Part shown: positions 1 through 64,000 of the stretch, piece by piece
Layout: each line of letters begins with the position of its first letter
How positions within the stretch are numbered: the stretch's first letter is position 1
Origin: Promicromonospora umidemergens
GTDB taxonomy: Bacteria > Actinomycetota > Actinomycetes > Actinomycetales > Cellulomonadaceae
DNA: 64,000 nt
Assembly (NCBI RefSeq): GCF_024171995.1
Contig: NZ_JAMTCT010000001.1
Span: forward strand, 372,001-436,000
Direction of reading: 5' to 3'
Notes under the pieces: generated by a model
Told to the model about the DNA's origin: nothing
Database searches by the model: none
Seen by the model: only the letters and a program-made list of their open reading frames with translations
Program-made: the position numbers and the translations under genes

Positions 1-1
1 G

Positions 2-277
2 ATCACTCCGCATCCCGACGCGCCCTCGGGGATCACGGTCGAGGTGCCGAGCGAGGTGCGCGACGCCGTCGGCATGAGCGTGCGCACCCTGGGGGCCTCG
101 TTCGTGACCACGGACCTCGCACTGCGGTCCGATGGTGTCTGGCGCGTGATCGAGGTCGGCGATGGCCAGGTCAGTGACCTGCCGGCCGGTCAGGACTCCG
201 CTCCGCTGATACGGGCGCTTGCTACCGCCGAGGCACGCGCCAGGGAAGTGCCTGCCGACTCCCTCGACAAGGTCTGA
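2..277 (+). CDS. C-terminal fragment of an ATP-grasp-like protein
   Basis: The reading frame is open to the left edge of the window, so only about 91 C-terminal residues are seen and the start lies outside. The segment around RVIEVGDGQVSDLP resembles the final strand of the ATP-grasp fold, where Glu and a following polar residue bind the metal of ATP, and the spacing to the C-terminus fits small actinobacterial ATP-grasp proteins. Substrate and pathway cannot be told from this fragment. It stops 78 bp before the converging KAP NTPase gene. A GTG at 44 lies in frame, but nothing suggests it is the real start. Confidence 0.5.
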   Translation: MTPHPDAPSGITVEVPSEVRDAVGMSVRTLGASFVTTDLALRSDGVWRVIEVGDGQVSDLPAGQDSAPLIRALATAEARAREVPADSLDKV

Positions 278-354
278 CCAGAAGTCAATGCGATGGTGGT
301 GGCGGCGGCCGTTGGCTTCGCCAGACGTCAGTCGCCGGGAGCGGCAGCATCAGG

Positions 355-2169
355 TCAGTGCCGCTCCGTCAGGTGGAAGCTGAACCGCGCCACCTCGCGC
401 GCCCACACGCGGTAGCTGCTCACCTCGGCGGGGACTCCTGCGGCGACCGCGTGCTCCGCGACGACGCGCATCCGCCGCCAGGCCGCGCACGCGCCGCACC
501 GCTCGTGGCATGCGGCCGCGTGCTTGCCGCCCAGGGTCTCGATCACGGTAGCGAGGTGCGCCGCGTCGGCCTGGTCATCGAGCTCCCCGAGGAGCTGCGC
601 GGTCTGCTCGGGTGCGCCCACGAGCAGGGCCAGCAGGAGGGCGGCGGGCCGCAGGTCGTCGTCGGGCCCGGTCGCGTACCGGACCAGCTGGTACAGCGTG
701 AGCAGCTTCTTCGCCGCGCGCGGCGTGGTCACGGCCTCGCAGACCAGCGCAAGGAGCCCCGCCTCCTGGGCGCTGAGCGTGCCCGACGCCCGAAGCTCTG
801 ACGGGGCGGCGGCGTCGCCCGGGTCAAGGGCCAGGTCATGCGGGAGGAGCCCCTGGTCGGCGGCGGTCCGCAGGAGGTAGCGGCCGCTGACCGGAGGCAC
901 GAGGCGGGGGAGCGCGTAGGGCACCTGGAAGAGGGTGTCGAGGTGGTCGAGCGCCCCGGCCGCGCGGCCCTCCAGGTGTGTGGCTGCCGCGGCGTCGAGC
1001 TCGAGCGCGTGCCGCAGGGTCCGTGGGTCGGCGGCGACCACGATGACGAACAGGCTCGTCGACAGCAGCAGCGTGACGGCCTGCAGCACGTCGACGACCC
1101 GGTCGGGTGGGCATCGGTCGAGGTCGTCGACGTGGAGCACGATCCGCTCGACCCGGCCGTCGGCGTCGGTGTCGCCGGGGCGTCGCAGGTACTCCTCGGC
1201 CTGGGCGAGCTGGTCGGCGAAGGTCCCGAGATCGTCTCGCAGGTTTCCGACGAACCCGTGGGCGCGCTCCAGGCGGCCCTGGTGGTCGTCGTCGTGGAGG
1301 AGGGCGGACAGGCCGTCGATGGCGTCGTCGGCGTCGAGCTCGGCGAGGCGCACCTCCGCCTTGGCCCTCTCCTGGTCGAAGGTGACGAGGACGAGCTGCG
1401 ACAGCGTGCCGACCATGCCGGTGCGCAACGGGTCCAGCTCGGCCACGCGGCTGCGGTAGCCGGCGACGAGCGCCGTCAGCGCCGCCACGACGCCCGACGA
1501 GGCGAGCAACCCGCTGACCCAGGTGCCTGACTCGGCGAGCCAGGTTGCAACCTCGGGCGCGAGGACGGGCAGGAGCGCCAGCCCGGTGACGACCAGTCCT
1601 GCGACCACGAGCACGACGGCGAGTGGCAGTGCCTGGCGCCACCCGCTGCGCAACAGCGCCCACGGCAGCAGGAAGAGCACCCGGGCCTGGTGCAGGGCGG
1701 TGACGAGAGAGCTCGCGTCCTTGGCGGTCCCGATCTGGTGGCCGAGCCGGACGGCCCGCGCACGCATGCGCTCGGCCCGGTTCGTCGTCGCCGTGCGTCG
1801 CCGGGCCCGCCGCCGGGCGTCGAGGGGCCCGCGACGGCGTCCTCTCACGTCCTCGCCGGGCAGCGCGGCGACGACCTTCGCGACGATGCCGACCAGCACG
1901 GAGCCCTCACCGTGCGCCCATGCGTTCCACCGGACGACCCGCACCGATGCCACGGCCTCCGCGTCGCCCGAGGCGGCCCGCGCCTCGACCTGCGTCTGCA
2001 GGCGTTGCAGGAACGCGGACTTGCCGCCTCCCCACTCGCCCAGGACGGCCACGGCGTACGACGGCGGTGCCGTGCGCGCCGTGAGGAGCTGCGCCAGGGC
2101 CTCGACGTGGGGCCGCAACCCGAGGTCGTCGCGCACTGCGGTCGAGGTCAATCTTCCTGAGCTGGACAT
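355..2169 (-). CDS. KAP-family P-loop NTPase, membrane-inserted
   Basis: 604 aa. The Walker A motif GEWGGGKSAFL is near residue 46, followed by the RVVRWNAWAH segment typical of KAP NTPases. The Walker B-like HVDDLDRCPPDRV stretch and VIVVAADPRTL follow near residues 345-385. Two hydrophobic segments at about residues 178-250 interrupt the NTPase domain; such an insertion of transmembrane helices is the hallmark of the KAP family (named for Kidins220/ARMS and PifA), whose bacterial members include phage-exclusion proteins. The Lys/Arg-rich stretch just before the helices suggests a cytoplasmic side. It stands alone with no operon partner, so a role in defence or membrane signalling is only a family-based guess. 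The ATG at 2169 is a natural start just ahead of the N-terminal helix. Confidence 0.8.
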   Translation of the reverse strand: MSSSGRLTSTAVRDDLGLRPHVEALAQLLTARTAPPSYAVAVLGEWGGGKSAFLQRLQTQVEARAASGDAEAVASVRVVRWNAWAHGEGSVLVGIVAKVVAALPGEDVRGRRRGPLDARRRARRRTATTNRAERMRARAVRLGHQIGTAKDASSLVTALHQARVLFLLPWALLRSGWRQALPLAVVLVVAGLVVTGLALLPVLAPEVATWLAESGTWVSGLLASSGVVAALTALVAGYRSRVAELDPLRTGMVGTLSQLVLVTFDQERAKAEVRLAELDADDAIDGLSALLHDDDHQGRLERAHGFVGNLRDDLGTFADQLAQAEEYLRRPGDTDADGRVERIVLHVDDLDRCPPDRVVDVLQAVTLLLSTSLFVIVVAADPRTLRHALELDAAAATHLEGRAAGALDHLDTLFQVPYALPRLVPPVSGRYLLRTAADQGLLPHDLALDPGDAAAPSELRASGTLSAQEAGLLALVCEAVTTPRAAKKLLTLYQLVRYATGPDDDLRPAALLLALLVGAPEQTAQLLGELDDQADAAHLATVIETLGGKHAAACHERCGACAAWRRMRVVAEHAVAAGVPAEVSSYRVWAREVARFSFHLTERH

Positions 2170-2255
2170 CAGGGACGCACGCTAGCGCATCGGCCGGGCG
2201 CCCTGCGGGGGTCGGGTCGGCCTTCTGATCAGGGCCGACGGCGAAAAACGACGAG

Positions 2256-2290
2256 GCCCTGAATCCCCACATCAAGAAGGGGTTCAGGCG
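2256..2290. terminator. Hairpin next to the distal att copy
   Basis: CCTGAATCCCC (2258-2268) pairs with AGGGGTTCAGG (2278-2288) apart from one offset base. It sits immediately 3' (minus sense) of the duplicated tRNA-Asn end. This is where the original tRNA-Asn terminator would be expected before the island inserted, so it may be the displaced ancestral terminator. Confidence 0.55.
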
Positions 2291-2327
2291 GCTCCCGCGG
2301 TTGGACTTGAACCAACGACCGTCCGAT
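2291..2327 (-). repeat. Distal attachment-site copy: 37-bp duplicate of tRNA-Asn 3' part
   Basis: These 37 bases are identical to 3785-3821, which runs from the anticodon loop through the T arm and acceptor end of tRNA-Asn plus one flanking base. The remainder of a tRNA is absent here, so it is not a functional tRNA gene. A direct repeat of a tRNA 3' end is the classic scar of site-specific integration by a tyrosine recombinase. Confidence 0.85.
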
Positions 2328-2492
2328 GTGGGTTCGCCATCAACCGGTTGAGACCCAAAGTGACGTGTTACGTGCGCTGATTTGCGGCGGAGGTGCCTCA
2401 GATCAGCGTGGACGGTGCCGTTCCGACGCGTCCTGACGTGGTGCGTCGCAATGAAAATGCGGCGTACATGCGGCGGTGCGTTCGGCGCGAGG

Positions 2493-2861
2493 TCAGGCTG
2501 CGCGTGTTTCGGGCTCCGCAGCAGTGGCCAGGTCGATCTCGATGCGCTTGCCGTGCATCGTGACCACGAGCGACGGGTTCTCGGCGCCGGCCGCCCGCAG
2601 GTAGGACAGGAGTGTGCTGTAGAGCATGTCGCCACGCTTCTCGGCGCGAGAGACTGCGCTCTGGCTCATGCCTAGGCGCTGAGCAATCTCCTCCTGTGTG
2701 TAGTGCGCTGCCGAGCGGAGGGCTGCAAGGTTCATCCGGTAGGCGCGGTCCGTGTCATCCATCTCGGCACGGATCTCCGCGACGGCAGCTGCTCGCTCGG
2801 GTGTGGCATTGACGATCTCGTCGAGCTCGTCGTTGAACGGGGTGTGGGCGTCGGCATTCAT
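2493..2861 (-). CDS. XRE-family HTH antitoxin-like protein
   Basis: About 122 aa from the ATG at 2861. A Cro/C1-type HTH lies at residues ~50-80 with YTQEEIAQRLGMSQSAVSRAEK, where TQ-EEIA-RLG-SQ-VSR is the canonical pattern. The start codon overlaps the stop of the preceding toxin-like gene as ATGA, implying translational coupling. Toxin-first order is characteristic of HigBA-type modules, in which the HTH antitoxin also represses the operon. An alternative upstream ATG at 2903 would run further into the toxin gene and is less likely. The gene lies inside the att-bounded segment, which fits a stabilisation role. Not proven to be an antitoxin. Confidence 0.75.
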   Translation of the reverse strand: MNADAHTPFNDELDEIVNATPERAAAVAEIRAEMDDTDRAYRMNLAALRSAAHYTQEEIAQRLGMSQSAVSRAEKRGDMLYSTLLSYLRAAGAENPSLVVTMHGKRIEIDLATAAEPETRAA

Positions 2862-3265
2862 CGGCTGTCCTCCTTCTGTGATGTTGGCCGGTCGCGCAGC
2901 CACTCGTCGATCGCTTGATCGGCACGGCTGCCAACTGAGTCGTAGAACACGTCTCCCATCTGGGCTTTGTCCGAGAAGAACAGCATCAAGACTGCCTCTC
3001 CTTCCGGGGTGAACCAGACGATCGTCCGTACGGCGAGCCCTTCCCGGAATGGGTGCGAGAGTCGCCAGACCGGGAACTCGCCCGACTGTACGACCCTGCG
3101 CACGGTCGGCGTCTCCTCGACAGGCTCACCGTCGAGGTCGCGCAGGACTGCGACCTGGGCTGCCACGAGTCGCAGTGTTGCCTCGGCACGTTCATCGCCC
3201 GCAACCGCCTTTGCCTTCAGCGCGTCGAGCGCGATCCGGAACGGTCGCGCGGGAAAGAGGATCAC
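2858..3265 (-). CDS. HigB/RelE-like putative toxin
   Basis: About 135 aa from a GTG at 3265. The central core with VWRLSHPF, VRTIVWFTPEG and VLMLFFSDKAQ has the strand pattern and basic residues of RelE/HigB-type ribosome-dependent mRNA interferases, and the gene directly precedes an HTH antitoxin-like gene with a 4-base overlap. The frame stays open upstream to 3523, but that extension is low-complexity and overlaps the divergent gene at 3367, so the GTG giving VILFPARPF is preferred. The family assignment rests on fold-like pattern and context more than on strong motifs, so this could be another small TA toxin class. Confidence 0.55.
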   Translation of the reverse strand: MILFPARPFRIALDALKAKAVAGDERAEATLRLVAAQVAVLRDLDGEPVEETPTVRRVVQSGEFPVWRLSHPFREGLAVRTIVWFTPEGEAVLMLFFSDKAQMGDVFYDSVGSRADQAIDEWLRDRPTSQKEDSR

Positions 3266-3366
3266 GCAGCAATTATGCGCTGGATGCATATGCGTGGCAA
3301 GCATAGGGCCGACAGTGCTGCGATCGAGGTCCCGGCCGATCCGGCGACCTGGTAGATACTGACGGC

Positions 3367-3654
3367 GTGGAAGCGTCCAAGGGTTGGGAATTCCTAGCGG
3401 TCGTGCTTGAAGGCAGCCCCGTCGCGATCGCTGGTGTCGACCCCTGGCGGGTGGAGTGGGAGCCTGTGCCGGTTGGGAGTGTGGTGGTCGTCGACCCCAT
3501 GTACCCCGCGCAGCGGCACTCAATCAGCGTCTACAGGCTTTCAGGAGTTGAGCCCGCTGCCTTCTTTGCGGCCGGGGAGTTCTCGAACACCGTTTGGGGC
3601 TTTTACGAGCCCACCGAGTCGATGAGGGACTTCCTGCAGACCCGCATCAAGTGA
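3367..3654 (+). CDS. Small hypothetical protein in the tRNA-Asn island
   Basis: 95 aa from a GTG at 3367, divergent from the toxin/antitoxin pair. No known domain was recognised. The sequence alternates short hydrophobic strands and turns (EFLAVVLEG, GSVVVVDPMYP, HSISVYRL, WGFYEPTESM), suggesting a small all-beta or alpha/beta protein; no signal peptide or membrane helix is evident. Base composition is less GC-rich than the neighbouring chromosome, in keeping with its place inside the att-bounded segment. No Shine-Dalgarno is obvious before the GTG. It could be an accessory or cargo gene of the island. Confidence 0.45.
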   Translation: MEASKGWEFLAVVLEGSPVAIAGVDPWRVEWEPVPVGSVVVVDPMYPAQRHSISVYRLSGVEPAAFFAAGEFSNTVWGFYEPTESMRDFLQTRIK

Positions 3655-3751
3655 GCGCTCGCTGCGCGGCCTGGCGCACTCTGCCGCCAACCCATTGGGT
3701 GTGACGCGGTGTAAGTTTCCGCTGGGTTGGCACCATGTAACAGAAACAGCA

Positions 3752-3780
3752 AGGCCCGGAACCGTTGAGATTCCGGGCCT
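3752..3780 (-). terminator. Terminator downstream of tRNA-Asn
   Basis: A perfect 10-bp inverted repeat, AGGCCCGGAA (3752-3761) and TTCCGGGCCT (3771-3780), lies a few bases beyond the 3' end of the minus-strand tRNA-Asn. It belongs to the inserted segment, since the ancestral flank is expected at the distal att copy. Confidence 0.75.
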
Positions 3781-3785
3781 GGTTG

Positions 3786-3858
<73 letters not shown>

Positions 3859-4048
3859 ATACGTCCGCCCCAGTCCCGTGAGCCGGGAGGGCGACCGGTG
3901 AAAACTCTAACAGGTTCCGGCGGGTAGTCCTGTCGTGTTTTCCGAGGGCTCTGTCACAGGGTCGGCGACACGTCGGCGTCGGCGGCCGGACCTGCCCCGT
4001 CGACATGCCGGACAACACGCCGGTCCGGCGCGAGATCGGGGAGATTCC

Positions 4049-5233
4049 ATGTCGTTCGTCGCCGTGTTGTGCCACCATCCTCGGGTGCGGGCCGCAGCAG
4101 ACACCCAGAGGGTGACCGACCCTCCGCCGGAGGACACCTGGGTAGTAGGCCTGGACCTCGGCGGAACCGGCTCGCGTGCCGCTGCCAGCCCTGGGCCCGG
4201 ACGACCACATGTCCGGGTCGAAGGTCCGCCGCCCCACGTCGTGGACGGGCGCTCCGACGCCCCCGACGTCGTCCGCGGCCTCTGCCAGGACCTGGTGTCC
4301 GAGCTCGACGCCGCACGGGCCGGCACCGGAACGCCCCGGGTCATGGCGGCCGCCGTCGGACTCCGCGGGATGATGGCCATGGACCGGGCCGGCCGGCTGG
4401 ACCCATACGCTCTCCACGACGTTCTCGCCCAGAGCCTGGGAACCGAACGGACCGCCGTGTCGACCGACGCCGTGACCGCACACCTTGGCGCCCTCGGCGG
4501 GCGTGCCGGCGCCGTGCTCGTGGTGGGCACGGGTGCGGTCGGCGTCGCCGTCGACGAATACGCCCGCTGGTACCTCGCGGACGGGCTGGGGTTCTTGGTC
4601 GGGGACCAGGGCAGCGGCGGATGGATCGGCCGCGAGGGGCTCACGGCCGCCAACAAGGCTCGCGACGGCCGCGAGGACGGCGCCTCGCAGGTCCTGCTGC
4701 GGGCCGCCGAGCAGCATTTCGGCCGCCAGCGGCACGGGGTCACTCTCGACAACCGTCCGGACGCGCTCAGCCTGCTGGCCGGGTTCGCCAGAAGCGTGCT
4801 GGCCGCGGCGAGGGCCGGCGATCCCACGAGCGTCGCCATCCGCGCGGCGGCCGCGAAAGGGCTGGCGGACACCCTGTGCGCGGCGCTCAGCCACCCGGGG
4901 GTCGAGGCCCGGGTCGCGACGACGGGCAGGCTGATGGCCAAGGTCCCCGAGTTGCGCGACCTGGTCATGTCGCACGTGACCGACGTCCGCCCCGACGTCG
5001 AGATCGTCCCTGCTGCGGGGGAGCCCCTGGACGGTGCTCTCGTGCTGGCCCGGAGGCTTCTCGAGACCCCAGAGGGCGTGCCGTCGAACCGGCCGTTCCT
5101 GTCGGTCCGGATGGGGACGCCCGATCCTGGTGCGGTGTCGCTCGAGAGCGGCGCGGTCCCCAGGGTGCCCCGGCGGCACGACGGGCTGCCCGACAGTGCC
5201 CAGGCCATCCTGCGCGCAGGCTCAGGCGGGTAG
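4049..5233 (+). CDS. BadF/BadG/BcrA/BcrD-type ATPase, N-acetylglucosamine-kinase-like
   Basis: About 394 aa. The phosphate-1 loop GLDLGGTGSR at the N-terminus and the later VLVVGTGAVGVAV and VGDQGSGGWIGREGL motifs are those of the ASKHA fold as seen in eukaryotic GlcNAc kinase and the BadF/BcrD family. Actinobacterial members commonly phosphorylate amino sugars such as GlcNAc or GlcN released from the wall or from chitin, but the substrate is not determined here. The ATG at 4049 follows a GGGGAG ribosome site and precedes the domain by about 30 residues; the frame is open further upstream to 3935. Its end overlaps the converging gene by 12 bp. Confidence 0.8.
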   Translation: MSFVAVLCHHPRVRAAADTQRVTDPPPEDTWVVGLDLGGTGSRAAASPGPGRPHVRVEGPPPHVVDGRSDAPDVVRGLCQDLVSELDAARAGTGTPRVMAAAVGLRGMMAMDRAGRLDPYALHDVLAQSLGTERTAVSTDAVTAHLGALGGRAGAVLVVGTGAVGVAVDEYARWYLADGLGFLVGDQGSGGWIGREGLTAANKARDGREDGASQVLLRAAEQHFGRQRHGVTLDNRPDALSLLAGFARSVLAAARAGDPTSVAIRAAAAKGLADTLCAALSHPGVEARVATTGRLMAKVPELRDLVMSHVTDVRPDVEIVPAAGEPLDGALVLARRLLETPEGVPSNRPFLSVRMGTPDPGAVSLESGAVPRVPRRHDGLPDSAQAILRAGSGG

Positions 5234-5791
5234 ACCCGCCGCGTTGCGCACCCGAGCCTCGGCGGCATCGATCACATCTGCTATGTCCGGATCGGTCACG
5301 TCCAGGTCGCTCTGACCGATCACCTGGGAGAACAGCTCGCCGTCCGCGCGGCGTCGGACCGCCACGCGGGCGGAACGCCCGCCCGGCAGCTTGACCGGCT
5401 CCGCCAGGACCACCGACCACTGCACCCGCTCACGCAGCACCTGCGGCAGCACGGAGCGATGGCCGTCGAGGGGGAGCGGTGTCGGCTCCTCGCCGTCGAC
5501 CCAGTGCACCCGGACGACGTTGGACTCCACGTCATAGGTCGCCCGGTCGACGTCGGACCACTCCCGGTGCACGACGACGGACGGTGCGCCCCGCGACTCG
5601 CCGTCGTCCTGGCCGTCGGGCGCCTCGGGCGCCGCGATCAGCAGGAGCTCGGCGCGCGTGGCGAACGCCCACGCCTCACCCGTCGACGTGACCAGCGCTG
5701 CCTCGGCCAGCACGGAGTCGGTGCGATGCGAGCGTACGGCGCGACGGACCGCCTTCTGCGGGCGGTTCCTTGACCGCCATCGGAAACCCAT
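5222..5791 (-). CDS. Hypothetical actinobacterial protein
   Basis: 189 aa from the ATG at 5791. The first 20 residues are very basic (MGFRWRSRNRPQKAVRR), then an alpha/beta stretch follows with ELLLIAAPEAP, VVHREWSDVDRATYD and RVHWVDGEEPTPLPL, ending in a helix. No known catalytic motif or membrane segment was found. The pattern of a Trp-containing strand pair looks like small PH-like or sensor folds, but that is speculation. The start lies only 30 bp from the divergent gene at 5822, so the two promoters must overlap or one transcript is leaderless. The long open frame continuing upstream is antisense to real genes. Confidence 0.65.
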   Translation of the reverse strand: MGFRWRSRNRPQKAVRRAVRSHRTDSVLAEAALVTSTGEAWAFATRAELLLIAAPEAPDGQDDGESRGAPSVVVHREWSDVDRATYDVESNVVRVHWVDGEEPTPLPLDGHRSVLPQVLRERVQWSVVLAEPVKLPGGRSARVAVRRRADGELFSQVIGQSDLDVTDPDIADVIDAAEARVRNAAGLPA

Positions 5792-5821
5792 GTTCCCACC
5801 GTAGTGCCGCAGACTGGAGGA

Positions 5822-6121
5822 ATGAACAAGGCCGATCCCGTGTCCTCCGAGCCTGCCGAGATCCCGTCCGGCGCACCGGGCGAGCCCACCGAACGCGTCG
5901 AGCACCACCGCAACGGTGCGGTGCACGCCCGCGGGAGCGAGCTCGACGGCGAACCGCACGGCTACTGGGAGTGGTGGCGTACCGACGGCAGCCTCAAGCG
6001 CTCCGGTCACTTCGACCGCGGTCGCCAGGTGGGGGAGTGGACAACGTACGACCGCGACGGTGTGACCTACAAGGTCACGGCGCTCGGCGCCGGAAGCGGC
6101 GCGGGCGAGCGCCAGGGCTGA
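5822..6121 (+). CDS. Small MORN-like repeat protein
   Basis: 99 aa. Residues ~38-80 hold two antiparallel-type units, ELDGEPHGYWEWWRTDGSLK and GHFDRGRQVGEWTTYDRDG, matching the MORN-variant/toxin-antitoxin-like repeat G.W.eW...G....G.y..G...G.W..Y...G. Such units mediate membrane or protein contacts. The N-terminal 30 residues are acidic and low-complexity. The ATG at 5822 follows GGAGGA almost directly, unusually tight spacing; a GTG at 5804 is an alternative start. It is divergent from the 5222-5791 gene and precedes the carboxypeptidase by about 95 bp. Confidence 0.7.
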   Translation: MNKADPVSSEPAEIPSGAPGEPTERVEHHRNGAVHARGSELDGEPHGYWEWWRTDGSLKRSGHFDRGRQVGEWTTYDRDGVTYKVTALGAGSGAGERQG

Positions 6122-6215
6122 TGCGGGACGTGCCGGCGTGGCCCGCCGCACGCCGGCGGAGTTCACCCGCTGGCGGGTCGGCCGGAGGGTGGTGGGTGCC
6201 GTAGGTTCTGGGCTC

Positions 6216-7337
6216 GTGACCTCGACGAACACCATGCCTGCTGTTGATCCCTCAGGTATGAAGGCCGGCGCCACGGCTAGAGACCGCCGCGAGGCCAAAG
6301 GCCGCCGTCGACGCATCCTGCGGGTGGTCGCCGCGACGCTCGCGGTCGTCCTCGTGCTGGGCGGCGGCGGCGTCGCCTGGTGGGTCACCTCGGAGACGGA
6401 CGCCCTCTCCTCGCAGGTCACCGCGGCCAAGCGGCTGATGGAGACCTCCGACGGCAAGGTCGCGAAGCAGACGACGCGCGTCGGGCTCTCCGCGCAGATC
6501 GCCGAGGCGAACTCCGTGCTGGACGAGTCGGTCCTCACGCGGCTCACCACCGGGACGGCGGACGCCCGGCAGTCCCTGGGCGCCGCGACGGACGCCGTGG
6601 AGGGCTCCATGGTCGAGTTCGGCCGGGACGAGGTCGAGGCGGCCCGCAAGAGCTTGGTGGCCGCCCAGGGGCAGGCGGAGAAGGTCTACGCCGCGACGGA
6701 AGGCCTCGGGGTCGACGACGGCACGCGGGAACGGCTGCAGTCCGCGCTGGACTCCATGGCCACCGCTGACGCCGCCGCGAGCACCAGCGTCGACGGCGAG
6801 GACCTGGCCGCGCTGGAGCAGGCCGTGAACGACCTGAGCACGAACCGCTCGGTCGTCACGGTCGCGACCACGGCGCTGGTCGACGCGCAGGACGCGATCA
6901 CCTGCCCCGCGCCGGACCAGACGTGGGATCCGGACAGCGGCAAGGTGCCCGAGTCCGCGCTGGCGGAGATCCCGTGGGCGCCGACGCACTTCGTCCGCGC
7001 CGATGTGCTGGACAGCCTGGTCAAGCTCGACGAGGCCTACCAGAAGGCCTTCGGCGAGCACCTGACGATCAACTCGTCGTACCGCTCGTACAAGTCGCAG
7101 GCGTCCATCTACGACCCGTCGTCGCCGATCGCCGCGCCGCCGGGCTGCTCCAACCACGGGCTGGCGCTCGCGGTCGACATCGGCGGCGGCGTCGAGACGT
7201 TCGGGACCGAGCAGTACGAGTGGCTCAAGGACAACGCCGAGACCTACTCCTGGACGCACCCGGCGTTCGCAGAGCCCGACGGGCGTGTCCCGGAGCCGTG
7301 GCACTGGGAGTCGGTGCTCGCGCGCTCCGGCGCCTGA
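6216..7337 (+). CDS. M15-family D-alanyl-D-alanine carboxypeptidase (VanY-type), membrane-anchored
   Basis: About 373 aa. A basic stretch followed by a single hydrophobic helix (about residues 32-55, VVAATLAVVLVLGGGGVAWW) anchors the protein. A helical, Ala-rich region of roughly 170 residues follows, then the peptidase domain. The zinc motifs of M15B peptidases are present: NSSYRSYKSQ, the SxxxxxxD-type CSNHGLALAVDIGG (His and Asp ligands), and EPWHWE with the third His. The enzyme would trim D-Ala from peptidoglycan stem peptides outside the cell. The start is uncertain: the GTG at 6216 is chosen, ATG at 6234 or 6258 is possible. The middle region may be a stalk or wall-contact domain. Confidence 0.85.
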   Translation: MTSTNTMPAVDPSGMKAGATARDRREAKGRRRRILRVVAATLAVVLVLGGGGVAWWVTSETDALSSQVTAAKRLMETSDGKVAKQTTRVGLSAQIAEANSVLDESVLTRLTTGTADARQSLGAATDAVEGSMVEFGRDEVEAARKSLVAAQGQAEKVYAATEGLGVDDGTRERLQSALDSMATADAAASTSVDGEDLAALEQAVNDLSTNRSVVTVATTALVDAQDAITCPAPDQTWDPDSGKVPESALAEIPWAPTHFVRADVLDSLVKLDEAYQKAFGEHLTINSSYRSYKSQASIYDPSSPIAAPPGCSNHGLALAVDIGGGVETFGTEQYEWLKDNAETYSWTHPAFAEPDGRVPEPWHWESVLARSGA

Positions 7338-7404
7338 GCCCTGCCGGTACCTTCCGCTCCGGACCAGCCAGCGACGCGTTTGCGCTGAGGGGGTTGCCAT
7401 CCGG

Positions 7405-7438
7405 GAAACCGGTTACTAGGATCCGAGAAACCGGTTAC
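7405..7438. promoter_or_regulatory. Twin palindromic operators ahead of the pectate lyase
   Basis: GAAACCGGTTAC occurs at 7405-7416 and again at 7427-7438, each around the palindrome AACCGGTT, 22 bp centre to centre and so on the same helix face. Palindromes with a central CG like this are typical LacI-family operators of sugar-utilisation genes in actinobacteria. They lie about 120-150 bp upstream of the lyase start. No LacI gene is in the window. Confidence 0.65.
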
Positions 7439-7557
7439 CCGCGAGGTCGAAAATCATCCGGTCGGCTCGTGCCAGCGTCGGCGCGGACGCTTCTGTCGAC
7501 CCCGCGTGGCACGTGGAACCACAGCAATGTCCCGCATTCAACGACGAACGTGAGGCA

Positions 7558-10302
7558 ATGACGATGAGACGACCAAGAGCCATGCAGATCTTCTCGGCGG
7601 TGGCAGCGGTGACCCTCGCGGTCACGATCGGGGTGACCGCCCAGTCCATCCCGGAGGCTGCGGCGGCGACCGGCCCCGCCACAGGGTTCGCCACCCAGAA
7701 CGGTGGGACCACCGGCGGCGCCGGCGGGCAGACGGTGCGGGCCACCACCGGTACGGCGATCCACACGGCACTGTGCACCCGCGCCAGCAGCAGCACCCCG
7801 ATCACCATCGAGGTCGAAGGCACCATCAACCACGGCAACACCAGCCAGGTGTCGGGCGACAGCTGCAGCACGGCCGACGACGTGATCGAGCTCAAGCAGA
7901 TCAGCAACGTCACGATCGTCGGCGTCGGCGGCGGTGCGGTGTTCGACCAGATCGGCATCCACATCCGCGAGGCCAGCAACATCATCATCCAGAACGTCAC
8001 CGTCCGGAACGTGAAGAAGTCGGGCTCGCCCACGTCCAACGGTGGCGACGCGATCGGCATGGAGAGCGGCGTCCGCAACGTCTGGGGCGACCACCTCACC
8101 CTTGAGGCCTCAGGCGGAGAGGACGAGGGCTACGACGGGTTGTTCGACATGAAGAACGACACCAAGTACGTGACCCTGTCCTACAGCATCCTGCGCAACT
8201 CCGAACGCGGCGGCCTCATCGGCTCCAGCGAGAGCGACCGGTCGAACGGCTTCGTCACGTTCCACCACAACCTGTATCAGAACCTCAACTCCCGCACGCC
8301 CCTGCTGCGTGGCGGCATCGCCCACATGTACAACAACCACTACGTGGGCCTGGTCGAGTCCGGCATCAACTCCCGGGCCGGTGCCAAGGCGAAGGTGGAC
8401 AACAACTACTTCGAGGACTCCAAGGACGTCCTTGGCACCTTCTACACCGACGAGCTGGGCTCCTGGCAGGTCGACGGAAACATCTTCGACAACGTGACCT
8501 GGTCGAGCGAGGGCAGCGACAACTACCCGGCCGGCCCCGACCCGACGTCGAACACCTCGGTCAGCATCCCGTACTCGTACCCGCTGGACGGGGCGAGCTG
8601 CGTGCCCGGCGTCGTGAGCGAGACGGCGGGCGCGAACAACGGCCTGCGGGTGTCGGACGGAAGCTGCACCCCGACGGATCCCACGGATCCGACCGACCCC
8701 ACTGACCCCACGGATCCGACGGACCCGACGGACCCGACGGACCCGACCGACCCGCCCGCCGGGGAGAACCTGAGCGCGGACGCGGGCGCCGACGGCTCCA
8801 GCAAGGCCAGCGGTACCAGCTTCGGCAACGTGGTGGACGGTTCCATGAGCACGTACTGGTCCCCGAGCGGCTCCACCGGCCGCATCTCGGTCAAGTGGGA
8901 CTCGGACCGTGCGGTGTCGAGCATCAACATCCGTGAGGCCGACGGCGCCGTCGGCAACATCGGGTCATGGCGTGTCGTCAACCACGACAACGGCGCCGTC
9001 CTGACCAGCGGCAGCGGCGCGGGGGTCATCTCCTTCGCCACCACCACGCTGGGCAAGATCAACTTCGAGATCACCAGCTCGAGCGGAACGCCGCGAGTCG
9101 CCGAGTTCGAGACCTACGCCGGTGTGCCGTCGGACGGCGGAGACCCGGGTGACGGCGACCCGGGTGATGGGGACCCCGGTGACGGTGACCCGGGCGACGG
9201 CGACCCGGGCGAGCAGCCGGGCGCTGACGCGCTGTTCGTGGCGCCGGGCGGCAGCGACAGCGCCGCGGGTACCGAGTCCGACCCGACGACGCTGGCGTCG
9301 GCGATCGACCGGATCGAGCCCGGCGGGACGATCTCCGTGCGTGGCGGGACGTACAACCTCTCGCAGACGGTCGCCATCGAGCCGGGCAACAGCGGCACCT
9401 CGGGCAACCGCACCGAGCTGTTCGCCTACCCCGGTGAGACGCCGGTGCTGAACTTCTCCGCGCAGAGCGAGAGCTCGGCCAACCGTGGTCTCGCCATCGG
9501 CGGCGACTGGTGGCACGTGCGCGGCATCGTCGTCGAGCGCGCCGGTGACAACGGGATCCTGCTGGGCGGTGACAACAACGTCATCGAACGGGTGGTGACC
9601 CGGTTCAACCGCGACACGGGTCTCCAGCTCTCCCGCTACACGGCCGGGGCACCGAGCAGCGAGTGGCCCGCCAACAACCTCATCGTGTCCTCGGAGTCGC
9701 ACGACAACTCCGACTCCGACGGGGAGGACGCTGACGGGTTCGCACCGAAGCTCACGGTGGGTTCGGGGAACGTGTTCCGCTACACCGTGGCCCACAACAA
9801 CATCGATGACGGCTGGGACCTGTACACCAAGGACGACACCGGCCCGATCGGCGCCGTCACCATCGAGGACTCGCTCTCGTACGAGAACGGGACCCTGTCC
9901 AACGGCGGTCAGGCCGGCAACGGCGACCGCAACGGGTACAAGCTCGGCGGGGAGGACATCGCGGTGGACCACACCGTGCGGCGGAGCATCGCCTACGACA
10001 ACGGCAAGCACGGTTTCGGGTACAACCGGAACCTCGGGTCGCTGACGATCTCGAACAACCTGAGCATCGGCAGCGAGGAGCGCAACTTCAACTTCGACGG
10101 CGGCTCCTCGACCTTCCGGGACAACACGTCCTGCGACAGCGGGTCGAACGACCGGATCATCGGCGACGACGCCGGCGGCAACCAGTGGTGGTCCGGTTCG
10201 AACGGCTCCCGGTGCGGGCAGTACTCCGGCTCGCTGGACTGGTCCTTCGCGTCCGACGGTCGCCTGGTCGTGACGATCGGCGGGAACGTCGTCGACCTCT
10301 GA
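7558..10302 (+). CDS. Secreted bimodular pectate lyase: PL1 + discoidin-like domain + PL9
   Basis: 914 aa. A signal peptide (MRRPRAMQIF... to AAAA, about 36 residues) is followed by a PL1-family beta-helix (about 40-370), recognised by VTLSYSILRNS, FHHNLYQN, the catalytic-type NSRTPLLRGG and AHMYNNHY. A (Thr-Asp-Pro)n linker of 8 repeats (about 375-400) leads to an F5/8-type carbohydrate-binding-like domain (about 402-521: NVVDGSMSTYWSPSG, RVAEFETYAG), then a Gly-Asp-Pro-rich linker, then a PL9-type beta-helix (about 557-914) with NGILLGGDNNVIERVV, DADGFAPKLTVGSGN (family catalytic Lys and Ca-binding Asp) and NIDDGWDLYTKDDTG. Both families cleave polygalacturonate by beta-elimination. ATG 7558 follows GTGAGG. 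Twin operators lie upstream and a terminator downstream, so it is probably a monocistronic pectin-inducible gene. Confidence 0.92.
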   Translation: MTMRRPRAMQIFSAVAAVTLAVTIGVTAQSIPEAAAATGPATGFATQNGGTTGGAGGQTVRATTGTAIHTALCTRASSSTPITIEVEGTINHGNTSQVSGDSCSTADDVIELKQISNVTIVGVGGGAVFDQIGIHIREASNIIIQNVTVRNVKKSGSPTSNGGDAIGMESGVRNVWGDHLTLEASGGEDEGYDGLFDMKNDTKYVTLSYSILRNSERGGLIGSSESDRSNGFVTFHHNLYQNLNSRTPLLRGGIAHMYNNHYVGLVESGINSRAGAKAKVDNNYFEDSKDVLGTFYTDELGSWQVDGNIFDNVTWSSEGSDNYPAGPDPTSNTSVSIPYSYPLDGASCVPGVVSETAGANNGLRVSDGSCTPTDPTDPTDPTDPTDPTDPTDPTDPTDPPAGENLSADAGADGSSKASGTSFGNVVDGSMSTYWSPSGSTGRISVKWDSDRAVSSINIREADGAVGNIGSWRVVNHDNGAVLTSGSGAGVISFATTTLGKINFEITSSSGTPRVAEFETYAGVPSDGGDPGDGDPGDGDPGDGDPGDGDPGEQPGADALFVAPGGSDSAAGTESDPTTLASAIDRIEPGGTISVRGGTYNLSQTVAIEPGNSGTSGNRTELFAYPGETPVLNFSAQSESSANRGLAIGGDWWHVRGIVVERAGDNGILLGGDNNVIERVVTRFNRDTGLQLSRYTAGAPSSEWPANNLIVSSESHDNSDSDGEDADGFAPKLTVGSGNVFRYTVAHNNIDDGWDLYTKDDTGPIGAVTIEDSLSYENGTLSNGGQAGNGDRNGYKLGGEDIAVDHTVRRSIAYDNGKHGFGYNRNLGSLTISNNLSIGSEERNFNFDGGSSTFRDNTSCDSGSNDRIIGDDAGGNQWWSGSNGSRCGQYSGSLDWSFASDGRLVVTIGGNVVDL

Positions 10303-10329
10303 TCGATCGAATCCTGAGAGCGGACAACT

Positions 10330-10379
10330 GACGAGGGCGTCCTGGGGTGCGGCAGCGCACTTACCGGGGCGCCCTCGTC
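10330..10379 (+). terminator. Terminator after the pectate lyase
   Basis: GACGAGGGCG (10330-10339) pairs with CGCCCTCGTC (10370-10379), with a 30-base GC-rich loop that can pair further. It lies 28 bp after the lyase stop and could also serve the converging YidD-like gene. Confidence 0.7.
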
Positions 10380-10425
10380 GGATCGCGTCCGCCGACGGCG
10401 GCTCACGACAGATCTCAGGCGGCGA

Positions 10426-10722
10426 TCACCGGCCGCGGGGCGACTTCCAGCCGAACGGGATCGGGATGGGCCCGCAGCAGCACACGCCTTGTACGTCGGC
10501 CTGGGCCAACATCCTGGCGGCCTGGTAGCACGCGAGAAATCGCACGGTCGTGGGCACAGCACCCCGCATGAGGCCTCTTCGGGAGAACAGGTCCCGCACA
10601 GCGCCGGAGCATCCGTCGCCGCCGTACAGGACGCCGTAGGCGCACCGCCAGCCCTTCCGCGGCGAGATCCGCCGCTGGTACGTCGCGATCGCGTGATCGA
10701 CAACTCTGGCCGCTGGGCTCAT
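10426..10722 (-). CDS. YidD-like membrane protein insertion efficiency factor
   Basis: 98 aa. VDHAIATYQRRISPRKGWRCAYGVLYGGDGCSGAV matches the YidD pattern (Y+..isP..g..Crf.pt...y...Ai) in its first half, with conserved Tyr-Gln-Arg, Ser-Pro and Cys residues; the C-terminal third, with a CCCGPIPIPFGW cluster, is divergent. YidD assists membrane insertion by YidC, normally from the rnpA-yidC locus. This copy is away from that locus, so it is likely the second, paralogous form often seen in actinobacteria. ATG at 10722. It is followed upstream on the same strand by the HAD phosphatase gene after about 115 bp. Confidence 0.65.
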   Translation of the reverse strand: MSPAARVVDHAIATYQRRISPRKGWRCAYGVLYGGDGCSGAVRDLFSRRGLMRGAVPTTVRFLACYQAARMLAQADVQGVCCCGPIPIPFGWKSPRGR

Positions 10723-10838
10723 CTCGACACCGTACGGTCGATCCGGACCGCTCGCTCGCGCACCCCAGCGCCTGCCGTGGCGGTCGGGGTCGCCAACTTC
10801 CATGCGCTCGCGGTGGCCGCCCCCGGGCGTGGCAGGCC

Positions 10839-11657
10839 TCAGTTCAGCAGCGACAGCAGGGCACTCGCGGCGCCGTCGTCGTCGATGGTGCCGGTGGTGC
10901 GGTCCGCGGCCGCGATCACGAACGCCGGCGCGTGGGCCATTGCAATGCCGCACGCCGCCCAGTCCAACATCTCGACGTCGTTCTCCGAGTCGCCGATCGC
11001 CACGGTGTTGTAGTCCTCGACACCGAGGTGCGTGCGGATCTCCTCGAGGGCGGTCGCCTTGGAGATCCCGGGTGCGGTGACGTCGACCCAGTCGAGGCGG
11101 GTGGCGATTGCCGTCAGCCCGGCCGCGCGAAGACTCGGCACGAGCTGGTAGGCGGACGGGCCGCGCAGGGCGAGGCGGGGCGTCGGGTTGGTCCAGAACT
11201 CGCTGAGGTCCCGGACGGAGTGCTGGGCCCCGTTGAGCTCGTGGTTGGGGAAGGGGGTGCTCACGCGGTAGCCGGCGCCGACGATCTCCGCCGCGATCCG
11301 CACGGGGGGCGCCTCGGCGAGGGCGATACGGATGGCGGCCTCGGCGTCGACGATGTGCTGCTCGGTGATCTCGTAGTAGCCGTCGACGAGGTGCGCCGTG
11401 ATCGCGCCGTTGCTCGCGACGATCCATGCGCCGTCGAGGCCGAGCTGTAGCGCCACCGGGAGTGCGCCGACCAGGGAGCGGCCGGTCGCCAGGACGATGT
11501 GATGGCCGGCGACACGGACAAGCTCAGCCGCAGTGCGCACGGACAGGGTGACCGGGTGCCCGGTGCGGACGAGGGTGCCGTCGATGTCGCAGGCGACCAG
11601 CGCCGGCGCGGTGGGTTCCATGGGCCGGGCTGTCCGCTGCTGCGTCACTGAGGTCAT
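10839..11657 (-). CDS. HAD-IIB (Cof-type) sugar-phosphatase-like hydrolase
   Basis: 272 aa. HAD motif I ACDIDGTLV, motif II LATGRS, the motif III Lys in ISKATALEEI, and motif IV AIGDSENDVEML are all present. The long C2-type cap between motifs II and III, of roughly 130 residues, places it in the Cof/IIB subfamily that dephosphorylates phosphosugars or flavin and pyridoxal phosphates. It should be a cytoplasmic Mg-dependent enzyme; the substrate is unknown. The ATG at 11657 adds a 15-residue leader; the ATG giving MEPTAPALVA (about 11621) is an alternative closer to the domain. Confidence 0.85.
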   Translation of the reverse strand: MTSVTQQRTARPMEPTAPALVACDIDGTLVRTGHPVTLSVRTAAELVRVAGHHIVLATGRSLVGALPVALQLGLDGAWIVASNGAITAHLVDGYYEITEQHIVDAEAAIRIALAEAPPVRIAAEIVGAGYRVSTPFPNHELNGAQHSVRDLSEFWTNPTPRLALRGPSAYQLVPSLRAAGLTAIATRLDWVDVTAPGISKATALEEIRTHLGVEDYNTVAIGDSENDVEMLDWAACGIAMAHAPAFVIAAADRTTGTIDDDGAASALLSLLN

Positions 11658-11702
11658 GTGCTGGAGATTATTGACACGAACCGCACGCAGCGACGACGTT
11701 TC

Positions 11703-12599
11703 TTAATGTTTCTCGTCGGCGTGTCCTGACTTGCCGTCTAGCCTGGTCTCGACTGCCTCCGCGGCCGTCGCGATGAGCGCCCTAGCGCGTCTGTCGTAGA
11801 CCGCGTCCAGGGCGAGCGTCTCGAAAATCTTGGTGTACAGCCCGACCTCGCCCGGCTGTGTGAGGTTCAGCTCGGCAGCGAAGGTCTCTACGACCACGAG
11901 GCCATCGTCGTACAGCCAGAAGCCGTGTGCTGGTGCGATCACGTACTCGGCGTCAAGCGGGATGATTCCGAGGCGGATGTTCGGCATGGTCGCCAGCGAC
12001 ATGAGCCGGTCCAGCTGGCCGAGCATCACGTCGGGTGGGCTGAGGGCGTACTGCAGCACCGGCTCGGTGATGACTACACGGAACGCCTTGGTGCGGTCGT
12101 ACAGGATCTCCTGGCGCTTCATGCGCTCGGCTACGGCGTCCCCGATCGGCACGCGGCGCCCGAACACCCGGGCGCTCTGGGCGAGCCGGTGCCGGGCGTA
12201 GTCCGCGGTCTGCAGGAGGCCCGGCACGAACGTCGACTCGAACATCCGAAACACTGCGGTCCTGGACTCGCGCCGACCCGCTGCCTGCTGGACCTGGATC
12301 TGGCCACCGCGCAACAGTCGCTGGAGCTCGGCGTACCGCGTCGCCAGAGTGTGGAGCTCGGCCAGCAGGTTGTCCGTCTCCCGCTCCGCGCCGAGCGCAT
12401 CGGTCCATGCCCGCACGTCCGCGTCCGACGGCGTCTGCTGCCCGTTCTCTAGCTTCGAAATCTTCGACGGTGGCCAGGAGAGCGAGGTGGCGAGCTGCCG
12501 GACCGTGAGGCCGGCAGCTCGCCGCAGGTCGCGCAGCCGGGCGCCCAGCTCGTTGCGGGCGTCACGGATGTCAGCGCTGTTGACTGTGCTTCGCGGCAA
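11703..12599 (-). CDS. XRE-family regulator with DUF5753 domain
   Basis: 298 aa. An HTH (LTVRQLATSLSWPPSKISKLENG, about residues 30-53) is followed by the DUF5753 sensor-like domain with FVPGLLQTADYAR, AERMKRQEILYDR, VITEPVLQYAL and MPNIRLGIIPLDAEY, all hallmarks of the abundant Streptomyces WhiJ/AbaA-type regulators. The start codon is TTG at 12599, overlapping the preceding DUF6879 gene by 29 bp, so the genes are probably translationally coupled. In Streptomyces such regulators pair with a small partner protein that relieves repression. The three-gene set here is self-contained, with the GC content of its surroundings. Confidence 0.85.
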   Translation of the reverse strand: MPRSTVNSADIRDARNELGARLRDLRRAAGLTVRQLATSLSWPPSKISKLENGQQTPSDADVRAWTDALGAERETDNLLAELHTLATRYAELQRLLRGGQIQVQQAAGRRESRTAVFRMFESTFVPGLLQTADYARHRLAQSARVFGRRVPIGDAVAERMKRQEILYDRTKAFRVVITEPVLQYALSPPDVMLGQLDRLMSLATMPNIRLGIIPLDAEYVIAPAHGFWLYDDGLVVVETFAAELNLTQPGEVGLYTKIFETLALDAVYDRRARALIATAAEAVETRLDGKSGHADEKH

Positions 12600-13107
12600 A
12601 TTCGTCTCTCGTGATGGCCTGGTGCCAGGCGGCGTCGCGCCAGTAGTTGTGCTCGACGATCAGGGCCGGGTCCTCGATGAGCTCGAAAGCGACGAACTCG
12701 TCGTCGTCCGCGAAATGCATCTTGGCGACCAGCCGGGAGTCGAAGAGCCAGTAGTCGTGGTCGGGCAGGTCACCGGCGTTCGCCCGGTCGAGGTAGCGGA
12801 TGTCGTCGCCGGCTTCGTTGGAGCGCGCGGCGATGTGCATACCCCACTCGCTGTAGGTGGTCAGCGGAACCGACACGACGCGAACCCGATGGAACCGCTG
12901 ACCGGCACGGTGCCACCCGGCCAGCTGCTCAAACCAGCCGGCCCGCCATTCCTGGTCCAGGTCCCCCGTCTCGACGTACCGCCTCAGGGGCTCCTGCTCG
13001 GCTGGAGAGCTGTAGGTGTCCCGGACCTCGAGGCGGAAGGCTGTGTGCTCGAAGGTCTTGAACAGCTCGCCCCACAACGGGTCGCTCGACGGGGTCAGGG
13101 TGCTCAG
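12571..13107 (-). CDS. DUF6879-family protein with likely CTG start
   Basis: About 178 aa. It matches the DUF6879 pattern: LFKTFEHTAFRLEVRDTY, LRRYVETGD, GQRFHRVRVVSVPLTTYSEW, DIRYLDR, DYWLFDSRLVAKMHF. Members sit beside XRE-DUF5753 regulators in actinobacteria and probably form a sensor or partner for them; the biochemical role is unknown. No ATG, GTG or TTG lies before the conserved start apart from a late TTG. AGGAGGGG at 7 bp precedes a CTG whose last two bases overlap the previous gene's TGA (CTGA at 13104-13107), so CTG initiation is proposed. The late TTG, about 10 codons on, is the alternative. Confidence 0.75.
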   Translation of the reverse strand: MSTLTPSSDPLWGELFKTFEHTAFRLEVRDTYSSPAEQEPLRRYVETGDLDQEWRAGWFEQLAGWHRAGQRFHRVRVVSVPLTTYSEWGMHIAARSNEAGDDIRYLDRANAGDLPDHDYWLFDSRLVAKMHFADDDEFVAFELIEDPALIVEHNYWRDAAWHQAITRDEFAAKHSQQR

Positions 13108-13340
13108 GATCGCCCCTCCTGCTCCTGGCGGTGACGGATCGCGAGGTCGATGATCTCCACGGGGATCTCGACGATGGTCTCGTGGTCCGGGATGTCGCCG
13201 ACGCCCTGCAGCGCCTCGGCGTCCGTGACGCGCCACCCCTGGACGAGGTACGACGTCCGGTCCTTCCGGTCGGTGGCGAACAGGGTCGGCGAGTTGGTGT
13301 CGCTCGACTCGGGGTCCTTGCCCAGGAACTGCACGCGCAC
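13104..13340 (-). CDS. Small partner protein of the DUF6879/DUF5753 cassette
   Basis: 78 aa from a GTG at 13340. VQFLGKDPESSDTNSPTLFATD with TSYLVQGWRVTD and IPDHETIVEIP is the pattern of the small acidic proteins that precede DUF6879 genes in Streptomyces and relatives. No enzymatic motif is present. It is the promoter-proximal gene of the three-gene unit and its TGA overlaps the proposed CTG start of the next gene. It probably acts as part of the sensory complex, by context only. Confidence 0.75.
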   Translation of the reverse strand: MRVQFLGKDPESSDTNSPTLFATDRKDRTSYLVQGWRVTDAEALQGVGDIPDHETIVEIPVEIIDLAIRHRQEQEGRS

Positions 13341-13535
13341 GACGGTCTCCCTCGCTCGAAAACAGGTGAAACGGCGTGGCCATCGTCAGGTGCTCGGCAG
13401 CCCCGGTCAAGGGGTCGGTGTGAAGCTCACGACGCATCACGCGCTACTCACCCGTGTCACGCCGCTGCGCCATTTCCGCGTCATTGGGTGCGGAACGCAC
13501 TGTAAAGACTCGGCCAAATGGCCAGGTCAAATAGG

Positions 13536-13609
13536 TGCCCCGTACAGGACTTGAACCTGTGACCGAGAGATTATGAGTCTCCTGCTCTGACCAGCTGAGC
13601 TAACGGGGC
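13536..13609 (-). tRNA. tRNA with CAT anticodon (Ile2 more likely than elongator Met)
   Basis: On the minus strand the acceptor GCCCCGT pairs with ACGGGGC, the anticodon loop CTCATAA gives CAT, and the T arm ACAGGTTCAAGTCCTGT is canonical. The discriminator is A and CCA is not encoded. The C-rich acceptor stem and the GACTCATAATC anticodon arm resemble the lysidine-modified tRNA-Ile2, but elongator tRNA-Met cannot be excluded without comparing the genome's other CAT tRNAs. It is not the initiator, since the first base pair is G-C. Confidence 0.9.
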
Positions 13610-13772
13610 TCGCAGCAACAAGCCGCGGGAGGATCTTACTGCCTCGGGCAGGGAACGCGGGTCTCCCCACGCGCTCGTGGGCACGCGGACGGTGCCGAAA
13701 TCTCCTGGCGCCCGCTCGCCGTCGGCCCATAGGTTCTGCGAGCCATCCCCCCAGAAGAACTGGAGCACTCCC

Positions 13773-15011
13773 ATGTCCTCGAACTTCCCGGTCGCACTGT
13801 CGGGCGCCCGGGCCCGGACCCTCATGTGGGCGCACGAGCACGATGTCGACCACGCCGCACTGAACCAGCTCCGCAACATCTCTGCCCTGCCATGGGTCGA
13901 AGGTGTGCGCGTGATGCCTGACGTCCATCTCGGCAAGGGCGCGACCGTCGGCTCCGTGATCGCCATGCGCGACGCCGTGTCCCCGAACGCCGTGGGTGTC
14001 GACATCGGCTGCGGCATGATCGGCGTCCGCACCTCGCTGACCGCTGCCGACCTGCCGGACGACCTCTCGCGTCTCCGGGCGCGCATCGAGGCCGCTATCC
14101 CCGTCGGGTTCCACTCGCACGGTGAGCCGGTCGACCTGCGCAGCCTGCGGCCCGTGAAGGGCTCGGGAGGTCAGGAGCGGCTGCGGGGCGAGCAGGCGTT
14201 CTGGGACCGGTTCGAGACGCTGAACCCGAAGGTCCGGCAGCTCGAGACGCGTGCGCGCAAGCAGCTTGGTTCGCTAGGCGGAGGCAACCACTTTGTAGAG
14301 CTATGTCTGGATTCGACCGATCAGGTCTGGCTTCAGCTCCACTCCGGCTCCCGCAACATCGGCAAGGAGCTCGCAGAGCACCACGTCGGCATCGCGAAGC
14401 GCCTCGAGCACAACGTGGGTCTCGTGGACCGCGAGCTCGCCGTGTTCCTCGCCGGCACGCCCGAGATGGACGCGTACCTCAACGACCTCTGGTGGGCGCA
14501 GGAGTACGCGGCCAGGTCGCGTGCGGTCATGATGGCCCTGACCGTCCAGGCGGTCCGTGATGAGTTCGCGGCGATGTCCGACGGCGGCCGCGTGCTCACC
14601 TTCGACGAGGGCGTGAACGTGCACCACAACTACGTGGCGCGCGAGCAGATCGACGGCCAAGAGCTGATCGTCACCCGCAAGGGCGCTATCCGGGCGGGCA
14701 AGGGAGATCTCGGCCTCATACCGGGGTCGATGGGCACGGGCTCGTACGTGGTGCGCGGCCTGGGCAACCCGGAGTCGTACTGGTCGGCGTCGCACGGCGC
14801 CGGACGGCGGATGTCCCGGACCCGAGCCAAGCAGGAGTTCACGGTCGAGGACCTCGCCGTCCAGACCGAGGGCGTCGAGTGCCGCAAGGACCGGGGAGTG
14901 CTCGACGAGATCCCCGGCGCCTACAAGGACCTCGACGCCGTGATCGCGGCGCAGTCCGACCTCGTGGAGGTCGTCGCCCGCCTGCGGACGGTGCTCTGCG
15001 TCAAGGGCTGA
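13773..15011 (+). CDS. rtcB: RtcB-family RNA ligase
   Basis: 412 aa. Motifs in order: VRVMPDVHLGKGATVGSVI, the Mn-binding GVDIGCGMIGVRT (Cys), GSLGGGNHFVEL, HNYVAREQ, GLIPGSMGTGSYVVRG, and the guanylylation-site WSASHGAGRRMSRT with its catalytic His. RtcB joins 2',3'-cyclic phosphate or 3'-phosphate ends to 5'-OH ends using GTP and Mn, in RNA repair. Family members in actinobacteria are often this slightly shorter ~400-residue form. ATG 13773 follows CTGGAG and starts right at the conserved N-terminus; the frame is open upstream but overlaps the leader. No rtcA or Rtc regulator is adjacent. Confidence 0.93.
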   Translation: MSSNFPVALSGARARTLMWAHEHDVDHAALNQLRNISALPWVEGVRVMPDVHLGKGATVGSVIAMRDAVSPNAVGVDIGCGMIGVRTSLTAADLPDDLSRLRARIEAAIPVGFHSHGEPVDLRSLRPVKGSGGQERLRGEQAFWDRFETLNPKVRQLETRARKQLGSLGGGNHFVELCLDSTDQVWLQLHSGSRNIGKELAEHHVGIAKRLEHNVGLVDRELAVFLAGTPEMDAYLNDLWWAQEYAARSRAVMMALTVQAVRDEFAAMSDGGRVLTFDEGVNVHHNYVAREQIDGQELIVTRKGAIRAGKGDLGLIPGSMGTGSYVVRGLGNPESYWSASHGAGRRMSRTRAKQEFTVEDLAVQTEGVECRKDRGVLDEIPGAYKDLDAVIAAQSDLVEVVARLRTVLCVKG

Positions 15012-15034
15012 GCCCTGCCGGGCTGCGGGGTGCC

Positions 15035-15089
15035 CTACCCAGGGATTCGGCCCGAAATCCCGAAGATTTCGGGCCGAATCCCTGGGTAG
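15035..15089. terminator. Perfect 25-bp hairpin between rtcB and the DUF3145 gene
   Basis: A 25-bp perfect inverted repeat (15035-15059 and 15065-15089) with a 5-base loop lies between converging genes and should terminate both. Its right arm is part of a tandem repeat (see 15071-15147). Cores read CCCAGGGATTCGG and CCGAATCCCTGGG. Confidence 0.85.
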
Positions 15090-15147
15090 CGGGAGACTCC
15101 GGCCGGCGACCGGGCCGAATCCCTGGGTAGCGGGAGGCTCCAGCCGG
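15071..15147. repeat. Two tandem copies of a 36-bp unit at 41-bp spacing
   Basis: The unit beginning GGGCCGAATCCCTGGGTAGC at 15071 recurs at 15112, differing at two purine positions. Together with the left hairpin arm this gives three copies of the GGGCCGAATCCCTGGGTAG core, two direct and one inverted. Confidence 0.8.
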
Positions 15148-15148
15148 C

Positions 15149-15646
15149 TCAGCCCACCTGGTGCAGCCAGCGCACCGGAGCACCGAGACCGGCGTACCGG
15201 AACGGCTCCAGCTCGTCGTCCCAGGCGGCGCCCAGAGCGAGGTCGAGCGCGTCCCGCATGGCACGCGGGTCGGCGAGCTCCAGGGCGGCACGGACGCGAT
15301 CCTCCTGCACCACCATGTTGCCGTGCACGTCGGTCATGGCGTGGAAGATGCCGAGGTCGGGGGTGTGCGACCAGCGGGCGCCGTCGGCCCCGTTGCTCGC
15401 GTCCTCGGTCACCTCGTACCGCAGGTGCGCCCAGCCCCGCAGAGCTGACGCCAGCTTGGCGCCCGTGCCCTGCGCACCCTGCCACGAGTACTCGGCGCGG
15501 TACAGCCCGCGCCCCGCGGGCTGCGCGGTCCAGTCCATGGATACGCGCACGCCAAGAACGTTCCCCGCTGCCCACTCGATGTGGGGGCACAGGGCACGAG
15601 GCGCCGAATGCACAAAAAGCACACCCCGCGTGATGACACCGGCCAT
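15149..15646 (-). CDS. DUF3145 family protein
   Basis: 165 aa. The start GVITRGVLFVHSAPRALCPHIEWA and the later YRAEYSWQGAQGTGAKLASAL, LRYEVTEDAS and GRYxHTPDLGIFHA-like section (RWSHTPDLGIFHAM) are the DUF3145 signature of actinobacteria. It is a cytoplasmic protein of unknown function, usually a single core-like gene. ATG 15646 is preceded by GGGAGGAAG. The region upstream to the def stop (278 bp) holds its promoter. Confidence 0.88.
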   Translation of the reverse strand: MAGVITRGVLFVHSAPRALCPHIEWAAGNVLGVRVSMDWTAQPAGRGLYRAEYSWQGAQGTGAKLASALRGWAHLRYEVTEDASNGADGARWSHTPDLGIFHAMTDVHGNMVVQEDRVRAALELADPRAMRDALDLALGAAWDDELEPFRYAGLGAPVRWLHQVG

Positions 15647-15924
15647 GTCTTCCTCCCTGGATCGAGGTACGTCTTCCCCTACGTCCTCACCAGGGCGGTG
15701 ACGCTGTGGTCGGCTGCACAGCGGTGCTTCGGACCACATCCTGCCCGATTCGTCGACGAGATGCGAGGCGAAACGGCGCGCAGGCGTCGAAAGAATCACC
15801 ACGTACGACGAGTTCGTGCGGCACATTCTTGCCTAGAACGCCGCTGCACCACTAGTGCCCCTCAGGACTTTCCTGAGATTGATCTCGCAAGGGCTAGCGC
15901 GTACGAAACTCGGCCGTCAGACCC

Positions 15925-16410
15925 TCACAGGCGCGCGCGGAGCTCCCGCATCGCCGCGCGGCGCGTCTCCTTCTGGAGGCGGTCGAGATAGACCATGCCG
16001 TCCAGGTGGTCGCACTCGTGCTGCAGGCAGCGAGCCATGATCTCGGTGCCCTCCACGGTGATCGGTTCGCCGTTCAGGTCGATGCCCTCGACCCGGGCGT
16101 AGTTCGCGCGCACGGTGGGGTACCAGAGCCCGGGAACGGACAGGCAGCCCTCGCCGCCGTCCTGCAGCTCATCGCCCAGCTCGACGATGCGCGGGTTGAG
16201 CACGTAGCCGATGTCGCCCTCGATGTTCCACGAGAAGGCCCGCAGGGAGACGCCGATCTGGTTGGCGGCCAGTCCGGCGCGCCCCTCGTCGTCCACCGTC
16301 TCGACCAGGTCGGCGACCAGGCTGCGGACGCGGTCGTCGATAGTCGTCACGGTGTCGCACGGGGTGCGCAGCACTGGGTCGGGAACCACACGGATCTCAC
16401 GCATTGCCAT
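15925..16410 (-). CDS. def: Peptide deformylase
   Basis: 161 aa. The three PDF motifs are intact: GLAANQIG (motif 1, GxGxAAxQ with Leu in place of the second Gly), EGCLSVPG (motif 2, metal ligand Cys89) and QHECDHLDG (motif 3, HExxH, with His131, Glu132 and His135). The enzyme removes the N-formyl group from nascent proteins. This is a short, type I/III-like actinobacterial form. ATG 16410; an in-frame ATG two codons later is an alternative. It lies downstream of the fab operon but is separated from it by a strong terminator, so it has its own promoter. Confidence 0.93.
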
Positions 16411-16499
16411 GCGGACATTCTCCCATGTCAGAACGAAGGGTCGCGGGCACGACAGGCCCGGGCGGCGGCATCCGGTCGGTCGCGAAAGCCCTCGTACAT

Positions 16500-16539
16500 G
16501 TCAGACGCTCAGGCCACCGGGGTGACCTGAGCGTCTGAC
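16500..16539 (-). terminator. Terminator of the fab operon
   Basis: GTCAGACGCTCAGG (16500-16513) and CCTGAGCGTCTGAC (16526-16539) form a perfect 14-bp stem 27 bp beyond the fabF stop. Confidence 0.85.
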
Positions 16540-16565
16540 GACGGACGGGACCTGCGGGCGTCGGC

Positions 16566-17810
16566 TCAGTGGTTCTGGACCACCAGGGCGACGTTGTGCC
16601 CGCCGAACCCGAACGAGTTGTTGATCGCGGCGATGTCGCCGCCCGGCAGCTTGTACGGCTCGTCGCGCACGAGCGGGACCTGCAGCTCCGGGTCGGGGTT
16701 GTCGACGTTGATCGTCGGCGGGGCGAGGCGCTCGGCGACGGCCTTGACCGCGAACAGCGACTCGATGGCGCCGGCGCCGCCCAGGAGGTGGCCGGTCATG
16801 GACTTCGTCGCCGAGAGCTGCACGTGGTCGGCGTCGGCCCCGAGGAGCGTCCGGATGGACTTGGTCTCGGTGAGGTCGCCCACCTTGGTGGAGGTGGCGT
16901 GCGCGTTGACGTGCACGATGTCGGCGGCGGTCACGCCGGCGTCCTGCATCGCGAAGCGCATGGCCGCGACCTGGCCCTTGCCCTCTGGGTCGGGGGAGGT
17001 GATGTGGTACGCGTCGGACGACAGGCCCACGCCGCCGATCGTTGCGTAGACGCGGGCGCCGCGGGCGGCGGCGTGCTCGGCGCTCTCCAGCACCAGGACC
17101 GCCGCACCCTCACCGAGCACGAAGCCGTCGCGGTCGATGTCGTACGGGCGCGAGGCCCCCTGCGGGTCGTCGTTGCGCAGCGAGAGCGTGCGCGACGCCG
17201 CGAACGCGCCGAGCGGCATCGGGTGGATGGCCGCCTCGGTGCCGCCTGCCACGACGACGTCGGCGCGCCCCGAGCGGATCATGTCGACGGCGTAGCCGAC
17301 GGCCTCGGCGCCCGAGGCGCACGCGGACACCAGTGCGTGGGTGCCTGCGCGGGCACCGAGCTCGAGCGACACGTAGGCCGAGGGGGAGTTCGGCATGAGC
17401 ATGGGGACGGTCATGGGCAGCATGCGCCGGGCGCCGCGCTCACGCAGCGTGTCCCAGCCGTCCAGGATGGTCTGGATGCCGCCGATGCCGGACGACACCA
17501 CTGCGCCGAGCCGGTCGCCGTCGATCTCGGGGCTGCCCGCGTCGGCCCAGGCCTCGCGCGTCGCGACGATCGCGTACTGCGCGGACGGGTCCATGCGCTT
17601 GGTCTCGGGGCGCGAGAGCACCTCTGCCGGGTCCACCTTGATGGTGGCGGCGAAGGTCACGGGGATCCCGTACTTCTCTGCCCAGTCGTTCTTGAGGGTG
17701 CGTGCCCCCGATACGCCTGCGAGGGCGGCCTCCCACGTGGATGCCACGTCCCCGCCGAGGGGTGTGGTGGCGCCGAGGCCGGTGACGACGACTTCGCGTG
17801 CGGAGGTCAT
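16566..17810 (-). CDS. fabF: 3-oxoacyl-ACP synthase II (KASII)
   Basis: 414 aa. The Cys-His-His triad of condensing enzymes is complete: Cys164 in SACASGAEA, His in VNAHATSTKVGD and His in KSMTGHLLGGAG. The N-terminal VVVTGLGATTPLGG and C-terminal NNSFGFGGHNVALV are typical of FabF. It elongates acyl-ACP with malonyl-ACP in the type II system and influences chain length and temperature response. It is the last gene of the fab unit, 130 bp after acpP, with a GC-rich hairpin in the gap. Confidence 0.95.
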   Translation of the reverse strand: MTSAREVVVTGLGATTPLGGDVASTWEAALAGVSGARTLKNDWAEKYGIPVTFAATIKVDPAEVLSRPETKRMDPSAQYAIVATREAWADAGSPEIDGDRLGAVVSSGIGGIQTILDGWDTLRERGARRMLPMTVPMLMPNSPSAYVSLELGARAGTHALVSACASGAEAVGYAVDMIRSGRADVVVAGGTEAAIHPMPLGAFAASRTLSLRNDDPQGASRPYDIDRDGFVLGEGAAVLVLESAEHAAARGARVYATIGGVGLSSDAYHITSPDPEGKGQVAAMRFAMQDAGVTAADIVHVNAHATSTKVGDLTETKSIRTLLGADADHVQLSATKSMTGHLLGGAGAIESLFAVKAVAERLAPPTINVDNPDPELQVPLVRDEPYKLPGGDIAAINNSFGFGGHNVALVVQNH

Positions 17811-17880
17811 GATGATGCTCCCGAGGGTGGTGGGACGAAGGGGGCAGGTGCGAAAGGTGCTGCCTGGTGAGCAGCGGATG

Positions 17881-17934
17881 CCCGACGGCGGCGCGGGCCC
17901 GGGTCTTGGTCCGGGCCGCGCTGCCGCCGTCGGG
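17881..17934 (-). promoter_or_regulatory. GC-rich hairpin in the acpP-fabF gap
   Basis: Arms at 17881-17902 and 17911-17934 pair with a 2-base bulge and an 8-base loop. It lies inside the operon just after acpP (minus sense), with no T-run, so it may be a partial terminator or a 3' stabiliser that raises acpP transcript relative to fabF. Confidence 0.6.
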
Positions 17935-17940
17935 GGCGGC

Positions 17941-18189
17941 TCAGGCCTGGGCGCTCTTGATGAAGCTCACTGCGTCACCGACGGTCGCGAGGTTCTTGAC
18001 CTCCTCGTCCGGGATACGAACCCCGAACTTGTCCTCGGCGTGCGTGACGATGGTCATCATCGACAGGGAGTCGATGTCGAGGTCGTCCGTGAAGGACTTC
18101 TCGAGCAGGATGTCGGCCTGGTCGAGGCCCGTCTCCTCGGCGACGATCTCGGCGAGGCCCTCGAGGATCTCCTGGTCCGTGTTGGCCAT
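17941..18189 (-). CDS. acpP: Acyl carrier protein
   Basis: 82 aa, acidic. LDIDSLSMMTIV carries the phosphopantetheine attachment residue Ser41 in the DSL motif. It carries growing acyl chains for FabD, FabH and FabF. The N-terminal helix I, long loop and helices II-IV are all of normal length. ATG 18189 is preceded by GGAAG. Spacing to fabH is 127 bp, wide for this operon, so an internal promoter for the highly expressed acpP is possible. Confidence 0.95.
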   Translation of the reverse strand: MANTDQEILEGLAEIVAEETGLDQADILLEKSFTDDLDIDSLSMMTIVTHAEDKFGVRIPDEEVKNLATVGDAVSFIKSAQA

Positions 18190-18316
18190 GGGACTTCCTT
18201 ATCTTTCGTAACGGTCACCGGCGCCGTCGGGCACCGGAGTCTTGCTGGTCAGATCTTGGCGTATCTCGCGACCGGAATGCACGACGGGCCATTTCCTTCC
18301 GGCCCGCCCACGCCGG

Positions 18317-19318
18317 TTACGGCAGCACCACGACCTGCGCGGCGTAGACGAGACCCGCGCCGAACCCGATCTGGAGGGCGAGGTCGCCCGACCTGGCCTG
18401 CCCCTCCGCAAGGAGGCGCTCGGCGGCCAGCGGGATCGACGCCGCCGACGTGTTGCCGGTCTCGGCGATGTCGCGCGCGATGACCACGGTATCCGGCAGA
18501 CCGAGCTGCTTCTTCATCTGGTCGATGATCCGCATGTTGGCCTGGTGCGGGATGAAGACCTGGATGTCCTCGGCGGTCACGCCCGCCTCCGCCATCGCCT
18601 TCTCCGCGATGGGAGCCATCTGGAAGCCCGCCCACTTGAACACGGTCGGGCCGTCCTGGCGCAGCGTGGGCCAGCCGAGGGACGGGTCCTCACGCAGCTC
18701 GGTCCAGGAGTGCGTCTGGCGGATCGCGGTGGCCTTGGCGCCGTCGGAGCCCCAGACCGTCGGGCCGATGCCCGGCGTGTCCGACGGGCCGACGATCGCC
18801 GCGCCGGCGCCGTCGCCCAGCAGGAAGGAGATGGAGCGGTCGGTCGGGTCGATGATCTCGCTGAGCTTCTCGGCGCCGATCACGAGCACGTGCCGGGCCA
18901 GGCCGGCGCGGACCAGGGCGTCCGCCTGGCCGATGCCGTACGCGTAGCCGGCGCAGGCGGCCGACACGTCGTAGGCAGCGGCAGGGGTGGCGCCGATGCG
19001 CTCGGCCAGGATCGCCGCGCCCGACGGCGTCATGTGCATGTGCGTGATCGTCGCGAGGATGACCGCGTCGATGTCGGCGCCGACGAGGCCCGCCGCGTGG
19101 AGCGCCTTGTTCGCAGCGGCCTCGGCCAGGTCGAGCACGTCCTTGTCCGCGCCGGCCCGACGCCGGGTGACGATGCCGGTGCGCTGGCGGATCCACTCGT
19201 CCGACGAGTCGATGGGGCCCGCGATGTCGTCGTTGGTCACGACGAGCTCGCCGCGCTCCCCGGCGATCGCGAGGATCCGCGAGAACTGCGTGGGCTCGGC
19301 CTGCTTGAGGGAAGTCAC
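18317..19318 (-). CDS. fabH: 3-oxoacyl-ACP synthase III (KASIII)
   Basis: 333 aa from a GTG at 19318. The active site is complete: Cys122 in DVSAACAGYAYG, His in FIPHQANMRII and Asn in AETGNTSAASIP, with the acyl-CoA pocket motif GDGAGAAIVG. It starts each chain by condensing an acyl-CoA with malonyl-ACP and so helps set branched- or straight-chain type. The GTG overlaps the fabD stop by 4 bp (GTGA), a translational coupling. Confidence 0.95.
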   Translation of the reverse strand: MTSLKQAEPTQFSRILAIAGERGELVVTNDDIAGPIDSSDEWIRQRTGIVTRRRAGADKDVLDLAEAAANKALHAAGLVGADIDAVILATITHMHMTPSGAAILAERIGATPAAAYDVSAACAGYAYGIGQADALVRAGLARHVLVIGAEKLSEIIDPTDRSISFLLGDGAGAAIVGPSDTPGIGPTVWGSDGAKATAIRQTHSWTELREDPSLGWPTLRQDGPTVFKWAGFQMAPIAEKAMAEAGVTAEDIQVFIPHQANMRIIDQMKKQLGLPDTVVIARDIAETGNTSAASIPLAAERLLAEGQARSGDLALQIGFGAGLVYAAQVVVLP

Positions 19319-20301
19319 TGGTCTGCTCCGGTCGCGTTCGTGCCGCTGGAAAGGACGTCGCTGTGCGCGGCGATCAGGGTGCGAGCAGCGTCGAGGTCGG
19401 CGGGCGACTTCACGGCCACCGTCTCGACGCCCTTGAGGCCGCGCTTGGCGAGGCCCGTCAGGACGCCGCCGGGTGCGAGCTCGAGCAGGCCGGTGACACC
19501 GCGCTCGGCGAGGCCGGTCATGATCAGGTCCCAGCGCACGGGCGCCGTCACCTGGCGTGCGAGGTTGCCCAGCACGTCCGCCCCGGTGCCGTGGCCGTTG
19601 ACGCCGCCGGTGTAGGCGGTCCCGTCGAGGTCGGCGAGGAACGGCAGGGCCGGGTCGGTGGCGTCCCAGCCGAGGGCCACCGGCTCGAACTCGGCGCGCG
19701 CAGCGTCCATGAACGGCGTGTGGAACGCGCCGGCCACCTGGAGCGGGATCACGCGCGCCCGGGTCGGCGGGTTCTCGGCGAGCTTCGCGAGGTCCTCCAG
19801 CGCACCCGCTGCGACGGTCTGGCCGGCGCCGTTGACGTTGGCGGGCCACAGGCCGGCGGCCTCGATGGCGGCGAGCACCTCGTCCGGGTCACCGCCCACG
19901 ACGGCGCTCATGCCCGAGGGCGCTGCCGCTGCCGCCGTGGCCATCGCGCGGGCCCGCAGTGCGACCAGGCCGGCCGCGCCGTCGTCGGACAGAGCGCCCG
20001 CCACGGCCGCAGCCGAGAGCTCGCCGACGGAGTGACCTGCGGTGACGTCGATGACGTCCGCCGCGGCGCGCCCGTCCAGCAGGACGCGGAGCGCGAGCAG
20101 GGACGTGGTGACGATCAGGGGCTGGGCCACCGCGGTGTCCCGGATCGTGTCGGCGTCAGAGGTGGTTCCGTGCGCCACCAGGTCCAGCTTCGAGGCCTCG
20201 GATGCTGCGGCGAGGCGTTGTTCGGTACCGGGCAGCTCGAGCCAGTCGCTGAGCATCCCGGGGGTCTGAGAGCCCTGTCCAGGGCAGACGACGGCGAGCA
20301 C
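19315..20301 (-). CDS. fabD: Malonyl-CoA:ACP transacylase
   Basis: 328 aa. The start VVCPGQGSQTPGM and nucleophile elbow TAGHSVGELSAA with Ser91, plus the catalytic His in AFHTPFM, define FabD. It loads malonate from CoA onto ACP. GTG start at 20301; GTG at 20303 is out of frame. It is the first enzyme gene of the fab unit. The 119-bp gap to the upstream regulator gene holds a 17-bp palindrome that is probably the operator. Confidence 0.95.
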   Translation of the reverse strand: MLAVVCPGQGSQTPGMLSDWLELPGTEQRLAAASEASKLDLVAHGTTSDADTIRDTAVAQPLIVTTSLLALRVLLDGRAAADVIDVTAGHSVGELSAAAVAGALSDDGAAGLVALRARAMATAAAAAPSGMSAVVGGDPDEVLAAIEAAGLWPANVNGAGQTVAAGALEDLAKLAENPPTRARVIPLQVAGAFHTPFMDAARAEFEPVALGWDATDPALPFLADLDGTAYTGGVNGHGTGADVLGNLARQVTAPVRWDLIMTGLAERGVTGLLELAPGGVLTGLAKRGLKGVETVAVKSPADLDAARTLIAAHSDVLSSGTNATGADQ

Positions 20302-20368
20302 ACGTCCACTCTGCCAACCCGGGACCGCCGCAGGACGTCGCGACCTGTACCAACCTCATCAGGGGGCC

Positions 20369-20385
20369 TTGTGGGGAACCTACAA
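20369..20385. promoter_or_regulatory. Palindrome upstream of fabD, probable FasR-type operator
   Basis: TTGTGGGGAACCTACAA lies 68 bp upstream of the fabD start, flanked by CC and GG that extend the symmetry. Thirteen of 17 bases match the palindrome upstream of fasR (21730-21746). Sequence pattern is direct; the assignment to FasR is inference from gene order. Confidence 0.6.
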
Positions 20386-20420
20386 GGCGCTGACCTCGGC
20401 GAAGAGTTAGTGCGGGCTCG

Positions 20421-21707
20421 TCAGCCCCGGCCGAGCTGGCCCAGCGCCAGCGCCACCTGCAGCACGAACGACTCGCGGGCGTCCAACGGGTCCCACCCGG
20501 TGATCTCCGACACCTTGCGGAGCCGGTAGCGCACCGTGTTGGGGTGAACGTACAGATGGCGCGCGGCGGCCTCCAGGGAGCGGCCGGTGCCCAGGTACGC
20601 CGACAGGGTCTCCAGCACGGCCCCGCCGGCGTCCTGCAGCGGGGTGAACGCCTGGGCGATCAGCGTGGCGCGGGCCGTGTAGTCGCCGGTCAGTACGCGC
20701 TCGGGCAGCAGGTCGTCCGCCATGACGGGGCGCGGTGCCTGCGGCCACGCCGGGGCGGCGGTCAGGCCGGCGAGCGCCGACCGGGCGGACCGGGCGGCGT
20801 CGGTCAGGCTCGGCACCTGGGTGCCGATCACGACCGGGCCGGTGCCGAAGCGGACCAGCAGCGAGGTGGCGGCGGCCACGAGGTCGCCCTCACCGCCGAG
20901 CACGAGCACCAGACGGTCGCCGTGGATCCCGACGAGCGCGTCGCCCGCGGCGCGCCGGGCGACCCGGCGGATCTCGGCGGTGCGGATCTCGTCGAGCTCC
21001 TCGGTGGCGAGCCCGACGACGACCAGCGCGTTGCCCCGGCCGCTCCAGCCGAGCGCCGAGATGCGGGAGCGCAGGGAGTCGTCGCCGTCGCCGCGGACGA
21101 GGGCGTCGACCACCAGCGCCTCCAGCCGGGCGTCCCAGGCGCCGCGCCACTCGGCTGCGCGGGCGTAGACCTCGGCCGCGGAGAACGCGACCTCGCGGGA
21201 GTAGCGCAGGACCGCCTCGCGCAGGTCGCGCTCGCCGCCGGGGGCGGCGATCCGGTCGGAGTGCGTCTCGACGACGTCGACCACCACGCGGACCAGCTGC
21301 AGGGTGTGCTGCAGCGAGATGGAGCGGGTCAGCTCGGTGGGTGCCGCGGCGAAGATCTCGCTGACGCCGTGCGGCGGCCGGTCGGGGTCGGTGAACCAGG
21401 ACGTGAAGGCGTTGATGCCCGCCTGGGCGACGAGGCCCACGTACGAGCGGTCCTCGGCCGGCAGGTCGCGGTACCAGGTGAGGTCCTCGTCCAGCCGGCG
21501 CATCGCGGCGGCGGTGAGGAGGCCGCTGGCCTCGCGGACCCGCTGGAGGTTCATCGGGAAGCCGGCGGGGTCGGTCCCTGCGTCGGCGGGCTCGGCCTTG
21601 CCGGTGTCCTGGCTGGTGTCCTGGCTGGTCCCGCGGTCGGCTGTGGACCCGGCCTCCTGGTCGGGCTTCTGGGCACCCGCTCGCGCGGCCCGTCGAGTTG
21701 CTGGCAC
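20421..21707 (-). CDS. fasR: PucR/CdaR-type regulator of fatty acid synthesis
   Basis: About 428 aa from a GTG at 21707. The C-terminal LSAYLGTGRSLEAAARHLYVHPNTVRYRLRKV is the PucR/CdaR HTH, preceded by a GGDEF-like central fold (ALVGIHGDRLVLVLGG). A gene of this family directly before fabD is the arrangement of FasR in Streptomyces coelicolor, which activates the fab operon; the mycobacterial counterpart is Rv2242. The first ~55 residues are low-complexity with a QDTSQDTG repeat, so the true start may be the ATG giving MNLQRVREASG (about 21551). A palindrome lies 22 bp before the GTG, suggesting autoregulation. Confidence 0.85.
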   Translation of the reverse strand: MPATRRAARAGAQKPDQEAGSTADRGTSQDTSQDTGKAEPADAGTDPAGFPMNLQRVREASGLLTAAAMRRLDEDLTWYRDLPAEDRSYVGLVAQAGINAFTSWFTDPDRPPHGVSEIFAAAPTELTRSISLQHTLQLVRVVVDVVETHSDRIAAPGGERDLREAVLRYSREVAFSAAEVYARAAEWRGAWDARLEALVVDALVRGDGDDSLRSRISALGWSGRGNALVVVGLATEELDEIRTAEIRRVARRAAGDALVGIHGDRLVLVLGGEGDLVAAATSLLVRFGTGPVVIGTQVPSLTDAARSARSALAGLTAAPAWPQAPRPVMADDLLPERVLTGDYTARATLIAQAFTPLQDAGGAVLETLSAYLGTGRSLEAAARHLYVHPNTVRYRLRKVSEITGWDPLDARESFVLQVALALGQLGRG

Positions 21708-21729
21708 CCTGGCAGCATACGAGCCCGAG

Positions 21730-21746
21730 TTGTGGAGAGTCCACAA
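21730..21746. promoter_or_regulatory. Palindrome upstream of fasR, probable operator
   Basis: TTGTGGAGAGTCCACAA is a perfect 7-bp inverted repeat with a 3-base centre, in the gap between the divergent fasR and the gene at 21808. It matches the fabD-upstream palindrome, so one protein may bind both. Confidence 0.65.
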
Positions 21747-21807
21747 ACGGACTTTCAAGGCGGTGTGATTCCAGTGCGACGTTGCGGGAAACTGTAGGGT
21801 CGAGGGC

Positions 21808-22500
21808 ATGGCCCTGATGCATCGGCTCCGCCGCCTCATCCGTCGGCCCCTGTCTGCGTCCACGGTCGGCGCTCGCCGCCCGTCGCCGTCGGCGCCCCGA
21901 CGAGGGGACGCGGGACACGAGGACGCGCTGCGCGCCCAGCTGACCGACGATCCCAACAACGAGGAGGCTTTCGGCGCCCTGGCAGAGATCGTTCGCAGCC
22001 GGGCCGCCGAGGGCACGACGCTGGAGGACCCGCTGCGGGACTCCGACGAGCTCCCGGAGTCGAAGCAGCGCGAGGCCGACCTGGCGGTCTGGTCCCTCGC
22101 CGAGGAGCTGGCCGGGCACCCGCGGGGCTGGTACCCCCTGATCGAGCTGGGCCGCCTGTCGCTCGCCGACGACCCGGACGGCGCCGTCAGGCGGTTCATC
22201 ACCGCCGCGGAGCGGGACCCCGACGGCCGCGCCCTGGCGGAGGGCCTGGCGATCCTGCGTGACGCGGGGATGCCGGTAGAGGCACTGGGGCTGGGCGTGG
22301 GGCACTGGCGCGTGCGGGAGCACTCGCCGGTTGTCGGTAAGCACCTGGTGCTGGCCGCGCTCGAGGCCGACCGCGTGTTCGAGGCCCGGCGGCACCTGCG
22401 GGCCCTGGAGATGCACCCGGACGCCAAGGCGGTCCGGCCGCTGCGGGACGAGCTGGAGAGGGCGATAGCCGCCAGCGAGCAGGAGAAGCCGGGCGCCTGA
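21808..22500 (+). CDS. Hypothetical helical (TPR-like) protein
   Basis: 230 aa. After a basic N-terminus (MALMHRLRRLIRRPL) the protein is a series of amphipathic helices: NNEEAFGALAEIVRS, ADLAVWSLAEELAGHP, AWYPLIELGRLSLADDP-type repeat (GWYPLIELGRLSLADD), AVRRFITAAERD, and HLVLAALEADRVFEARRHL, which look like TPR or Sel1-like units. No enzyme motif. It is divergent from fasR and ends before a strong bidirectional terminator. It is a known type of actinobacterial hypothetical beside fasR, by recollection of synteny and not of function. Confidence 0.7.
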   Translation: MALMHRLRRLIRRPLSASTVGARRPSPSAPRRGDAGHEDALRAQLTDDPNNEEAFGALAEIVRSRAAEGTTLEDPLRDSDELPESKQREADLAVWSLAEELAGHPRGWYPLIELGRLSLADDPDGAVRRFITAAERDPDGRALAEGLAILRDAGMPVEALGLGVGHWRVREHSPVVGKHLVLAALEADRVFEARRHLRALEMHPDAKAVRPLRDELERAIAASEQEKPGA

Positions 22501-22560
22501 GCCGGAGCGCTGCCTGAGCCTGGCCCTGCCTGGGCCGGAGTCCTGGCGAAGATCCGCCAC

Positions 22561-22613
22561 GAGAACGACCTGAGGTACCGATCCGAGCCGGATCGGTACC
22601 TCAGGTCGTTCTC
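22561..22613. terminator. Perfect 25-bp hairpin, bidirectional terminator
   Basis: Arms 22561-22585 and 22589-22613 are exactly complementary with a 3-base loop (AGC). It lies between the converging 21808-22500 gene and aceE. Confidence 0.92.
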
Positions 22614-22631
22614 AAGCCCGTGGACCGTTGG

Positions 22632-25412
22632 TCAGCTGTCGCCGCCTGCCGTACCCGAGGTGCCTGCCGTGACGTCCAGGAGACGGTACTTCTCGACGGC
22701 CTTCGGGACGACGTCGGCCGGGACCTCGCCGCGACGGGCGAGGACCTGCAGCGTCCGGACCACCATCGACGGGCCGTCGATGAGGAAGTGCCGGCGCGCG
22801 GCGGCACGGGTGTCGGAGAAGCCGAAACCGTCGGCCCCGAGCACCGCGTAGTCGCCGGGGATCCAGGCGCGGATCTGGTCGGGCACCAGGTGGTCGTAGT
22901 CGCTGGTGGCGACGAACGGGCCCTGGGCACCGGACAGCTTCTCGGTGAGGTACGGCGTGCGCATCGGCGCCGCCGGGTCGATCAGGGAGTCGTGCTCAGC
23001 GGCCAGCGCGTCGCGACGCAGCTCGTTCCAGCTGGTCACCGACCACACGTCGGCCGAGACGCCCCAGTCCTCCTTGAGGAGCTGCTGCGCCTCGAGCGCC
23101 CAGGGCACGCCCACGCCGGAGGCGAGGAGCTGGGCCTTGGGTCCGTCGTTGTCGCCAGACGCCGAGATTCCGACGGAGACACGGTGGATACCGCGCTTGA
23201 TGCCCTCGACGTCGACGTCCTCCGGCTCGGCCGGCTGGACCATCGGCTCGTTGTACACCGTGATGTAGTACATGACGTCCTGAGCCCTGCCGTCGGCGAC
23301 GTGGCCGTTCTCGGCGGGGCCGTACATGCGCTCGATGCCGTCCCGCACGATGTGCCGGATCTCGTACCCGAAAGCCGGGTCGTACTGCACGACCGCGGAG
23401 TTCGTGCCCGCGATGAGCGGGCTGTGCCCGTCGGCGTGCTGCAGGCCCTCACCCGTGAGGGTGGTGCGGCCCGCGGTGGCGCCGATGATGAACCCGCGCG
23501 TCAGCTGGTCGCCGGCGGCCCAGAACTGGTCGCCAGTGCGCTGGAAGCCGAACATCGAGTAGAAGATGTAGAACGGGATCATCGGCTCGCCGTGCGTCGC
23601 GTACGACGTGCCCACCGCCTGGAACGCGGCGGCGGAACCGGCCTCGTTGATGCCGGTGTGCATGATCTTGCCGGACTCGGACTCCTTGTAGCTCAGCATG
23701 AGCTCGCGGTCCACGGCGAGGTAGTTCTGGCCGAGCGTGTTGAAGATCTTGGCGCTCGGGAAGATCGAGTCCAGGCCGAAGGTGCGAGCCTCGTCCGGGA
23801 TGATCGGCACGATGCGGTCGCCGAAGTCCTTGGCCTTGAAGAGGTCCTTGAGCAGCCGCACGAACGCCATGGTCGTGGCGATCTGCTGCGTGCCGGAGCC
23901 CTTCTTCAGCAGCTCGTACGTCTTGTCCTCGGGCAGCGTGAGCTCGGTCTTCGCCGTGGTGCGGCGCTCCGGCACGAACCCGCCGAGCTGACGACGGCGC
24001 TCCAGCATGTACTGGATCTCCGGCGAGTCGGCCCCGGGGTGGTAGTACGGCGGCAGGTACGGGTCGGCCTCGAGCTCGGCGTCCGAGATCGGGATGTGCA
24101 GCGAGTCGCGCAGCGTCTTGAGGTCGTCGCCCTTGAGCTTCTTCATCTGGTGCGTCGAGTTGCGCCCGGCGAAGCCGGAGCCCAGGCCGTAGCCCTTGAC
24201 GGTGTGCGCAAGGATGATCGTCGGCTGGCCGCTGTGCGCGCGCGCCGCGGAGTAGGCCGCGTAGAGCTTGCGGTAGTCGTGGCCGCCGCGCTTCATGTTC
24301 CAGATGTCGTCGTCGGTCATGTTCTCGACGAGGGCCTTGGTGCGCGGGTCGCGCCCGAAGAAGTGCTCGCGGATGAACGCGCCGGACTCCGCGCGGTAGG
24401 TCTGGTAGTCACCGTCGGGGGTGACGTTCATGAGGTTGACCAGCGCGCGGTCCTTGTCGGCGTTGAGCAGGGTGTCCCACTCGCGGCCCCACACGACCTT
24501 GATGACGTTCCAGCCGGCGCCCTTGAACTGGGCCTCCAGCTCCTGGACGATCTTGCCGTTGCCGCGGACCGGCCCGTCGAGGCGCTGCAGGTTGCAGTTC
24601 ACGACGAACGTCAGGTTGTCCAGCTGCTGCTGGGCGGCGTGCTGGATCATGCCGCGGCTCTCGGGCTCGTCCATCTCGCCGTCGCCGAGGAACGCCCAGA
24701 CGTCCTGCTGGCTCGTGTCCTTGACCCCGCGGTTGTGCAGGTACTTGTTGGTCCAGGCCTGGTAGATGGCCGACGCCGGGCCGAGGCCCATGCTGACGGT
24801 CGGGAACTCCCAGAAGTCCTGCATGAGCCGCGGGTGCGGGTACGACGGCAGGCCGCCACCCGGGTGCGACTTCTCCTGGCGGAACCCGTCGAGCTGGTCC
24901 GCGGACATGCGGCCCTCGAGGTACGCCCGGGCGTAGACGCCGGGGGAGGCGTGGCCCTGGAAGTAGATCTGGTCGCCGCCGCCGGGATGGTCCTTGCCCC
25001 GGAAGAAGTGGTTCAGCCCTACCTCGTAGAGCGTCGCGACGGACGCGTACGAGGAGATGTGCCCACCGACGCTGAGGCCCTCGCGCTGGGCGCGGGTCAC
25101 CATGACCGCCGCGTTCCAGCGGATCCAGGAGCGATAACGACGCTCCATGGCCTCGTCGCCCGGGAAGTACGGTTCCTCGTGCACCCCGATGGAGTTCACG
25201 TAGGGCGTCGCCATCGACGCGGGGATGCTCACATTCCGCTCTCGCGCCCGCCGCAACAGGTTGAGCATGACGTACCGGGCGCGGGGTCCGCCCTTGTCGT
25301 CGATCAGCCCGTCAAATGACTCGACCCATTCCTCGGTCTCGGCCGGGTCGATATCAGGTACGGCGCTGAGCAGACCGTTGATCAGCGGTCCGGTCTCGTC
25401 AAACGAAGCCAC
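22632..25412 (-). CDS. aceE: Pyruvate dehydrogenase E1 component, homodimeric
   Basis: 926 aa from a GTG at 25412 (AGAGAGG eight bases upstream). The thiamine-diphosphate motif [12 protein letters not shown]...NCNLQRLDG is present, as are [36 protein letters not shown]-type segment ([17 protein letters not shown]), [13 protein letters not shown] and [15 protein letters not shown]. Length and domain order match the single-chain AceE of actinobacteria and enterics. It decarboxylates pyruvate and hands the acetyl group to the E2 lipoyl domain, supplying acetyl-CoA to the nearby fatty acid synthase. E2 and E3 genes are elsewhere. Its divergent promoter region is long and unusually AT-rich. Confidence 0.96.
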
Positions 25413-25851
25413 CAGCAACCTCTCTCGGTGTCGCGCGGCACGGTCGCGGTTCGCGCTCCCCGCCGCCTCGTAAGGACCCGTCGCGTCGGCGTCGCGTCGC
25501 CACAGCTGGGGTTGCGACTGTGCCCGCCCACGCACAGGTGGATCTAGCCATTCTGTCCCCTCACAGCCTGCGCTCACACCATAGGGCGGTCAAGAGTGCG
25601 TGATCTGCGTTACGTCTGTGCTGGTTCGCACCAGTATTGATACGCGGTATCGCAATAATGAGACTGAGTGCATGACTCGCGCGTTGCCCAGGTCTCACAG
25701 ATTCATCAAAAAGACACCACGCGACCTGGTTGCGAGGCATGGCCGGGGTGCGTGCACTACCTTTGGCGACGGAGGGTCCGACGCAGGACCGACAGAATGA
25801 GGCATACGACCCGGCAGACAGTGCCGGACAGAGAGAGGGACGATCAACCAA
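25413..25851. other. Long divergent promoter region of aceE and the DUF3052 gene
   Basis: 439 bp without a convincing gene, noticeably AT-richer than its surroundings in 25580-25720. Two adjacent short palindromes are visible: CTGGTTCGCACCAG (25621-25634) and GATACGCGGTATC (25639-25651), which are candidate operators for pyruvate or redox control. No RNA gene recognised. Confidence 0.5.
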
Positions 25852-26259
25852 GTGAGCACGGACACCCAGGGCGCTGGGCGCCTCGGTTTCGAGGCCGGCC
25901 AGGTGGTGCAGGAGTTCGGCTGGGGCGACGACGTCGACGAAGCCCTCCGGGCGGACATCGAGAAGATCATCGGTAGCGAGCTGGAGGACGAGGACTTCGG
26001 TGACGTGACCGACGGCGTCATCCTCTGGTGGCGGGAGGACGACGGCGACCTCACCGACGCGATGGTCGATGTGCTGACCGTCCTGGACGACGGCGGTCTT
26101 ATCTGGATCCTCACGCCCAAGCCCGGCCGCGACGGCGAGGTAGGCCACAGCGACATCCAGGAGGCCGCCACCACGGCCGGCCTGCAGACCACCAGTACCT
26201 TCGCTATCGCGGCGGACTGGTCGGCCACCCGGCTCGCCTTCCGAGGCCGCGGTAAGTGA
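25852..26259 (+). CDS. DUF3052 family protein
   Basis: 135 aa. LGFEAGQVVQEFGWGDDVDEALRADIE, WWREDDGDLTDAMVDVLTVLDDGGLIWILTPK and the final TSTFAIAADWSATRLA are the DUF3052 signature, like mycobacterial Rv2239c. Function unknown; residues resemble an rRNA or SAM-binding Rossmann-like core in pattern only. GTG start at 25852. It is followed 21 bp later by the peroxiredoxin gene, so the two form an operon divergent from aceE, the same arrangement as in mycobacteria. Confidence 0.88.
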   Translation: MSTDTQGAGRLGFEAGQVVQEFGWGDDVDEALRADIEKIIGSELEDEDFGDVTDGVILWWREDDGDLTDAMVDVLTVLDDGGLIWILTPKPGRDGEVGHSDIQEAATTAGLQTTSTFAIAADWSATRLAFRGRGK

Positions 26260-26280
26260 AGGTCTGACAACTGGGGAGCT

Positions 26281-26772
26281 ATGACCGAGTCCACCGCCAC
26301 GCCGAGTGGTTCCGTGGTGCCGCTGAAGTCGGGTGACCCCGCACCCGACTTCACGCTGCCCGACACGCATGGCACCCCGACCACGCTGTCGGACCTGCGC
26401 GGTGCGCCGGTGCTCATGGTCTTCGTGCCGTTCGCGTTCTCGGGCACGTGCACCGATGAGCTGTGCGAGCTGCGCGACAACATCGAGGACTTCGAGACGG
26501 CTGGCGTGCGCCTTCTCGTGGTGTCCACGGACGCGGTCTTCACGCTCAAGGCGTGGCAGGCGGCCGAGGGCTACCAGTTCGACCTGTTGTCCGACTTCTG
26601 GCCGCACGGCGAGGTGGCACGTGCCTACGGTGTGCTCGACGAGGACGCCGGGCACGCGCTGCGCGGGACGTTCCTGATCGACGTCGACGGGATCGTCCGG
26701 TGGTGCGTCGTCAACCCGCGGGGGCAGGCACGCGACCTGGAGGACTACCGCAGGGCGGTCGCGGAGATCTGA
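26281..26772 (+). CDS. AhpE-like peroxiredoxin with a CX4C motif
   Basis: 163 aa. The thioredoxin-fold peroxidase motif is FVPFAFSGTCTDELCELRD, with the peroxidatic Cys57 preceded by Thr and Pro. A second Cys62 five residues later gives CX4C, as in PrxQ/BCP-type peroxiredoxins, whereas classic AhpE is 1-Cys. It would reduce peroxides using thiols or mycoredoxin-like partners. Gene order (DUF3052 then peroxiredoxin) and overall length resemble Rv2239c-ahpE. ATG 26281 lies 21 bp after the previous stop. Confidence 0.87.
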   Translation: MTESTATPSGSVVPLKSGDPAPDFTLPDTHGTPTTLSDLRGAPVLMVFVPFAFSGTCTDELCELRDNIEDFETAGVRLLVVSTDAVFTLKAWQAAEGYQFDLLSDFWPHGEVARAYGVLDEDAGHALRGTFLIDVDGIVRWCVVNPRGQARDLEDYRRAVAEI

Positions 26773-26835
26773 TCCGACTCGTCCGGAAATCTGTGCCGGA
26801 CACGGCGCGGGGCAGGTATCGTTGTCCCGCTGCCG

Positions 26836-26912
26836 GGGCCTGTAGCTCAGCTGGTTAGAGCGCCACGTTTACACCGTGGATGTCGGGGGTTCGAGTCCCT
26901 CCGGGCCCACCA
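26836..26912 (+). tRNA. tRNA-Val (TAC)
   Basis: The cloverleaf runs from GGGCCTG to CGGGCCC, with anticodon loop TTTACAC giving TAC, T arm GGGGGTTCGAGTCCCTC, and an encoded 3' ACCA. Unlike the other tRNAs in this window, it encodes CCA. Confidence 0.95.
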
Positions 26913-26918
26913 TGTGAT

Positions 26919-26951
26919 GACGCGGGACATCGTTGATAGATGTCTCGCGTC
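26919..26951 (+). terminator. Terminator after tRNA-Val
   Basis: GACGCGGGACATC (26919-26931) pairs with GATGTCTCGCGTC (26939-26951) with one mismatch, and a CTGGCTTTG follows. Confidence 0.75.
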
Positions 26952-27063
26952 CTGGCTTTGTCCGAGAGTTGTTCGGTCCGCCTCGACCATGCGATCTGGC
27001 AGGCTCCAGGGTGCTAAACCATGCCTAACTGCGTTCTGGAAGAGGACCTGCTGCGCGGGGCTG

Positions 27064-27084
27064 TTGGTAGGTAATGCAAACTAA
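27064..27084. promoter_or_regulatory. Possible MarR operator upstream of its own gene
   Basis: TTGGTAGGTAATGCAAACTA begins 39 bp before the MarR start. Read in reverse complement it aligns, with one gap, with the palindrome at 28787-28807 (TxGTTTG...ACCwACCA). Shared sequence is visible; binding is inference. Confidence 0.5.
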
Positions 27085-27102
27085 GTCACGTAGGATCGTC
27101 GT

Positions 27103-27555
27103 ATGGGATCTGATGACGCGCTCGAGGACGCTCTCGTCCGGACGTCCTTCCGGCTGATGGCCGTGCTCACCCGGATCGGTGCCGAGCACGACCTGTCCCT
27201 CACCCAGCTGCGCGTGCTCGGTATCCTGCGTGACCGCCGACCTCGGATGACGGATCTGGCCGCGTTCCTGGGGCTCGACAAGTCGACGATGTCCGGTCTC
27301 GTCGAACGAGCCGAGCGCCGAGGGCTCGTGGCCCGGGACAGGTCCCGAGAGGACCGCCGGGCGGTCGAAGTGTTCATCACCCCGGCCGGCCGCGAGCTCG
27401 AGGAACGGCTGCAGAAAGAGATCCGCGCTGCGCTCGCACCCTTCACGAACCGCCTGGAGTCGAACGACCGGCACGAGCTTGCACGCCTGCTCGACACCGT
27501 GTCCGGTACGTCCGCGGCGGACCGCGGGACCACGGAGCCTCCGAGCGGGCCCTGA
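27103..27555 (+). CDS. MarR-family transcriptional regulator
   Basis: 150 aa. The winged HTH is clear: LSLTQLRVLGILRDRRPRMTDLAAFLGLDKSTMSGLVERAERRGLV, then the wing DRSREDRRAVEVFITPAG. MarR dimers repress neighbouring genes and release DNA on binding small phenolic or oxidant signals. A motif upstream of its own start recurs between the AttH-like gene and the SDR gene, so these are likely targets. It converges on the AttH-like gene, with a strong hairpin between them. Confidence 0.88.
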   Translation: MGSDDALEDALVRTSFRLMAVLTRIGAEHDLSLTQLRVLGILRDRRPRMTDLAAFLGLDKSTMSGLVERAERRGLVARDRSREDRRAVEVFITPAGRELEERLQKEIRAALAPFTNRLESNDRHELARLLDTVSGTSAADRGTTEPPSGP

Positions 27556-27572
27556 AAGGAAAGAAGGCGACG

Positions 27573-27619
27573 CCGGGCGGCACCCTGCTGCAGGTCGGCT
27601 GCAGCAGGGTGCCGCCCGG
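27573..27619. terminator. 20-bp perfect hairpin between MarR and AttH-like genes
   Basis: Arms 27573-27592 and 27600-27619 are exactly complementary with a 7-base loop; it lies between converging genes. Confidence 0.88.
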
Positions 27620-27644
27620 CACCGCGGGGACTAGACCGCGGGGG

Positions 27645-28736
27645 CTAGGAGGCGGGCCAGTCGCCGAACATCTCGGCGAAGTTCTTGCCGCTGACCCTGG
27701 CGCCGTCGTAGGTGCCCTCGAACCTGGCGGTGGCCTCAAGGCGTCCGTTGCCGCCCAGGATGATCTCTTGGCCCGGGTTGCCGACGATGCGCACCGTGAG
27801 ACGGGTGTCCAGCGCCGGGATGCTGGCGACCCACCGGGTCGGATACCTCTGTCCGGTCGTGGGGCTGGTCCAGAACTTGCCGGCGTCCTCGGCGAGCGGC
27901 TCGACGGCTGCCACCTCGTAGGAGCCGTCCTCGCGCAGCACCGTTGCCCAGGTGTGCGTCTCGCCGTCAGCGCTGACGGCGTCCCAGAGGGCCACCGCAT
28001 CGCCGTTCGGCATGTTGAAGTTCATCCAGCTCCAGTGATTGCCCGGAGTCCCTACGTTCGGTCCCCACTGGCGGTCCAGCCAGGAACGGCCGGTGACCTG
28101 CTGGCGGCGCCCGTCGATGGTGACGGTGCCGGTGGTCCGCATGTCGGGCAGGGCGAACTCGTAGTTCGTGTGGTCGAACAGAGTGAACGCTCCGGTGCCG
28201 CCGTAGTTCAGGGCCGGTCCGCGCGCCTGGAGCACGAGGTCCAGGGAGCCCCACGGCACGTCGAGGGAGACGGACATCCGCTCGGCGTTCCCCGTCCATC
28301 GCAGGCCGGGTGCCTTGATGTCGAGGCTCTGCGTGCTCCAGGAGTAGTCGCCCTCGTCGAACCTCGTGGCGTAGCTCTCGTACCAGCCGGTGGTCGCGTC
28401 GTGGGCGGAGACCAGCAGCAGGTTGCCCGGCCCTTCCGGAAGACGCACGGTGTGCACCAGCAGGCCTATGTCGTGGCCGCGGGCTTTCACTCGACTGGTG
28501 AAGTAGATCGAGTCGGCCCACTCCTCGTTCGCGTCCGGCGTCTGGGCGGCGAGATCTGTGGCCGGATCGACCACTGCCGGGATCCCGCTGTCGGCGACCG
28601 TGCTGGTCGTGACCGTGCGCGCGGGGGAAGCGGGGTCTGTGTCGTTGGCCAGAGCCAGGGATGCGCTGGCCGTCGAACCGAGCAACGCCGTCAGCGTCGC
28701 GGCGGCGGCCAGCTTGATACCGGTGCTTCTCCGCAT
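27645..28736 (-). CDS. Secreted CrtC/AttH-like lipocalin-fold protein
   Basis: 363 aa. A signal peptide (MRRSTGIKLAAAATLTALLG..ASASLA) is followed by two beta-barrel halves of the CrtC/AttH superfamily, recognised by EWADSIYFTSRVKARGHDIGLLVHT near the start, RSWLDRQWGP in the middle (the conserved SWLDRQWG loop) and WSWMNFNMPNGDAVALWDA. Carotenoid 1,2-hydratase CrtC belongs here, but most secreted bacterial members (AttH-like) have unknown lipid-like substrates. This one is exported, so a carotenoid role is unlikely. It is divergent from the SDR gene, with MarR-like palindromes between them. Confidence 0.8.
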   Translation of the reverse strand: MRRSTGIKLAAAATLTALLGSTASASLALANDTDPASPARTVTTSTVADSGIPAVVDPATDLAAQTPDANEEWADSIYFTSRVKARGHDIGLLVHTVRLPEGPGNLLLVSAHDATTGWYESYATRFDEGDYSWSTQSLDIKAPGLRWTGNAERMSVSLDVPWGSLDLVLQARGPALNYGGTGAFTLFDHTNYEFALPDMRTTGTVTIDGRRQQVTGRSWLDRQWGPNVGTPGNHWSWMNFNMPNGDAVALWDAVSADGETHTWATVLREDGSYEVAAVEPLAEDAGKFWTSPTTGQRYPTRWVASIPALDTRLTVRIVGNPGQEIILGGNGRLEATARFEGTYDGARVSGKNFAEMFGDWPAS

Positions 28737-28768
28737 GGGGAACCTTCCGTGTGGGGGTGATGGTGTGT

Positions 28769-28807
28769 ATTACCAACTATTCAAGGATGGTTTGTAATAC
28801 CAACCAT
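28769..28807. promoter_or_regulatory. Palindromic elements between the AttH-like and SDR genes
   Basis: An imperfect palindrome, ATGGTTTGTA (28787-28796) and TACCAACCAT (28798-28807), is accompanied by a half-site TATTACCAACTA at 28769-28780. It covers the expected promoter of the AttH-like gene and resembles the element before the MarR gene. Confidence 0.55.
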
Positions 28808-28914
28808 GTCAAGGGGTTGTCCGGCACCGGCGACGGCCGGTGCGGTTCCGGTGCGAGTGAACACCGCTGCTCGCACGCTGGATGTTGCACCTGACATCGA
28901 CGGGGGAGTTGCAC

Positions 28915-29805
28915 ATGTCGGACCAGACCACGCCGCAGGACCCCAGCACCCAGTACCCGCGACCGGAGCAGCCTGCGGACGACCTGCAGCCGCCGGGTCG
29001 CACGGGCGACATGTCGCAGGAGCCGAATCACGGGGAGTCCACCTATCGGGGATCCGGCCGGCTGGACGGTAAGCGGGCGCTGATCACGGGCGGTGACTCC
29101 GGTATCGGGAGGGCGGTCGCGATCGCGTTCGCGCGCGAGGGTGCCGACGTCGCGATCTCCTACCTGCCGGAGGAGGAGCCGGACGCCCGGACGACGGCGC
29201 ACTGGGTCGAGGACGCGGACCGCAAGGCCGTGCTGCTGCCGGGCGACATCCGGGACGAGGAGTTCTGCCGCCGGCTCGTCGCCGACGCGGTGGACGGGCT
29301 CGGCGGCCTGGACATCCTCGTGAACAACGCCGCGTACCAGATGTCCCAGGACGACGGGCTGCGCGGCATCACGACGGACCAGCTCGACCGGGTGCTGAAG
29401 ACCAACGTCTACGCGCTGTTCTGGATCACCAAGGCGGCGCTGGACCACTTGCCCGAGGGTGGGTCGATCATCAACACGACGTCGATCCAGGCGTTCGAGC
29501 CGAGCCCCCAGCTGCTCGACTACGCCACGACCAAGGCAGCCATCCTCAACTTCACGAAGGGGCTGGCGCAGCAGCTCGCGCCGGAAGGCATCCGCGTCAA
29601 CGCGGTGGCGCCCGGGCCGATCTGGACGCCACTGATCCCCGCCACGATGCCGGACGAGAAGGTGGAGCAGTTCGGCGGCGACACGCCGTTGGGCCGCGCC
29701 GGCCAGCCCGCTGAGCTGGCGCCGGCGTACGTGTTCTTCGCGTCCCAGGAGTCCAGTTACATCACCGGGGACCGTATCGGTGTGACGGGCGGCCGGCCGC
29801 TGTAG
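28915..29805 (+). CDS. SDR-family oxidoreductase (YghA/general-stress type)
   Basis: 296 aa. A Gly/Pro-rich N-terminal extension of about 45 residues precedes the Rossmann domain: KRALITGGDSGIGRAVAIAFA (TGxxxGIG), NNAAYQ (NNAG variant), the Ser in INTTSIQAF, and catalytic YATTK with Tyr and Lys. The extension and motifs match the YghA/GsiB-operon type of SDR seen in stress regulons, using NADP(H). ATG 28915 follows GGGGGAG at 7 bp. It is divergent from the AttH-like gene and may share its MarR operators. Confidence 0.88.
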   Translation: MSDQTTPQDPSTQYPRPEQPADDLQPPGRTGDMSQEPNHGESTYRGSGRLDGKRALITGGDSGIGRAVAIAFAREGADVAISYLPEEEPDARTTAHWVEDADRKAVLLPGDIRDEEFCRRLVADAVDGLGGLDILVNNAAYQMSQDDGLRGITTDQLDRVLKTNVYALFWITKAALDHLPEGGSIINTTSIQAFEPSPQLLDYATTKAAILNFTKGLAQQLAPEGIRVNAVAPGPIWTPLIPATMPDEKVEQFGGDTPLGRAGQPAELAPAYVFFASQESSYITGDRIGVTGGRPL

Positions 29806-29839
29806 CGGGGCCCTGCGTCGAGCCGAGAACGAGGTGCGC

Positions 29840-30349
29840 TCAGCCCGGCCGCGACCCCGGCTTGACGGCCAGCACCGGGCACTCGGCGGTCAGGAGGATC
29901 CGCTGCGCCACGGAGCCCATGAGCAGCTTGCCCACCGGGCTACGGTGCCGCAGCCCCACGACGACGAGCCGCGCGGACAGCTCCTCGGCGACGTCGAGCA
30001 CCTGGTCCGCGACGTCCCGTCCCATCTCCTGCCGCACGACGTGGGGCAGGCCGGTACCTCGCAGCCGCTCCGCGAGGTCGGCGAGGCCGGCGGGCGCCGC
30101 GAAGCGCTCGTCCACGAGGGCGTCCCCGCGGGTGCCGTTGACCACCGCGACGCCGCGCCCGCCCTCTCGGGCCCAGGCGATGCCGTGCTCGAGGGCGGCG
30201 TCGCCGAACGCGTCGGGGGTCCACGCCACGACCACCCACCCGTCGGCCGAGCCCGGCCCGTTGCCCGGCCCGGTGCCCGGCCCGGTGTCCAGCCCGGTGT
30301 CCAACCCGGCGTCCAGTCCACTTTCCTGGTGCTGCGCGTCCTTCGTCAC
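29840..30349 (-). CDS. Universal stress protein-like, UspA fold
   Basis: 169 aa from a GTG at 30349 that overlaps the tctA stop (GTGA). The first ~35 residues are an imperfect repeat of DTG/GPG. The UspA domain follows: [25 protein letters not shown], then a C-terminal [19 protein letters not shown]...CPVLAVKP with the nucleotide-binding Gly pattern. Coupling to tctA and the similar arrangement in other tct operons suggest it tunes the transporter or responds to its use. Confidence 0.8.
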
Positions 30350-31932
30350 CGCTGATCCCCTTCCGTCCCGACGGCGGCGCCGTCGTCTCGTACCACGTCC
30401 GCGGCGGCCTCGGCCACCATCCGGGACTCCGTCCGTGACCGCCACCGCGACAGCAGCGGCCGGGTCGCCAGCACCAGGAGGAGCACCGCGTAGATGACGA
30501 TCGCGAGCGGCTCGCCCCACAGGATGGCGGGGTCGCCGCCGGAGATGGTGAGCGCCTCGCGCAGCTTGGTCTCCATGAGCGGGCCAAGGATGACGCCGAG
30601 GATGAGCGGCAGCACCGGCAGCCCGAACCGCCGCATCGCGAGGCCGAGCAGGCCGAACACGAGCAGCAGGCCGATGTCGAACGGGTCGAGGTTCGTGGCG
30701 TAGGCGCCGAGGCAGGCGAAGAAGAGGATCCCGGCGTACAGCTGGGGGCGCGGGATGCGCAGCAGCCGGGCCCACAGCGGCGCCAGCGGCAGGTTGAGCA
30801 CGAGCAGCAGGAGGTTGCCGATCAGCAGGCTCGCCAGCAGGGTCCACACCATGTCGGCGTGCTCGGTCATGAGCTGCGGACCGGGCTGGATGCCGTAGCC
30901 CTGCAGCGCGGACAGCATCACCGACGCCGTCGCCGTCACGGGCAGTCCGAGCGCGAGCATAGGCACGAGCATGCCGGCGGCCGACGCGTTGTTCGCGGCC
31001 TCAGGGCCGGCCACGCCCTCGATGGCGCCCTGGCCGAACTCGTCCTTGCCGCGGCCCTTCGCGCTCGAGCGCTTGGCCAGCTTGCGCTCGGTGACGTACG
31101 ACAGGAACGTCGGCAGCTCGGCGCCGCCGGCCGGCAGCGCGCCGAACGGGAAACCGTACGCCGTGCCGCGCAGCCAGGGCCACCACGAGCGGCGCAGGTC
31201 CTCGCGGCCGAGCCACGGCTGCCCGACCGGCACGACCCGCACGGGCTTGCGGCGCAGGTGCGCCGCGACCCACAGGGCCTCGCCGAGGGCGAAGATGCCC
31301 ACGGCCACCACCACGATGTCGAGGCGGTCCACGAGCTGGGAGACGCCGAACGTCAGGCGCGGCTGCCCGGTGTTCAGGTCCAGCCCCACCAGCCCGATCG
31401 TCAGGCCCACGAACAGGGCGAGCAGCCCGCGCAGCGGGCTGGCTCCCAGCACGGTCGCGGTCATGACCAGCGCCAGCACCATGAGCGCGAAGTACGACGG
31501 GGAGCCGATCTCGACGGCGACGTCGGCCAGCGCCGGCGCGAACATCGCGACCAGGAGCGTGCCGATCGTGCCGGCGACGAACGACCCGACGGCAGCGGTC
31601 GCCAGCGCCTGCGCGCCCCGCCCGACCCGGGCCATGAGGTTGCCCTCGAGCGCCGTCATCACGGACGCCGACTCGCCGGGCGTGTTGAGCAGGATCGACG
31701 TCGTCGACCCGCCGTACATGCCGCCGTAGTACAGCCCGGCGAACATGATGAACGCCTGCGTGGGCTCGAGCCCGTACGTCACGGGCAGCAGCAGCGCGAT
31801 CGCCATCGCCGGCCCGATGCCTGGCAGCACGCCGACGAACGTGCCGAGCAGCACGCCCACCGCGGCGTACAGGAGGTTCATGGGGGTGAGGGCGGCGCCG
31901 AGGCCGTCCCACAGCAGTCCGAGGTTCTCCAT
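30346..31932 (-). CDS. tctA: Tripartite tricarboxylate transporter, large permease TctA
   Basis: 528 aa with about 11-12 transmembrane helices. The family signature is near the start: [48 protein letters not shown], and [22 protein letters not shown], followed by repeated GxxPT motifs. It moves citrate or related carboxylates across the inner membrane with a proton or sodium gradient, together with TctB and the periplasmic-type binding protein TctC. ATG 31932 lies just 12 bp after the tctB stop. Confidence 0.93.
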
Positions 31933-31944
31933 CAGGTCACCGCC

Positions 31945-32481
31945 TCACAAGATTCCGTCGAGGACGCCGGGGGTGAGCGGGATGCCCAGCCCGACGACGA
32001 AGCCGTACCAGCTGGCCACCGCGAGCACGAGCCCCACGAGGACGTCGCGGATCAGCGTGCGGCTGCCGAGCGCCCACGCAGCGCCCGCGAAGAGGACCGC
32101 GCCGGCGAGCGCCCAGCCGATCCAGGTGACGGTGGCGATGGTCAGCAGGATGACGCCGACCAGCTTCAGCACCGTCGGCCAGTCGGCGGGCGTCGTGACG
32201 TCGACGTCCTCGCCCGCCTCCGGCTCGGGGCGCGAGCCGCGCGCCGCCGCCACGGCCAGCAGCACGCTCGTGACGACGAGCCCCGCGCCGATGACGATCG
32301 GGAAGATGCGCGGACCCACGGGGTCGGCGAACCCGACCTCCAGGGTCGTGGCGTCGTACACGGTGTACGCGCCGACGACGAGCAGCACGGCAGCCAGCCC
32401 GTACTGGGCGGCGTCGACGCGCGGGGCCGGGGGACCGTGGTCCGCTGGCCCCGCTGCGGGGGTCTCCACCTCGGTGCTCAC
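31945..32481 (-). CDS. tctB: Tripartite tricarboxylate transporter, small permease TctB
   Basis: 178 aa with four hydrophobic segments: AAVLLVVGAYTVYDATTL, FPIVIGAGLVVTSVLLAVAA, KLVGVILLTIATVTWIGWALAGAVLFAG and VLVGLVLAVASWYGFVVGLGI. Size, helix spacing and place between tctC and tctA identify TctB. The ATG or GTG at 32481 overlaps the tctC stop by 4 bp. Confidence 0.9.
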   Translation of the reverse strand: MSTEVETPAAGPADHGPPAPRVDAAQYGLAAVLLVVGAYTVYDATTLEVGFADPVGPRIFPIVIGAGLVVTSVLLAVAAARGSRPEPEAGEDVDVTTPADWPTVLKLVGVILLTIATVTWIGWALAGAVLFAGAAWALGSRTLIRDVLVGLVLAVASWYGFVVGLGIPLTPGVLDGIL

Positions 32482-33542
32482 AGCAGGTTCAGCTCCTTCA
32501 GGGTGGTCGACACCCGTTCGTCCTGCTCGCGCAGGAACTGCTCGAAGTCGTCACCGGTGACGAAGGCGTCGGTCCAGCCGTTGTCGGCAAGGGCCTGCTC
32601 CCACTCGGGCGAGTCGTGCATGCGGGTGAGGTACTCGATGAGCTCGGCGCGGCGCTCCTCGCTGATGCCGGGCGGGGCGACGACGCCGCGCCAGTTGGTG
32701 AAGACGAGGTCGATGCCGGACTCGGTGAGGGTCGGGACGTCGGCGAGGACGCCCTCGGTCAGGCGCTCCTCGCCGGAGACGGCGAGCACCCGCAGCTCGC
32801 CCGCCTCGATCTGCCCCTCGAACTCGGCGAGGCCGGAGAACCCCACCTGGATCTTGTTCCCCAGCAGCGCACTGGTCAGGGGGCCGCCGCCGTCGTAGGA
32901 CACGTACCGCACGTCCTTCGGGTCGACGTCGACCGCCTTGGCGAGCTGCATCGGGAACAGGTGGTCGGGGCCGCCGGGCGAGGAGCCGCCGCCCACCACG
33001 ACCGAGCCCGGGTCCTCCTGCCACGCCGCCTCGAGGTCGTCGATCGTGCGGAACGGGGAGTCCGCCGGCACGAGCACGCCCTCCTGCTCCTCGATGAGCT
33101 GGGCGAGCGGCGTCGCGTCGTGCGGGCGGGCGTCCACGCCGAACGAGTACGTGGACCCGACCACGCCGAGACCCAGCGTCATCATGAGCCGCTCGTTGCC
33201 CGCCTCGCCCATGAGCCGCGACATCGCGACAGAGCCGCCCGCGCCCAGGATGTTCGTCACCTGGATGTCGCCGCCGGTGATGCCGTCGCGGTCGAGGACG
33301 CCGACGGCCGCGCGGCCGGTCTGGTCGTAACCGCCGCCGGGGCTGTTCGGGATCCACATGTCGAGGTCCGCGGAGTCGTCGCCGCGCGTGACGCCGCACC
33401 CGGCGCCGACGGCGACCAGGGTCACGGCGAGCGTGGCGGCGAGGGCGAGACGGGCGCCGCGGCGGCGGCCGGTGCTGCGGGAGTGCCCGGGTTCCGCGGG
33501 CTCGGACGTGCGGCTCGGGGGGCCGGATGTCGTCGACGACAT
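32478..33542 (-). CDS. tctC: Tripartite tricarboxylate transporter substrate-binding lipoprotein TctC
   Basis: 354 aa. A signal with lipobox (LVAVGAGC) precedes a two-lobe binding domain with MWIPNSPGGGYDQTGRA, VTNILGAGGSVAMSRL, PVVVGGGSSPGG-type segment (VVVGGGSSPGGPDHLFP), VRYVSYDGGGPLTSALLG and DLVFTNWRGVVAPPGISEE, the Bug/TctC signature. It captures citrate-like acids outside the membrane for TctAB. ATG 33542 is about 110 bp from the divergent sensor kinase gene, which probably controls it. Confidence 0.92.
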   Translation of the reverse strand: MSSTTSGPPSRTSEPAEPGHSRSTGRRRGARLALAATLAVTLVAVGAGCGVTRGDDSADLDMWIPNSPGGGYDQTGRAAVGVLDRDGITGGDIQVTNILGAGGSVAMSRLMGEAGNERLMMTLGLGVVGSTYSFGVDARPHDATPLAQLIEEQEGVLVPADSPFRTIDDLEAAWQEDPGSVVVGGGSSPGGPDHLFPMQLAKAVDVDPKDVRYVSYDGGGPLTSALLGNKIQVGFSGLAEFEGQIEAGELRVLAVSGEERLTEGVLADVPTLTESGIDLVFTNWRGVVAPPGISEERRAELIEYLTRMHDSPEWEQALADNGWTDAFVTGDDFEQFLREQDERVSTTLKELNLL

Positions 33543-33651
33543 CGGTTCCTCCAGACTGGGTCGGTGCTGCGGGGCAGCCTTGCCCCGGTGTCATCGTCAC
33601 AGGTGCCCACCGGGCGCGTCATCATTGGGTAACCAAAGGAGGTTGTGGAAC

Positions 33652-35400
33652 TTGCGGTCACGCGGTCACCCCGTCCGGCGCCCCACCAGGCGCCCCACCC
33701 GCCAGCTCACGCTCGGCGGGCAGGTGCTGGCGCTGCAGCTCGCCGTGCTGCTCGTCGTCGTCGCGGCGGCCGCCGTCGTCTTCCTCGGGCAGGCCGACGC
33801 CGCGTTCCGCGACGACCGCGCCGACCGGCTCGAGGTGGCGGCCGAGGGGCTGGCCGGCATCCCGGCCGTGCAGGCGACCCTCACCGAGGAGGCGCCCGAC
33901 ACCCGGGCCCTCGCGTTCTACCTGCAGTCCCGTGCGGCCTACGTCGACGCGCGCAACGCCTACCTCACCGACCTCGACGGGCGCATCCTGGCCGCCACCG
34001 ACCCGACGCGGACGGGGGAGCGGCTCGACCTGCCCGACGCCGCCGCCACGCGCGCGGGCAGCGGCGACGTCGCGGACGTCGCGGGCCGTTCGATCGCGGC
34101 GTGGGTACCCGTCTACGGCGGCAGCGACCCCGTGCCCGAACCGAGCGCTCCGCAGCCGGTCGCCGTCGTCGTGCTGGCCGACCCGTACCCGCCGCTGACC
34201 GAGCGGCTCTCGAGCGCCGGCGGCGACGTGCTCGTGGTGCTCGGCATCGGCACGGCGCTCGCGGCCGCCGGCTCGTGGCTCCTCGCCCGCCTGGTCAAGC
34301 GACGCACGCGCGGCCTGGAGCCGGCCCAGATCGCGGCGCTCGCGGACCACCGCGAGGGAGTGCTGCGGTCGATCCGCGAGGGAGTCGTCGTCGTGGGCGA
34401 CGACGGCCGCGTGAGCCTGGTGAGCGACAGCGCCAACGAGCTGCTCGGCCTGCCCGCCGACGCGCCCGACCCCAGCGGCCGCCGGCTGGAGGACCTGGGG
34501 CTCGACCCCGCCGTCCTCGACCTGCTGCGCGGCACGGACGAGGTGCACGACGCCGTACTCGTCGCCGGGGACACGGTGCTGGTGATCAACCGCCGCCGTG
34601 TGCTGCACGACGGCCGCCCGGCGGGCACGGTGACCACGCTGCGCGACCGCACCGAGCTGCTGGCGCTGCAGAGCGAGCTGCACGCGCGCGAGAGCGTCAC
34701 CGAGACGCTGCGCGCGCAGACGCACGAGTTCAGCAACCAGCTGCACACCGTCTCCGGGCTGATCGAGCTGGGGGAGTACGACGAGGTGGGCCGCTTCGTC
34801 GACCGGCTCACGCGGCGGCGCGCGGACCTCAGCGACGCCGTCACGGCGCGGGTCGCCGACCCGGCGGTGGCTGCGCTGCTCATCGCCAAGGCGACCCTCG
34901 CGGACGAGCGCCACGTGGAGCTCGTCGTCGACCCGGGCAGCGCGCTGCCGCGCCTCGACCCGGACCTGTCCGCCGACGTCGGCACCGTGCTCGGCAACCT
35001 CGTCGACAACGCCGTCGACGCCGCGGCGTCATCGGCTGGGTCGGCTGCGGGGTCGGCTGCCGGGTCGCCGGCGGGGCCCGACGTGGGCGGCGGCGTCCGC
35101 CCGGCGCGGGTGCGCGTGCGACTCGTCGTCTCCGGACCGCGGGAGGACGTCGTCGTCGAGGTCGCCGACAGCGGCCCGGGTGTGGCGCCCGGGCAGGTGG
35201 ACGCGATCTTCCGGCGCGGCTGGAGCACCAAACCCGCCGGGACGGCCGGCCGCGGCGTCGGGCTCGCCCTCGTGCACGTACTGACGCAGCGCCGCGGGGG
35301 CGGCGTCACGGTGCGAGATGATGACTCGCTGGGCGGTGCGGCGTTCACCGCCCAGCTGCCGCAGGGCATCGTGACGGGCGAGGGGGTTCGACCGCAGTGA
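33652..35400 (+). CDS. CitA/DcuS-type sensor histidine kinase
   Basis: 582 aa. TTG start at 33652, set by AAAGGAGG nine bases upstream. A first transmembrane helix (about 24-46) and a second (about 198-220) bracket an extracellular PDC/CitAP-type sensor of roughly 150 residues. A PAS segment follows, then the phospho-acceptor His358 in THEFSNQLHTVSGLIELG, the DcuS/CitA-family H-box, then an HATPase_c domain with NLVDNAVDA and GRGVGLALVHV. An Ala/Ser/Gly repeat lies between the N and G1 boxes. It should sense a di- or tricarboxylate outside the cell and control tctCBA divergently. Confidence 0.9.
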   Translation: MRSRGHPVRRPTRRPTRQLTLGGQVLALQLAVLLVVVAAAAVVFLGQADAAFRDDRADRLEVAAEGLAGIPAVQATLTEEAPDTRALAFYLQSRAAYVDARNAYLTDLDGRILAATDPTRTGERLDLPDAAATRAGSGDVADVAGRSIAAWVPVYGGSDPVPEPSAPQPVAVVVLADPYPPLTERLSSAGGDVLVVLGIGTALAAAGSWLLARLVKRRTRGLEPAQIAALADHREGVLRSIREGVVVVGDDGRVSLVSDSANELLGLPADAPDPSGRRLEDLGLDPAVLDLLRGTDEVHDAVLVAGDTVLVINRRRVLHDGRPAGTVTTLRDRTELLALQSELHARESVTETLRAQTHEFSNQLHTVSGLIELGEYDEVGRFVDRLTRRRADLSDAVTARVADPAVAALLIAKATLADERHVELVVDPGSALPRLDPDLSADVGTVLGNLVDNAVDAAASSAGSAAGSAAGSPAGPDVGGGVRPARVRVRLVVSGPREDVVVEVADSGPGVAPGQVDAIFRRGWSTKPAGTAGRGVGLALVHVLTQRRGGGVTVRDDDSLGGAAFTAQLPQGIVTGEGVRPQ

Positions 35401-36086
35401 GCATGGACGTGCTCGTGGTGGACGACGACTTCATGGTCGCGTCGATCCACCGACGCTTCGTGGAGCGGGTGCCGGGGTTCCGCGTGGTGGGCGAGGTGCA
35501 CACCGGCGCCGACGCGCTCGCCGCCGTCGAACGGCTGCGGCCCGACCTCGTCCTGCTGGACGTGCACCTGCCCGACGTGAGCGGCATCGAGGTGCTGCGG
35601 CGGCTGCGAACAGCTGGACACGACGTCGGCATCGTCATCATCACCGCGGCCCGGGAGGTCGACACCGTCCGCGCCGCCGCGGCGGGCGGGGCCGCGCACT
35701 ACCTCGTCAAGCCGTTCGCGTCGGAGGACCTGGCCGCGCGGCTGGAGGAGTTCCGCCGCACCCGGCAGGCCCTCGACGGTCTGGGCGGCGTCGACGTCGG
35801 CCAGGAGGACCTCCAGGCCGACATCGACGCCGTCTTCGCGCGGTCACCGCAGGGCGGACCGCGCGCCCAGCTGCCCAAGGGGCTCAGTCAGGAGACGGCC
35901 GACGCCGTGCTGGCCGCGCTCGCGGACGGCGTCGAGCTCAGTGCCACGGAGTGCGCGGACGCCGTCGGCGTCAGCCGGGTGAGCGCGCGCCGCTACCTGG
36001 AGCACTTCGCGACGACGGGCCGCGCCGCGGTGCGCCTCAACTACGGCACGGCGGGGCGGCCGGAGAGGCGCTACCGGCTCTGCTGA
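35397..36086 (+). CDS. CitB/DctR-type response regulator
   Basis: 229 aa from a GTG at 35397 that overlaps the kinase stop as GTGA. The receiver domain holds VVDDDFMV, the phospho-acceptor Asp55 in LVLLDVHLPD, and the Lys in YLVKPF. The C-terminal domain has an HTH (ELSATECADAVGVSRVSARRYLEHF) typical of CitB/DpiA-family regulators. It most likely activates the divergent tct operon on citrate sensing. Its end overlaps the converging permease gene by 16 bp. Confidence 0.9.
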   Translation: MSMDVLVVDDDFMVASIHRRFVERVPGFRVVGEVHTGADALAAVERLRPDLVLLDVHLPDVSGIEVLRRLRTAGHDVGIVIITAAREVDTVRAAAAGGAAHYLVKPFASEDLAARLEEFRRTRQALDGLGGVDVGQEDLQADIDAVFARSPQGGPRAQLPKGLSQETADAVLAALADGVELSATECADAVGVSRVSARRYLEHFATTGRAAVRLNYGTAGRPERRYRLC

Positions 36087-37930
36087 GCGCCGGCCCGGAC
36101 CCGACCGACAACCCTCGCCGGCACCATCATCGCCGCGGATGCGATGAGCACCACCGCCCCGGCCAGCGCCCCGTACACCGGCCAGTCGATCGCTAGCGCG
36201 AAGCGACCGAGCATGCCGTAGGCGACGCCCACGAGGGCCGGAACCACCGACAGCGTGCCGATCACCAAGGCCATGACCATGACGAACACCGATTCGATCG
36301 AGATCATCGACGTCAGCTGACGACGGGTCGTGCCGACGCGGCGCAGGAGGGCGAACTCCGGCTTGCGCGCGCTGGTGAGCATGACGAGGGTGTTCGCGGC
36401 GGCGATCGCGAGAAAGAAGATGAGGACGAACAGCAGGATCGCTCCTAGCTCTTGCTGCGCCGCCGCACCAGCCGCCGTCTCGTCGACGTAGTCGTCCACG
36501 GATACCGTCCGCAGCCCGAGGTGGGCCAGGTCTGCCGACCCCTGCGCGAACAGCAGGTCCGCTGCTGCCGGCCGGACGGAGCCGGGCAGCGACGACTCGT
36601 CGATGATGTAGCTGCCGAGGCCGAGGCCCCGGTCGTAGACAGCCACGATGGTCGGCGAGACGACGGCGCCTCCGTCGAACCGCAGCTCCACCGTGTCGCC
36701 GACGCTCTTGCCCGTGGCGAAGAGGCTCTCGCCGCTGACGGCGATCGTGGCGGGGCCGGCGAGGTCGTCCAGGGAGCCTGCGGTCACCTCCGCGTCGACA
36801 AGACCCGAAGTACTCCCGGTCACGGCACGGAGGCCGGTCTGCTCCCACGAGAGGCCGCCTAGGTCCTCGTCTTCGACCTTGACCTCTGCGGGCACCGTCG
36901 AGCTGGCGACGACCGCGTCGATACCCGGAGTGGAGCCGACGGCGGCTGCCTGCTCGGCCGTCACGCCGTCGGGAGAGGTGATGATGACGTCCGAGCCCAG
37001 GCCGGCACGCAGCTGCATGCCCGCAGCGTCCACCATGCTGCCGTTGACGCCTGTCTGCACGGTCCCGAGCGCCAGGAAGAGGGCGAGCGGGATGATCGCC
37101 GCCGTGATCCGACGCGAGAAGCCACGGCTGTTGACGAGGGCGAGCATGGCGGCTGCGTTGCTCGAGGAGCGGGTGGCGCGCGCTGCCCGCCGGGCGATCG
37201 TGCCGACGATCGCCGGGCCGGCCAGTGCCGCGGCGCTGATGAGCAGGAAGGCGGACGTCGCTCCGGCAGCGCTGCCCAGCGTGCCGGGCACGATGAACGG
37301 CGTACCGGCCACGAGGATGCCCGATGCGAGCAGCGTGACCGCCGCAACCCGCCGCACTCCGGAAAGGCCGGCCGACTCAGCAGAAGCACCGCGCACGGCC
37401 GCGGTCGGGCTGACCTTGGTCACCTCGCGGGCGGCGAGCCTTGCTGCGAGCAGAGCGGTCGGGAACAGCAGGAGCAGCGACCCGATCACGGGAAGCGGTG
37501 AGATCGTCAGCCCGAGCCCGCCAGGCACGATGCCGCCGGACTCGAGCACGGGTGTGAGCAGCCTCGCGGCGAACAGTCCCGGGACGGCGCCCAGCGGTGC
37601 CGCGAGCGCGAAGACGATGGTGACCTCGGCCGTCACCATCGAGCGCACCTGTGCGGTGGTGGCTCCGACGGCGCGCAGGAGGGCGAACTGTGCGTTGCGC
37701 TGTCGCAGCGCCGAGGCGAAGGTCGAGGCGACGACGAGCACGACGACGAGGATCGCCGTGCCGGCGAACGAGGCGGCCACGGTCGTGAGCAACGGCGCGT
37801 CACCACGCAGGCCGCTCTCCACGAGCACGCCGTTGGCCGAGAGGAGGGCGGCGGCCGCCATGACGATGAGGAAGCTGCCGATGAAGCTGGAGCGGTAGGC
37901 GCGTACTGCTGAGCGGGCGAAGGACCACAT
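36071..37930 (-). CDS. FtsX-family ABC transporter permease
   Basis: 619 aa from the ATG at 37930. Two FtsX/MacB-type modules are visible: an N-terminal helix and periplasmic loop with LLTTVAASFAGTAILVVVLVVASTFASALRQR, then the SxxP-type loop with VVPGLFAARLL, and a second module at about 380-600 (LLFVLIFFLAIAAANTLVMLTSARKPEFALLRRVGTTRRQL). Permeases of this form (with MacB-like ATPase) move lipids, peptides or antibiotics, not small nutrients. It is coupled to the ATPase gene 4 bp away. Confidence 0.85.
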   Translation of the reverse strand: MWSFARSAVRAYRSSFIGSFLIVMAAAALLSANGVLVESGLRGDAPLLTTVAASFAGTAILVVVLVVASTFASALRQRNAQFALLRAVGATTAQVRSMVTAEVTIVFALAAPLGAVPGLFAARLLTPVLESGGIVPGGLGLTISPLPVIGSLLLLFPTALLAARLAAREVTKVSPTAAVRGASAESAGLSGVRRVAAVTLLASGILVAGTPFIVPGTLGSAAGATSAFLLISAAALAGPAIVGTIARRAARATRSSSNAAAMLALVNSRGFSRRITAAIIPLALFLALGTVQTGVNGSMVDAAGMQLRAGLGSDVIITSPDGVTAEQAAAVGSTPGIDAVVASSTVPAEVKVEDEDLGGLSWEQTGLRAVTGSTSGLVDAEVTAGSLDDLAGPATIAVSGESLFATGKSVGDTVELRFDGGAVVSPTIVAVYDRGLGLGSYIIDESSLPGSVRPAAADLLFAQGSADLAHLGLRTVSVDDYVDETAAGAAAQQELGAILLFVLIFFLAIAAANTLVMLTSARKPEFALLRRVGTTRRQLTSMISIESVFVMVMALVIGTLSVVPALVGVAYGMLGRFALAIDWPVYGALAGAVVLIASAAMMVPARVVGRVRAGAQQSR

Positions 37931-37934
37931 GGCG

Positions 37935-38693
37935 CTACCGCCCCAGCTCGACGAGGCGGGTGGCGATCTGGCTCGGGGTCGGCGCCACGAGCCCGCCGGC
38001 CAGTCGCCCGTCTGCCAGGAAGAGCACCTCGTCCGCGGTCGCTGCGACGTGCGGGTCGTGCGTGACGAGCACCAGCGTCTGCGTGAAGCGCTTGGCGGCG
38101 CCGCGCAGCACGTCGAGCACCTGGTCGCCCGTGCGGCGGTCGAGGGCACCGGTCGGCTCGTCGGCGAAGACGACCGTTGGCCGCGTGATGAGCGCACGGG
38201 CGATGGCGACGCGCTGCGCCTGGCCCCCCGACAGCTCGCCCGGCAGGCGCTCGGTCATGCCCGTCAGCCCGACGGACTCGACGAGCTCCTGCTGCCACTG
38301 CTCGTCGGGGCGTCGGCCGTCGAGCAGCATCGGCAGCTGGATGTTCTCGCCGACGGTGAGGTGGCCGATGAGGTTGTACGACTGGAACACGAAGCCGACG
38401 TGGCGTCGGCGGAAGCGGGTGACGGCGTCCGACGAGAGCTCGGTGATGTCGATATCACCGATGAACACCTGGCCGTGGGTGGGCGTGTCGAGACCCGCGG
38501 CGAGGTTGAGGAAGGTCGACTTGCCCGCGCCCGACGGGCCCATGATCGCGGTGAACGCGCCGGGCCGGATGGCGAGCGATACGCCCTGAAGAGCAGCGAC
38601 CTGCTCCGGGCCGTTCGGGTAGGTCTTGGTGAGGTGGACGAGGCGCACGGCGGAGTCGGCCTGCGGCGGGCTCGCGATCGTGGTCGAGGTCAT
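37935..38693 (-). CDS. ABC transporter ATP-binding protein, LolD/MacB type
   Basis: 252 aa. Walker A GPSGAGKSTFL, Q-loop FVFQSYNL, signature LSGGQAQRVAIARAL, Walker B VVFADEPTGALD and the H-loop His in LVTHDPHVAA are all present. It drives the FtsX-type permease downstream. ATG 38693; the pair forms a two-gene export operon. No regulator gene is beside it. Confidence 0.9.
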   Translation of the reverse strand: MTSTTIASPPQADSAVRLVHLTKTYPNGPEQVAALQGVSLAIRPGAFTAIMGPSGAGKSTFLNLAAGLDTPTHGQVFIGDIDITELSSDAVTRFRRRHVGFVFQSYNLIGHLTVGENIQLPMLLDGRRPDEQWQQELVESVGLTGMTERLPGELSGGQAQRVAIARALITRPTVVFADEPTGALDRRTGDQVLDVLRGAAKRFTQTLVLVTHDPHVAATADEVLFLADGRLAGGLVAPTPSQIATRLVELGR

Positions 38694-38860
38694 GAGGCGA
38701 CCTTTCTGTGAGGGAGGGGAACCTTCCTCTGTCGAAAGTAGGCACAGACCGCGATCCGCTCTACGAGCCTTCGGGCTAACTCTCGACCTTGCATCTTCCG
38801 ATGTAGTGCTTCATCGTCCGAATGCGCGTGGTACCTTTGGTCTGCACCTGAGGGTGTCAT

Positions 38861-38934
38861 CGCGGGGTGGAGCAGCTCGGTAGCTCGCTGGGCTCATAAC
38901 CCAGAGGTCACAGGTTCAAATCCTGTCCCCGCTA
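38861..38934 (+). tRNA. Initiator tRNA-fMet (CAT)
   Basis: CGCGGGGTGGAGCAG... to CCCCGCTA: the first base C opposite T at position 72 is unpaired, the anticodon stem has the GGG/CCC pairs of initiators (GGGCTCATAACCC), and the anticodon is CAT. The T arm is ACAGGTTCAAATCCTGT. CCA is not encoded. Confidence 0.95.
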
Positions 38935-38960
38935 CGTGTCTGGTGTCGCAGGACATCAGA

Positions 38961-38996
38961 AATGGCCCGAACCCATGGAACTGGGTTTGGGCCATT
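38961..38996 (+). terminator. Terminator after tRNA-fMet
   Basis: AATGGCCCGAACCCA (38961-38975) and TGGGTTTGGGCCATT (38982-38996) pair with one mismatch, about 26 bp beyond the tRNA. Confidence 0.8.
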
Positions 38997-39202
38997 GTCA
39001 TGTCGTGAGGTGATCAGCAGAGGGCCCGCGAGGGCGATGTGCGATCCGATGACTCGGTACCCGCGTGGCGCGGGTCACCGCCTGCTCGTCATAGCCAGGA
39101 CCGGACGACCCGGCGTTGACGCCCCTCGTGCTCGAGCTGCTCCTGTCCCGCGCCGGAGCACAAGGGGTACGTCACACGTCAGCCTCGGTCAAGCAGCGCG
39201 GC

Positions 39203-40090
39203 TCAGAACAGGTCGCGCGGGTCGAACCCCTTGGCAAGGTCCGAGAACTGCTCGCCCGCCCCGGAGACCTGGTCCCCGAGACCGGACAGCGCGCCGTCGG
39301 CCGAGCCGGCGAGGTCCCCGACCCCAGCAGTGGCCTCGTCGAGAGCGCCGGTACCGAGGTCTCCGACACCAGCGGTGGCCTCGTCGAGAGCACCCGCGCC
39401 GACTTCGCCGACCGATGACGTGAGCCCTTCGACGTCGACGCCTGAGGCGAGCGTCTCGAAGTCGACCCCGAGGTTGGCCGCGTTCTCCAGGAGCGGGCCG
39501 GCCACGCTGCTCACCGCGGCACCGGCCGCGACCGCGCCAAGGACGCCCACCGCTCCCACGGCGACTCCCGCAACGGCTCCGCCCGTGCCGACCTTCGCGA
39601 GTACTGACCGCATGGAGCCCGGCCGACGGGCCTCCGTCCGTGCCGCTGCCCGGGACAGATCGGCGACGTCGGACGAGCGTGGCTGCTCGTGCGCCGGCAG
39701 GTCCGCCTGCATGCGCTGCAGCACCGCCTCGCGCTGCGCCGGCGTCAGCCGGGCGAACGACTCGGTGTGGATCTGCTCGATCTGGTGCGGTTCGGCGGTC
39801 TGCATGAGGTAGTCGTAGCGGGCGATGGCCTGGCGGTCGGCGTCGGTCGAACCCGGTGCGCTCGGCCGGCCCTGCGGGGCGGCGGGGTAGCCATGCGACG
39901 CGGGCGCACGGCCCGGTGTCTGCTCAGCCTGACCACGTCCGCCCACCGCGGCGGCCACGTCCTCGAGCGTGGACCGCCAGGACTTCTGACCCGTCGAACC
40001 GCCCTGCGGCGACCCTTGCTGTTGCTGCTGCCCGGTCTGGGCGTCGAGCGCCTTCTTGGCCAGGCCGATCATGTTGGAGAGCTTGGACAT
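39203..40090 (-). CDS. Hypothetical membrane-linked protein with Ala/Asp repeats
   Basis: 295 aa from the ATG at 40090, preceded by GGAAGGAAC. A Gln-rich stretch (QTGQQQQQGSPQGG) lies near residue 20. Two helical regions follow (TDADRQAIARYDYLMQTAEP, FARLTPAQREAVLQRMQAD). A Gly/Ala/Val hydrophobic stretch (about 175-205) could form a helix pair. The C-terminal tail contains GALDEATAGVGDL twice in tandem. No known domain recognised; secretion is unlikely as no leader is present. It is divergent from treY, sharing a short promoter region. A long frame opposite to treY joins it upstream but is not real. Confidence 0.6.
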   Translation of the reverse strand: MSKLSNMIGLAKKALDAQTGQQQQQGSPQGGSTGQKSWRSTLEDVAAAVGGRGQAEQTPGRAPASHGYPAAPQGRPSAPGSTDADRQAIARYDYLMQTAEPHQIEQIHTESFARLTPAQREAVLQRMQADLPAHEQPRSSDVADLSRAAARTEARRPGSMRSVLAKVGTGGAVAGVAVGAVGVLGAVAAGAAVSSVAGPLLENAANLGVDFETLASGVDVEGLTSSVGEVGAGALDEATAGVGDLGTGALDEATAGVGDLAGSADGALSGLGDQVSGAGEQFSDLAKGFDPRDLF

Positions 40091-40258
40091 GCGGTCCGTT
40101 CCTTCCGTCGGGCGGAGAGACCACCTTTCCAGGCCAGCATGAGAAGTTCGTGAGAGCAGGATGAGAGTCTCGCCCCGCGGCCTGGCGGTATAACCCGAGA
40201 TCAGCGATCGTGTGGAGCACGCGGGACGGCCGAACGACCACCGAGCGACGGAGGCACA

Positions 40259-42787
40259 GTGCATTCTCATCTCCCTGGACCAGGACGCCGCACTCCGGTC
40301 AGCACCTACCGCCTCCAGCTCGGACAAGACCTGACGTTCGCGGAGGCCGAGAAGGCGCTGCCGTACCTCGACACGCTCGGGGTCACGGACCTCTATCTCT
40401 CGCCCGTCCTGCAGGCCGCGCCGGGATCCACGCACGGGTACGACGTCGTCGACCACACCCGGATCAGCGACACGATGGGTGGCAGGGAAGGGCTCGAACG
40501 GCTCGCGGCCGCGGCGCACGCGCGCGGGATGGGCGTCGTCGCCGACGTCGTCCCGAACCACATGGCTGTCCCGGCCCCCGCCTGGCACAACCGTGCCCTG
40601 TGGTCCGTGCTGAAGCACGGGCCCGAGTCCCCGTACGCGGGGTGGTTCGACGTCGACCTCGCCGAGGGCGAAGGGCTGCTCATGCCGGTGCTGGGCGCGC
40701 GGATCGGGACGGTGCTCGCCGCGGGGGAGCTCGTCCTGGACCACGCCGTCGTGCCAGGGGACGGCGGTACCGGCGAGGAGCAGCCCGTCCTGCGCTACTA
40801 CGACCACCTGTTCCCCGTCCGCCCGGAGACGGAGGACCTGCCGCTGGCGGAGCTGGTGGGCCGCCAGCACTACCGGCTCGCGTACTGGCGCGTGGCCGAC
40901 GAGGAGCTCAACTACCGCCGCTTCTTCGACGTCGGCTCGCTGGCGGGCATCCGCGTGGAGGACGCGGAGGTCTTCGACGCCACGCACGCGCTGCTGCTCG
41001 AGCTCTTCGAGGCGGGCGTGGTCGACGGCTTCCGGATCGACCACCCTGACGGGCTGGCCGATCCCCGCGGCTACCTGCGCCGGCTGGGGGACGCGACCGG
41101 CGGCGCGTGGGTCGCGGCGGAGAAGATCCTCGAGGAGGGCGAGGAGCTGCCCGACGACTGGCCGGTCGCCGGGACCACGGGCTACGACACGGCGTGGCGG
41201 CTGCACGCCCTGCAGGTCGACCCCGACGGCGCCGTGCCGCTCGCCGGCCTCCTGCACGAGGTGACGGGCGAGCACACCACCCTCGACGACCTCGTCGAGG
41301 AGGCCAAACGGCAGATCGTCGAGACCTCGCTGTACGCGGAGACCCACCTCCTGACGACCATGCTCGCCGACATCTGCCGCGAGGACGTCCGGCTGCGTGA
41401 CCACACGTTCCGGTCCCTCCAGGACTGCGTCACCGAGCTCGTCGTCGCGTTCGGCCGGTACCGGGCCTACGTCGTGCCGGGGGAGACGGCGCCGCCCCTG
41501 GCCGAGCGCGTCGTGCACGAGGCGGCCGACGTCGCCCGGTCGCGGCTCGACCCGGACCGGCACGACACGCTGGACGTCGTCGTCGACCTGGTGCTCGGAC
41601 GGGAGGTCGGCTCCGCGGGCCGCCAGGGCGAGGAACGGCGGGCCGAGCTCGTCGTCCGGTTCCCGCAGGTGTGCGGTGCCGTCATGGCCAAGGGCGTGGA
41701 GGACACCGCGTACTACCGGTGGACGCACCTGGTGAGCCTGTGCGAGGTGGGCGGGGCACCGGAGCACTTCGGCATCGGGCCCGACGAGCTCCACGAGCAC
41801 GCGCGGCGCACGGCCGAGTCGTGGCCCGCGACGATGACCGCGGGCTCGACGCACGACACCAAGCGCGGCGAGGACGTGCGCTCGCGCATCGGCGCGATCG
41901 CCGCGCACGCGAACGCCTGGACCGCGCTCGTGCGGCGTCTGCGCGAGGCCACGGCGGACCTGCGCCCCGCCGACCTCGACGGCCGCACCGAGAACCTGCT
42001 GTGGCAGACGCTCGCGGGCACGTGGACCCCGGCGGGACCGATCGAGGCCGACCGCCTCACCGCGTACCTGGTCAAGGCAGCGCGCGAGCAGAAGGCGTGG
42101 ACCACCTGGACCGCGCCCGACGAGACCCGCGAGGAGGGCCTGGTGCGGTACGCGACCGACCTGCTCATCCACTCCGACGTCGTCGCAGGGTTCACCGGCT
42201 GGGTAGAGCAGGTGGCGCCGACGGTCCGGCGCTCGGTGCTCGCGACCAAGCTGCTCCAGCTCACCGTGCCCGGCGTCGCCGACGTCTACCAGGGCACCGA
42301 GGTCACCGGAACCTCGCTCGTCGACCCCGACAACCGGCGGCCCGTCGACCTGGAGGCGCTCGCGAGCACGCTCGCCGCCCTCGATGCGGGCCGGACGCCG
42401 TCGGACCTCGCGGAGGAGAAGCTCGTGGTGACGGCCGCTGCACTGCGCCTCCGGCGGGCGCACCCCGGCGCGTTCGTCGGCGAGGACGCGGGCTACGAGC
42501 CGTTGCCCGTGACCACGGGCCGCGCGGTGGCGTTCGCCCGGCGGGATGCGGCAGGGCCGCGCGTCGCCGTCGTGGCGACGCGGCTCGGCGACACGTCGGG
42601 CCTGGCGGAAGCGACCGTCGTGCTGCCAGAGCCCACCCCGGGCGAGGCCTGGCGGTCGGTGCTCACGGGCTCAACCGAGGACGGCGGCGCCGTGCACCTC
42701 GGCGACCTCCTCGGCTCCTGGCCCGTCGCCCTGCTCGTGGCGGAGCCGACCGGCGCGGTCGAGGGCACGGACGGAGCTACCGCATGA
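40259..42787 (+). CDS. treY: Maltooligosyl trehalose synthase
   Basis: 842 aa from a GTG at 40259, with GGAGG upstream. GH13-type blocks: TYRLQLGQDLTFAEAEKALPYLDTLGVTDLYLSPVLQA, DVVPNHMAV, DGFRIDHPDGLADP (catalytic Asp), AAEKILEEGEELP (catalytic Glu) and STHDTKRGEDVR. The FQVCGAVMAKGVEDTAYYR-like segment (PQVCGAVMAKGVEDTAYYR) is diagnostic for TreY, which turns the reducing end of a maltodextrin into a trehalosyl unit. Its end overlaps treZ by 4 bp (ATGA). Together they make trehalose from glycogen. No debranching enzyme treX is adjacent. Confidence 0.95.
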   Translation: MHSHLPGPGRRTPVSTYRLQLGQDLTFAEAEKALPYLDTLGVTDLYLSPVLQAAPGSTHGYDVVDHTRISDTMGGREGLERLAAAAHARGMGVVADVVPNHMAVPAPAWHNRALWSVLKHGPESPYAGWFDVDLAEGEGLLMPVLGARIGTVLAAGELVLDHAVVPGDGGTGEEQPVLRYYDHLFPVRPETEDLPLAELVGRQHYRLAYWRVADEELNYRRFFDVGSLAGIRVEDAEVFDATHALLLELFEAGVVDGFRIDHPDGLADPRGYLRRLGDATGGAWVAAEKILEEGEELPDDWPVAGTTGYDTAWRLHALQVDPDGAVPLAGLLHEVTGEHTTLDDLVEEAKRQIVETSLYAETHLLTTMLADICREDVRLRDHTFRSLQDCVTELVVAFGRYRAYVVPGETAPPLAERVVHEAADVARSRLDPDRHDTLDVVVDLVLGREVGSAGRQGEERRAELVVRFPQVCGAVMAKGVEDTAYYRWTHLVSLCEVGGAPEHFGIGPDELHEHARRTAESWPATMTAGSTHDTKRGEDVRSRIGAIAAHANAWTALVRRLREATADLRPADLDGRTENLLWQTLAGTWTPAGPIEADRLTAYLVKAAREQKAWTTWTAPDETREEGLVRYATDLLIHSDVVAGFTGWVEQVAPTVRRSVLATKLLQLTVPGVADVYQGTEVTGTSLVDPDNRRPVDLEALASTLAALDAGRTPSDLAEEKLVVTAAALRLRRAHPGAFVGEDAGYEPLPVTTGRAVAFARRDAAGPRVAVVATRLGDTSGLAEATVVLPEPTPGEAWRSVLTGSTEDGGAVHLGDLLGSWPVALLVAEPTGAVEGTDGATA

Positions 42788-44610
42788 CCCCGACCCTGCG
42801 CGTCTGGGCACCGCGCGTCTCCCGCGTCGACCTCTTCCTGCCGACGTCCGGCAGCACGGAGCCCATGACTGCCGACGACGGCGGCTGGTGGAGCACCCCA
42901 CGTCCCCTACTGCCCGGCACCGACTACGCGTTCTCGCTCGACGGCGGCCCGCCGCGCCCCGACCCGCGCAGCCCCTGGCAGCCGGTCGGCGTGCACGGCC
43001 CGTCGCGCACGTTCGACGCCGCCGCCCACCCGTGGGCCGACGCCGCCTGGGCCGGCCGCGACGTGCTCGGCGCCGTCACCTACGAGCTCCACGTCGGCAC
43101 GTTCACGCCCGAGGGCACGCTCGACGCCGCCGTCGGGCGCCTCGACCACCTGGCCGACCTCGGCGTCGACGTCGTCGAGCTCATGCCGCTGGCCGCGTTC
43201 GGCGGACACCACGGCTGGGGGTACGACGGCGTCGCCCTCTGGGCGGTGCACGAGTCGTACGGCGGCCCGTCCGCGCTGCAGCGTTTCGTTGACGCCGCGC
43301 ACGCGCGCGGGCTCGCCGTCTGCCTCGACGTCGTCGACAACCACCTCGGCCCCTCGGGCAACTACCTCGCCGAGTTCGGCCCCTACTTCACGGACCGGCA
43401 CCACACGCCCTGGGGAGCGGCCGTGAACCTCGACGGCGACGGCGCCGCCGAGGTGCGGGCCTTCGTCATCGAGAAGGCGCTGCGGTGGTTCCGCGACTTC
43501 CACGTCGACGCGCTGCGCCTCGACGCAGTCCACGCCCTGGTCGACGACTCGCCTCAACACCTGCTGGCCGAGCTGTCCGACGCCGTCGCGACGCTCGCCA
43601 AGGAGGTCGGGCGGCCGCTCTCGCTGGTGGCCGAGTCCGACGCCAACGACCCCCGCACCGTCACGCCCACCGGCGAGGCGTTCCAGGGCCGCCCCGGGTA
43701 CGGCATGACCGCCCAGTGGGCCGACGACGTCCACCACGCCCTGCACACCCTCCTCACCGGCGAGCGGCACGGCTACTACGACGACTTCGGCGCGCCCGAG
43801 ACGCTCGCCAAGGCCCTCACCGGGGCCTTCGTGCACGACGGCGGCTGGTCCACCTTCCGCGACAAGCCCTGGGGCGCGCCGGTGCCACCCGGCCTGGACG
43901 GGCGCCGCTTCGTCGTCTGCTCCCAGAACCACGACCAGGTGGGCAACCGGGCGCTCGGCGACCGGCCCTCCCGGGTGCTGGCACCCGGGGCGCTCGCGGT
44001 GAGCGCGGCCGTCGTGCTGCTCGGTCCCTTCACCCCGATGCTGTTCATGGGCGAGGAGTGGGGCGCGACCACGCCGTTCCTGTACTTCTCGGACCACGAG
44101 GAGCCGGAGCTGGCGGCGGCGATCTCACGCGGGCGTGCCCGGGAGTTCGGCGGGCACGGCTGGGCCGAGCTGTACGGGGCCGACGTGACGGTGCCCGACC
44201 CGCAGGCGCGCGAGACGTTCGAGGCGTCCCGGCTCGACTGGGCGGAGGCCCGGTCCGACGACGGGCGCCGGATGCTCGGCCTGTACCGGGCGCTGGTCCG
44301 GCTCCGGCGCACCGAGCCGGCGATCGCGTCGGGGGACCGGAGGGCCACGACGGTGCGGGTCGAGGACGGGGCGGTCGTGCTGACGCGCGGCGCCGTCGAG
44401 GGCGGCGCTGTCGAGAGAGGTGGCCGCGTCGACGTGGTGCTCGCGCTGGAGGAGCGGCCGGTGTCGGTGGTGGTCGAGCACGACGGCGAGCCACCCCGGC
44501 TCGTGCTCGACTCGGCAGCGGTGCTCGGGACCGACCCGGCGGCGGTGGAGAGCCGCCTCGGCGCGACGACGGTAACGGTGCGGGGGGCAGGCATCGCCGT
44601 GCTGCGGTGA
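42784..44610 (+). CDS. treZ: Maltooligosyl trehalose trehalohydrolase
   Basis: 608 aa. An N-terminal CBM48/E-set domain (LRVWAPRVSRVDLFLP) is followed by the GH13 barrel: LGAVTYELHVGTFTPEGT, DVVDNHLGPSGNY, DALRLDAVHALVDDS (Asp nucleophile), SLVAESDANDPR (Glu acid) and VCSQNHDQVGNRALGDR. TreZ cleaves trehalose off the trehalosyl-dextrin formed by TreY. The ATG at 42784 overlaps the treY stop (ATGA), a coupling that keeps the pair equimolar. No TreX or TreS is next to it. Confidence 0.95.
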   Translation: MTPTLRVWAPRVSRVDLFLPTSGSTEPMTADDGGWWSTPRPLLPGTDYAFSLDGGPPRPDPRSPWQPVGVHGPSRTFDAAAHPWADAAWAGRDVLGAVTYELHVGTFTPEGTLDAAVGRLDHLADLGVDVVELMPLAAFGGHHGWGYDGVALWAVHESYGGPSALQRFVDAAHARGLAVCLDVVDNHLGPSGNYLAEFGPYFTDRHHTPWGAAVNLDGDGAAEVRAFVIEKALRWFRDFHVDALRLDAVHALVDDSPQHLLAELSDAVATLAKEVGRPLSLVAESDANDPRTVTPTGEAFQGRPGYGMTAQWADDVHHALHTLLTGERHGYYDDFGAPETLAKALTGAFVHDGGWSTFRDKPWGAPVPPGLDGRRFVVCSQNHDQVGNRALGDRPSRVLAPGALAVSAAVVLLGPFTPMLFMGEEWGATTPFLYFSDHEEPELAAAISRGRAREFGGHGWAELYGADVTVPDPQARETFEASRLDWAEARSDDGRRMLGLYRALVRLRRTEPAIASGDRRATTVRVEDGAVVLTRGAVEGGAVERGGRVDVVLALEERPVSVVVEHDGEPPRLVLDSAAVLGTDPAAVESRLGATTVTVRGAGIAVLR

Positions 44611-44657
44611 GGCGTGCGCGACCGCGGGGCCGCGGACAGTACACCTGGCAACTCCGG

Positions 44658-45110
44658 TCAGCCGCAGGGATCTCCGCCCGAGTAGCACGGGTCGTAGTCC
44701 ACGTTGGGTTCCACGGGCGGCGGGTCGTTCAGCGAGCGCCAGTCCACCTGGGGCACGATCGTCAGCACTATCGCCGCGACTGCCACTGCTCCGACCAGCA
44801 CGTGCCAGACGTACGCGATGATGCCCGCATTCCGTCGCCGGGCCGAGACGAAGGTCCAAGCGACCCCGGCCAGCATGGTCACGGCGACGATCGCGTAGAC
44901 GATGGTGTGCCGAGGCTCCGGTGTGGACGGCGTCAGGAACCCGTAGGCGTTCACCATGTTCACGAGGAGTACCCATGGGCCCGCAATGAGGGCGACGAGC
45001 GATCCGATGACTTCGCCCGCCACGCCGCGACCGGCGTCGGCGAGCGGTTCGTCCCGGCCGCTCGACGCGGCTGCTCCTGGGTCCGGCGCTGTCCGGCGTC
45101 TGCCCGTCAT
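44658..45110 (-). CDS. Hypothetical three-helix membrane protein
   Basis: 150 aa from the ATG at 45110 (MTGRRRTAPDP). Hydrophobic helices are near residues 40-58 (VIGSLVALIAGPWVLLVNMV), 70-90 (HTIVYAIVAVTMLAGVAWTFV) and 98-122 (IIAYVWHVLVGAVAVAAIVLTIV), with an external Pro/Asp-rich C-tail ending in DPCYSGGDPCG, two Cys that could form a disulfide. No family recognised. The frame continues upstream to 45227 but that part is basic low-complexity and would overlap the promoter of the next gene. Confidence 0.65.
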   Translation of the reverse strand: MTGRRRTAPDPGAAASSGRDEPLADAGRGVAGEVIGSLVALIAGPWVLLVNMVNAYGFLTPSTPEPRHTIVYAIVAVTMLAGVAWTFVSARRRNAGIIAYVWHVLVGAVAVAAIVLTIVPQVDWRSLNDPPPVEPNVDYDPCYSGGDPCG

Positions 45111-45238
45111 AGCGCGGATCGTACGGGCTCCTGGGATCGCGGAGGAAGGAAATTGTCCCGAGCTGTTCTGATCCGTACGTCGTAGTTGACGGTCAACGCG
45201 CCGGTCGGCGCTCCGAGAGCGCGGCATACCCTTGCGCG

Positions 45239-45820
45239 GTGGCTCTCTACCTGGTCCGGCACGGATGGCCGATCCTTGACCCGGCCGTCCCGGCGTCGAC
45301 GTGGGTCCTGGACCCGGAGCACGAGCACCTGGTGACGGACCTGGCTGCGCGGGCGCCGTGGCCGGCTTACGCCGTCTGGTTCACTTCGCCCGAGCCGAAG
45401 GCGGCGCGCACGGCGCTCCTGTTGGCCGGGCGGAAGGTGCCCGTGGTGGAGGACCTGAGGGAACACGACCGCAGCGGCACCGGCTGGGTGCCGGACTTCA
45501 CTGACGCGGTCCGCAAGGCGTTCGCGAACCCGGACTCCGAGGTCCGCCCGGGTTGGGAGCCGCTCGCCCGGACTCGGTCGCGGGTGGTTGCCGCGGTACG
45601 GCAGATCCTCGCGGAACATCCTGGGCGCGACGTCGTCCTGGTCGGGCACGGTACCGCGTGGACCTTGCTCGATGCCGTGCTCGCGGGGACCGAGCCGGAC
45701 CTGGAGAGGTGGCGGGCCCTGGCGATGCCGGACGTGATCACCGTGGCGAGGGCCCACGCTCCTGGAGCCGGTGCATGTCGTGTCGGAGGAGCAGAGTGTG
45801 ACCTTTCCCGCGAGGCATGA
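45239..45820 (+). CDS. Histidine-phosphatase (phosphoglycerate-mutase-like) protein
   Basis: 193 aa. The RHG motif is at the start (LYLVRHGWPIL), the phosphate-pocket Arg is seen in KAARTALLLA, and the second catalytic His is in DVVLVGHGTAWTLLDAV. It is a small, single-domain branch-2-like member; substrate not predictable. GTG start at 45239 puts the RHG at residue 8, as usual in this family, though no strong Shine-Dalgarno is seen. The last 15 residues (GACRVGGAECDLSREA) run past the fold. Confidence 0.82.
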   Translation: MALYLVRHGWPILDPAVPASTWVLDPEHEHLVTDLAARAPWPAYAVWFTSPEPKAARTALLLAGRKVPVVEDLREHDRSGTGWVPDFTDAVRKAFANPDSEVRPGWEPLARTRSRVVAAVRQILAEHPGRDVVLVGHGTAWTLLDAVLAGTEPDLERWRALAMPDVITVARAHAPGAGACRVGGAECDLSREA

Positions 45821-45884
45821 TCAGCGGGTTGATCGGCGAGGCCAGGGCGACAGGTCGTCCCAGATATGAGCGAGGAGTCGCACG

Positions 45885-46430
45885 GTGGGAACGTGGTTCC
45901 AATGGATCGCCGACGTCGACGCGACGGACGACGAAGCTCCACGGCTGGCGGAGGTAATCACGTCCAGACTCGCGGAACGTGAGATTCTCAGCCCTGACAT
46001 CGTCCAGGGGGCAGCGTTCGGTGACCCTGGGTATGAGTACGGGCCGCGCTGGGCGGACGCGGTAGAGGAAGCGGAGCCTTGGCCGCCGGGCGGTGTGCGG
46101 ATCATTGCGACGCGGGAGGTGTTCTGGGGCGGGCAGGGCGAGTACGAGTGGGCTCAGTGCCCCCGGTGCGGCCATCGTCTCGACCCCGACGCCCACGGGT
46201 TGCTCGGCGGTGTCGATGCCTGGCTGCTTGCGTCGCCGGCACCGACATCGTGTCCGGAGTGTCGGGCGAGCGTCGAGCTGAACCAGTGGCGGTGGCACGA
46301 GGACTACTTCGCTTTTGCTGCGCTCGGACTGTGGTTCTGGGACTGGCCCGATCTGGGCACCATCGTCCGTGACCTCGTGCGCGACGTCGCCGGCGGCCAT
46401 CGACTCGTCTACCGGGCCGCCAAGCTGTGA
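45885..46430 (+). CDS. Hypothetical protein with a split zinc ribbon
   Basis: 181 aa from a GTG at 45885, with GAGGAG upstream. Two CxxC pairs, CPRCGH at about residue 92 and CPEC at about residue 126, are separated by 30 residues and probably bind one zinc. Trp-rich strands surround them (WFQWIADVD, WRWHEDYFAFAALGLWFWDWPDL). No known family identified; the layout resembles the small cytosolic zinc-ribbon proteins found beside polymorphic-toxin immunity genes, but no toxin gene is nearby. Confidence 0.65.
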   Translation: MGTWFQWIADVDATDDEAPRLAEVITSRLAEREILSPDIVQGAAFGDPGYEYGPRWADAVEEAEPWPPGGVRIIATREVFWGGQGEYEWAQCPRCGHRLDPDAHGLLGGVDAWLLASPAPTSCPECRASVELNQWRWHEDYFAFAALGLWFWDWPDLGTIVRDLVRDVAGGHRLVYRAAKL

Positions 46431-46440
46431 AATCGGTGGC

Positions 46441-46572
46441 ATGTGCGGCTCACGCATCTCCATCCGCCTGCCTCGGGAGCGTGAACTCTGCCCGGTGTGC
46501 CGGGAACTGGCGAGTATGCGCTTGCTGTCCGGGCAGGTCATCGTCACCCTTGAGCACCATGCCTACAGATGA
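46441..46572 (+). CDS. Possible 43-aa zinc-binding-like small protein
   Basis: An ATG at 46441 opens a 43-codon frame with a CPVCREL motif at about residues 17-22, third positions mostly G or C as in real genes here, and its stop overlaps the start of the next gene. It is possible that this is a leader or a genuine small protein translationally coupled to the acetyltransferase. No homologous family recognised; low confidence. Confidence 0.35.
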   Translation: MCGSRISIRLPRERELCPVCRELASMRLLSGQVIVTLEHHAYR

Positions 46573-46999
46573 ACTGATCCTGGACTGGCGCCGACCGGTG
46601 TCGGACGACGAGATCGTGGATCTCACCGAGTCGCACGGCGGCAGCCCGCAGCCCGGCTGGTGGGACCGCGTCCGCGGTCACTCGCTGGGCTGGGTCACCG
46701 CCCGGACCGACAGCGGCTTGCTCGTGGGGTTCGTCAACGTGGCGTGGGACGGCGCGGACCACGCCTTCCTGATCGACACCAAGACGCGCCCGAGCCACCA
46801 GCGGCACGGAGTCGGCACCGCCGTGGTGCGCCGAGCGGCCGAGGGAGCCAGGGCGGCCGGCTGCGAGTGGCTGTTCGTCGACTTCGAGCCGCACCTCGAG
46901 GCCTTCTACCTGGAGTCCTGCGGTTTCCGGCGTACGGCCGCGGGGCTCATCCACCTCACCGACGATCTCCTCCGGGCGCGAGACGCGAATTCACGGTAA
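46559..46999 (+). CDS. GNAT-family N-acetyltransferase
   Basis: 146 aa. The acetyl-CoA loop is HQRHGVGTAVVRRAAEGA (Q/RxxGxG/A), preceded by the DHAFLIDTKTRPSH strand and followed by EWLFVDFEPHLEAFYLESCGFRRT, the C-terminal GNAT beta-alpha-beta. The acceptor substrate is unknown; the fairly short N-terminal half suggests an aminoglycoside- or amino-acid-type acetyltransferase. ATG 46559 is chosen since the frame upstream overlaps the neighbour. Confidence 0.85.
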   Translation: MPTDELILDWRRPVSDDEIVDLTESHGGSPQPGWWDRVRGHSLGWVTARTDSGLLVGFVNVAWDGADHAFLIDTKTRPSHQRHGVGTAVVRRAAEGARAAGCEWLFVDFEPHLEAFYLESCGFRRTAAGLIHLTDDLLRARDANSR

Positions 47000-47027
47000 C
47001 GAATAGGCCCGTTTGCCCGAGTAACAG

Positions 47028-48227
47028 ATGATGGCTGCCGTGGACCCCATCGCCGATGCCGCCGCCCTGGTCGCTGACCGCTATCCCCACGCTCGGTGGG
47101 CGCTGCTGGCCGGCAGCGTGCTCGACCCGGGCGCCCGGACGGCGGGGTCGGACCTCGACATCGTGGTCTGCGTGCCCGACGACGCCGTCGGGCACCGTGA
47201 CTCGGTGCGCTGGCGTGGCTGGCCGGTGGAGCTGTTCGTGAACACCGAGGACGGGCACCGCTGGTTCATCGCGCAGGAGATGGCGCGCAGAAAGCCGACG
47301 CTGGTGCGGATGATCGCCACGGGTGTGCCGGTGGCCGGCGAGGCCGACGTCGCCGGGCTGAAGGCCCAGTGCCAGAAGATGCTGGAAGCGGGCCCCGGAC
47401 CGGCGTCGAACAGCGCGCTGGAGGATGCCCGGTACGGCGTGACGGACCTGCTGGACGACCTCGCGTACGCGCGCGACGGCGGCGAGGCCGACGTCGTGCG
47501 GTCGGTGCTGTGGGAGCGGGTGGGGCACCTCGCGCTGGCGGCGGCCGGCAGGTGGGACGGCGGCGGCAAGTGGCTGCTGCGCGAGCTGCGCGCCTGGGAC
47601 GCCGGATACGCCGCCCGCTGGGTGGCCGCCCGGCACGACGACGACACGATGGTCGCCGTGGCACGGGCGACGCTGGACGCGGCGGGTGGCCCCCTGTTCG
47701 AGGGCTACCTGCGCCAGGCACCCGTCGTCGACGAGGTCCCCGCGACGTCGACCACTCCGTCGGTGGTGGTGCGGCGTGCGGCACGGGCGATCCTGCTGGA
47801 CGAGGAGGGCCGGCTCGTGCTGATCAAGCGAACGGTCCGGGGCCGTGCCCCGTACTGGGTGACGCCCGGTGGTGGTGTCGAGCCCGACGACGCCTCGGTC
47901 GAGGGCGGGCTGCACCGGGAGCTGTTCGAGGAGCTCGGTGCGACGGCGAAGGTCGTCCGGCAGGTGTTCCTGACGTCCCAGCCCAAGGACGCCGGGGTGG
48001 CGGTGCACCACTACTTCCTCGCGCGGGTCGTCTCGATGGAGCTCGGGCTGCGGTCAGGCCCCGAGCTCCAGGACCCGGCCCGGGGCGCCTACGCCGTCGA
48101 GCACATGGACCTGAGGGACGACGGCGCACTTGCCGCCGTCGCTCTGGTGCCCGCCGCGCTGAAGGCGTTCATCCGGACCAACCGTGGCGCGCTGCTCGCC
48201 GAGGCCGAGGCCGAGGACCAGCCCTAG
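47028..48227 (+). CDS. Fusion of nucleotidyltransferase and NUDIX hydrolase
   Basis: 399 aa. Residues ~1-115 form a MNT/Pol-beta-like nucleotidyltransferase: WALLAGSVLDPGARTAGSDLDIVVCV (GSx..G..SDLD with two metal-binding Asp). A helical middle region (about 120-240) follows, then a NUDIX domain (about 245-385): GGGVEPDDASVEGGLHRELF and EELGA, matching GX5EX7REUXEEXGU except for Asp in place of the first Glu. One chain could thus add or remove nucleotides on one substrate and hydrolyse a nucleoside-diphosphate derivative. A start ATG pair at 47028; no clear Shine-Dalgarno. Confidence 0.8.
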   Translation: MMAAVDPIADAAALVADRYPHARWALLAGSVLDPGARTAGSDLDIVVCVPDDAVGHRDSVRWRGWPVELFVNTEDGHRWFIAQEMARRKPTLVRMIATGVPVAGEADVAGLKAQCQKMLEAGPGPASNSALEDARYGVTDLLDDLAYARDGGEADVVRSVLWERVGHLALAAAGRWDGGGKWLLRELRAWDAGYAARWVAARHDDDTMVAVARATLDAAGGPLFEGYLRQAPVVDEVPATSTTPSVVVRRAARAILLDEEGRLVLIKRTVRGRAPYWVTPGGGVEPDDASVEGGLHRELFEELGATAKVVRQVFLTSQPKDAGVAVHHYFLARVVSMELGLRSGPELQDPARGAYAVEHMDLRDDGALAAVALVPAALKAFIRTNRGALLAEAEAEDQP

Positions 48228-48299
48228 GTCACCGGGCCGCTGCGGTAGGCGTGGACCACTGCCTGCACGCGGTCCACACCAGGACCCGGATCGGCGGGT

Positions 48300-49475
48300 T
48301 CATGCCGGGCTCCCGGTGGGGATGCGCGCCCGGACGACGAATCCGCCGTCGGCCCCGCGGTCCGCGCCGAACTCGCCGCCCAGGGCGTCCACCCGTTCGC
48401 GGAGCCCGACCAGGCCCCGGCCGCTCCCGCCCGGTGAGCGAGGGCGGGCGCCGACGAGGGCCTGCTCAGGTCCGGTCCCGGCGGTGCTGACCTCCACGGT
48501 GATCTCCCTGTCGTCGTAGCGCACGCCGACCGCCGTCGGGCTGCCGTGTGCGTGCTTGAGGGCGTTCGTCAGGGCTTCCTGCACCACCCGGTGGGCGACC
48601 AGCTCGGCGCTCCCTGCCGACTCCGATGGTGTGCCCTCCTCGGTGAGCTCCACGGGCTGCCCGGCCCGGCGGGTCTGCTCGACGAGCGTGCGCAGCTCCC
48701 GGAGCGACGGCGTCCGGACGGCGGCGTCGTGGCCCGGGTCGAGCAGGTCCAGGAGGTGCCGCAGGTCGCCGATGGCCCGCCGACCCGTGTCGGTGACCGC
48801 GTTCAGGGTCTCGTCGAGACGGTCGGGCGCGCCGGTCAGGTACCGGGCAGCCTCTGTCTGCACGACCATGGCCGTCACGTGGTGGGTCACGACGTCGTGC
48901 AGCTCGCGGGCGATCCGCGTGCGCTCGGCGGTGCGGGTCTCCTCGGCGACCCGGAGCCGGCGATCGGCCTCGGCCGCCCGGGTGGAGCGCAGCCACGAGC
49001 CGACGCCCCAGGCGAGGGCCATCGCCAGGTAGAACGTCACGAACTCGTCCACTCGCTCGGCCCCGGTCAGCCGGTCGAGCGCGACGGCCATCGCCACGTA
49101 GGCCACCGAGAGGACGGCGGGGACGAGCCGCCGTCGGTGTGCCAGGTACGCGCCGGTGCTCACCAGCGTGATGCCGAGCGCGTTGGCCGCGAACGAGTGG
49201 TAGCCCTGGACCTGGCCGACGGCGAAACCGAGCGACACCAGCACGATGCACACGGCTGGCCACCGCCGGCGCACGGCGAGCGGGAGGCACTGGAGAGCGA
49301 TCACCAGCACGGCCCACCCGTCCAGCGGACGAGCGGGTAGATCACCGATCTGCGTCCCGTAGTCCAGCAGCTGCGGCACGAACGCCGCACCCGCCAGCGC
49401 GAGCGCGAGCGGCAGGTCCCGGACCGTGACGTCGAGCTGGTGCCACCGGTCCAGGACCTGCTGGGGATCGATCAC
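48300..49475 (-). CDS. Orphan NarL-type sensor histidine kinase
   Basis: 391 aa from a GTG at 49475 that overlaps the CPBP gene stop (GTGA). Six hydrophobic segments (about 20-180) are followed by the HisKA_3 dimerisation segment ERTRIARELHDVVTHHVTAMVVQTEAARYL with its phospho-acceptor His, then an HATPase_c domain (VVQEALTNALKHAHG, GRGLVGLRERVDALGG). This is the DesK/NarL-type kinase seen across actinobacteria, normally followed by a LuxR-type regulator. No such regulator follows; the next gene at 48227 is convergent. It would act with a regulator elsewhere. Confidence 0.85.
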   Translation of the reverse strand: MIDPQQVLDRWHQLDVTVRDLPLALALAGAAFVPQLLDYGTQIGDLPARPLDGWAVLVIALQCLPLAVRRRWPAVCIVLVSLGFAVGQVQGYHSFAANALGITLVSTGAYLAHRRRLVPAVLSVAYVAMAVALDRLTGAERVDEFVTFYLAMALAWGVGSWLRSTRAAEADRRLRVAEETRTAERTRIARELHDVVTHHVTAMVVQTEAARYLTGAPDRLDETLNAVTDTGRRAIGDLRHLLDLLDPGHDAAVRTPSLRELRTLVEQTRRAGQPVELTEEGTPSESAGSAELVAHRVVQEALTNALKHAHGSPTAVGVRYDDREITVEVSTAGTGPEQALVGARPRSPGGSGRGLVGLRERVDALGGEFGADRGADGGFVVRARIPTGSPA

Positions 49476-50305
49476 CGAGGGAGCGTAGCGGCCGCACCCG
49501 ACCGCGCGCTGCGCCGGAGAGGGACCAGGTAGCCGCGCCGGTGGGCCAGCCACATGAACACCCCGGCCGCCAGCACGCAGAACACCACGGAGTAGACGCT
49601 TCCCTCCGGGCCGAATTCGCCGCCGGTGATCAGCAACGGACCTGACATCGTGGCGTCCAGCAGACCCTGTGGGGTGTTGTTGCCGGAGACCTCGGTGCTG
49701 AAGATCGCGCTGCCTGCGATGTTCCAGCCGAAGTGCAGACCGATCGGCACCCACAGCTTGCGGGTCGCGATGTAGGCGGCAGTGAGCATCCCGCCGGCCT
49801 CGATGGCGATGGCGAGGGCGCCCAACAGGCTGGCGTTCGGGTTGAAGAGGTGCACGGCGCCGAACAGCACGCTGGTCAGCGTCAGCGCGATCCAGGTGCC
49901 CGTCCAGCCCTCGATGATGCGGAACAGGACGCCGCGGAACATCAGCTCCTCCGTGACGGACGCAGCGGCCATGAAGCCGACCAGGCCGATCGCGCCCGAC
50001 GTCGTGCCGAAACCGTTGACGGTGTAGTTGCCGAGGAAGGCGATGTTCAGGATGACGGCGCCGAACAGGCCGATGCCGATGAGCGTGCCAAGGCCGATCC
50101 CGGGTGCGGCGCTCCTCAGCTCCACCTCCACCGGTGCGCGGCGCTCGGTCCGGCGTACGACCCAGGCGTAGACGAACACCGCGAGCACGGCCGTGGCCAA
50201 CCCGATGACGAGCTCCAGCCAGTGGTTGCCCTGGACCGCCATCACTGCCTGACCACCCGCGAGGGCGACCGCCATAACCGCTAAGAGCTGCCACACCAGA
50301 CGCAC
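49472..50305 (-). CDS. CPBP-family intramembrane metalloprotease
   Basis: 277 aa with about eight transmembrane segments. The Abi/CPBP motifs are intact: SVTEELMFRGVLF (EExxxR), FGAVHLFNP (FxxxH) and IGLHFGWN (HxxxN/D). This family includes Rce1-type prenyl-protein proteases and bacteriocin self-immunity proteins; in actinobacteria many are of unknown role. It is coupled by GTGA overlap to the histidine kinase, so a signalling link, such as release of a peptide or shedding of a regulator, can be proposed. Confidence 0.87.
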   Translation of the reverse strand: MRLVWQLLAVMAVALAGGQAVMAVQGNHWLELVIGLATAVLAVFVYAWVVRRTERRAPVEVELRSAAPGIGLGTLIGIGLFGAVILNIAFLGNYTVNGFGTTSGAIGLVGFMAAASVTEELMFRGVLFRIIEGWTGTWIALTLTSVLFGAVHLFNPNASLLGALAIAIEAGGMLTAAYIATRKLWVPIGLHFGWNIAGSAIFSTEVSGNNTPQGLLDATMSGPLLITGGEFGPEGSVYSVVFCVLAAGVFMWLAHRRGYLVPLRRSARSGAAATLPR

Positions 50306-50481
50306 GATGACTCCTTGTTGAGAAGCCGCGGCCGGAGTGCCGCGGGCTACCCCGAACGCTATGGATCCGGCGGCCCGGAATCGTCACCGCAGGGTGGACA
50401 CTCGCAGGTAGCTCGCACGGGGGACAGACTGGGCTGCACCGGGCAGCCCTGCCCGGGCCTCAGCAGACGCGAAGGAGAGCC

Positions 50482-51093
50482 GTGCCCAGCACTCTCGATC
50501 AGATCCGGGCCGAGATCATTGCGCACCAGTCCAACGCCTGGGCGCGAGAGCTCGGGTACGAGCCGCTCTACACCGCCGCGCCGGGAGCCCGGATCGCCGT
50601 CGTCGGACAGGCCCCCGGCCGGAAGGCCCAGGAGAGCGGCGTGCCGTGGGACGACGCCAGCGGCGTGAGGCTGCGGTCCTGGCTCGGCGTCGACGACGAG
50701 CAGTTCTACGACCCGAACGTGATCGCGCTCGTCCCGATGGACTTCTACTACCCGGGCAAGGGCACCTCCGGCGACCTGCCGCCGCGCAAGGACTTCGCCG
50801 GCCTGTGGCACCAGCGGATCCTCACCGAGCTGCCGGACCTCCGGCTCACGATCCTGGTGGGCGGCTATGCCCAGAAGTACTACCTGGCACGCCGCGCGAA
50901 GCCGAGCCTGACCGAGACCGTACGTGCGTACGCGGAGTACCTGCCGTCCATGATCCCGCTGGTGCACCCGTCCCCGCTCAACTTCCGGTGGCAGACCAGG
51001 AACCCCTGGTTCGAGGCGGAGGTGATCCCGGCGCTGCGCTTGCTGGTGAGCGGGGCGCTCGACGGGGCGACCGCGAAGGGCACACGACCCTGA
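50482..51093 (+). CDS. Uracil-DNA-glycosylase-superfamily protein
   Basis: 203 aa from a GTG at 50482. Motif 1 is ARIAVVGQAPGRKAQESGVPWDD, with an extended loop; motif 2 is MIPLVHPSPLNFRWQTRNPWF, where HPS is the catalytic/DNA-intercalation loop. Gln-Ala-Pro-Gly and His-Pro-Ser resemble the SMUG/family-5-like actinobacterial proteins of this superfamily. Whether it excises uracil is not shown; a few members instead act as DNA- or RNA-end hydrolases. It stands alone, upstream of the SUKH gene by 31 bp. Confidence 0.8.
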   Translation: MPSTLDQIRAEIIAHQSNAWARELGYEPLYTAAPGARIAVVGQAPGRKAQESGVPWDDASGVRLRSWLGVDDEQFYDPNVIALVPMDFYYPGKGTSGDLPPRKDFAGLWHQRILTELPDLRLTILVGGYAQKYYLARRAKPSLTETVRAYAEYLPSMIPLVHPSPLNFRWQTRNPWFEAEVIPALRLLVSGALDGATAKGTRP

Positions 51094-51124
51094 GGGACCC
51101 TCTGCGAAAAATTCTGGGAGTGAG

Positions 51125-51685
51125 ATGTCGAGTCTGAGAGACCGGGTCCTGGCAGTCATGCCGCCACCCGTCGCCGCCGAGAATCACGGTTGGAACGTTT
51201 TCGAGGAGTTCTCCGAGTTGCGTCCGCCGGGCGACTATTCCTGGCTGATAGAGACCTACGGCGCCGGAGGGATCGAGGATTACATCACGATCCTTGATCC
51301 GGGTGGCGACGGGAATTTTGCAGGGTCAGTACGGCAGGAGACCGAAACGGCGCGGGCGACTTGGCGGCAGTTCAACGGATCAGCTGCCACAGGCACGAAG
51401 CTGGAACCGATTGTGTGGGGGGTTACTGCCAGCGCCGATCTCCTGTGCTGGAATCCGTCGAGGGCTGACCCGGACGAGTGGACGATACTTGTCTGGTCGC
51501 GGTCGTCAACCTTGTGGCATGAACTGCCTTTCGGCGTACTAGAGTTCTTGGTCGCGATAGTTGACGATTCGCTTCACCCATGGTTGCTCGGCGACGTCGG
51601 GATCAAGGGGAGGCGCAGCCTTCGGTTCCTGGGCTTCGAGGAAGAACGGCGAAGCTTGATAAATGACGTCGACCCATGGGCATAA
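51125..51685 (+). CDS. SUKH (SMI1/KNR4)-domain protein, putative immunity protein
   Basis: 186 aa. PPGDYSWLIETYGAGGIEDYITIL is the SUKH signature (P.dY...l..yG.g.i.d...il.P), followed by further strand elements and the PFGVLEFLVAIV region. SUKH proteins neutralise polymorphic toxins in contact-dependent competition systems. The local GC content is lower than in the flanks, a sign of acquisition. No toxin gene lies beside it, so it may be an orphan immunity gene. ATG 51125, 31 bp after the UDG-like gene. Confidence 0.8.
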   Translation: MSSLRDRVLAVMPPPVAAENHGWNVFEEFSELRPPGDYSWLIETYGAGGIEDYITILDPGGDGNFAGSVRQETETARATWRQFNGSAATGTKLEPIVWGVTASADLLCWNPSRADPDEWTILVWSRSSTLWHELPFGVLEFLVAIVDDSLHPWLLGDVGIKGRRSLRFLGFEEERRSLINDVDPWA

Positions 51686-51725
51686 CCGATGCGAACGATG
51701 AGGTCGACATCTCGGGAGGGCTTGG

Positions 51726-52091
51726 ATGGACGTTGTGATACCAGGCTCATTGGTTGCGGTCGAAAGTTTGAGCCGGTTCGAGCGGTCACTGTTCAGCCCG
51801 TTCTTTCGAATCATTCTGATAGTTGTCGGATCGACAGGCATGGTGGGGGCGCTGTGGGGGATAGGGAGACATGTCGCTCGATCTTTCGGTAAGGGGCGCC
51901 CGCTTGATCTGGTTCTGCATGCGAAGCGCCAGTTCGGTGGTGACGTCGACAGGGCTCGGTCGGCAGCACGAGCGGCTTTCCCATCGGGAATGCTGTTCCT
52001 CGGGGTGAGTGCAGCTCTGGTTCGGCCGTCCGCCTCATTGACGGTCAATCAATGCACGCGCGCCCGGACAGGTGCCGCGCAGCGGCCATAG
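51726..52091 (+). CDS. Small single-helix membrane protein of unknown function
   Basis: 121 aa; ATG at 51726 with GGGAGGG 6 bases upstream. One transmembrane helix near residues 24-48 (FFRIILIVVGSTGMVGALWGIG) is followed by a basic cytoplasmic part. GC content is lower than normal, as in the SUKH gene. No family recognised. A 169-aa frame lies on the opposite strand over the same bases but lacks a good start. It may be a small membrane partner in an immunity module. Confidence 0.45.
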   Translation: MDVVIPGSLVAVESLSRFERSLFSPFFRIILIVVGSTGMVGALWGIGRHVARSFGKGRPLDLVLHAKRQFGGDVDRARSAARAAFPSGMLFLGVSAALVRPSASLTVNQCTRARTGAAQRP

Positions 52092-52135
52092 TCACCAGAA
52101 ATGCCAAGACCGCCGGCGAGGCACGCCAGAGGCGA

Positions 52136-52753
52136 CTACCGGCTCGCCCGAACCGGCTCCCACGCGAACCCGTCCGGGTCCGCGAACTCCCCGAGGTCGC
52201 TGTTCACCGCGATCCGGTGCGAGCCCGTCCCCTCCGGCGCGACCCCGCCGTCCTTGGCCAGCGCGGAGTGCTTGTACAGGCCGAACCCGATCGGGCTGGA
52301 GCCCATCTTGAAGTCGACGTACGACCCGAAGCTCTTGCCAACGGTCAGCCCGCGACCGACGTAGAACTTCTTGCTCGCCGACACGTCGTCCGCCCCGATG
52401 AGCAGCACGATCTCGTCGACCTTCCGGGAGACGGGGGCGGTGTCCTTCTTGGCGGAGGTCGCGAGCTTCCAGATGGCGCCGTCGGGCGCCTGGACCACGC
52501 CGCCGTGGCCCCACATGGACTTGGCGACGGGCTTGAGGATGGTGGCTCCCGCGGCGACGGCGGCGTCGAACAGGGCGTTGACGTCTCCCGGCTGGGACGA
52601 GATGAGCGACAGGTGGTACCCGCGGAACCCGCTGGTGGGTGCATCCGTCTCGCGGAGGTGGAGCCGGTCGCCCAGGTCGAACGAGGCGTCGTAGAAGGAA
52701 CGTGCGGTGCTGAGGTCGGTTACTTCGAGGGTGACGGAGTCGATGTTTGCCAT
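52136..52753 (-). CDS. Glyoxalase/bleomycin-resistance (VOC) superfamily protein
   Basis: 205 aa. Two VOC repeats are visible: IDSVTLEVTDLSTARSFYDASFDLGDRLHLRE (about 1-95) and DEIVLLIGADDVSASKKFYVGRGLTVGKSFGSYVDF (about 112-200), the second ending in GEFADPDGFAWEPV, a typical metal-site Glu/Asp region. It could act as a glyoxalase-like lyase or binding protein; the substrate is unknown. ATG 52753 (or two codons upstream at 52759). It is divergent from the cyclase-like pseudogene, 109 bp away. Confidence 0.82.
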   Translation of the reverse strand: MANIDSVTLEVTDLSTARSFYDASFDLGDRLHLRETDAPTSGFRGYHLSLISSQPGDVNALFDAAVAAGATILKPVAKSMWGHGGVVQAPDGAIWKLATSAKKDTAPVSRKVDEIVLLIGADDVSASKKFYVGRGLTVGKSFGSYVDFKMGSSPIGFGLYKHSALAKDGGVAPEGTGSHRIAVNSDLGEFADPDGFAWEPVRASR

Positions 52754-52862
52754 GCCCATCACGTTAGGTTCGGCACGGCACCGGGCGCTTCTCGATTCCT
52801 GACCACCTGCGGACCGGGGCTGGACCTCGCGGACCGGCCCGCTGAAAAGTAGCCTTCTCCCG

Positions 52863-53858
52863 ATGACACCGGAGCTGCTCGACTGGCTGCTCGACGCTGA
52901 CCCAGCACTGCGCTGGCAGGTCGAACGCGACCTCGCGTGCGCGCCCGACGACGTATGGCGTGCCACCCGGACCAGTGTCGCAACGGAGGGATTCGGGGCT
53001 CGCCTGCTCGCGCTGCAAGATCCCGACGGGCAGTGGGCCGGCGGAGCCTACTTCCCGGCCGGCTTCCTGGGCGACGAGGAGGGCCAGCCCTGGGCCGCGA
53101 CGACGTGGACGCTCACCACCCTGCGCGACTGGGGCCTCGACGCCGCCGAGCTGTCCGGCACGGTCGAAAAGCTCGCCGCGAACAGCCGGTGGGAGTACGA
53201 CGACCTGCCCTACTGGGACGGCGAGGTCGACTGCTGCATCAACGGCCTCACGCTCGCCAACGGCGCCTGGCTCGGCGCGGACGTCTCGGGCATCGCGCAG
53301 TGGTTCGTCGAGCACCGCCTCGCCGACGGCGGCTGAAACTGCGAGTGGGTCGAGGGCTCGACCCGCTCGTCGTTCCACTCCACCCTCGGCTCCTTGAAGG
53401 GCCTCCTGTACTACGAGGCGACGACCGGCGGCAGCGACGAGCTGCGGGCCGCGCGTCGGGCAGGCGAGGAGTACCTGCTGGACCGGCGGCTGCTCCGCAC
53501 CCTGTCGACGGGCGAGCCCGTTGGCCCGTGGGCGACGCGGTTCGGGTACCCGTTCCGCTGGGGCTTCAGCGCGCTCAACGCCCTGGACTACTTTCGCGCG
53601 GCGGCGCTGCACGACGGCGTCGGGCCTGACCCTCGGCTCGCCGACGCCGTCGGTGTGGTCAGGGCCGCCCGCCGCCCGGACGGAACCTGGCCGCAGCAGG
53701 GCCGCCATCCGGGGCGGGTCTGGTTCGAGGTGGACGTGCCGCCGGGGGAGCCGTCGAAGTGGCTCACGTTCTACGCCACGCGGGTGCTCGACTGGTGGGA
53801 CGCGGCGAACGACGGCACGTCTCCCGAGCTCGACGTCCAGGGCAGCTCTCCCGGCTGA
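52863..53858 (+). pseudogene. Terpene-cyclase/prenyltransferase-fold protein interrupted by an in-frame TGA
   Basis: One uninterrupted frame encodes 331 positions from ATG 52863 to the stop at 53858, except for a TGA at 53334-53336 (position 158). Both halves belong to one alpha-alpha barrel protein of the squalene-cyclase/prenyltransferase class: WLLDADPALRWQVERDLA, QWAGGAYFPAGF, DDLPYWDGEVDCCINGL, then NCEWVEGSTRSSFHSTLGSLKGLL, GPWATRFGYPFRWGFSALNALDYF and GTWPQQGRHPGRVWFEVD. The sequence around it is DGG*NCEW, and family logic expects Trp at this spot, so TGG has changed to TGA. It may be a mutation, a sequencing error, or possibly read through. No signal peptide. Confidence 0.8.
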
Positions 53859-54194
53859 GCGGTGGAGCCCGGCCGTCCGTCGACGGCGGCGCGGGTCCAC
53901 CTCTCGGCAAGCCCGTTTGCGACTGCAGAGTTGGTCGCGGCCACGGATGCCGACTGCAGACCTGGTTGCGGTGAGAGACCGGAAAACCGCAGTCAAGTCT
54001 GCAGTCGTCGGTCGAGGCGCCGACGAAGTCTGCAGTCGGCCCTCGAGGGTGCGCCAGGGCGTCGACCGGTGCCGGACCGGGACCGTGGGTGGCGGGCACT
54101 GCCGCGCACGGTCCCGAAGACTGTCGTCCCCGCCGTCAGCCGGGCTCGGGTGCCGGGCGCGCTGGGCTCCGTCGCCTGGTCGGCAGCCGCGCCG
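53859..54194. other. Gene-free stretch with REP-like repeats
   Basis: 336 bp between the cyclase-like gene and gdhA. No gene seen. It holds four copies of a 20-base element at 53921-54037 (two forward, two inverted) and a GC-rich remainder. It could serve as a shared terminator for the converging genes. Confidence 0.7.
53921..54037. repeat. Four-copy REP/BIME-like repeat
   Basis: Copies at 53921-53940 (GACTGCAGAGTTGGTCGCGG) and 53952-53971 (GACTGCAGACCTGGTTGCGG) are forward; copies at 53987-54006 and 54018-54037 are inverted, with the same core GACTGCAGACTT. The arrangement can fold into a nested cruciform or terminator. Confidence 0.75.
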
Positions 54195-56283
<2,089 letters not shown>

Positions 56284-56294
56284 CGGACTGATCC

Positions 56295-56726
56295 TCACAC
56301 CTCCGATGCGGGTGCCATACCCTCGCGGCGGCTGATCGTCTCGAGCAGGCTGCCCGACCGTCCGGCCAGGCGCCGCTGCATGGATTCGGCGATCCGGCTC
56401 GCCTGTAGCTTCGCACGGTCGGCGACCGGCCCGGAGAACCGTGCGTCGACCGTCGCGGACCACAGGGTCACCCACCGCTCGAAATGGTCCGGCCCGAGCG
56501 GGTGCCGGGAGTTCAGGGCGAAGTGCACCTGCAGCGCGTTGCGCTTGTAGAGGCCGGCGTTGAACAGCACCGTCTCCCAGAAGTCGCACATGATCGGGAG
56601 GTGGTGATCGAGGTCCATCTTCGCGATCTCGGTGAATACCGGCCCGATCAGCGGGTCCTGGAACGCCGCCTCGTAGAACGTCGACACCAGGTCCTCGACG
56701 TCGGCTCGTACTGCCAGATCTGCCAT
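56295..56726 (-). CDS. Group III truncated hemoglobin
   Basis: 143 aa. The globin-III pattern is clear: DVEDLVSTFYEAAFQDPLIGPVFTEIA (B helix, Phe-Tyr), HHLPIMCDFWETVLFNAGLYKRN (proximal-helix region with Cys-Asp-Phe-Trp) and HFERWVTLWSATVDARF with Trp-G8. Group III globins bind O2 or NO and act in redox or NO chemistry. The gene precedes the Cys-motif regulator by 11 bp. It is divergent from the operon at 56879; ATG 56726. Confidence 0.88.
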   Translation of the reverse strand: MADLAVRADVEDLVSTFYEAAFQDPLIGPVFTEIAKMDLDHHLPIMCDFWETVLFNAGLYKRNALQVHFALNSRHPLGPDHFERWVTLWSATVDARFSGPVADRAKLQASRIAESMQRRLAGRSGSLLETISRREGMAPASEV

Positions 56727-56826
56727 GGGGCCAGCGTACTCGAATAAAGAGGCAGTTCATGCTTTTTAAGCCGCCACAGCAAGGCGGTGGCAGGCCCTTG
56801 TGCGGTCGGGCGATCTGCGGCACACT

Positions 56827-56864
56827 CAGTGTCGACGGGATTGTTGACATTGTTGTTGACACTG
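56827..56864. promoter_or_regulatory. Inverted repeat at the catabolic operon promoter
   Basis: CAGTGTCGAC (56827-56836) and GTTGACACTG (56855-56864) are inverted copies with one mismatch, centred between the -35-like TTGACA elements (TTGTTGACA at 56841 and 56853). The right arm lies 15 bp before the operon start at 56879. A GntR-family repressor gene ends the cluster and is the obvious candidate. Confidence 0.6.
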
Positions 56865-56878
56865 AAAGGCGGCCGCAG

Positions 56879-57673
56879 ATGTCCGTATGCGTGGCAGTGC
56901 TCGGGCTCGGCGAAGCCGGCTCCGAGATAGCGAGAGACCTCGTCGACGCCGGGGTCGTCGTCCAGGGCTACGACCCGGTCCGGCCGGCGCCCTCGGGCGT
57001 CCAGGTCCGGCCCAGCGAGGCGGCCGCCGTCGCAGGCGCTCAGCTCGTGCTGAGCGTCAACAGCGCGGCCGACGCAGCGGTCGCGCTCCGCAACGGCGCA
57101 CCGGCCGCGCACCGCGCGGTCTGGGCCGACCTCAACACCGGGGACGCCCGCCTCAAGCGCGACCTCGCCGCGGCGCTCGCCGCGACGTCGCGCACCTCCG
57201 TCTTCGCCGACGTCGCCCTGATGAGCCCCGTGCCCGGCAGCGGGCTGCGTACCCCCATGCTCGCCAGCGGCCCTGGTGCCCGGCGCCTCGCTGAGGCCCT
57301 CACCCCGCTCGGTGCCGGCATCACGATCGTCGACGGCGGCCCCGGCGAGGCCGCCACGCGCAAGCTGCTGCGCAGCGTGTTCTTCAAGGGCCTCGCCGCG
57401 GCGGTCGTCGAGGCGCTGGCCGCCGCGAAGGTGGCCGGACTCGAGCCCTGGCTGCGCGACAACATCGGTGACGAGCTCGCCCGCGCCGACCGGACGACCG
57501 TCGAGCGGCTGGTCTCCGGGTCGGCCGAGCACGCCGTCCGCAGGTCCCACGAGATGGCCGCGGCGGCCGAGCTGCTGACCGACCTCGGCGTCGAGCCCCG
57601 CATCGCCCGCGCGAGCCACGACCTCCTGGTCGAGCTCGCGCATCCCACCCACGCGAAGGAGCAGACCGTATGA
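56879..57673 (+). CDS. NAD(P)-dependent oxidoreductase with DUF1932 domain
   Basis: 264 aa from the ATG at 56879. The N-terminal Rossmann motif VAVLGLGEAGSEIARDLVDAGV fits a 6-phosphogluconate/3-hydroxyisobutyrate-dehydrogenase-like fold; the C-terminal part (about 180-250) matches the DUF1932 helical domain (RKLLRSVFFKGLAAAVVEALAAAKVAGLEPWLRDNIGDEL) and carries the invariant Lys of this superfamily. It may oxidise a hydroxy acid or a lactol to a lactone. It starts a unit whose next gene overlaps by 4 bp. The frame upstream, to 56759, does not cover conserved sequence. Confidence 0.83.
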   Translation: MSVCVAVLGLGEAGSEIARDLVDAGVVVQGYDPVRPAPSGVQVRPSEAAAVAGAQLVLSVNSAADAAVALRNGAPAAHRAVWADLNTGDARLKRDLAAALAATSRTSVFADVALMSPVPGSGLRTPMLASGPGARRLAEALTPLGAGITIVDGGPGEAATRKLLRSVFFKGLAAAVVEALAAAKVAGLEPWLRDNIGDELARADRTTVERLVSGSAEHAVRRSHEMAAAAELLTDLGVEPRIARASHDLLVELAHPTHAKEQTV

Positions 57674-58659
57674 CTGACGGCCACACCCACCCGGAAGCGC
57701 ACCCCGTCCCGTCGGCACGGGCCCGCGAGCTCGTCCGGGGCGCCTACGACACGCACGTGCACGTCGCGCCCGACGTGATGAAGCGGCGCGTCGACGACCT
57801 CGAGCTCGCCCAGCGGTTCGTCGACGTCGGCCAGGCCGGCTTCGTCCTCAAGTCCCACTACGTGCCGACGGCGGAGCGCGCCGAGAACGTGCGCAAGGTG
57901 GTGCCGGGCGCCGACGTCCTCGGCGCCATCACGCTCAACGCCTCCGTCGGCGGGCTCAACCCCGTGGCGGTCGAGATCGCGGCCCGGCAGGGCGCACGCG
58001 TCGTGTGGCTGCCCACCGTCGACTGCACCAACCAGCGCGAGAGCCGCGCCAAGGCGCCTGCGGGCGCCGTCCCGCCCATGTGGGCCCAGATCCAGGACGA
58101 CCTCGCGGAGCGCGGCATCATGGCCCCGGCGATCCCCGTCGTCGACGACGACGGGCCGGTGCAGGCCCTGCGCGACGTGCTCGACCTGATCGCGGAGCAC
58201 GACCTGGTGCTCGCGACCGGCCACCTGTCCGGCTCCGAGATCCTCCAGGTCGTGCGCGCGGCCGCCGAGGCGGGCGTGCGGCGCATGGTGGTGACGCACC
58301 CCGAGTTCACCTCGCAGCGGGTGCCCGTCGACGCGCAGCGCGAGCTCGCCGAGCACGGCGCCCTCATGGAGCGGTGCTTCACGACGCCGCACAGCGGCAA
58401 GGTCTCCTGGGAGCAGTTCTACGACCACGTGCGCCGGGTAGGGCCCGAGCACTCGGTCCTGTCCAGCGACCTGGGGCAGCCGTTCAACCCGCCGGTCGAG
58501 GACGGGCTGGCGCTGCTCGCGGACGGCTTCCTCGCCAACGGGTTCTCCGAGGAGGACGTCCACACGATGGCGGTCGTCAACTCGCGCAGGCTCGCCGTCG
58601 TCACCGAGCCCTCCGGTGCCGAGCCCGTCCCGGCCGACGCCGAAGGGGTGCGCGCATGA
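57670..58659 (+). CDS. DUF6282-family amidohydrolase-like protein
   Basis: 329 aa. AYDTHVHVAPDVMKRRVDDLELA has the HxH metal pair (His29, His31); later LKSHYVPTAERA, LATGHLSGSE, VVTHPEFTSQRV and LSSDLGQPFNPPVEDGLAL supply His/Asp ligands in the order of the amidohydrolase TIM barrel. The precise DUF6282 role is unknown; the superfamily includes lactonases such as LigI. ATG at 57670 overlaps the previous stop. In this operon it may hydrolyse a lactone or a related ester to give the hydratase substrate. Confidence 0.78.
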   Translation: MTDGHTHPEAHPVPSARARELVRGAYDTHVHVAPDVMKRRVDDLELAQRFVDVGQAGFVLKSHYVPTAERAENVRKVVPGADVLGAITLNASVGGLNPVAVEIAARQGARVVWLPTVDCTNQRESRAKAPAGAVPPMWAQIQDDLAERGIMAPAIPVVDDDGPVQALRDVLDLIAEHDLVLATGHLSGSEILQVVRAAAEAGVRRMVVTHPEFTSQRVPVDAQRELAEHGALMERCFTTPHSGKVSWEQFYDHVRRVGPEHSVLSSDLGQPFNPPVEDGLALLADGFLANGFSEEDVHTMAVVNSRRLAVVTEPSGAEPVPADAEGVRA

Positions 58660-59372
58660 GCGGCCGCCGGCTCCTGGTCGTCGGAGCGCACAGCGCCGAC
58701 TTCGTCTGGCGGGCCTCAGGGGTGATCGCCAAGAACTCCGCCGCCGGTGGCACGTCCGTCGTCGTCGCTCTCTCGTACGGCGAGCGCGGCGAGTCCGGGG
58801 AGCTCTGGAAGGAGGAGGGGCAGACCGAGGAGAAGGTCAAGGCGGTGCGGCACAAGGAGGCCGAGTCCGCGGCGGCCGCCGTCGGCGCGGAGCTGGTCGC
58901 GTTCGACCTCGGCGACTACCCGCTGCGTGTGGGACCCGACGCCGTGGACCGCCTCGCGGGCCTGATGCGCGACTTCGCGCCCCACGTCGTGCTCACCCAC
59001 CCCGACAAGGACCCCTTCAACCCCGACCACCCCGTGGCCTACGCCGCCGCGGCGCAGGCGCGGCTGCTGACCTCTGGCGCCGGCGTCGAGTCCGGCTTCC
59101 GGACGGCGCCGCCCACCGAGCTCCTCGTGTTCGAGCCGCACCAGCCCGAGCTGTGCGGGTTCGTGCCCAGCGTCTTCGTCGACATCACCCCCGTCATGGA
59201 CCGCAAGTCGGAGGCCATGTCCGCGATGGCGGCGCAGAGCTATCTGCGCGAGTACTACACCGAGCGCGCCGGTCACCGCGGCAACCATGCCCGCAAGGTG
59301 ACGGGCAACAAGGCGATCCGCCAGGCCGAGGCGTTCCAGCGCCTGGTCCCGAACGTCGTGGAGGCACTGTGA
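58656..59372 (+). CDS. galB: GalB-like 4-oxalomesaconate hydratase (PIG-L fold)
   Basis: 238 aa. VVGAHSADFVWRASGVIA, LSYGERGESGELWKEE, FDLGDYPLRV, THPDKDPFNPDHPVAY and LLVFEPHQPELCGF match, as far as I recall, the PIG-L-fold hydratase GalB of Pseudomonas putida gallate catabolism. That enzyme hydrates 4-oxalomesaconate to 4-carboxy-4-hydroxy-2-oxoadipate at a zinc site. Here zinc ligands would be His12, Asp15 and a later His. Identity of function rests on motif match. The ATG overlaps the previous stop (ATGA). Confidence 0.72.
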   Translation: MSGRRLLVVGAHSADFVWRASGVIAKNSAAGGTSVVVALSYGERGESGELWKEEGQTEEKVKAVRHKEAESAAAAVGAELVAFDLGDYPLRVGPDAVDRLAGLMRDFAPHVVLTHPDKDPFNPDHPVAYAAAAQARLLTSGAGVESGFRTAPPTELLVFEPHQPELCGFVPSVFVDITPVMDRKSEAMSAMAAQSYLREYYTERAGHRGNHARKVTGNKAIRQAEAFQRLVPNVVEAL

Positions 59373-60073
59373 GCGCGGACCTGAGCACGAACCTGAGCAC
59401 GGCCCAGGGCACGGACGCGAGCGCCGGCCTCGGCGCGATCTGCCACGAGCTCGCCGGCGCCGGGGTCGCCACCGTGTACGAGGCAGCGGGCCGGCGGGGG
59501 ATGGTCGACGTCGAGCTGCAGCAGCTCGTGCCCGGCACCCGCGTCGCCGGTCCCGCCCGGGTCGTGGCCTGCGCGCAGGACGACAACTTCGCGGTGCACC
59601 GGGCGATCTCGGTGCTCGAGCCCGGTGAGGTGCTCGTCCTGGCCATGCCCGAGCCCCGGCCCGTCGGGCTCGTCGGTGACCTGCTCGTCACCCAGGCGAA
59701 GGTGCACGGCGCCGCCGCCGTGCTGGTCGACGCCGCCGTGCGCGACGTGGACGACGTCCGTGAGCTCGGCCTGCCCGTGTGGACCCGGTGGGTGCGTGTC
59801 CGCGGCGCGCGCCGCACCGATCCGGGTGAGCTCGATGTCCCCGTGGAGATCGGTGGGCAGTCGGTCCGGCCGGGCGACGTCGTCGTGCTGGACCGGGACG
59901 GCGCCGTCGTCGTGCCGCAGGAGGACCTGGCGGACGTGCTGGCGGCGACCCGCGCGCGGCTGGCCCGCGAGGCGGGCATGCGTGAACGGCTCCTCGCGGG
60001 CGAGCTCAGCTACGACATCCACGGACTGCGTGACACAGACCGGCAGGACGACACAGAGAGGAACCGGAGATGA
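59369..60073 (+). CDS. RraA-like aldolase, probable 4-carboxy-4-hydroxy-2-oxoadipate aldolase
   Basis: 234 aa from a GTG at 59369 overlapping the previous stop. The class II HMG/CHA aldolase pattern is present: MVDVELQQLVPGTRVAGPAR, VGLVGDLLVTQAKVHGAA (Gly-Asp), VLVDAAVRDVDDVRELGLPVW (Arg-Asp) and RPGDVVVLDRDGAVVVPQE. The family also has RNase E inhibitors (RraA) and oxaloacetate decarboxylases. Placement directly after a GalB-like hydratase favours the aldolase that yields pyruvate and oxaloacetate. The first ~20 residues repeat DLSTNLST, probably not conserved. Confidence 0.75.
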   Translation: MSADLSTNLSTAQGTDASAGLGAICHELAGAGVATVYEAAGRRGMVDVELQQLVPGTRVAGPARVVACAQDDNFAVHRAISVLEPGEVLVLAMPEPRPVGLVGDLLVTQAKVHGAAAVLVDAAVRDVDDVRELGLPVWTRWVRVRGARRTDPGELDVPVEIGGQSVRPGDVVVLDRDGAVVVPQEDLADVLAATRARLAREAGMRERLLAGELSYDIHGLRDTDRQDDTERNRR

Positions 60074-60879
60074 GTGCCTCCACCATCGTGCACCCGGCAG
60101 GCCAGGGGACCGACGCCGACGGCGTGCTGGAGGTCCGTGACCTCGCCAAGCACTTCCCCAAGGGCGACCAGGACCTGGTGGCGCTGCGCGAGTTCAGCAT
60201 CACCGTGCGGCCGGGCCAGTTCCTCGTGCTCCTGGGCCGCAGCGGCTGCGGCAAGTCCACGCTGCTGAACCTGATGGCCGGCCTCACCCGGCCGACGTCG
60301 GGCCAGATCCTCTACCGGGGCACCGCGCTGAGCGGGCCTAGCACCGAGATCGGCTACCTGACCCAGCACGACACGCTCATGCCGTGGCGGGACGTCACCC
60401 GCAACGTCGAGATGCCGCGCGAGCTGCGCGGCGAGGGCAAGCGGTCGCGGCGCGAGGAGGCGCAGCGGCTGATCGAGCTGGTCGGCCTCGGGGGCTTCGA
60501 GCACCACTTCCCGCGGGAGCTGTCGGGCGGTATGCGACGGCGGGCGAGCCTGGCCCGGATGCTCGCCGCCGACCCGGAGACCCTGCTCCTCGACGAGCCG
60601 TTCGGCGCGCTCGACGCCCAGCTACGGACCGAGCTGCAGGGCGAGCTGCTGCGGCTGTGGCAGGGGACCGGTCGCACCGTCGTCTTCGTCACCCACGACA
60701 TCGAGGAGGCGCTGCTGCTCGCCGACCGCGTGGTGGTGCTGGGCCCCGTCGGGTCGGTGCTGCTCGACGTAGACGTCGACCTGCAGCGCCCGCGCGATCC
60801 CGACGAGGTGCGGGTCGATCCCCGGTTCGTCGCCCTGCACAAGAGCCTGTCCGTCGCACTGAAGGAGGGCGCCCGATGA
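60070..60879 (+). CDS. ABC importer ATP-binding protein, SsuB/TauB/NrtD type
   Basis: 269 aa. Walker A LLGRSGCGKSTLLNL, Q-loop YLTQHDTLMPWR, signature LSGGMRRRASLARML, Walker B TLLLDEPFGALDAQL and H-loop FVTHDIEEAL are complete. The Asp-Glu-Pro-Phe Walker B and LMPWR form belong to the nitrate/sulfonate/taurine class. It energises uptake with the permease and binding lipoprotein that follow. Starts overlapping (ATGA) with the aldolase gene. Confidence 0.9.
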   Translation: MSASTIVHPAGQGTDADGVLEVRDLAKHFPKGDQDLVALREFSITVRPGQFLVLLGRSGCGKSTLLNLMAGLTRPTSGQILYRGTALSGPSTEIGYLTQHDTLMPWRDVTRNVEMPRELRGEGKRSRREEAQRLIELVGLGGFEHHFPRELSGGMRRRASLARMLAADPETLLLDEPFGALDAQLRTELQGELLRLWQGTGRTVVFVTHDIEEALLLADRVVVLGPVGSVLLDVDVDLQRPRDPDEVRVDPRFVALHKSLSVALKEGAR

Positions 60880-61730
60880 GCGCCGCGACCACCACCGACG
60901 CCGGAACCGCGGGACCGGGATCCGCCGGACCGCTCCAGGTGCGGACCGCTCGTGGCTTCCGCGAGAAGCACGGCCGCAGGGCGACCGTCTGGGCGTGGCG
61001 GGCCGGCCTCCTGGTGGCGCTGGTCGCCGTCTGGCAGGTCCTGTCCGGTCCGGTGCTCGACCCGCAGTACGTGAGCTCGCCGCAGGGCATCTGGGAGCGG
61101 CTCGCCGGCTGGATCGCCGACGGCACGCTGTGGACCAACACGTGGATCACCATCCAGGAGATCGTGCTCGGGTTCCTGCTCGGCGCCGGAGCCGGCGCGG
61201 TCCTGGCCTACCTGATCGCGCCGATCCGGGTGGTCTGGACCATCCTCGACCCCTACGTCATGGCGCTGTACGCGATCCCGAAGGTCGCCCTCGCGCCGTT
61301 GTTCATCGTCTGGTTCGGCATCGGCACCGACATGAAGGTGCTGCTCGCGGCCGTGTCGGTGTTCTTCCTGGTCTTCATCAACACCGCCGCCGGCGTCCAC
61401 CAGGTCGACTCGGCGCTCGTCGACGCGGTGCGGCTGATGAACGGCAGCCGGCGCGACGTCGCGCTCAAGGTGGTGCTGCCCGCGTCCATGACGGGGCTGC
61501 TCACCGGGCTGCGGGTGTCGATCCCGTACGCGCTGATCGGCGCCGTCATCGGGGAGCTGGTCGCGTCCAACCGCGGCCTCGGGTTCCTCATCAGCGACTC
61601 GTCCGCGAAGTTCGACACCGACGGGGTGTTCGCGACGCTGCTGGTCCTCTCGGTCATCGCCATGGTCCTCAACGGTCTGGTGGGCCTCATCGACGCCCGC
61701 ACGAGCCGGTGGAAGCCGCTCGACACCTGA
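60876..61730 (+). CDS. ABC importer permease, SsuC/TauC type
   Basis: 284 aa with about six transmembrane helices. The binding-protein-dependent permease motif is the EAA-like loop LMNGSRRDVALKVVLPASMTGLLTGLRVSI, followed by PYALIGAVIGELVASNRGLGFLI. The Gly and position match transporters of the nitrate/taurine/thiamine-precursor family. The ATG at 60876 overlaps the ATPase stop. It forms a homodimer channel for the substrate bound by the lipoprotein. Confidence 0.9.
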   Translation: MSAATTTDAGTAGPGSAGPLQVRTARGFREKHGRRATVWAWRAGLLVALVAVWQVLSGPVLDPQYVSSPQGIWERLAGWIADGTLWTNTWITIQEIVLGFLLGAGAGAVLAYLIAPIRVVWTILDPYVMALYAIPKVALAPLFIVWFGIGTDMKVLLAAVSVFFLVFINTAAGVHQVDSALVDAVRLMNGSRRDVALKVVLPASMTGLLTGLRVSIPYALIGAVIGELVASNRGLGFLISDSSAKFDTDGVFATLLVLSVIAMVLNGLVGLIDARTSRWKPLDT

Positions 61731-61774
61731 CCGTGTCCTGTCCGTCCAGCTGTGCCAGCTCAAGGAGGAGCTCC

Positions 61775-62842
61775 GTGAACCCGCAACGCACCACCCCCGC
61801 CCGAATGGCAGGCGCCGCCGCCCTCGTCGCGATCAGCCTGGTCGCCGCCGCAGGCTGCGCCAACAAAGGAACCAGCGAGCCCGCCACGGGCGCCGATGCC
61901 ATGACCCTGAACGTGGGGCAGATCAGCGACTCGGTGGCCTTCTTCCCGATCTTCGTCGCCGAGGACCAGGGTTTCTTCGAGGACGAAGGGCTCACCCTCG
62001 CCGAGCGGCCGCGCCTCGGGACCGGCGCCAAGCTGGCCGCGGCCCTTGAGTCGGACAGCATCGACATCGCCGGCGGCGTCATGACCGACGCCTACAACCT
62101 CTACCAGATCAACGACGGCGCCCGCGTCATCGGATCCCTCGTCAACGAGTACTACGTCGACGTCATCGCCGGTGCCGGCATCCCGGAATCGCTCGACGAC
62201 GGGCCGCTCGAGGAGAAGGTCGCCGCGCTGGAGGGCAAGGCCATCGGCATCACCGGACCGGGCAGCGGCACCGAGGCCCTGGTCTCCTACCTGCTGGCAC
62301 AGCAGGGCCTCGACACGGCCACCGACGTCACGCTCGTCAACCTGGGAGCCGACCCGTCGGCCGCGATCGGGGCGCTCAAGGCCGGACGGGTCGACGCCCT
62401 GTCGTTCTTCCAGCCGGTCGGTGAGCAGGCCGAGGCCACCGGCGTCGGCCGCATCTTCATCTCGCCCGCTCGCGGCGACGTGCCCGAGCTGGCGGACGCC
62501 GTGCACGGCGCGCTGTTCACCACCCAGGAGGTGATGGACCACAAGCCAGAGGCGACCGCGGCGTTCGTGCGGGGTATCGCCCGTGCCGAGGAGCTCATCA
62601 GCTCCGACGACGCCGCCGCGGCCGAGCTGCTGCAGAAGTACCAGTCGACCATGGACGCCGAGACGATCAAGCTCCTGGCCCCCGTGCTGCAGGACGCGAT
62701 CGCGGACACCCCGGTGCCCGCCGAGAGCGGGTACGAGACGTCCGCCGCCTTCCACCAGGAGAGTGGGCTGATCCCCGACCCGCCGGCCTTCGCCGACCTG
62801 GTGCCCTCAGCGTGGATCGAGTCCGCGCTGCAGGACGAATAG
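61775..62842 (+). CDS. ABC importer substrate-binding lipoprotein, NMT1/SsuA-like
   Basis: 355 aa from a GTG at 61775 with AAGGAGGAG upstream. A lipoprotein signal with lipobox VAAAGC precedes a periplasmic-binding fold: LNVGQISDSVAFFPIFVAEDQGFFEDEGLTL, IAGGVMTDAYNLYQIND, GIPESLDD, GITGPGSGTEALVSYLL and GRVDALSFFQPVGEQAE. This is the NMT1/THI5/SsuA group that carries aromatic, sulfonate or pyrimidine-type anions; the bound ligand is not given by the sequence. It ends 72 bp before the GntR gene. Confidence 0.87.
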   Translation: MNPQRTTPARMAGAAALVAISLVAAAGCANKGTSEPATGADAMTLNVGQISDSVAFFPIFVAEDQGFFEDEGLTLAERPRLGTGAKLAAALESDSIDIAGGVMTDAYNLYQINDGARVIGSLVNEYYVDVIAGAGIPESLDDGPLEEKVAALEGKAIGITGPGSGTEALVSYLLAQQGLDTATDVTLVNLGADPSAAIGALKAGRVDALSFFQPVGEQAEATGVGRIFISPARGDVPELADAVHGALFTTQEVMDHKPEATAAFVRGIARAEELISSDDAAAAELLQKYQSTMDAETIKLLAPVLQDAIADTPVPAESGYETSAAFHQESGLIPDPPAFADLVPSAWIESALQDE

Positions 62843-62914
62843 GGCACTCATGCTGGAAGAATCCCCTTCAGAACGTGGAGCCGGACGCCGACTGCTGGAC
62901 GGAGACCTTCGAAC

Positions 62915-63562
62915 ATGGCTGTGGACGCGGACATCAGGGCGCTGATCCTCGAGGGCGAGCTGGTACCAGGGCAGCGCCTCATCGAGTCGGAGCTCGTCGA
63001 GCGGTTCGCGGCCTCCCGGGCCGCCGTACGTGACGCGTTCGGCCGGCTCGAGGGGGAAGGCCTCGTCGAACGGGTGCAGAACCGCGGGGCCCGCGTACGC
63101 GTCATCCCGTTCGACGAGGCGATCGAGATCACCGAGGTCCGGCGGGCGCTGGAGTCGCTGTGCGCGGGCAAGGCCGCCGAGCACGTCACCGACGCGGAGA
63201 TCGCCGAGCTCCGTGGCGTCGCCGGGCAGATGGACGCCGCCGCGACGAGCGGCGACGTCGGCGAGTACGCGATGCTGAACCGCCGCCTGCACGCCCGCAT
63301 CCATGAGATCAGCGGTCAGCGCACCGCCCGGACCCTGATCGTCCGGCTCCGTGGCCAGCTCGTGCGGCACCAGTACCGGCTCGCGATGAAGCCGGGCCGG
63401 CCCGCCAAGTCGGTCAAGGAGCACATGGCGATCGTCGAGGCGATCTGCGGGCGCGACCGCGGGGCCGCCGAGGCGGCGATGGCCGCCCACATCGACAGCG
63501 TGCTCGAGGCGATGCGGGAGACCAACCGCACGGCGACGGAGGGGGCGGCCGCGGCGTCGTGA
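62915..63562 (+). CDS. GntR/FCD-family transcriptional regulator
   Basis: 215 aa. The N-terminal winged HTH (VPGQRLIESELVERFAASRAAVRDAFGRLEGEGLVERVQNRGARV) is followed by the all-helical FCD effector domain, with metal-site residues in MLNRRLHARIHEISGQ and AMKPGRPAKSVKEHMAIVEAI. FCD repressors bind the pathway's carboxylate intermediates. It follows the operon and probably controls it through the inverted repeat at 56827-56864. The ATG at 62915 begins the HTH with a rather short lead; no in-frame earlier start was seen. Confidence 0.88.
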   Translation: MAVDADIRALILEGELVPGQRLIESELVERFAASRAAVRDAFGRLEGEGLVERVQNRGARVRVIPFDEAIEITEVRRALESLCAGKAAEHVTDAEIAELRGVAGQMDAAATSGDVGEYAMLNRRLHARIHEISGQRTARTLIVRLRGQLVRHQYRLAMKPGRPAKSVKEHMAIVEAICGRDRGAAEAAMAAHIDSVLEAMRETNRTATEGAAAAS

Positions 63563-63591
63563 CGCGGCCGTCGGTCGTGGCGCGGTCGTCG

Positions 63592-64000
63592 TCAGGACGG
63601 GGTGCGCGGGGCCGCGGTCGCCCACGTCTCGCCGTCCGGGGCGGTCAGCCGGATGGTCACGACGCCGTGCACGGCGACGTCGAGCACGCCGCCGGCCGAG
63701 CAGGTGCCCGCGTCCACGACGCACGACCCGAGCGTGACCTCGCGAGTGCCTGGTGCGGCGCCTGCTCCGTCGTCGGCCGCGGTGCCCGTGGCGACGGTGA
63801 CCGTGACCGTGTAGCTCGGCGCAGTCCCGTCGCGAACCACCACGTACGCCCAGGACGGGTTGCCCTCGTAGAGGAAGACCGTGCCGACCGGCCGTGCCGG
63901 GCCCCCGGACTCCCCGTCGGTCGTGAGGTCGGCGGCCGCGAGGTAGCGGCCGTCCGCCGTGTCGAGCGTCGTGCGGTAGGCGGCGGCGAGGTCGCGGTCC
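63592..64000 (-). CDS. C-terminal fragment of an exported or anti-sigma-type protein
   Basis: The minus-strand frame is open to the right edge of the window, so the start lies outside and about 135 residues are seen. The segment reads as repeated small beta strands (PVGTVFLYEGNPSWAYVVV, SYTVTVTVATGT, VTLGSCVVDAGTCSAGG, HGVVTIRLTAPDG) with a Cys pair, like the extracellular C-terminal domain of anti-sigma factors. No transmembrane segment is in view, so this is a guess. It converges on the GntR gene, 29 bp away. Confidence 0.5.
   Translation of the reverse strand, partial: DRDLAAAYRTTLDTADGRYLAAADLTTDGESGGPARPVGTVFLYEGNPSWAYVVVRDGTAPSYTVTVTVATGTAADDGAGAAPGTREVTLGSCVVDAGTCSAGGVLDVAVHGVVTIRLTAPDGETWATAAPRTPS

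Follow-up and report, generated by a model that had tools for sequence, protein, structure and literature searches.

A candidate operon for the uptake of 2-pyrone-4,6-dicarboxylate and its breakdown through 4-oxalomesaconate

Enzymes resembling GalB and GalC are encoded near the end of the 64,000-nt stretch of DNA analysed here (the window), in an operon which also encodes an importer and a regulator. Which compound does this operon consume, and by which steps would it reach 4-oxalomesaconate (OMA)? On balance, sequence comparisons favour a GntR-controlled unit for the uptake and breakdown of a ring acid that is already opened, with 2-pyrone-4,6-dicarboxylate (PDC) as the likeliest candidate.

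Organization of the operon

The operon comprises eight genes, all on the forward strand, which span positions 56879-63562 (Table 1). Exact 4-bp overlaps occur at five of the seven junctions (57670-57673, 58656-58659, 59369-59372, 60070-60073 and 60876-60879); gaps of 44 and 72 bp separate the permease from the binding protein and the binding protein from the regulator. The initial annotation had described seven genes in one direction. The direction and the frequent overlaps stand, but the count is eight, the number of genes which that annotation itself names. Its family assignments hold as well, since the Pfam matches for DUF1932, DUF6282, PIG-L, RraA, the importer and GntR are all above cut-off or confirmed. 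As it had also noted, the eight genes include no ring-cleavage gene; nor do they include a second amidohydrolase or dehydrogenase gene.

Table 1. Features of the operon, in order along the window (scores in bits, gathering or model cut-offs in brackets where given)
Feature	Length	Position	Strand	Matches
DUF1932 / 6-phosphogluconate-dehydrogenase-like NAD(P) dehydrogenase	264 aa	56879..57673	+	PF09130 49.5 (cut-off 25); NAD_binding_2 21.8
DUF6282 amidohydrolase-fold protein (predicted)	329 aa	57670..58659	+	PF19799 223.7 (cut-off 26.8)
GalB-like 4-oxalomesaconate hydratase, PIG-L family	238 aa	58656..59372	+	PF02585 72.5 (cut-off 28.2)
RraA-like aldolase		59369..60073	+	PF03737 117.2 (cut-off 24.5)
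ABC importer ATPase, TauB/SsuB/NrtD type		60070..60879	+	ABC_tran; NCBIfam taurine ATPase 218.6 (below cut-off 357)
ABC importer permease, SsuC/TauC type		60876..61730	+	PF00528 (BPD_transp_1) 89.7
Importer substrate-binding protein, NMT1/SsuA type		61775..62842	+	PF13379 81.6; PF09084 59.8; PDB 3qsl 73.7
GntR/FCD regulator		62915..63562	+	PF07729 99.8; PF00392 56.6
Putative operator, just upstream of the first gene		56826..56865		imperfect inverted repeat TCAGTGTCGAC/GTTGACACTGA

Like the TauABC, SsuABC and NrtABC importers, the transport system has an ATPase, a permease and an NMT1-type binding protein, the last with a GTG start and an N-terminus resembling a lipoprotein signal. Unlike in those systems, the permease and the binding protein score below every named NCBIfam cut-off, and the ATPase scores below the cut-offs among the matches listed (25 of 187 models). 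The putative operator holds two TTGTTGACA copies (56841 and 56853). Among 16 related loci tried, paired TTGTYGACA motifs lie upstream of DUF1932 in L045 and L046, and a single TTGTTGACA lies upstream of DUF1932 or DUF6282 in L072, L116, L120 and L122; looser matches occur in L103 and L115, and the other eight loci have none.

From 4-oxalomesaconate onwards

The PIG-L protein matches the solved OMA hydratase GalB (5cgz) with 203.6 bits (E 3e-59) over residues 6-237, and the only other solved chain listed scores 25.7 bits. This strong, full-length match is to GalB rather than to the PIG-L deacetylases, in agreement with the identity first proposed. The RraA-like protein matches the solved CHA aldolase (3noj) with 141.5 bits, and its R125 and D126 align with R123 and D124 of the Pseudomonas putida F1 aldolase. 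In that HMG/CHA aldolase, R123 is the catalytic arginine and D124 the metal-binding aspartate (PMC5065237). By manual count of the alignment, R40, N71 and R195 are retained and T145 is replaced by alanine. The NCBIfam CHA aldolase model NF006731 gives 175.3 bits, just below its cut-off of 179, and TIGR02798 gives 156.7 bits against 304.5, both short of the NCBIfam equivalog level for HMG/CHA aldolase. With the key Arg-Asp pair present and the closer cut-off narrowly missed, the assignment to the RraA/CHA-aldolase type holds.

Gene neighbourhoods were compared at 80 DUF6282 loci. A search with a seven-member alignment (A1) gave 189 relatives, of which the best 80 were used; since the A1 members had been selected for GalB and RraA genes beside them, the locus counts lean to the GalB/RraA clade. 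Loci reach at most 10 kb to each side, less at contig ends, and many carrier genomes are drafts; genes were called by a codon-usage script and labelled by bit-score thresholds. GalB is found in 34 of these loci and LigJ, an OMA hydratase unrelated to GalB, in 10, and none has both. The single LigJ compared scores 520 bits against 2gwg, and the GalD adjoining it passes NF033377; LigJ loci mostly contain GalD too, in clusters otherwise similar to the GalB ones. RraA is present in 42 of the 44 loci with a hydratase and in 0 of the 36 without (Fisher 1e-20; this and the other Fisher values overstate certainty because related genomes are not independent). For the 36 loci without a hydratase, 35 genomes were searched and 34 carry one elsewhere: GalB only in 15, strong LigJ only in 17, both in two and neither in one (Fisher 6e-7), one GalB match (G453) consisting of two partial pieces and three LigJ matches having one internal stop. 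Because GalB and LigJ replace each other in similar clusters and RraA tracks the hydratase, OMA as the point to which the operon leads, already proposed in the initial annotation, is well supported by gene context. A clean split of GalB into subfamilies by GalD partnership is not claimed, because GalBs with about 47% identity to that of the window are found both with and without an operon GalD.

The 396 genomes sampled from the phylum, among them that of the window, are free of the A1 selection; at most seven first-look candidates were scored per genome. All nine genomes with a DUF6282 of the window's clade, six of them from one family, have GalB, against 8 of the 387 others (Fisher 4e-14), and the grouping of DUF6282 with GalB is therefore not chance. 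The counts at the 80 loci likewise contradict the possibility, raised earlier, that the neighbouring genes are never co-conserved. DUF6282 proteins of other clades lie above cut-off in 13 other genomes of the phylum, with no GalB match among the at most seven candidates scored in each. DUF6282 in general was rejected as a pathway marker; that role is confined to the clade around the window's protein.

Candidate steps ahead of 4-oxalomesaconate

In the protocatechuate 4,5-cleavage pathway (LigABCIUJK of Sphingobium, pmd of Comamonas, pca/pcm of Pseudarthrobacter and Arthrobacter), LigC is a Gfo/Idh-type dehydrogenase and LigI a PDC hydrolase of Amidohydro_2 type. The operon would share the intermediates of this pathway from PDC on; its CHA aldolase is homologous, and its sister loci contain LigJ and GalD/LigU homologues. 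It differs in lacking LigAB, LigI and LigC, in carrying DUF6282 and DUF1932 instead, and in having an SsuABC-type importer inside. With the gallate pathway of Pseudomonas putida (GalABCD) it has the GalB- and GalC-like enzymes in common; unlike that pathway, the window's genome gives no match to a LigB- or LigAB-type (PF02900) dioxygenase, nor to a PrpF-type tautomerase (PF04303), the family of GalD.

The AlphaFold2 model of the DUF6282 protein (pLDDT 92.7) retrieves amidohydrolase-superfamily dipeptidases, dihydroorotase and lactonases in Foldseek. In an alignment of 55 sequences, K61, H63, H185, H210 and D267 are invariant and H29 and H31 are at least 90% conserved, consistent with a predicted metal-hydrolase-type barrel with HxH, His, His and Asp. 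The protein resembles LigI in its proposed reaction and predicted barrel; it differs from LigI in that the Pfam scan finds no Amidohydro_2 match in it and its sequence matches no solved chain better than E 0.22. A text search of the literature found no paper on DUF6282. A transporter of one of three recognised kinds is present in 66 of the 80 loci, and in some loci an importer is the sole pathway component beside DUF6282. This context, together with the predicted barrel and nine genomes lacking DUF1932 (below), suggests that DUF6282 is likely a PDC hydrolase (lactonase) that takes over the role of LigI, as first proposed.

The DUF1932 protein scores 96 bits against PDB 3qsg. Its family is found in 37 of the 80 loci, 34 of which have a hydratase. 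The sequence P0001, used in one of the searches, has one extra residue ahead of the DUF1932 start. PF09130 was looked for in 79 genomes: that of the window and those behind 79 of the 80 loci (two loci share one genome, and L058 was left out). Nine of them have no PF09130 gene and all nine have DUF6282 and GalB, which implies that a single hydrolysis should separate the substrate from OMA, as it does PDC. Importer genes adjoin DUF6282 in eight of these nine loci, L121 being the exception.

Can DUF1932 stand in for LigC? Among 16 operons with a linked catechol-2,3-dioxygenase-type enzyme, nine contain DUF6282, DUF1932, GalB and RraA, four contain GalD, three neither, and none both DUF6282 and GalD. 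A Thermus oshimai plasmid carries a dioxygenase, GntR, DUF6282, PIG-L, aldolase and DUF1932 near a 4-hydroxybenzoate 3-monooxygenase. In Thermus oshimai and in the actinobacterial family f19, where these enzymes adjoin a catechol-2,3-dioxygenase-type enzyme, they thus appear to make up a complete protocatechuate 4,5-cleavage route with members of other families. The proposed substitution for LigC gains from the operons with DUF6282 and DUF1932 instead of GalD. It is weakened by distant DUF1932 genes (about 30% identical) which Pantoea and Klebsiella carry within clusters of gallate type, since gallate clusters need no LigC step; a DUF1932 gene also adjoins a GalD-type cluster in Nonomuraea. 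A lactol dehydrogenase in LigC's place is therefore plausible and the least certain step of the scheme. A text search on DUF1932 returned, judging from the search listing, unrelated papers only.

Where would the opened ring come from? The window's genome contains no close relative of the linked catechol-2,3-dioxygenase-type enzyme. Its sole catechol-dioxygenase match, HpaD, belongs to an hpaE-D-H-I-like row; this gene was rejected as a source of ring cleavage, being over the HpaD cut-off and lying between HpaE and HpaH (both over cut-off), with an HpaI-like gene below cut-off. The sole Amidohydro_2 gene over cut-off was rejected as LigI, as its best solved match is 4dlf (149 bits). Within the operon the only dehydrogenase is of DUF1932 type, not LigC. 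LigB-family and linked-dioxygenase genes were searched for in 53 carrier genomes, made up of nine genomes and of the genomes behind 45 of the 80 loci, with a hydratase as the main ground of choice: in 17, the window's included, a LigB-family gene is missing and so is any relative with at least 49% identity to the linked dioxygenase. The import of a pre-opened substrate, suggested by the initial annotation, is plausible in the light of these searches.

In the preferred scheme, the SsuABC-type importer would take up PDC, DUF6282 would hydrolyse its lactone to OMA (the LigI reaction, with no detectable sequence similarity to LigI), the GalB-like enzyme would hydrate OMA to CHA, as strong homology and the replacement by LigJ indicate, and the RraA-like enzyme, again by strong homology, would split CHA into pyruvate and oxaloacetate. 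DUF1932 may oxidise the lactol precursor of PDC to PDC, the reaction of LigC, which would let the operon use this precursor as well. Several observations count against this scheme: in 33 of the 80 loci DUF1932, GalB, LigJ, GalD, RraA, dioxygenase and TcuA are all missing; 14 have no recognised transporter; a LigB-family gene is present in 28 of the 53 carriers; and imported PDC leaves DUF1932 without an obvious task, yet the window keeps it.

PDC is a sought-after polyester monomer. It is also a natural leaf compound, abundant in leaves of strawberry relatives and making up 1-1.7% of dry strawberry leaf (PMC9415522). Tentatively, this could be the first recognised operon for import and degradation of PDC as a nutrient (e.g. 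out of the leaf litter of Rosoideae), DUF6282 being a new family of PDC hydrolases and the dioxygenase-bearing relatives performing protocatechuate 4,5-cleavage with a dioxygenase, dehydrogenase and hydrolase outside the LigAB, LigC and LigI families. If so, a new hydrolase family would be named, DUF1932 dehydrogenases would gain a possible role, and the feeding of the OMA route in soil actinobacteria without known ring-cleavage genes would be explained. Furthermore, the importer and the GntR regulator might serve as a PDC sensor or for PDC control in production strains.

Other substrates and other roles

Apart from the named genes, the shared gene clusters of importer-type loci that were identified are GalD, LigJ, an MFS transporter and a binding protein of a second kind; a recurrent extra enzyme revealing the substrate was sought and not found among them. 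A 586-aa gene of L079/L099, which like a 367-aa gene had looked like an enzyme, encodes another ABC permease. In two DUF6282-importer loci there are TcuA/TcuB tricarballylate-dehydrogenase-like genes together with a gene for a TPP enzyme.

A different di- or tricarboxylate, for instance a hydroxy acid or lactone, is a rather unlikely candidate. The operon would still end in OMA; DUF6282 would open or rearrange the substrate, and DUF1932 would produce the 2-oxo acid, OMA or its isomer, by oxidising a hydroxy acid. DUF1932 belongs to a hydroxyacid-dehydrogenase-like superfamily and, as counted above, usually accompanies a hydratase; close to a gal cluster of P. oryzihabitans, a DUF1932 gene is paired with a gene for a dicarboxylate symporter, and the TcuA/TcuB-like genes with the TPP enzyme fit as well. 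Against this stand the nine carrier genomes without any DUF1932 and the catechol-dioxygenase-type operons with DUF6282 and DUF1932, which directly match PDC chemistry.

Import of an aromatic acid such as protocatechuate, opened by an unrecognised dioxygenase elsewhere in the genome and then handled by DUF1932 and DUF6282 as LigC and LigI, is improbable. In Nonomuraea solani (L120) importer and dioxygenase do share one operon, but the window's genome is among the 17 carriers lacking both of the dioxygenase kinds searched. Very unlikely is a role of DUF6282 as OMA tautomerase or isomerase in place of GalD, rather than as lactonase: the exclusion of the two in the dioxygenase operons (nine against four of 16) and the lack of a PrpF-family gene in the window's genome would suit it, but 10 of the 80 loci have both DUF6282 and GalD, the predicted fold is a metal-hydrolase-type barrel, and some loci have DUF6282 with the importer alone. 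That the genes are ordinary and unrelated, the PIG-L protein being a deacetylase (a possibility named in the initial annotation) and RraA regulator-like, with no OMA route, is scarcely credible: the PIG-L family does include MshB, Mca and BshB, but their models give weak matches of 20.9-54.2 bits, all below cut-off, against 204 bits for GalB, and LigJ replaces GalB in sister loci.

The operon and its two terminal enzymes

At the level of sequence, the analysis establishes the operon, the families of its two terminal enzymes, the co-conservation of its genes and the replacement of its hydratase. The initial annotation had described a one-direction operon of seven genes. The direction and the mostly 4-bp overlaps (five of seven junctions) stand, but the genes number eight.

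Features of the operon in the window (all genes on the + strand, 56879-63562)
Feature	Position	Strand	Basis or remark
Imperfect inverted repeat	56826-56865		upstream of first operon gene; two TTGTTGACA copies inside
DUF1932 dehydrogenase	56879-57673	+	gene call and family match
DUF6282	57670-58659	+	gene call and family match
GalB-like PIG-L protein	58656-59372	+	gene call and family match
RraA-like aldolase	59369-60073	+	gene call and family match
ABC ATPase	60070-60879	+	gene call and family match
ABC permease	60876-61730	+	gene call and family match
NMT1/SsuA-type binding protein	61775-62842	+	gene call and family match
GntR/FCD regulator	62915-63562	+	gene call and family match

The TTGTTGACA copies lie 38 and 26 bases ahead of the DUF1932 gene, and in both of the closest relatives paired TTGTTGACA-like motifs sit about equally far upstream. 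These best-matching loci come from Myceligenerans (L045) and Promicromonospora (L046), with aligned DUF6282 identities of 93% and 92%, which probably places the window in the same actinobacterial family. The repeat with its paired motif is a candidate GntR operator.

The proposed GalB-like hydratase is supported by a 203.6-bit match to solved GalB covering nearly the whole length, and by NCBIfam deacetylase models which all remain under their cut-offs (20.9-54.2 bits); the only other solved chain listed reaches 25.7 bits. Likewise, the RraA-like protein belongs, as proposed, to the HMG/CHA aldolase family: it matches the solved aldolase at 141.5 bits and keeps the Arg-Asp pair. According to PMC5065237, Arg-123 is critical and Asp-124 is a metal ligand; R125 and D126 align with them. 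R40, N71 and R195 are also retained, T145 is replaced by Ala, and the NCBIfam aldolase model scores 175.3 bits, slightly under its cut-off of 179.

Hydratase replacement and co-conservation

One genome per species was scanned with seven operon-type DUF6282 proteins; the search yielded 189 relatives, and the locus analysis uses the best 80. Among these 80 loci, the hydratase is GalB in 34 and LigJ in 10, never both. By profile matches the two are unrelated (PIG-L and Amidohydro_2, respectively), yet they serve a single step: a figure legend of PMC12314914 gives both as hydratases of KCH, with LigU and GalD as tautomerases of 4-oxalomesaconate (OMA) and LigI as the hydrolase of 2-pyrone-4,6-dicarboxylate (PDC). 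The Nocardiopsis LigJ (L065) matches the solved OMA hydratase 2gwg at 520 bits and adjoins a gene over the NCBIfam OMA tautomerase cut-off (463.6 vs 440); resemblance to this LigJ was the basis for labelling the other nine loci.

RraA is present in 42 of the 44 hydratase-bearing loci (exceptions L073 and L121) and in none of the 36 hydratase-less loci among the same best 80 of 189. Genome-wide searches covered 35 of those 36 genomes (L058 left out), with strong LigJ set at 445 bits or more: 15 have GalB only, 17 strong LigJ only, two both and one neither (G458, whose best is a 227-bit LigJ-like match). In a 396-genome phylum sample including the window's own, GalB occurs in all nine genomes with operon-clade DUF6282 vs 8 of 387 others. 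Fisher values of 4e-14 (this sample), 6e-7 (hydratase elsewhere in the 35 genomes) and 1e-20 (RraA with hydratase) overstate the certainty, because genomes that share recent ancestry do not count as independent, and six of the nine come from one family. The co-conservation that the initial annotation proposed to examine is borne out for RraA and GalB, and together with the hydratase swap it provides the strongest evidence that the operon would run through OMA.

DUF6282, DUF1932 and the proposed imported substrate

Open-licence papers yielded none on DUF6282 and only unrelated ones on DUF1932; none of the matches listed for OMA, PDC and extradiol enzymes described this operon. The AlphaFold2 model of DUF6282 is confident (pLDDT 92.7), and its Foldseek neighbours are amidohydrolase-superfamily dipeptidases, dihydroorotase and the Geobacillus lactonase GkaP (TM-scores against the query 0.39-0.58 among 50 matches listed). 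Five residues (K61, H63, H185, H210, D267) never vary across 55 sequences, distant ones included, and two more (H29, H31) show at least 90% conservation; in our reading of the model, they lie where such a barrel would be expected to bind metal.

A transporter (either kind of binding protein or MFS) accompanies 66 of the best 80 of 189 DUF6282 loci. A PF09130 (DUF1932) gene is missing from 9 of 79 carrier genomes searched (G399, G404, G407, G409, G419, G428, G435, G445, G448), all with GalB. In six of them GalB and an importer adjoin DUF6282 (L056, L064, L068, L073, L092, L111), and the recognised pathway genes are only these and, in five, RraA, with GntR in some. Such a gene set fits a substrate that a single hydrolysis would turn into OMA, namely PDC. 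PDC is not just a bacterial intermediate: PMC9415522 reports that it makes up 1-1.7% of the dry weight of strawberry leaves, and quotes a range of 0.1-2% for the listed Rosoideae genera from Wilkes and Glasl (2001). We infer that PDC is imported and that DUF6282 is a putative PDC hydrolase.

DUF1932 is a putative lactol dehydrogenase. Among 16 operons with a linked catechol-2,3-dioxygenase-type gene, nine join it with DUF6282, GalB, RraA and DUF1932, none with GalD (six genomes of one actinobacterial family, f19, which are probably Rubrobacter relatives; one further genome; Nonomuraea solani; and Thermus oshimai). Four others carry GalD, none of them with DUF6282, and three carry neither; a DUF1932 gene lies near, yet outside, two GalD operons (L150, L164). 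This split is expected if the first kind opens protocatechuate, requiring dehydrogenase and lactonase, and the second gallate, requiring a tautomerase. The LigC role is weakened, however, by distant DUF1932 genes (about 30% identity) which end galB-aldolase-tautomerase operons of Pantoea and Klebsiella, because these need no LigC step. Another distant DUF1932 gene is paired with a dicarboxylate symporter.

On the Thermus oshimai plasmid pTHEOS01, dioxygenase, GntR, DUF6282, PIG-L, aldolase and DUF1932 genes form a row (L157:5102-9768) near branched-chain-type importers and 4-hydroxybenzoate 3-monooxygenase, whose reaction yields protocatechuate; by gene content, this would be a complete-looking protocatechuate route. 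The NCBIfam catechol 2,3-dioxygenase model places L120:8990-9934 over its cut-off and L061:6823-7794 below; in operon context, that name is probably wrong for both linked enzymes. The four loci with linked dioxygenase and GalD but no DUF6282 (L147, L150, L151, L164) also hold GalB and RraA in three cases. They represent a candidate gallate pathway which differs from the known one in using a type I (VOC) dioxygenase in place of GalA/DesB.

Ring cleavage and a possible second outlet

The operon had been noted to lack a ring-cleavage gene, and for the LigB type this extends to the window's whole genome (6.6 Mb, 65 contigs, completeness figure 100%), where profile searches found neither a PF02900 nor a PrpF-family gene. 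One Amidohydro_2 gene is over cut-off, with 4dlf as closest solved relative. The single catechol-dioxygenase-type match (30% identity) was rejected as a ring-cleavage source: it is HpaD, adjoining hpaE, hpaH and an hpaI-like gene. One protein encoded in the hpa region joins a fumarylacetoacetate-hydrolase portion to an RraA-like one (L146:5542-7092, C8 of the window's genome).

PF02900 is present in 28 of 53 carrier genomes searched. In eight of the 25 others, the linked dioxygenase has a close counterpart sharing 49% identity or more, and 17 of the 53 have neither.

In two Streptomyces loci (L112:13585-17585, L123:13603-17591), the DUF6282-importer row continues into TcuA- and TcuB-like genes, which resemble tricarballylate dehydrogenase, and an acetolactate-synthase-like TPP enzyme. 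A TPP enzyme of this type follows the row in L102:13632-15236, where recognised TcuA/TcuB are absent, and a related gene adjoins DUF1932 in L034. On paper, decarboxylation of OMA at the oxo-acid end followed by oxidation would give aconitate, so these genes may form a second outlet from OMA.
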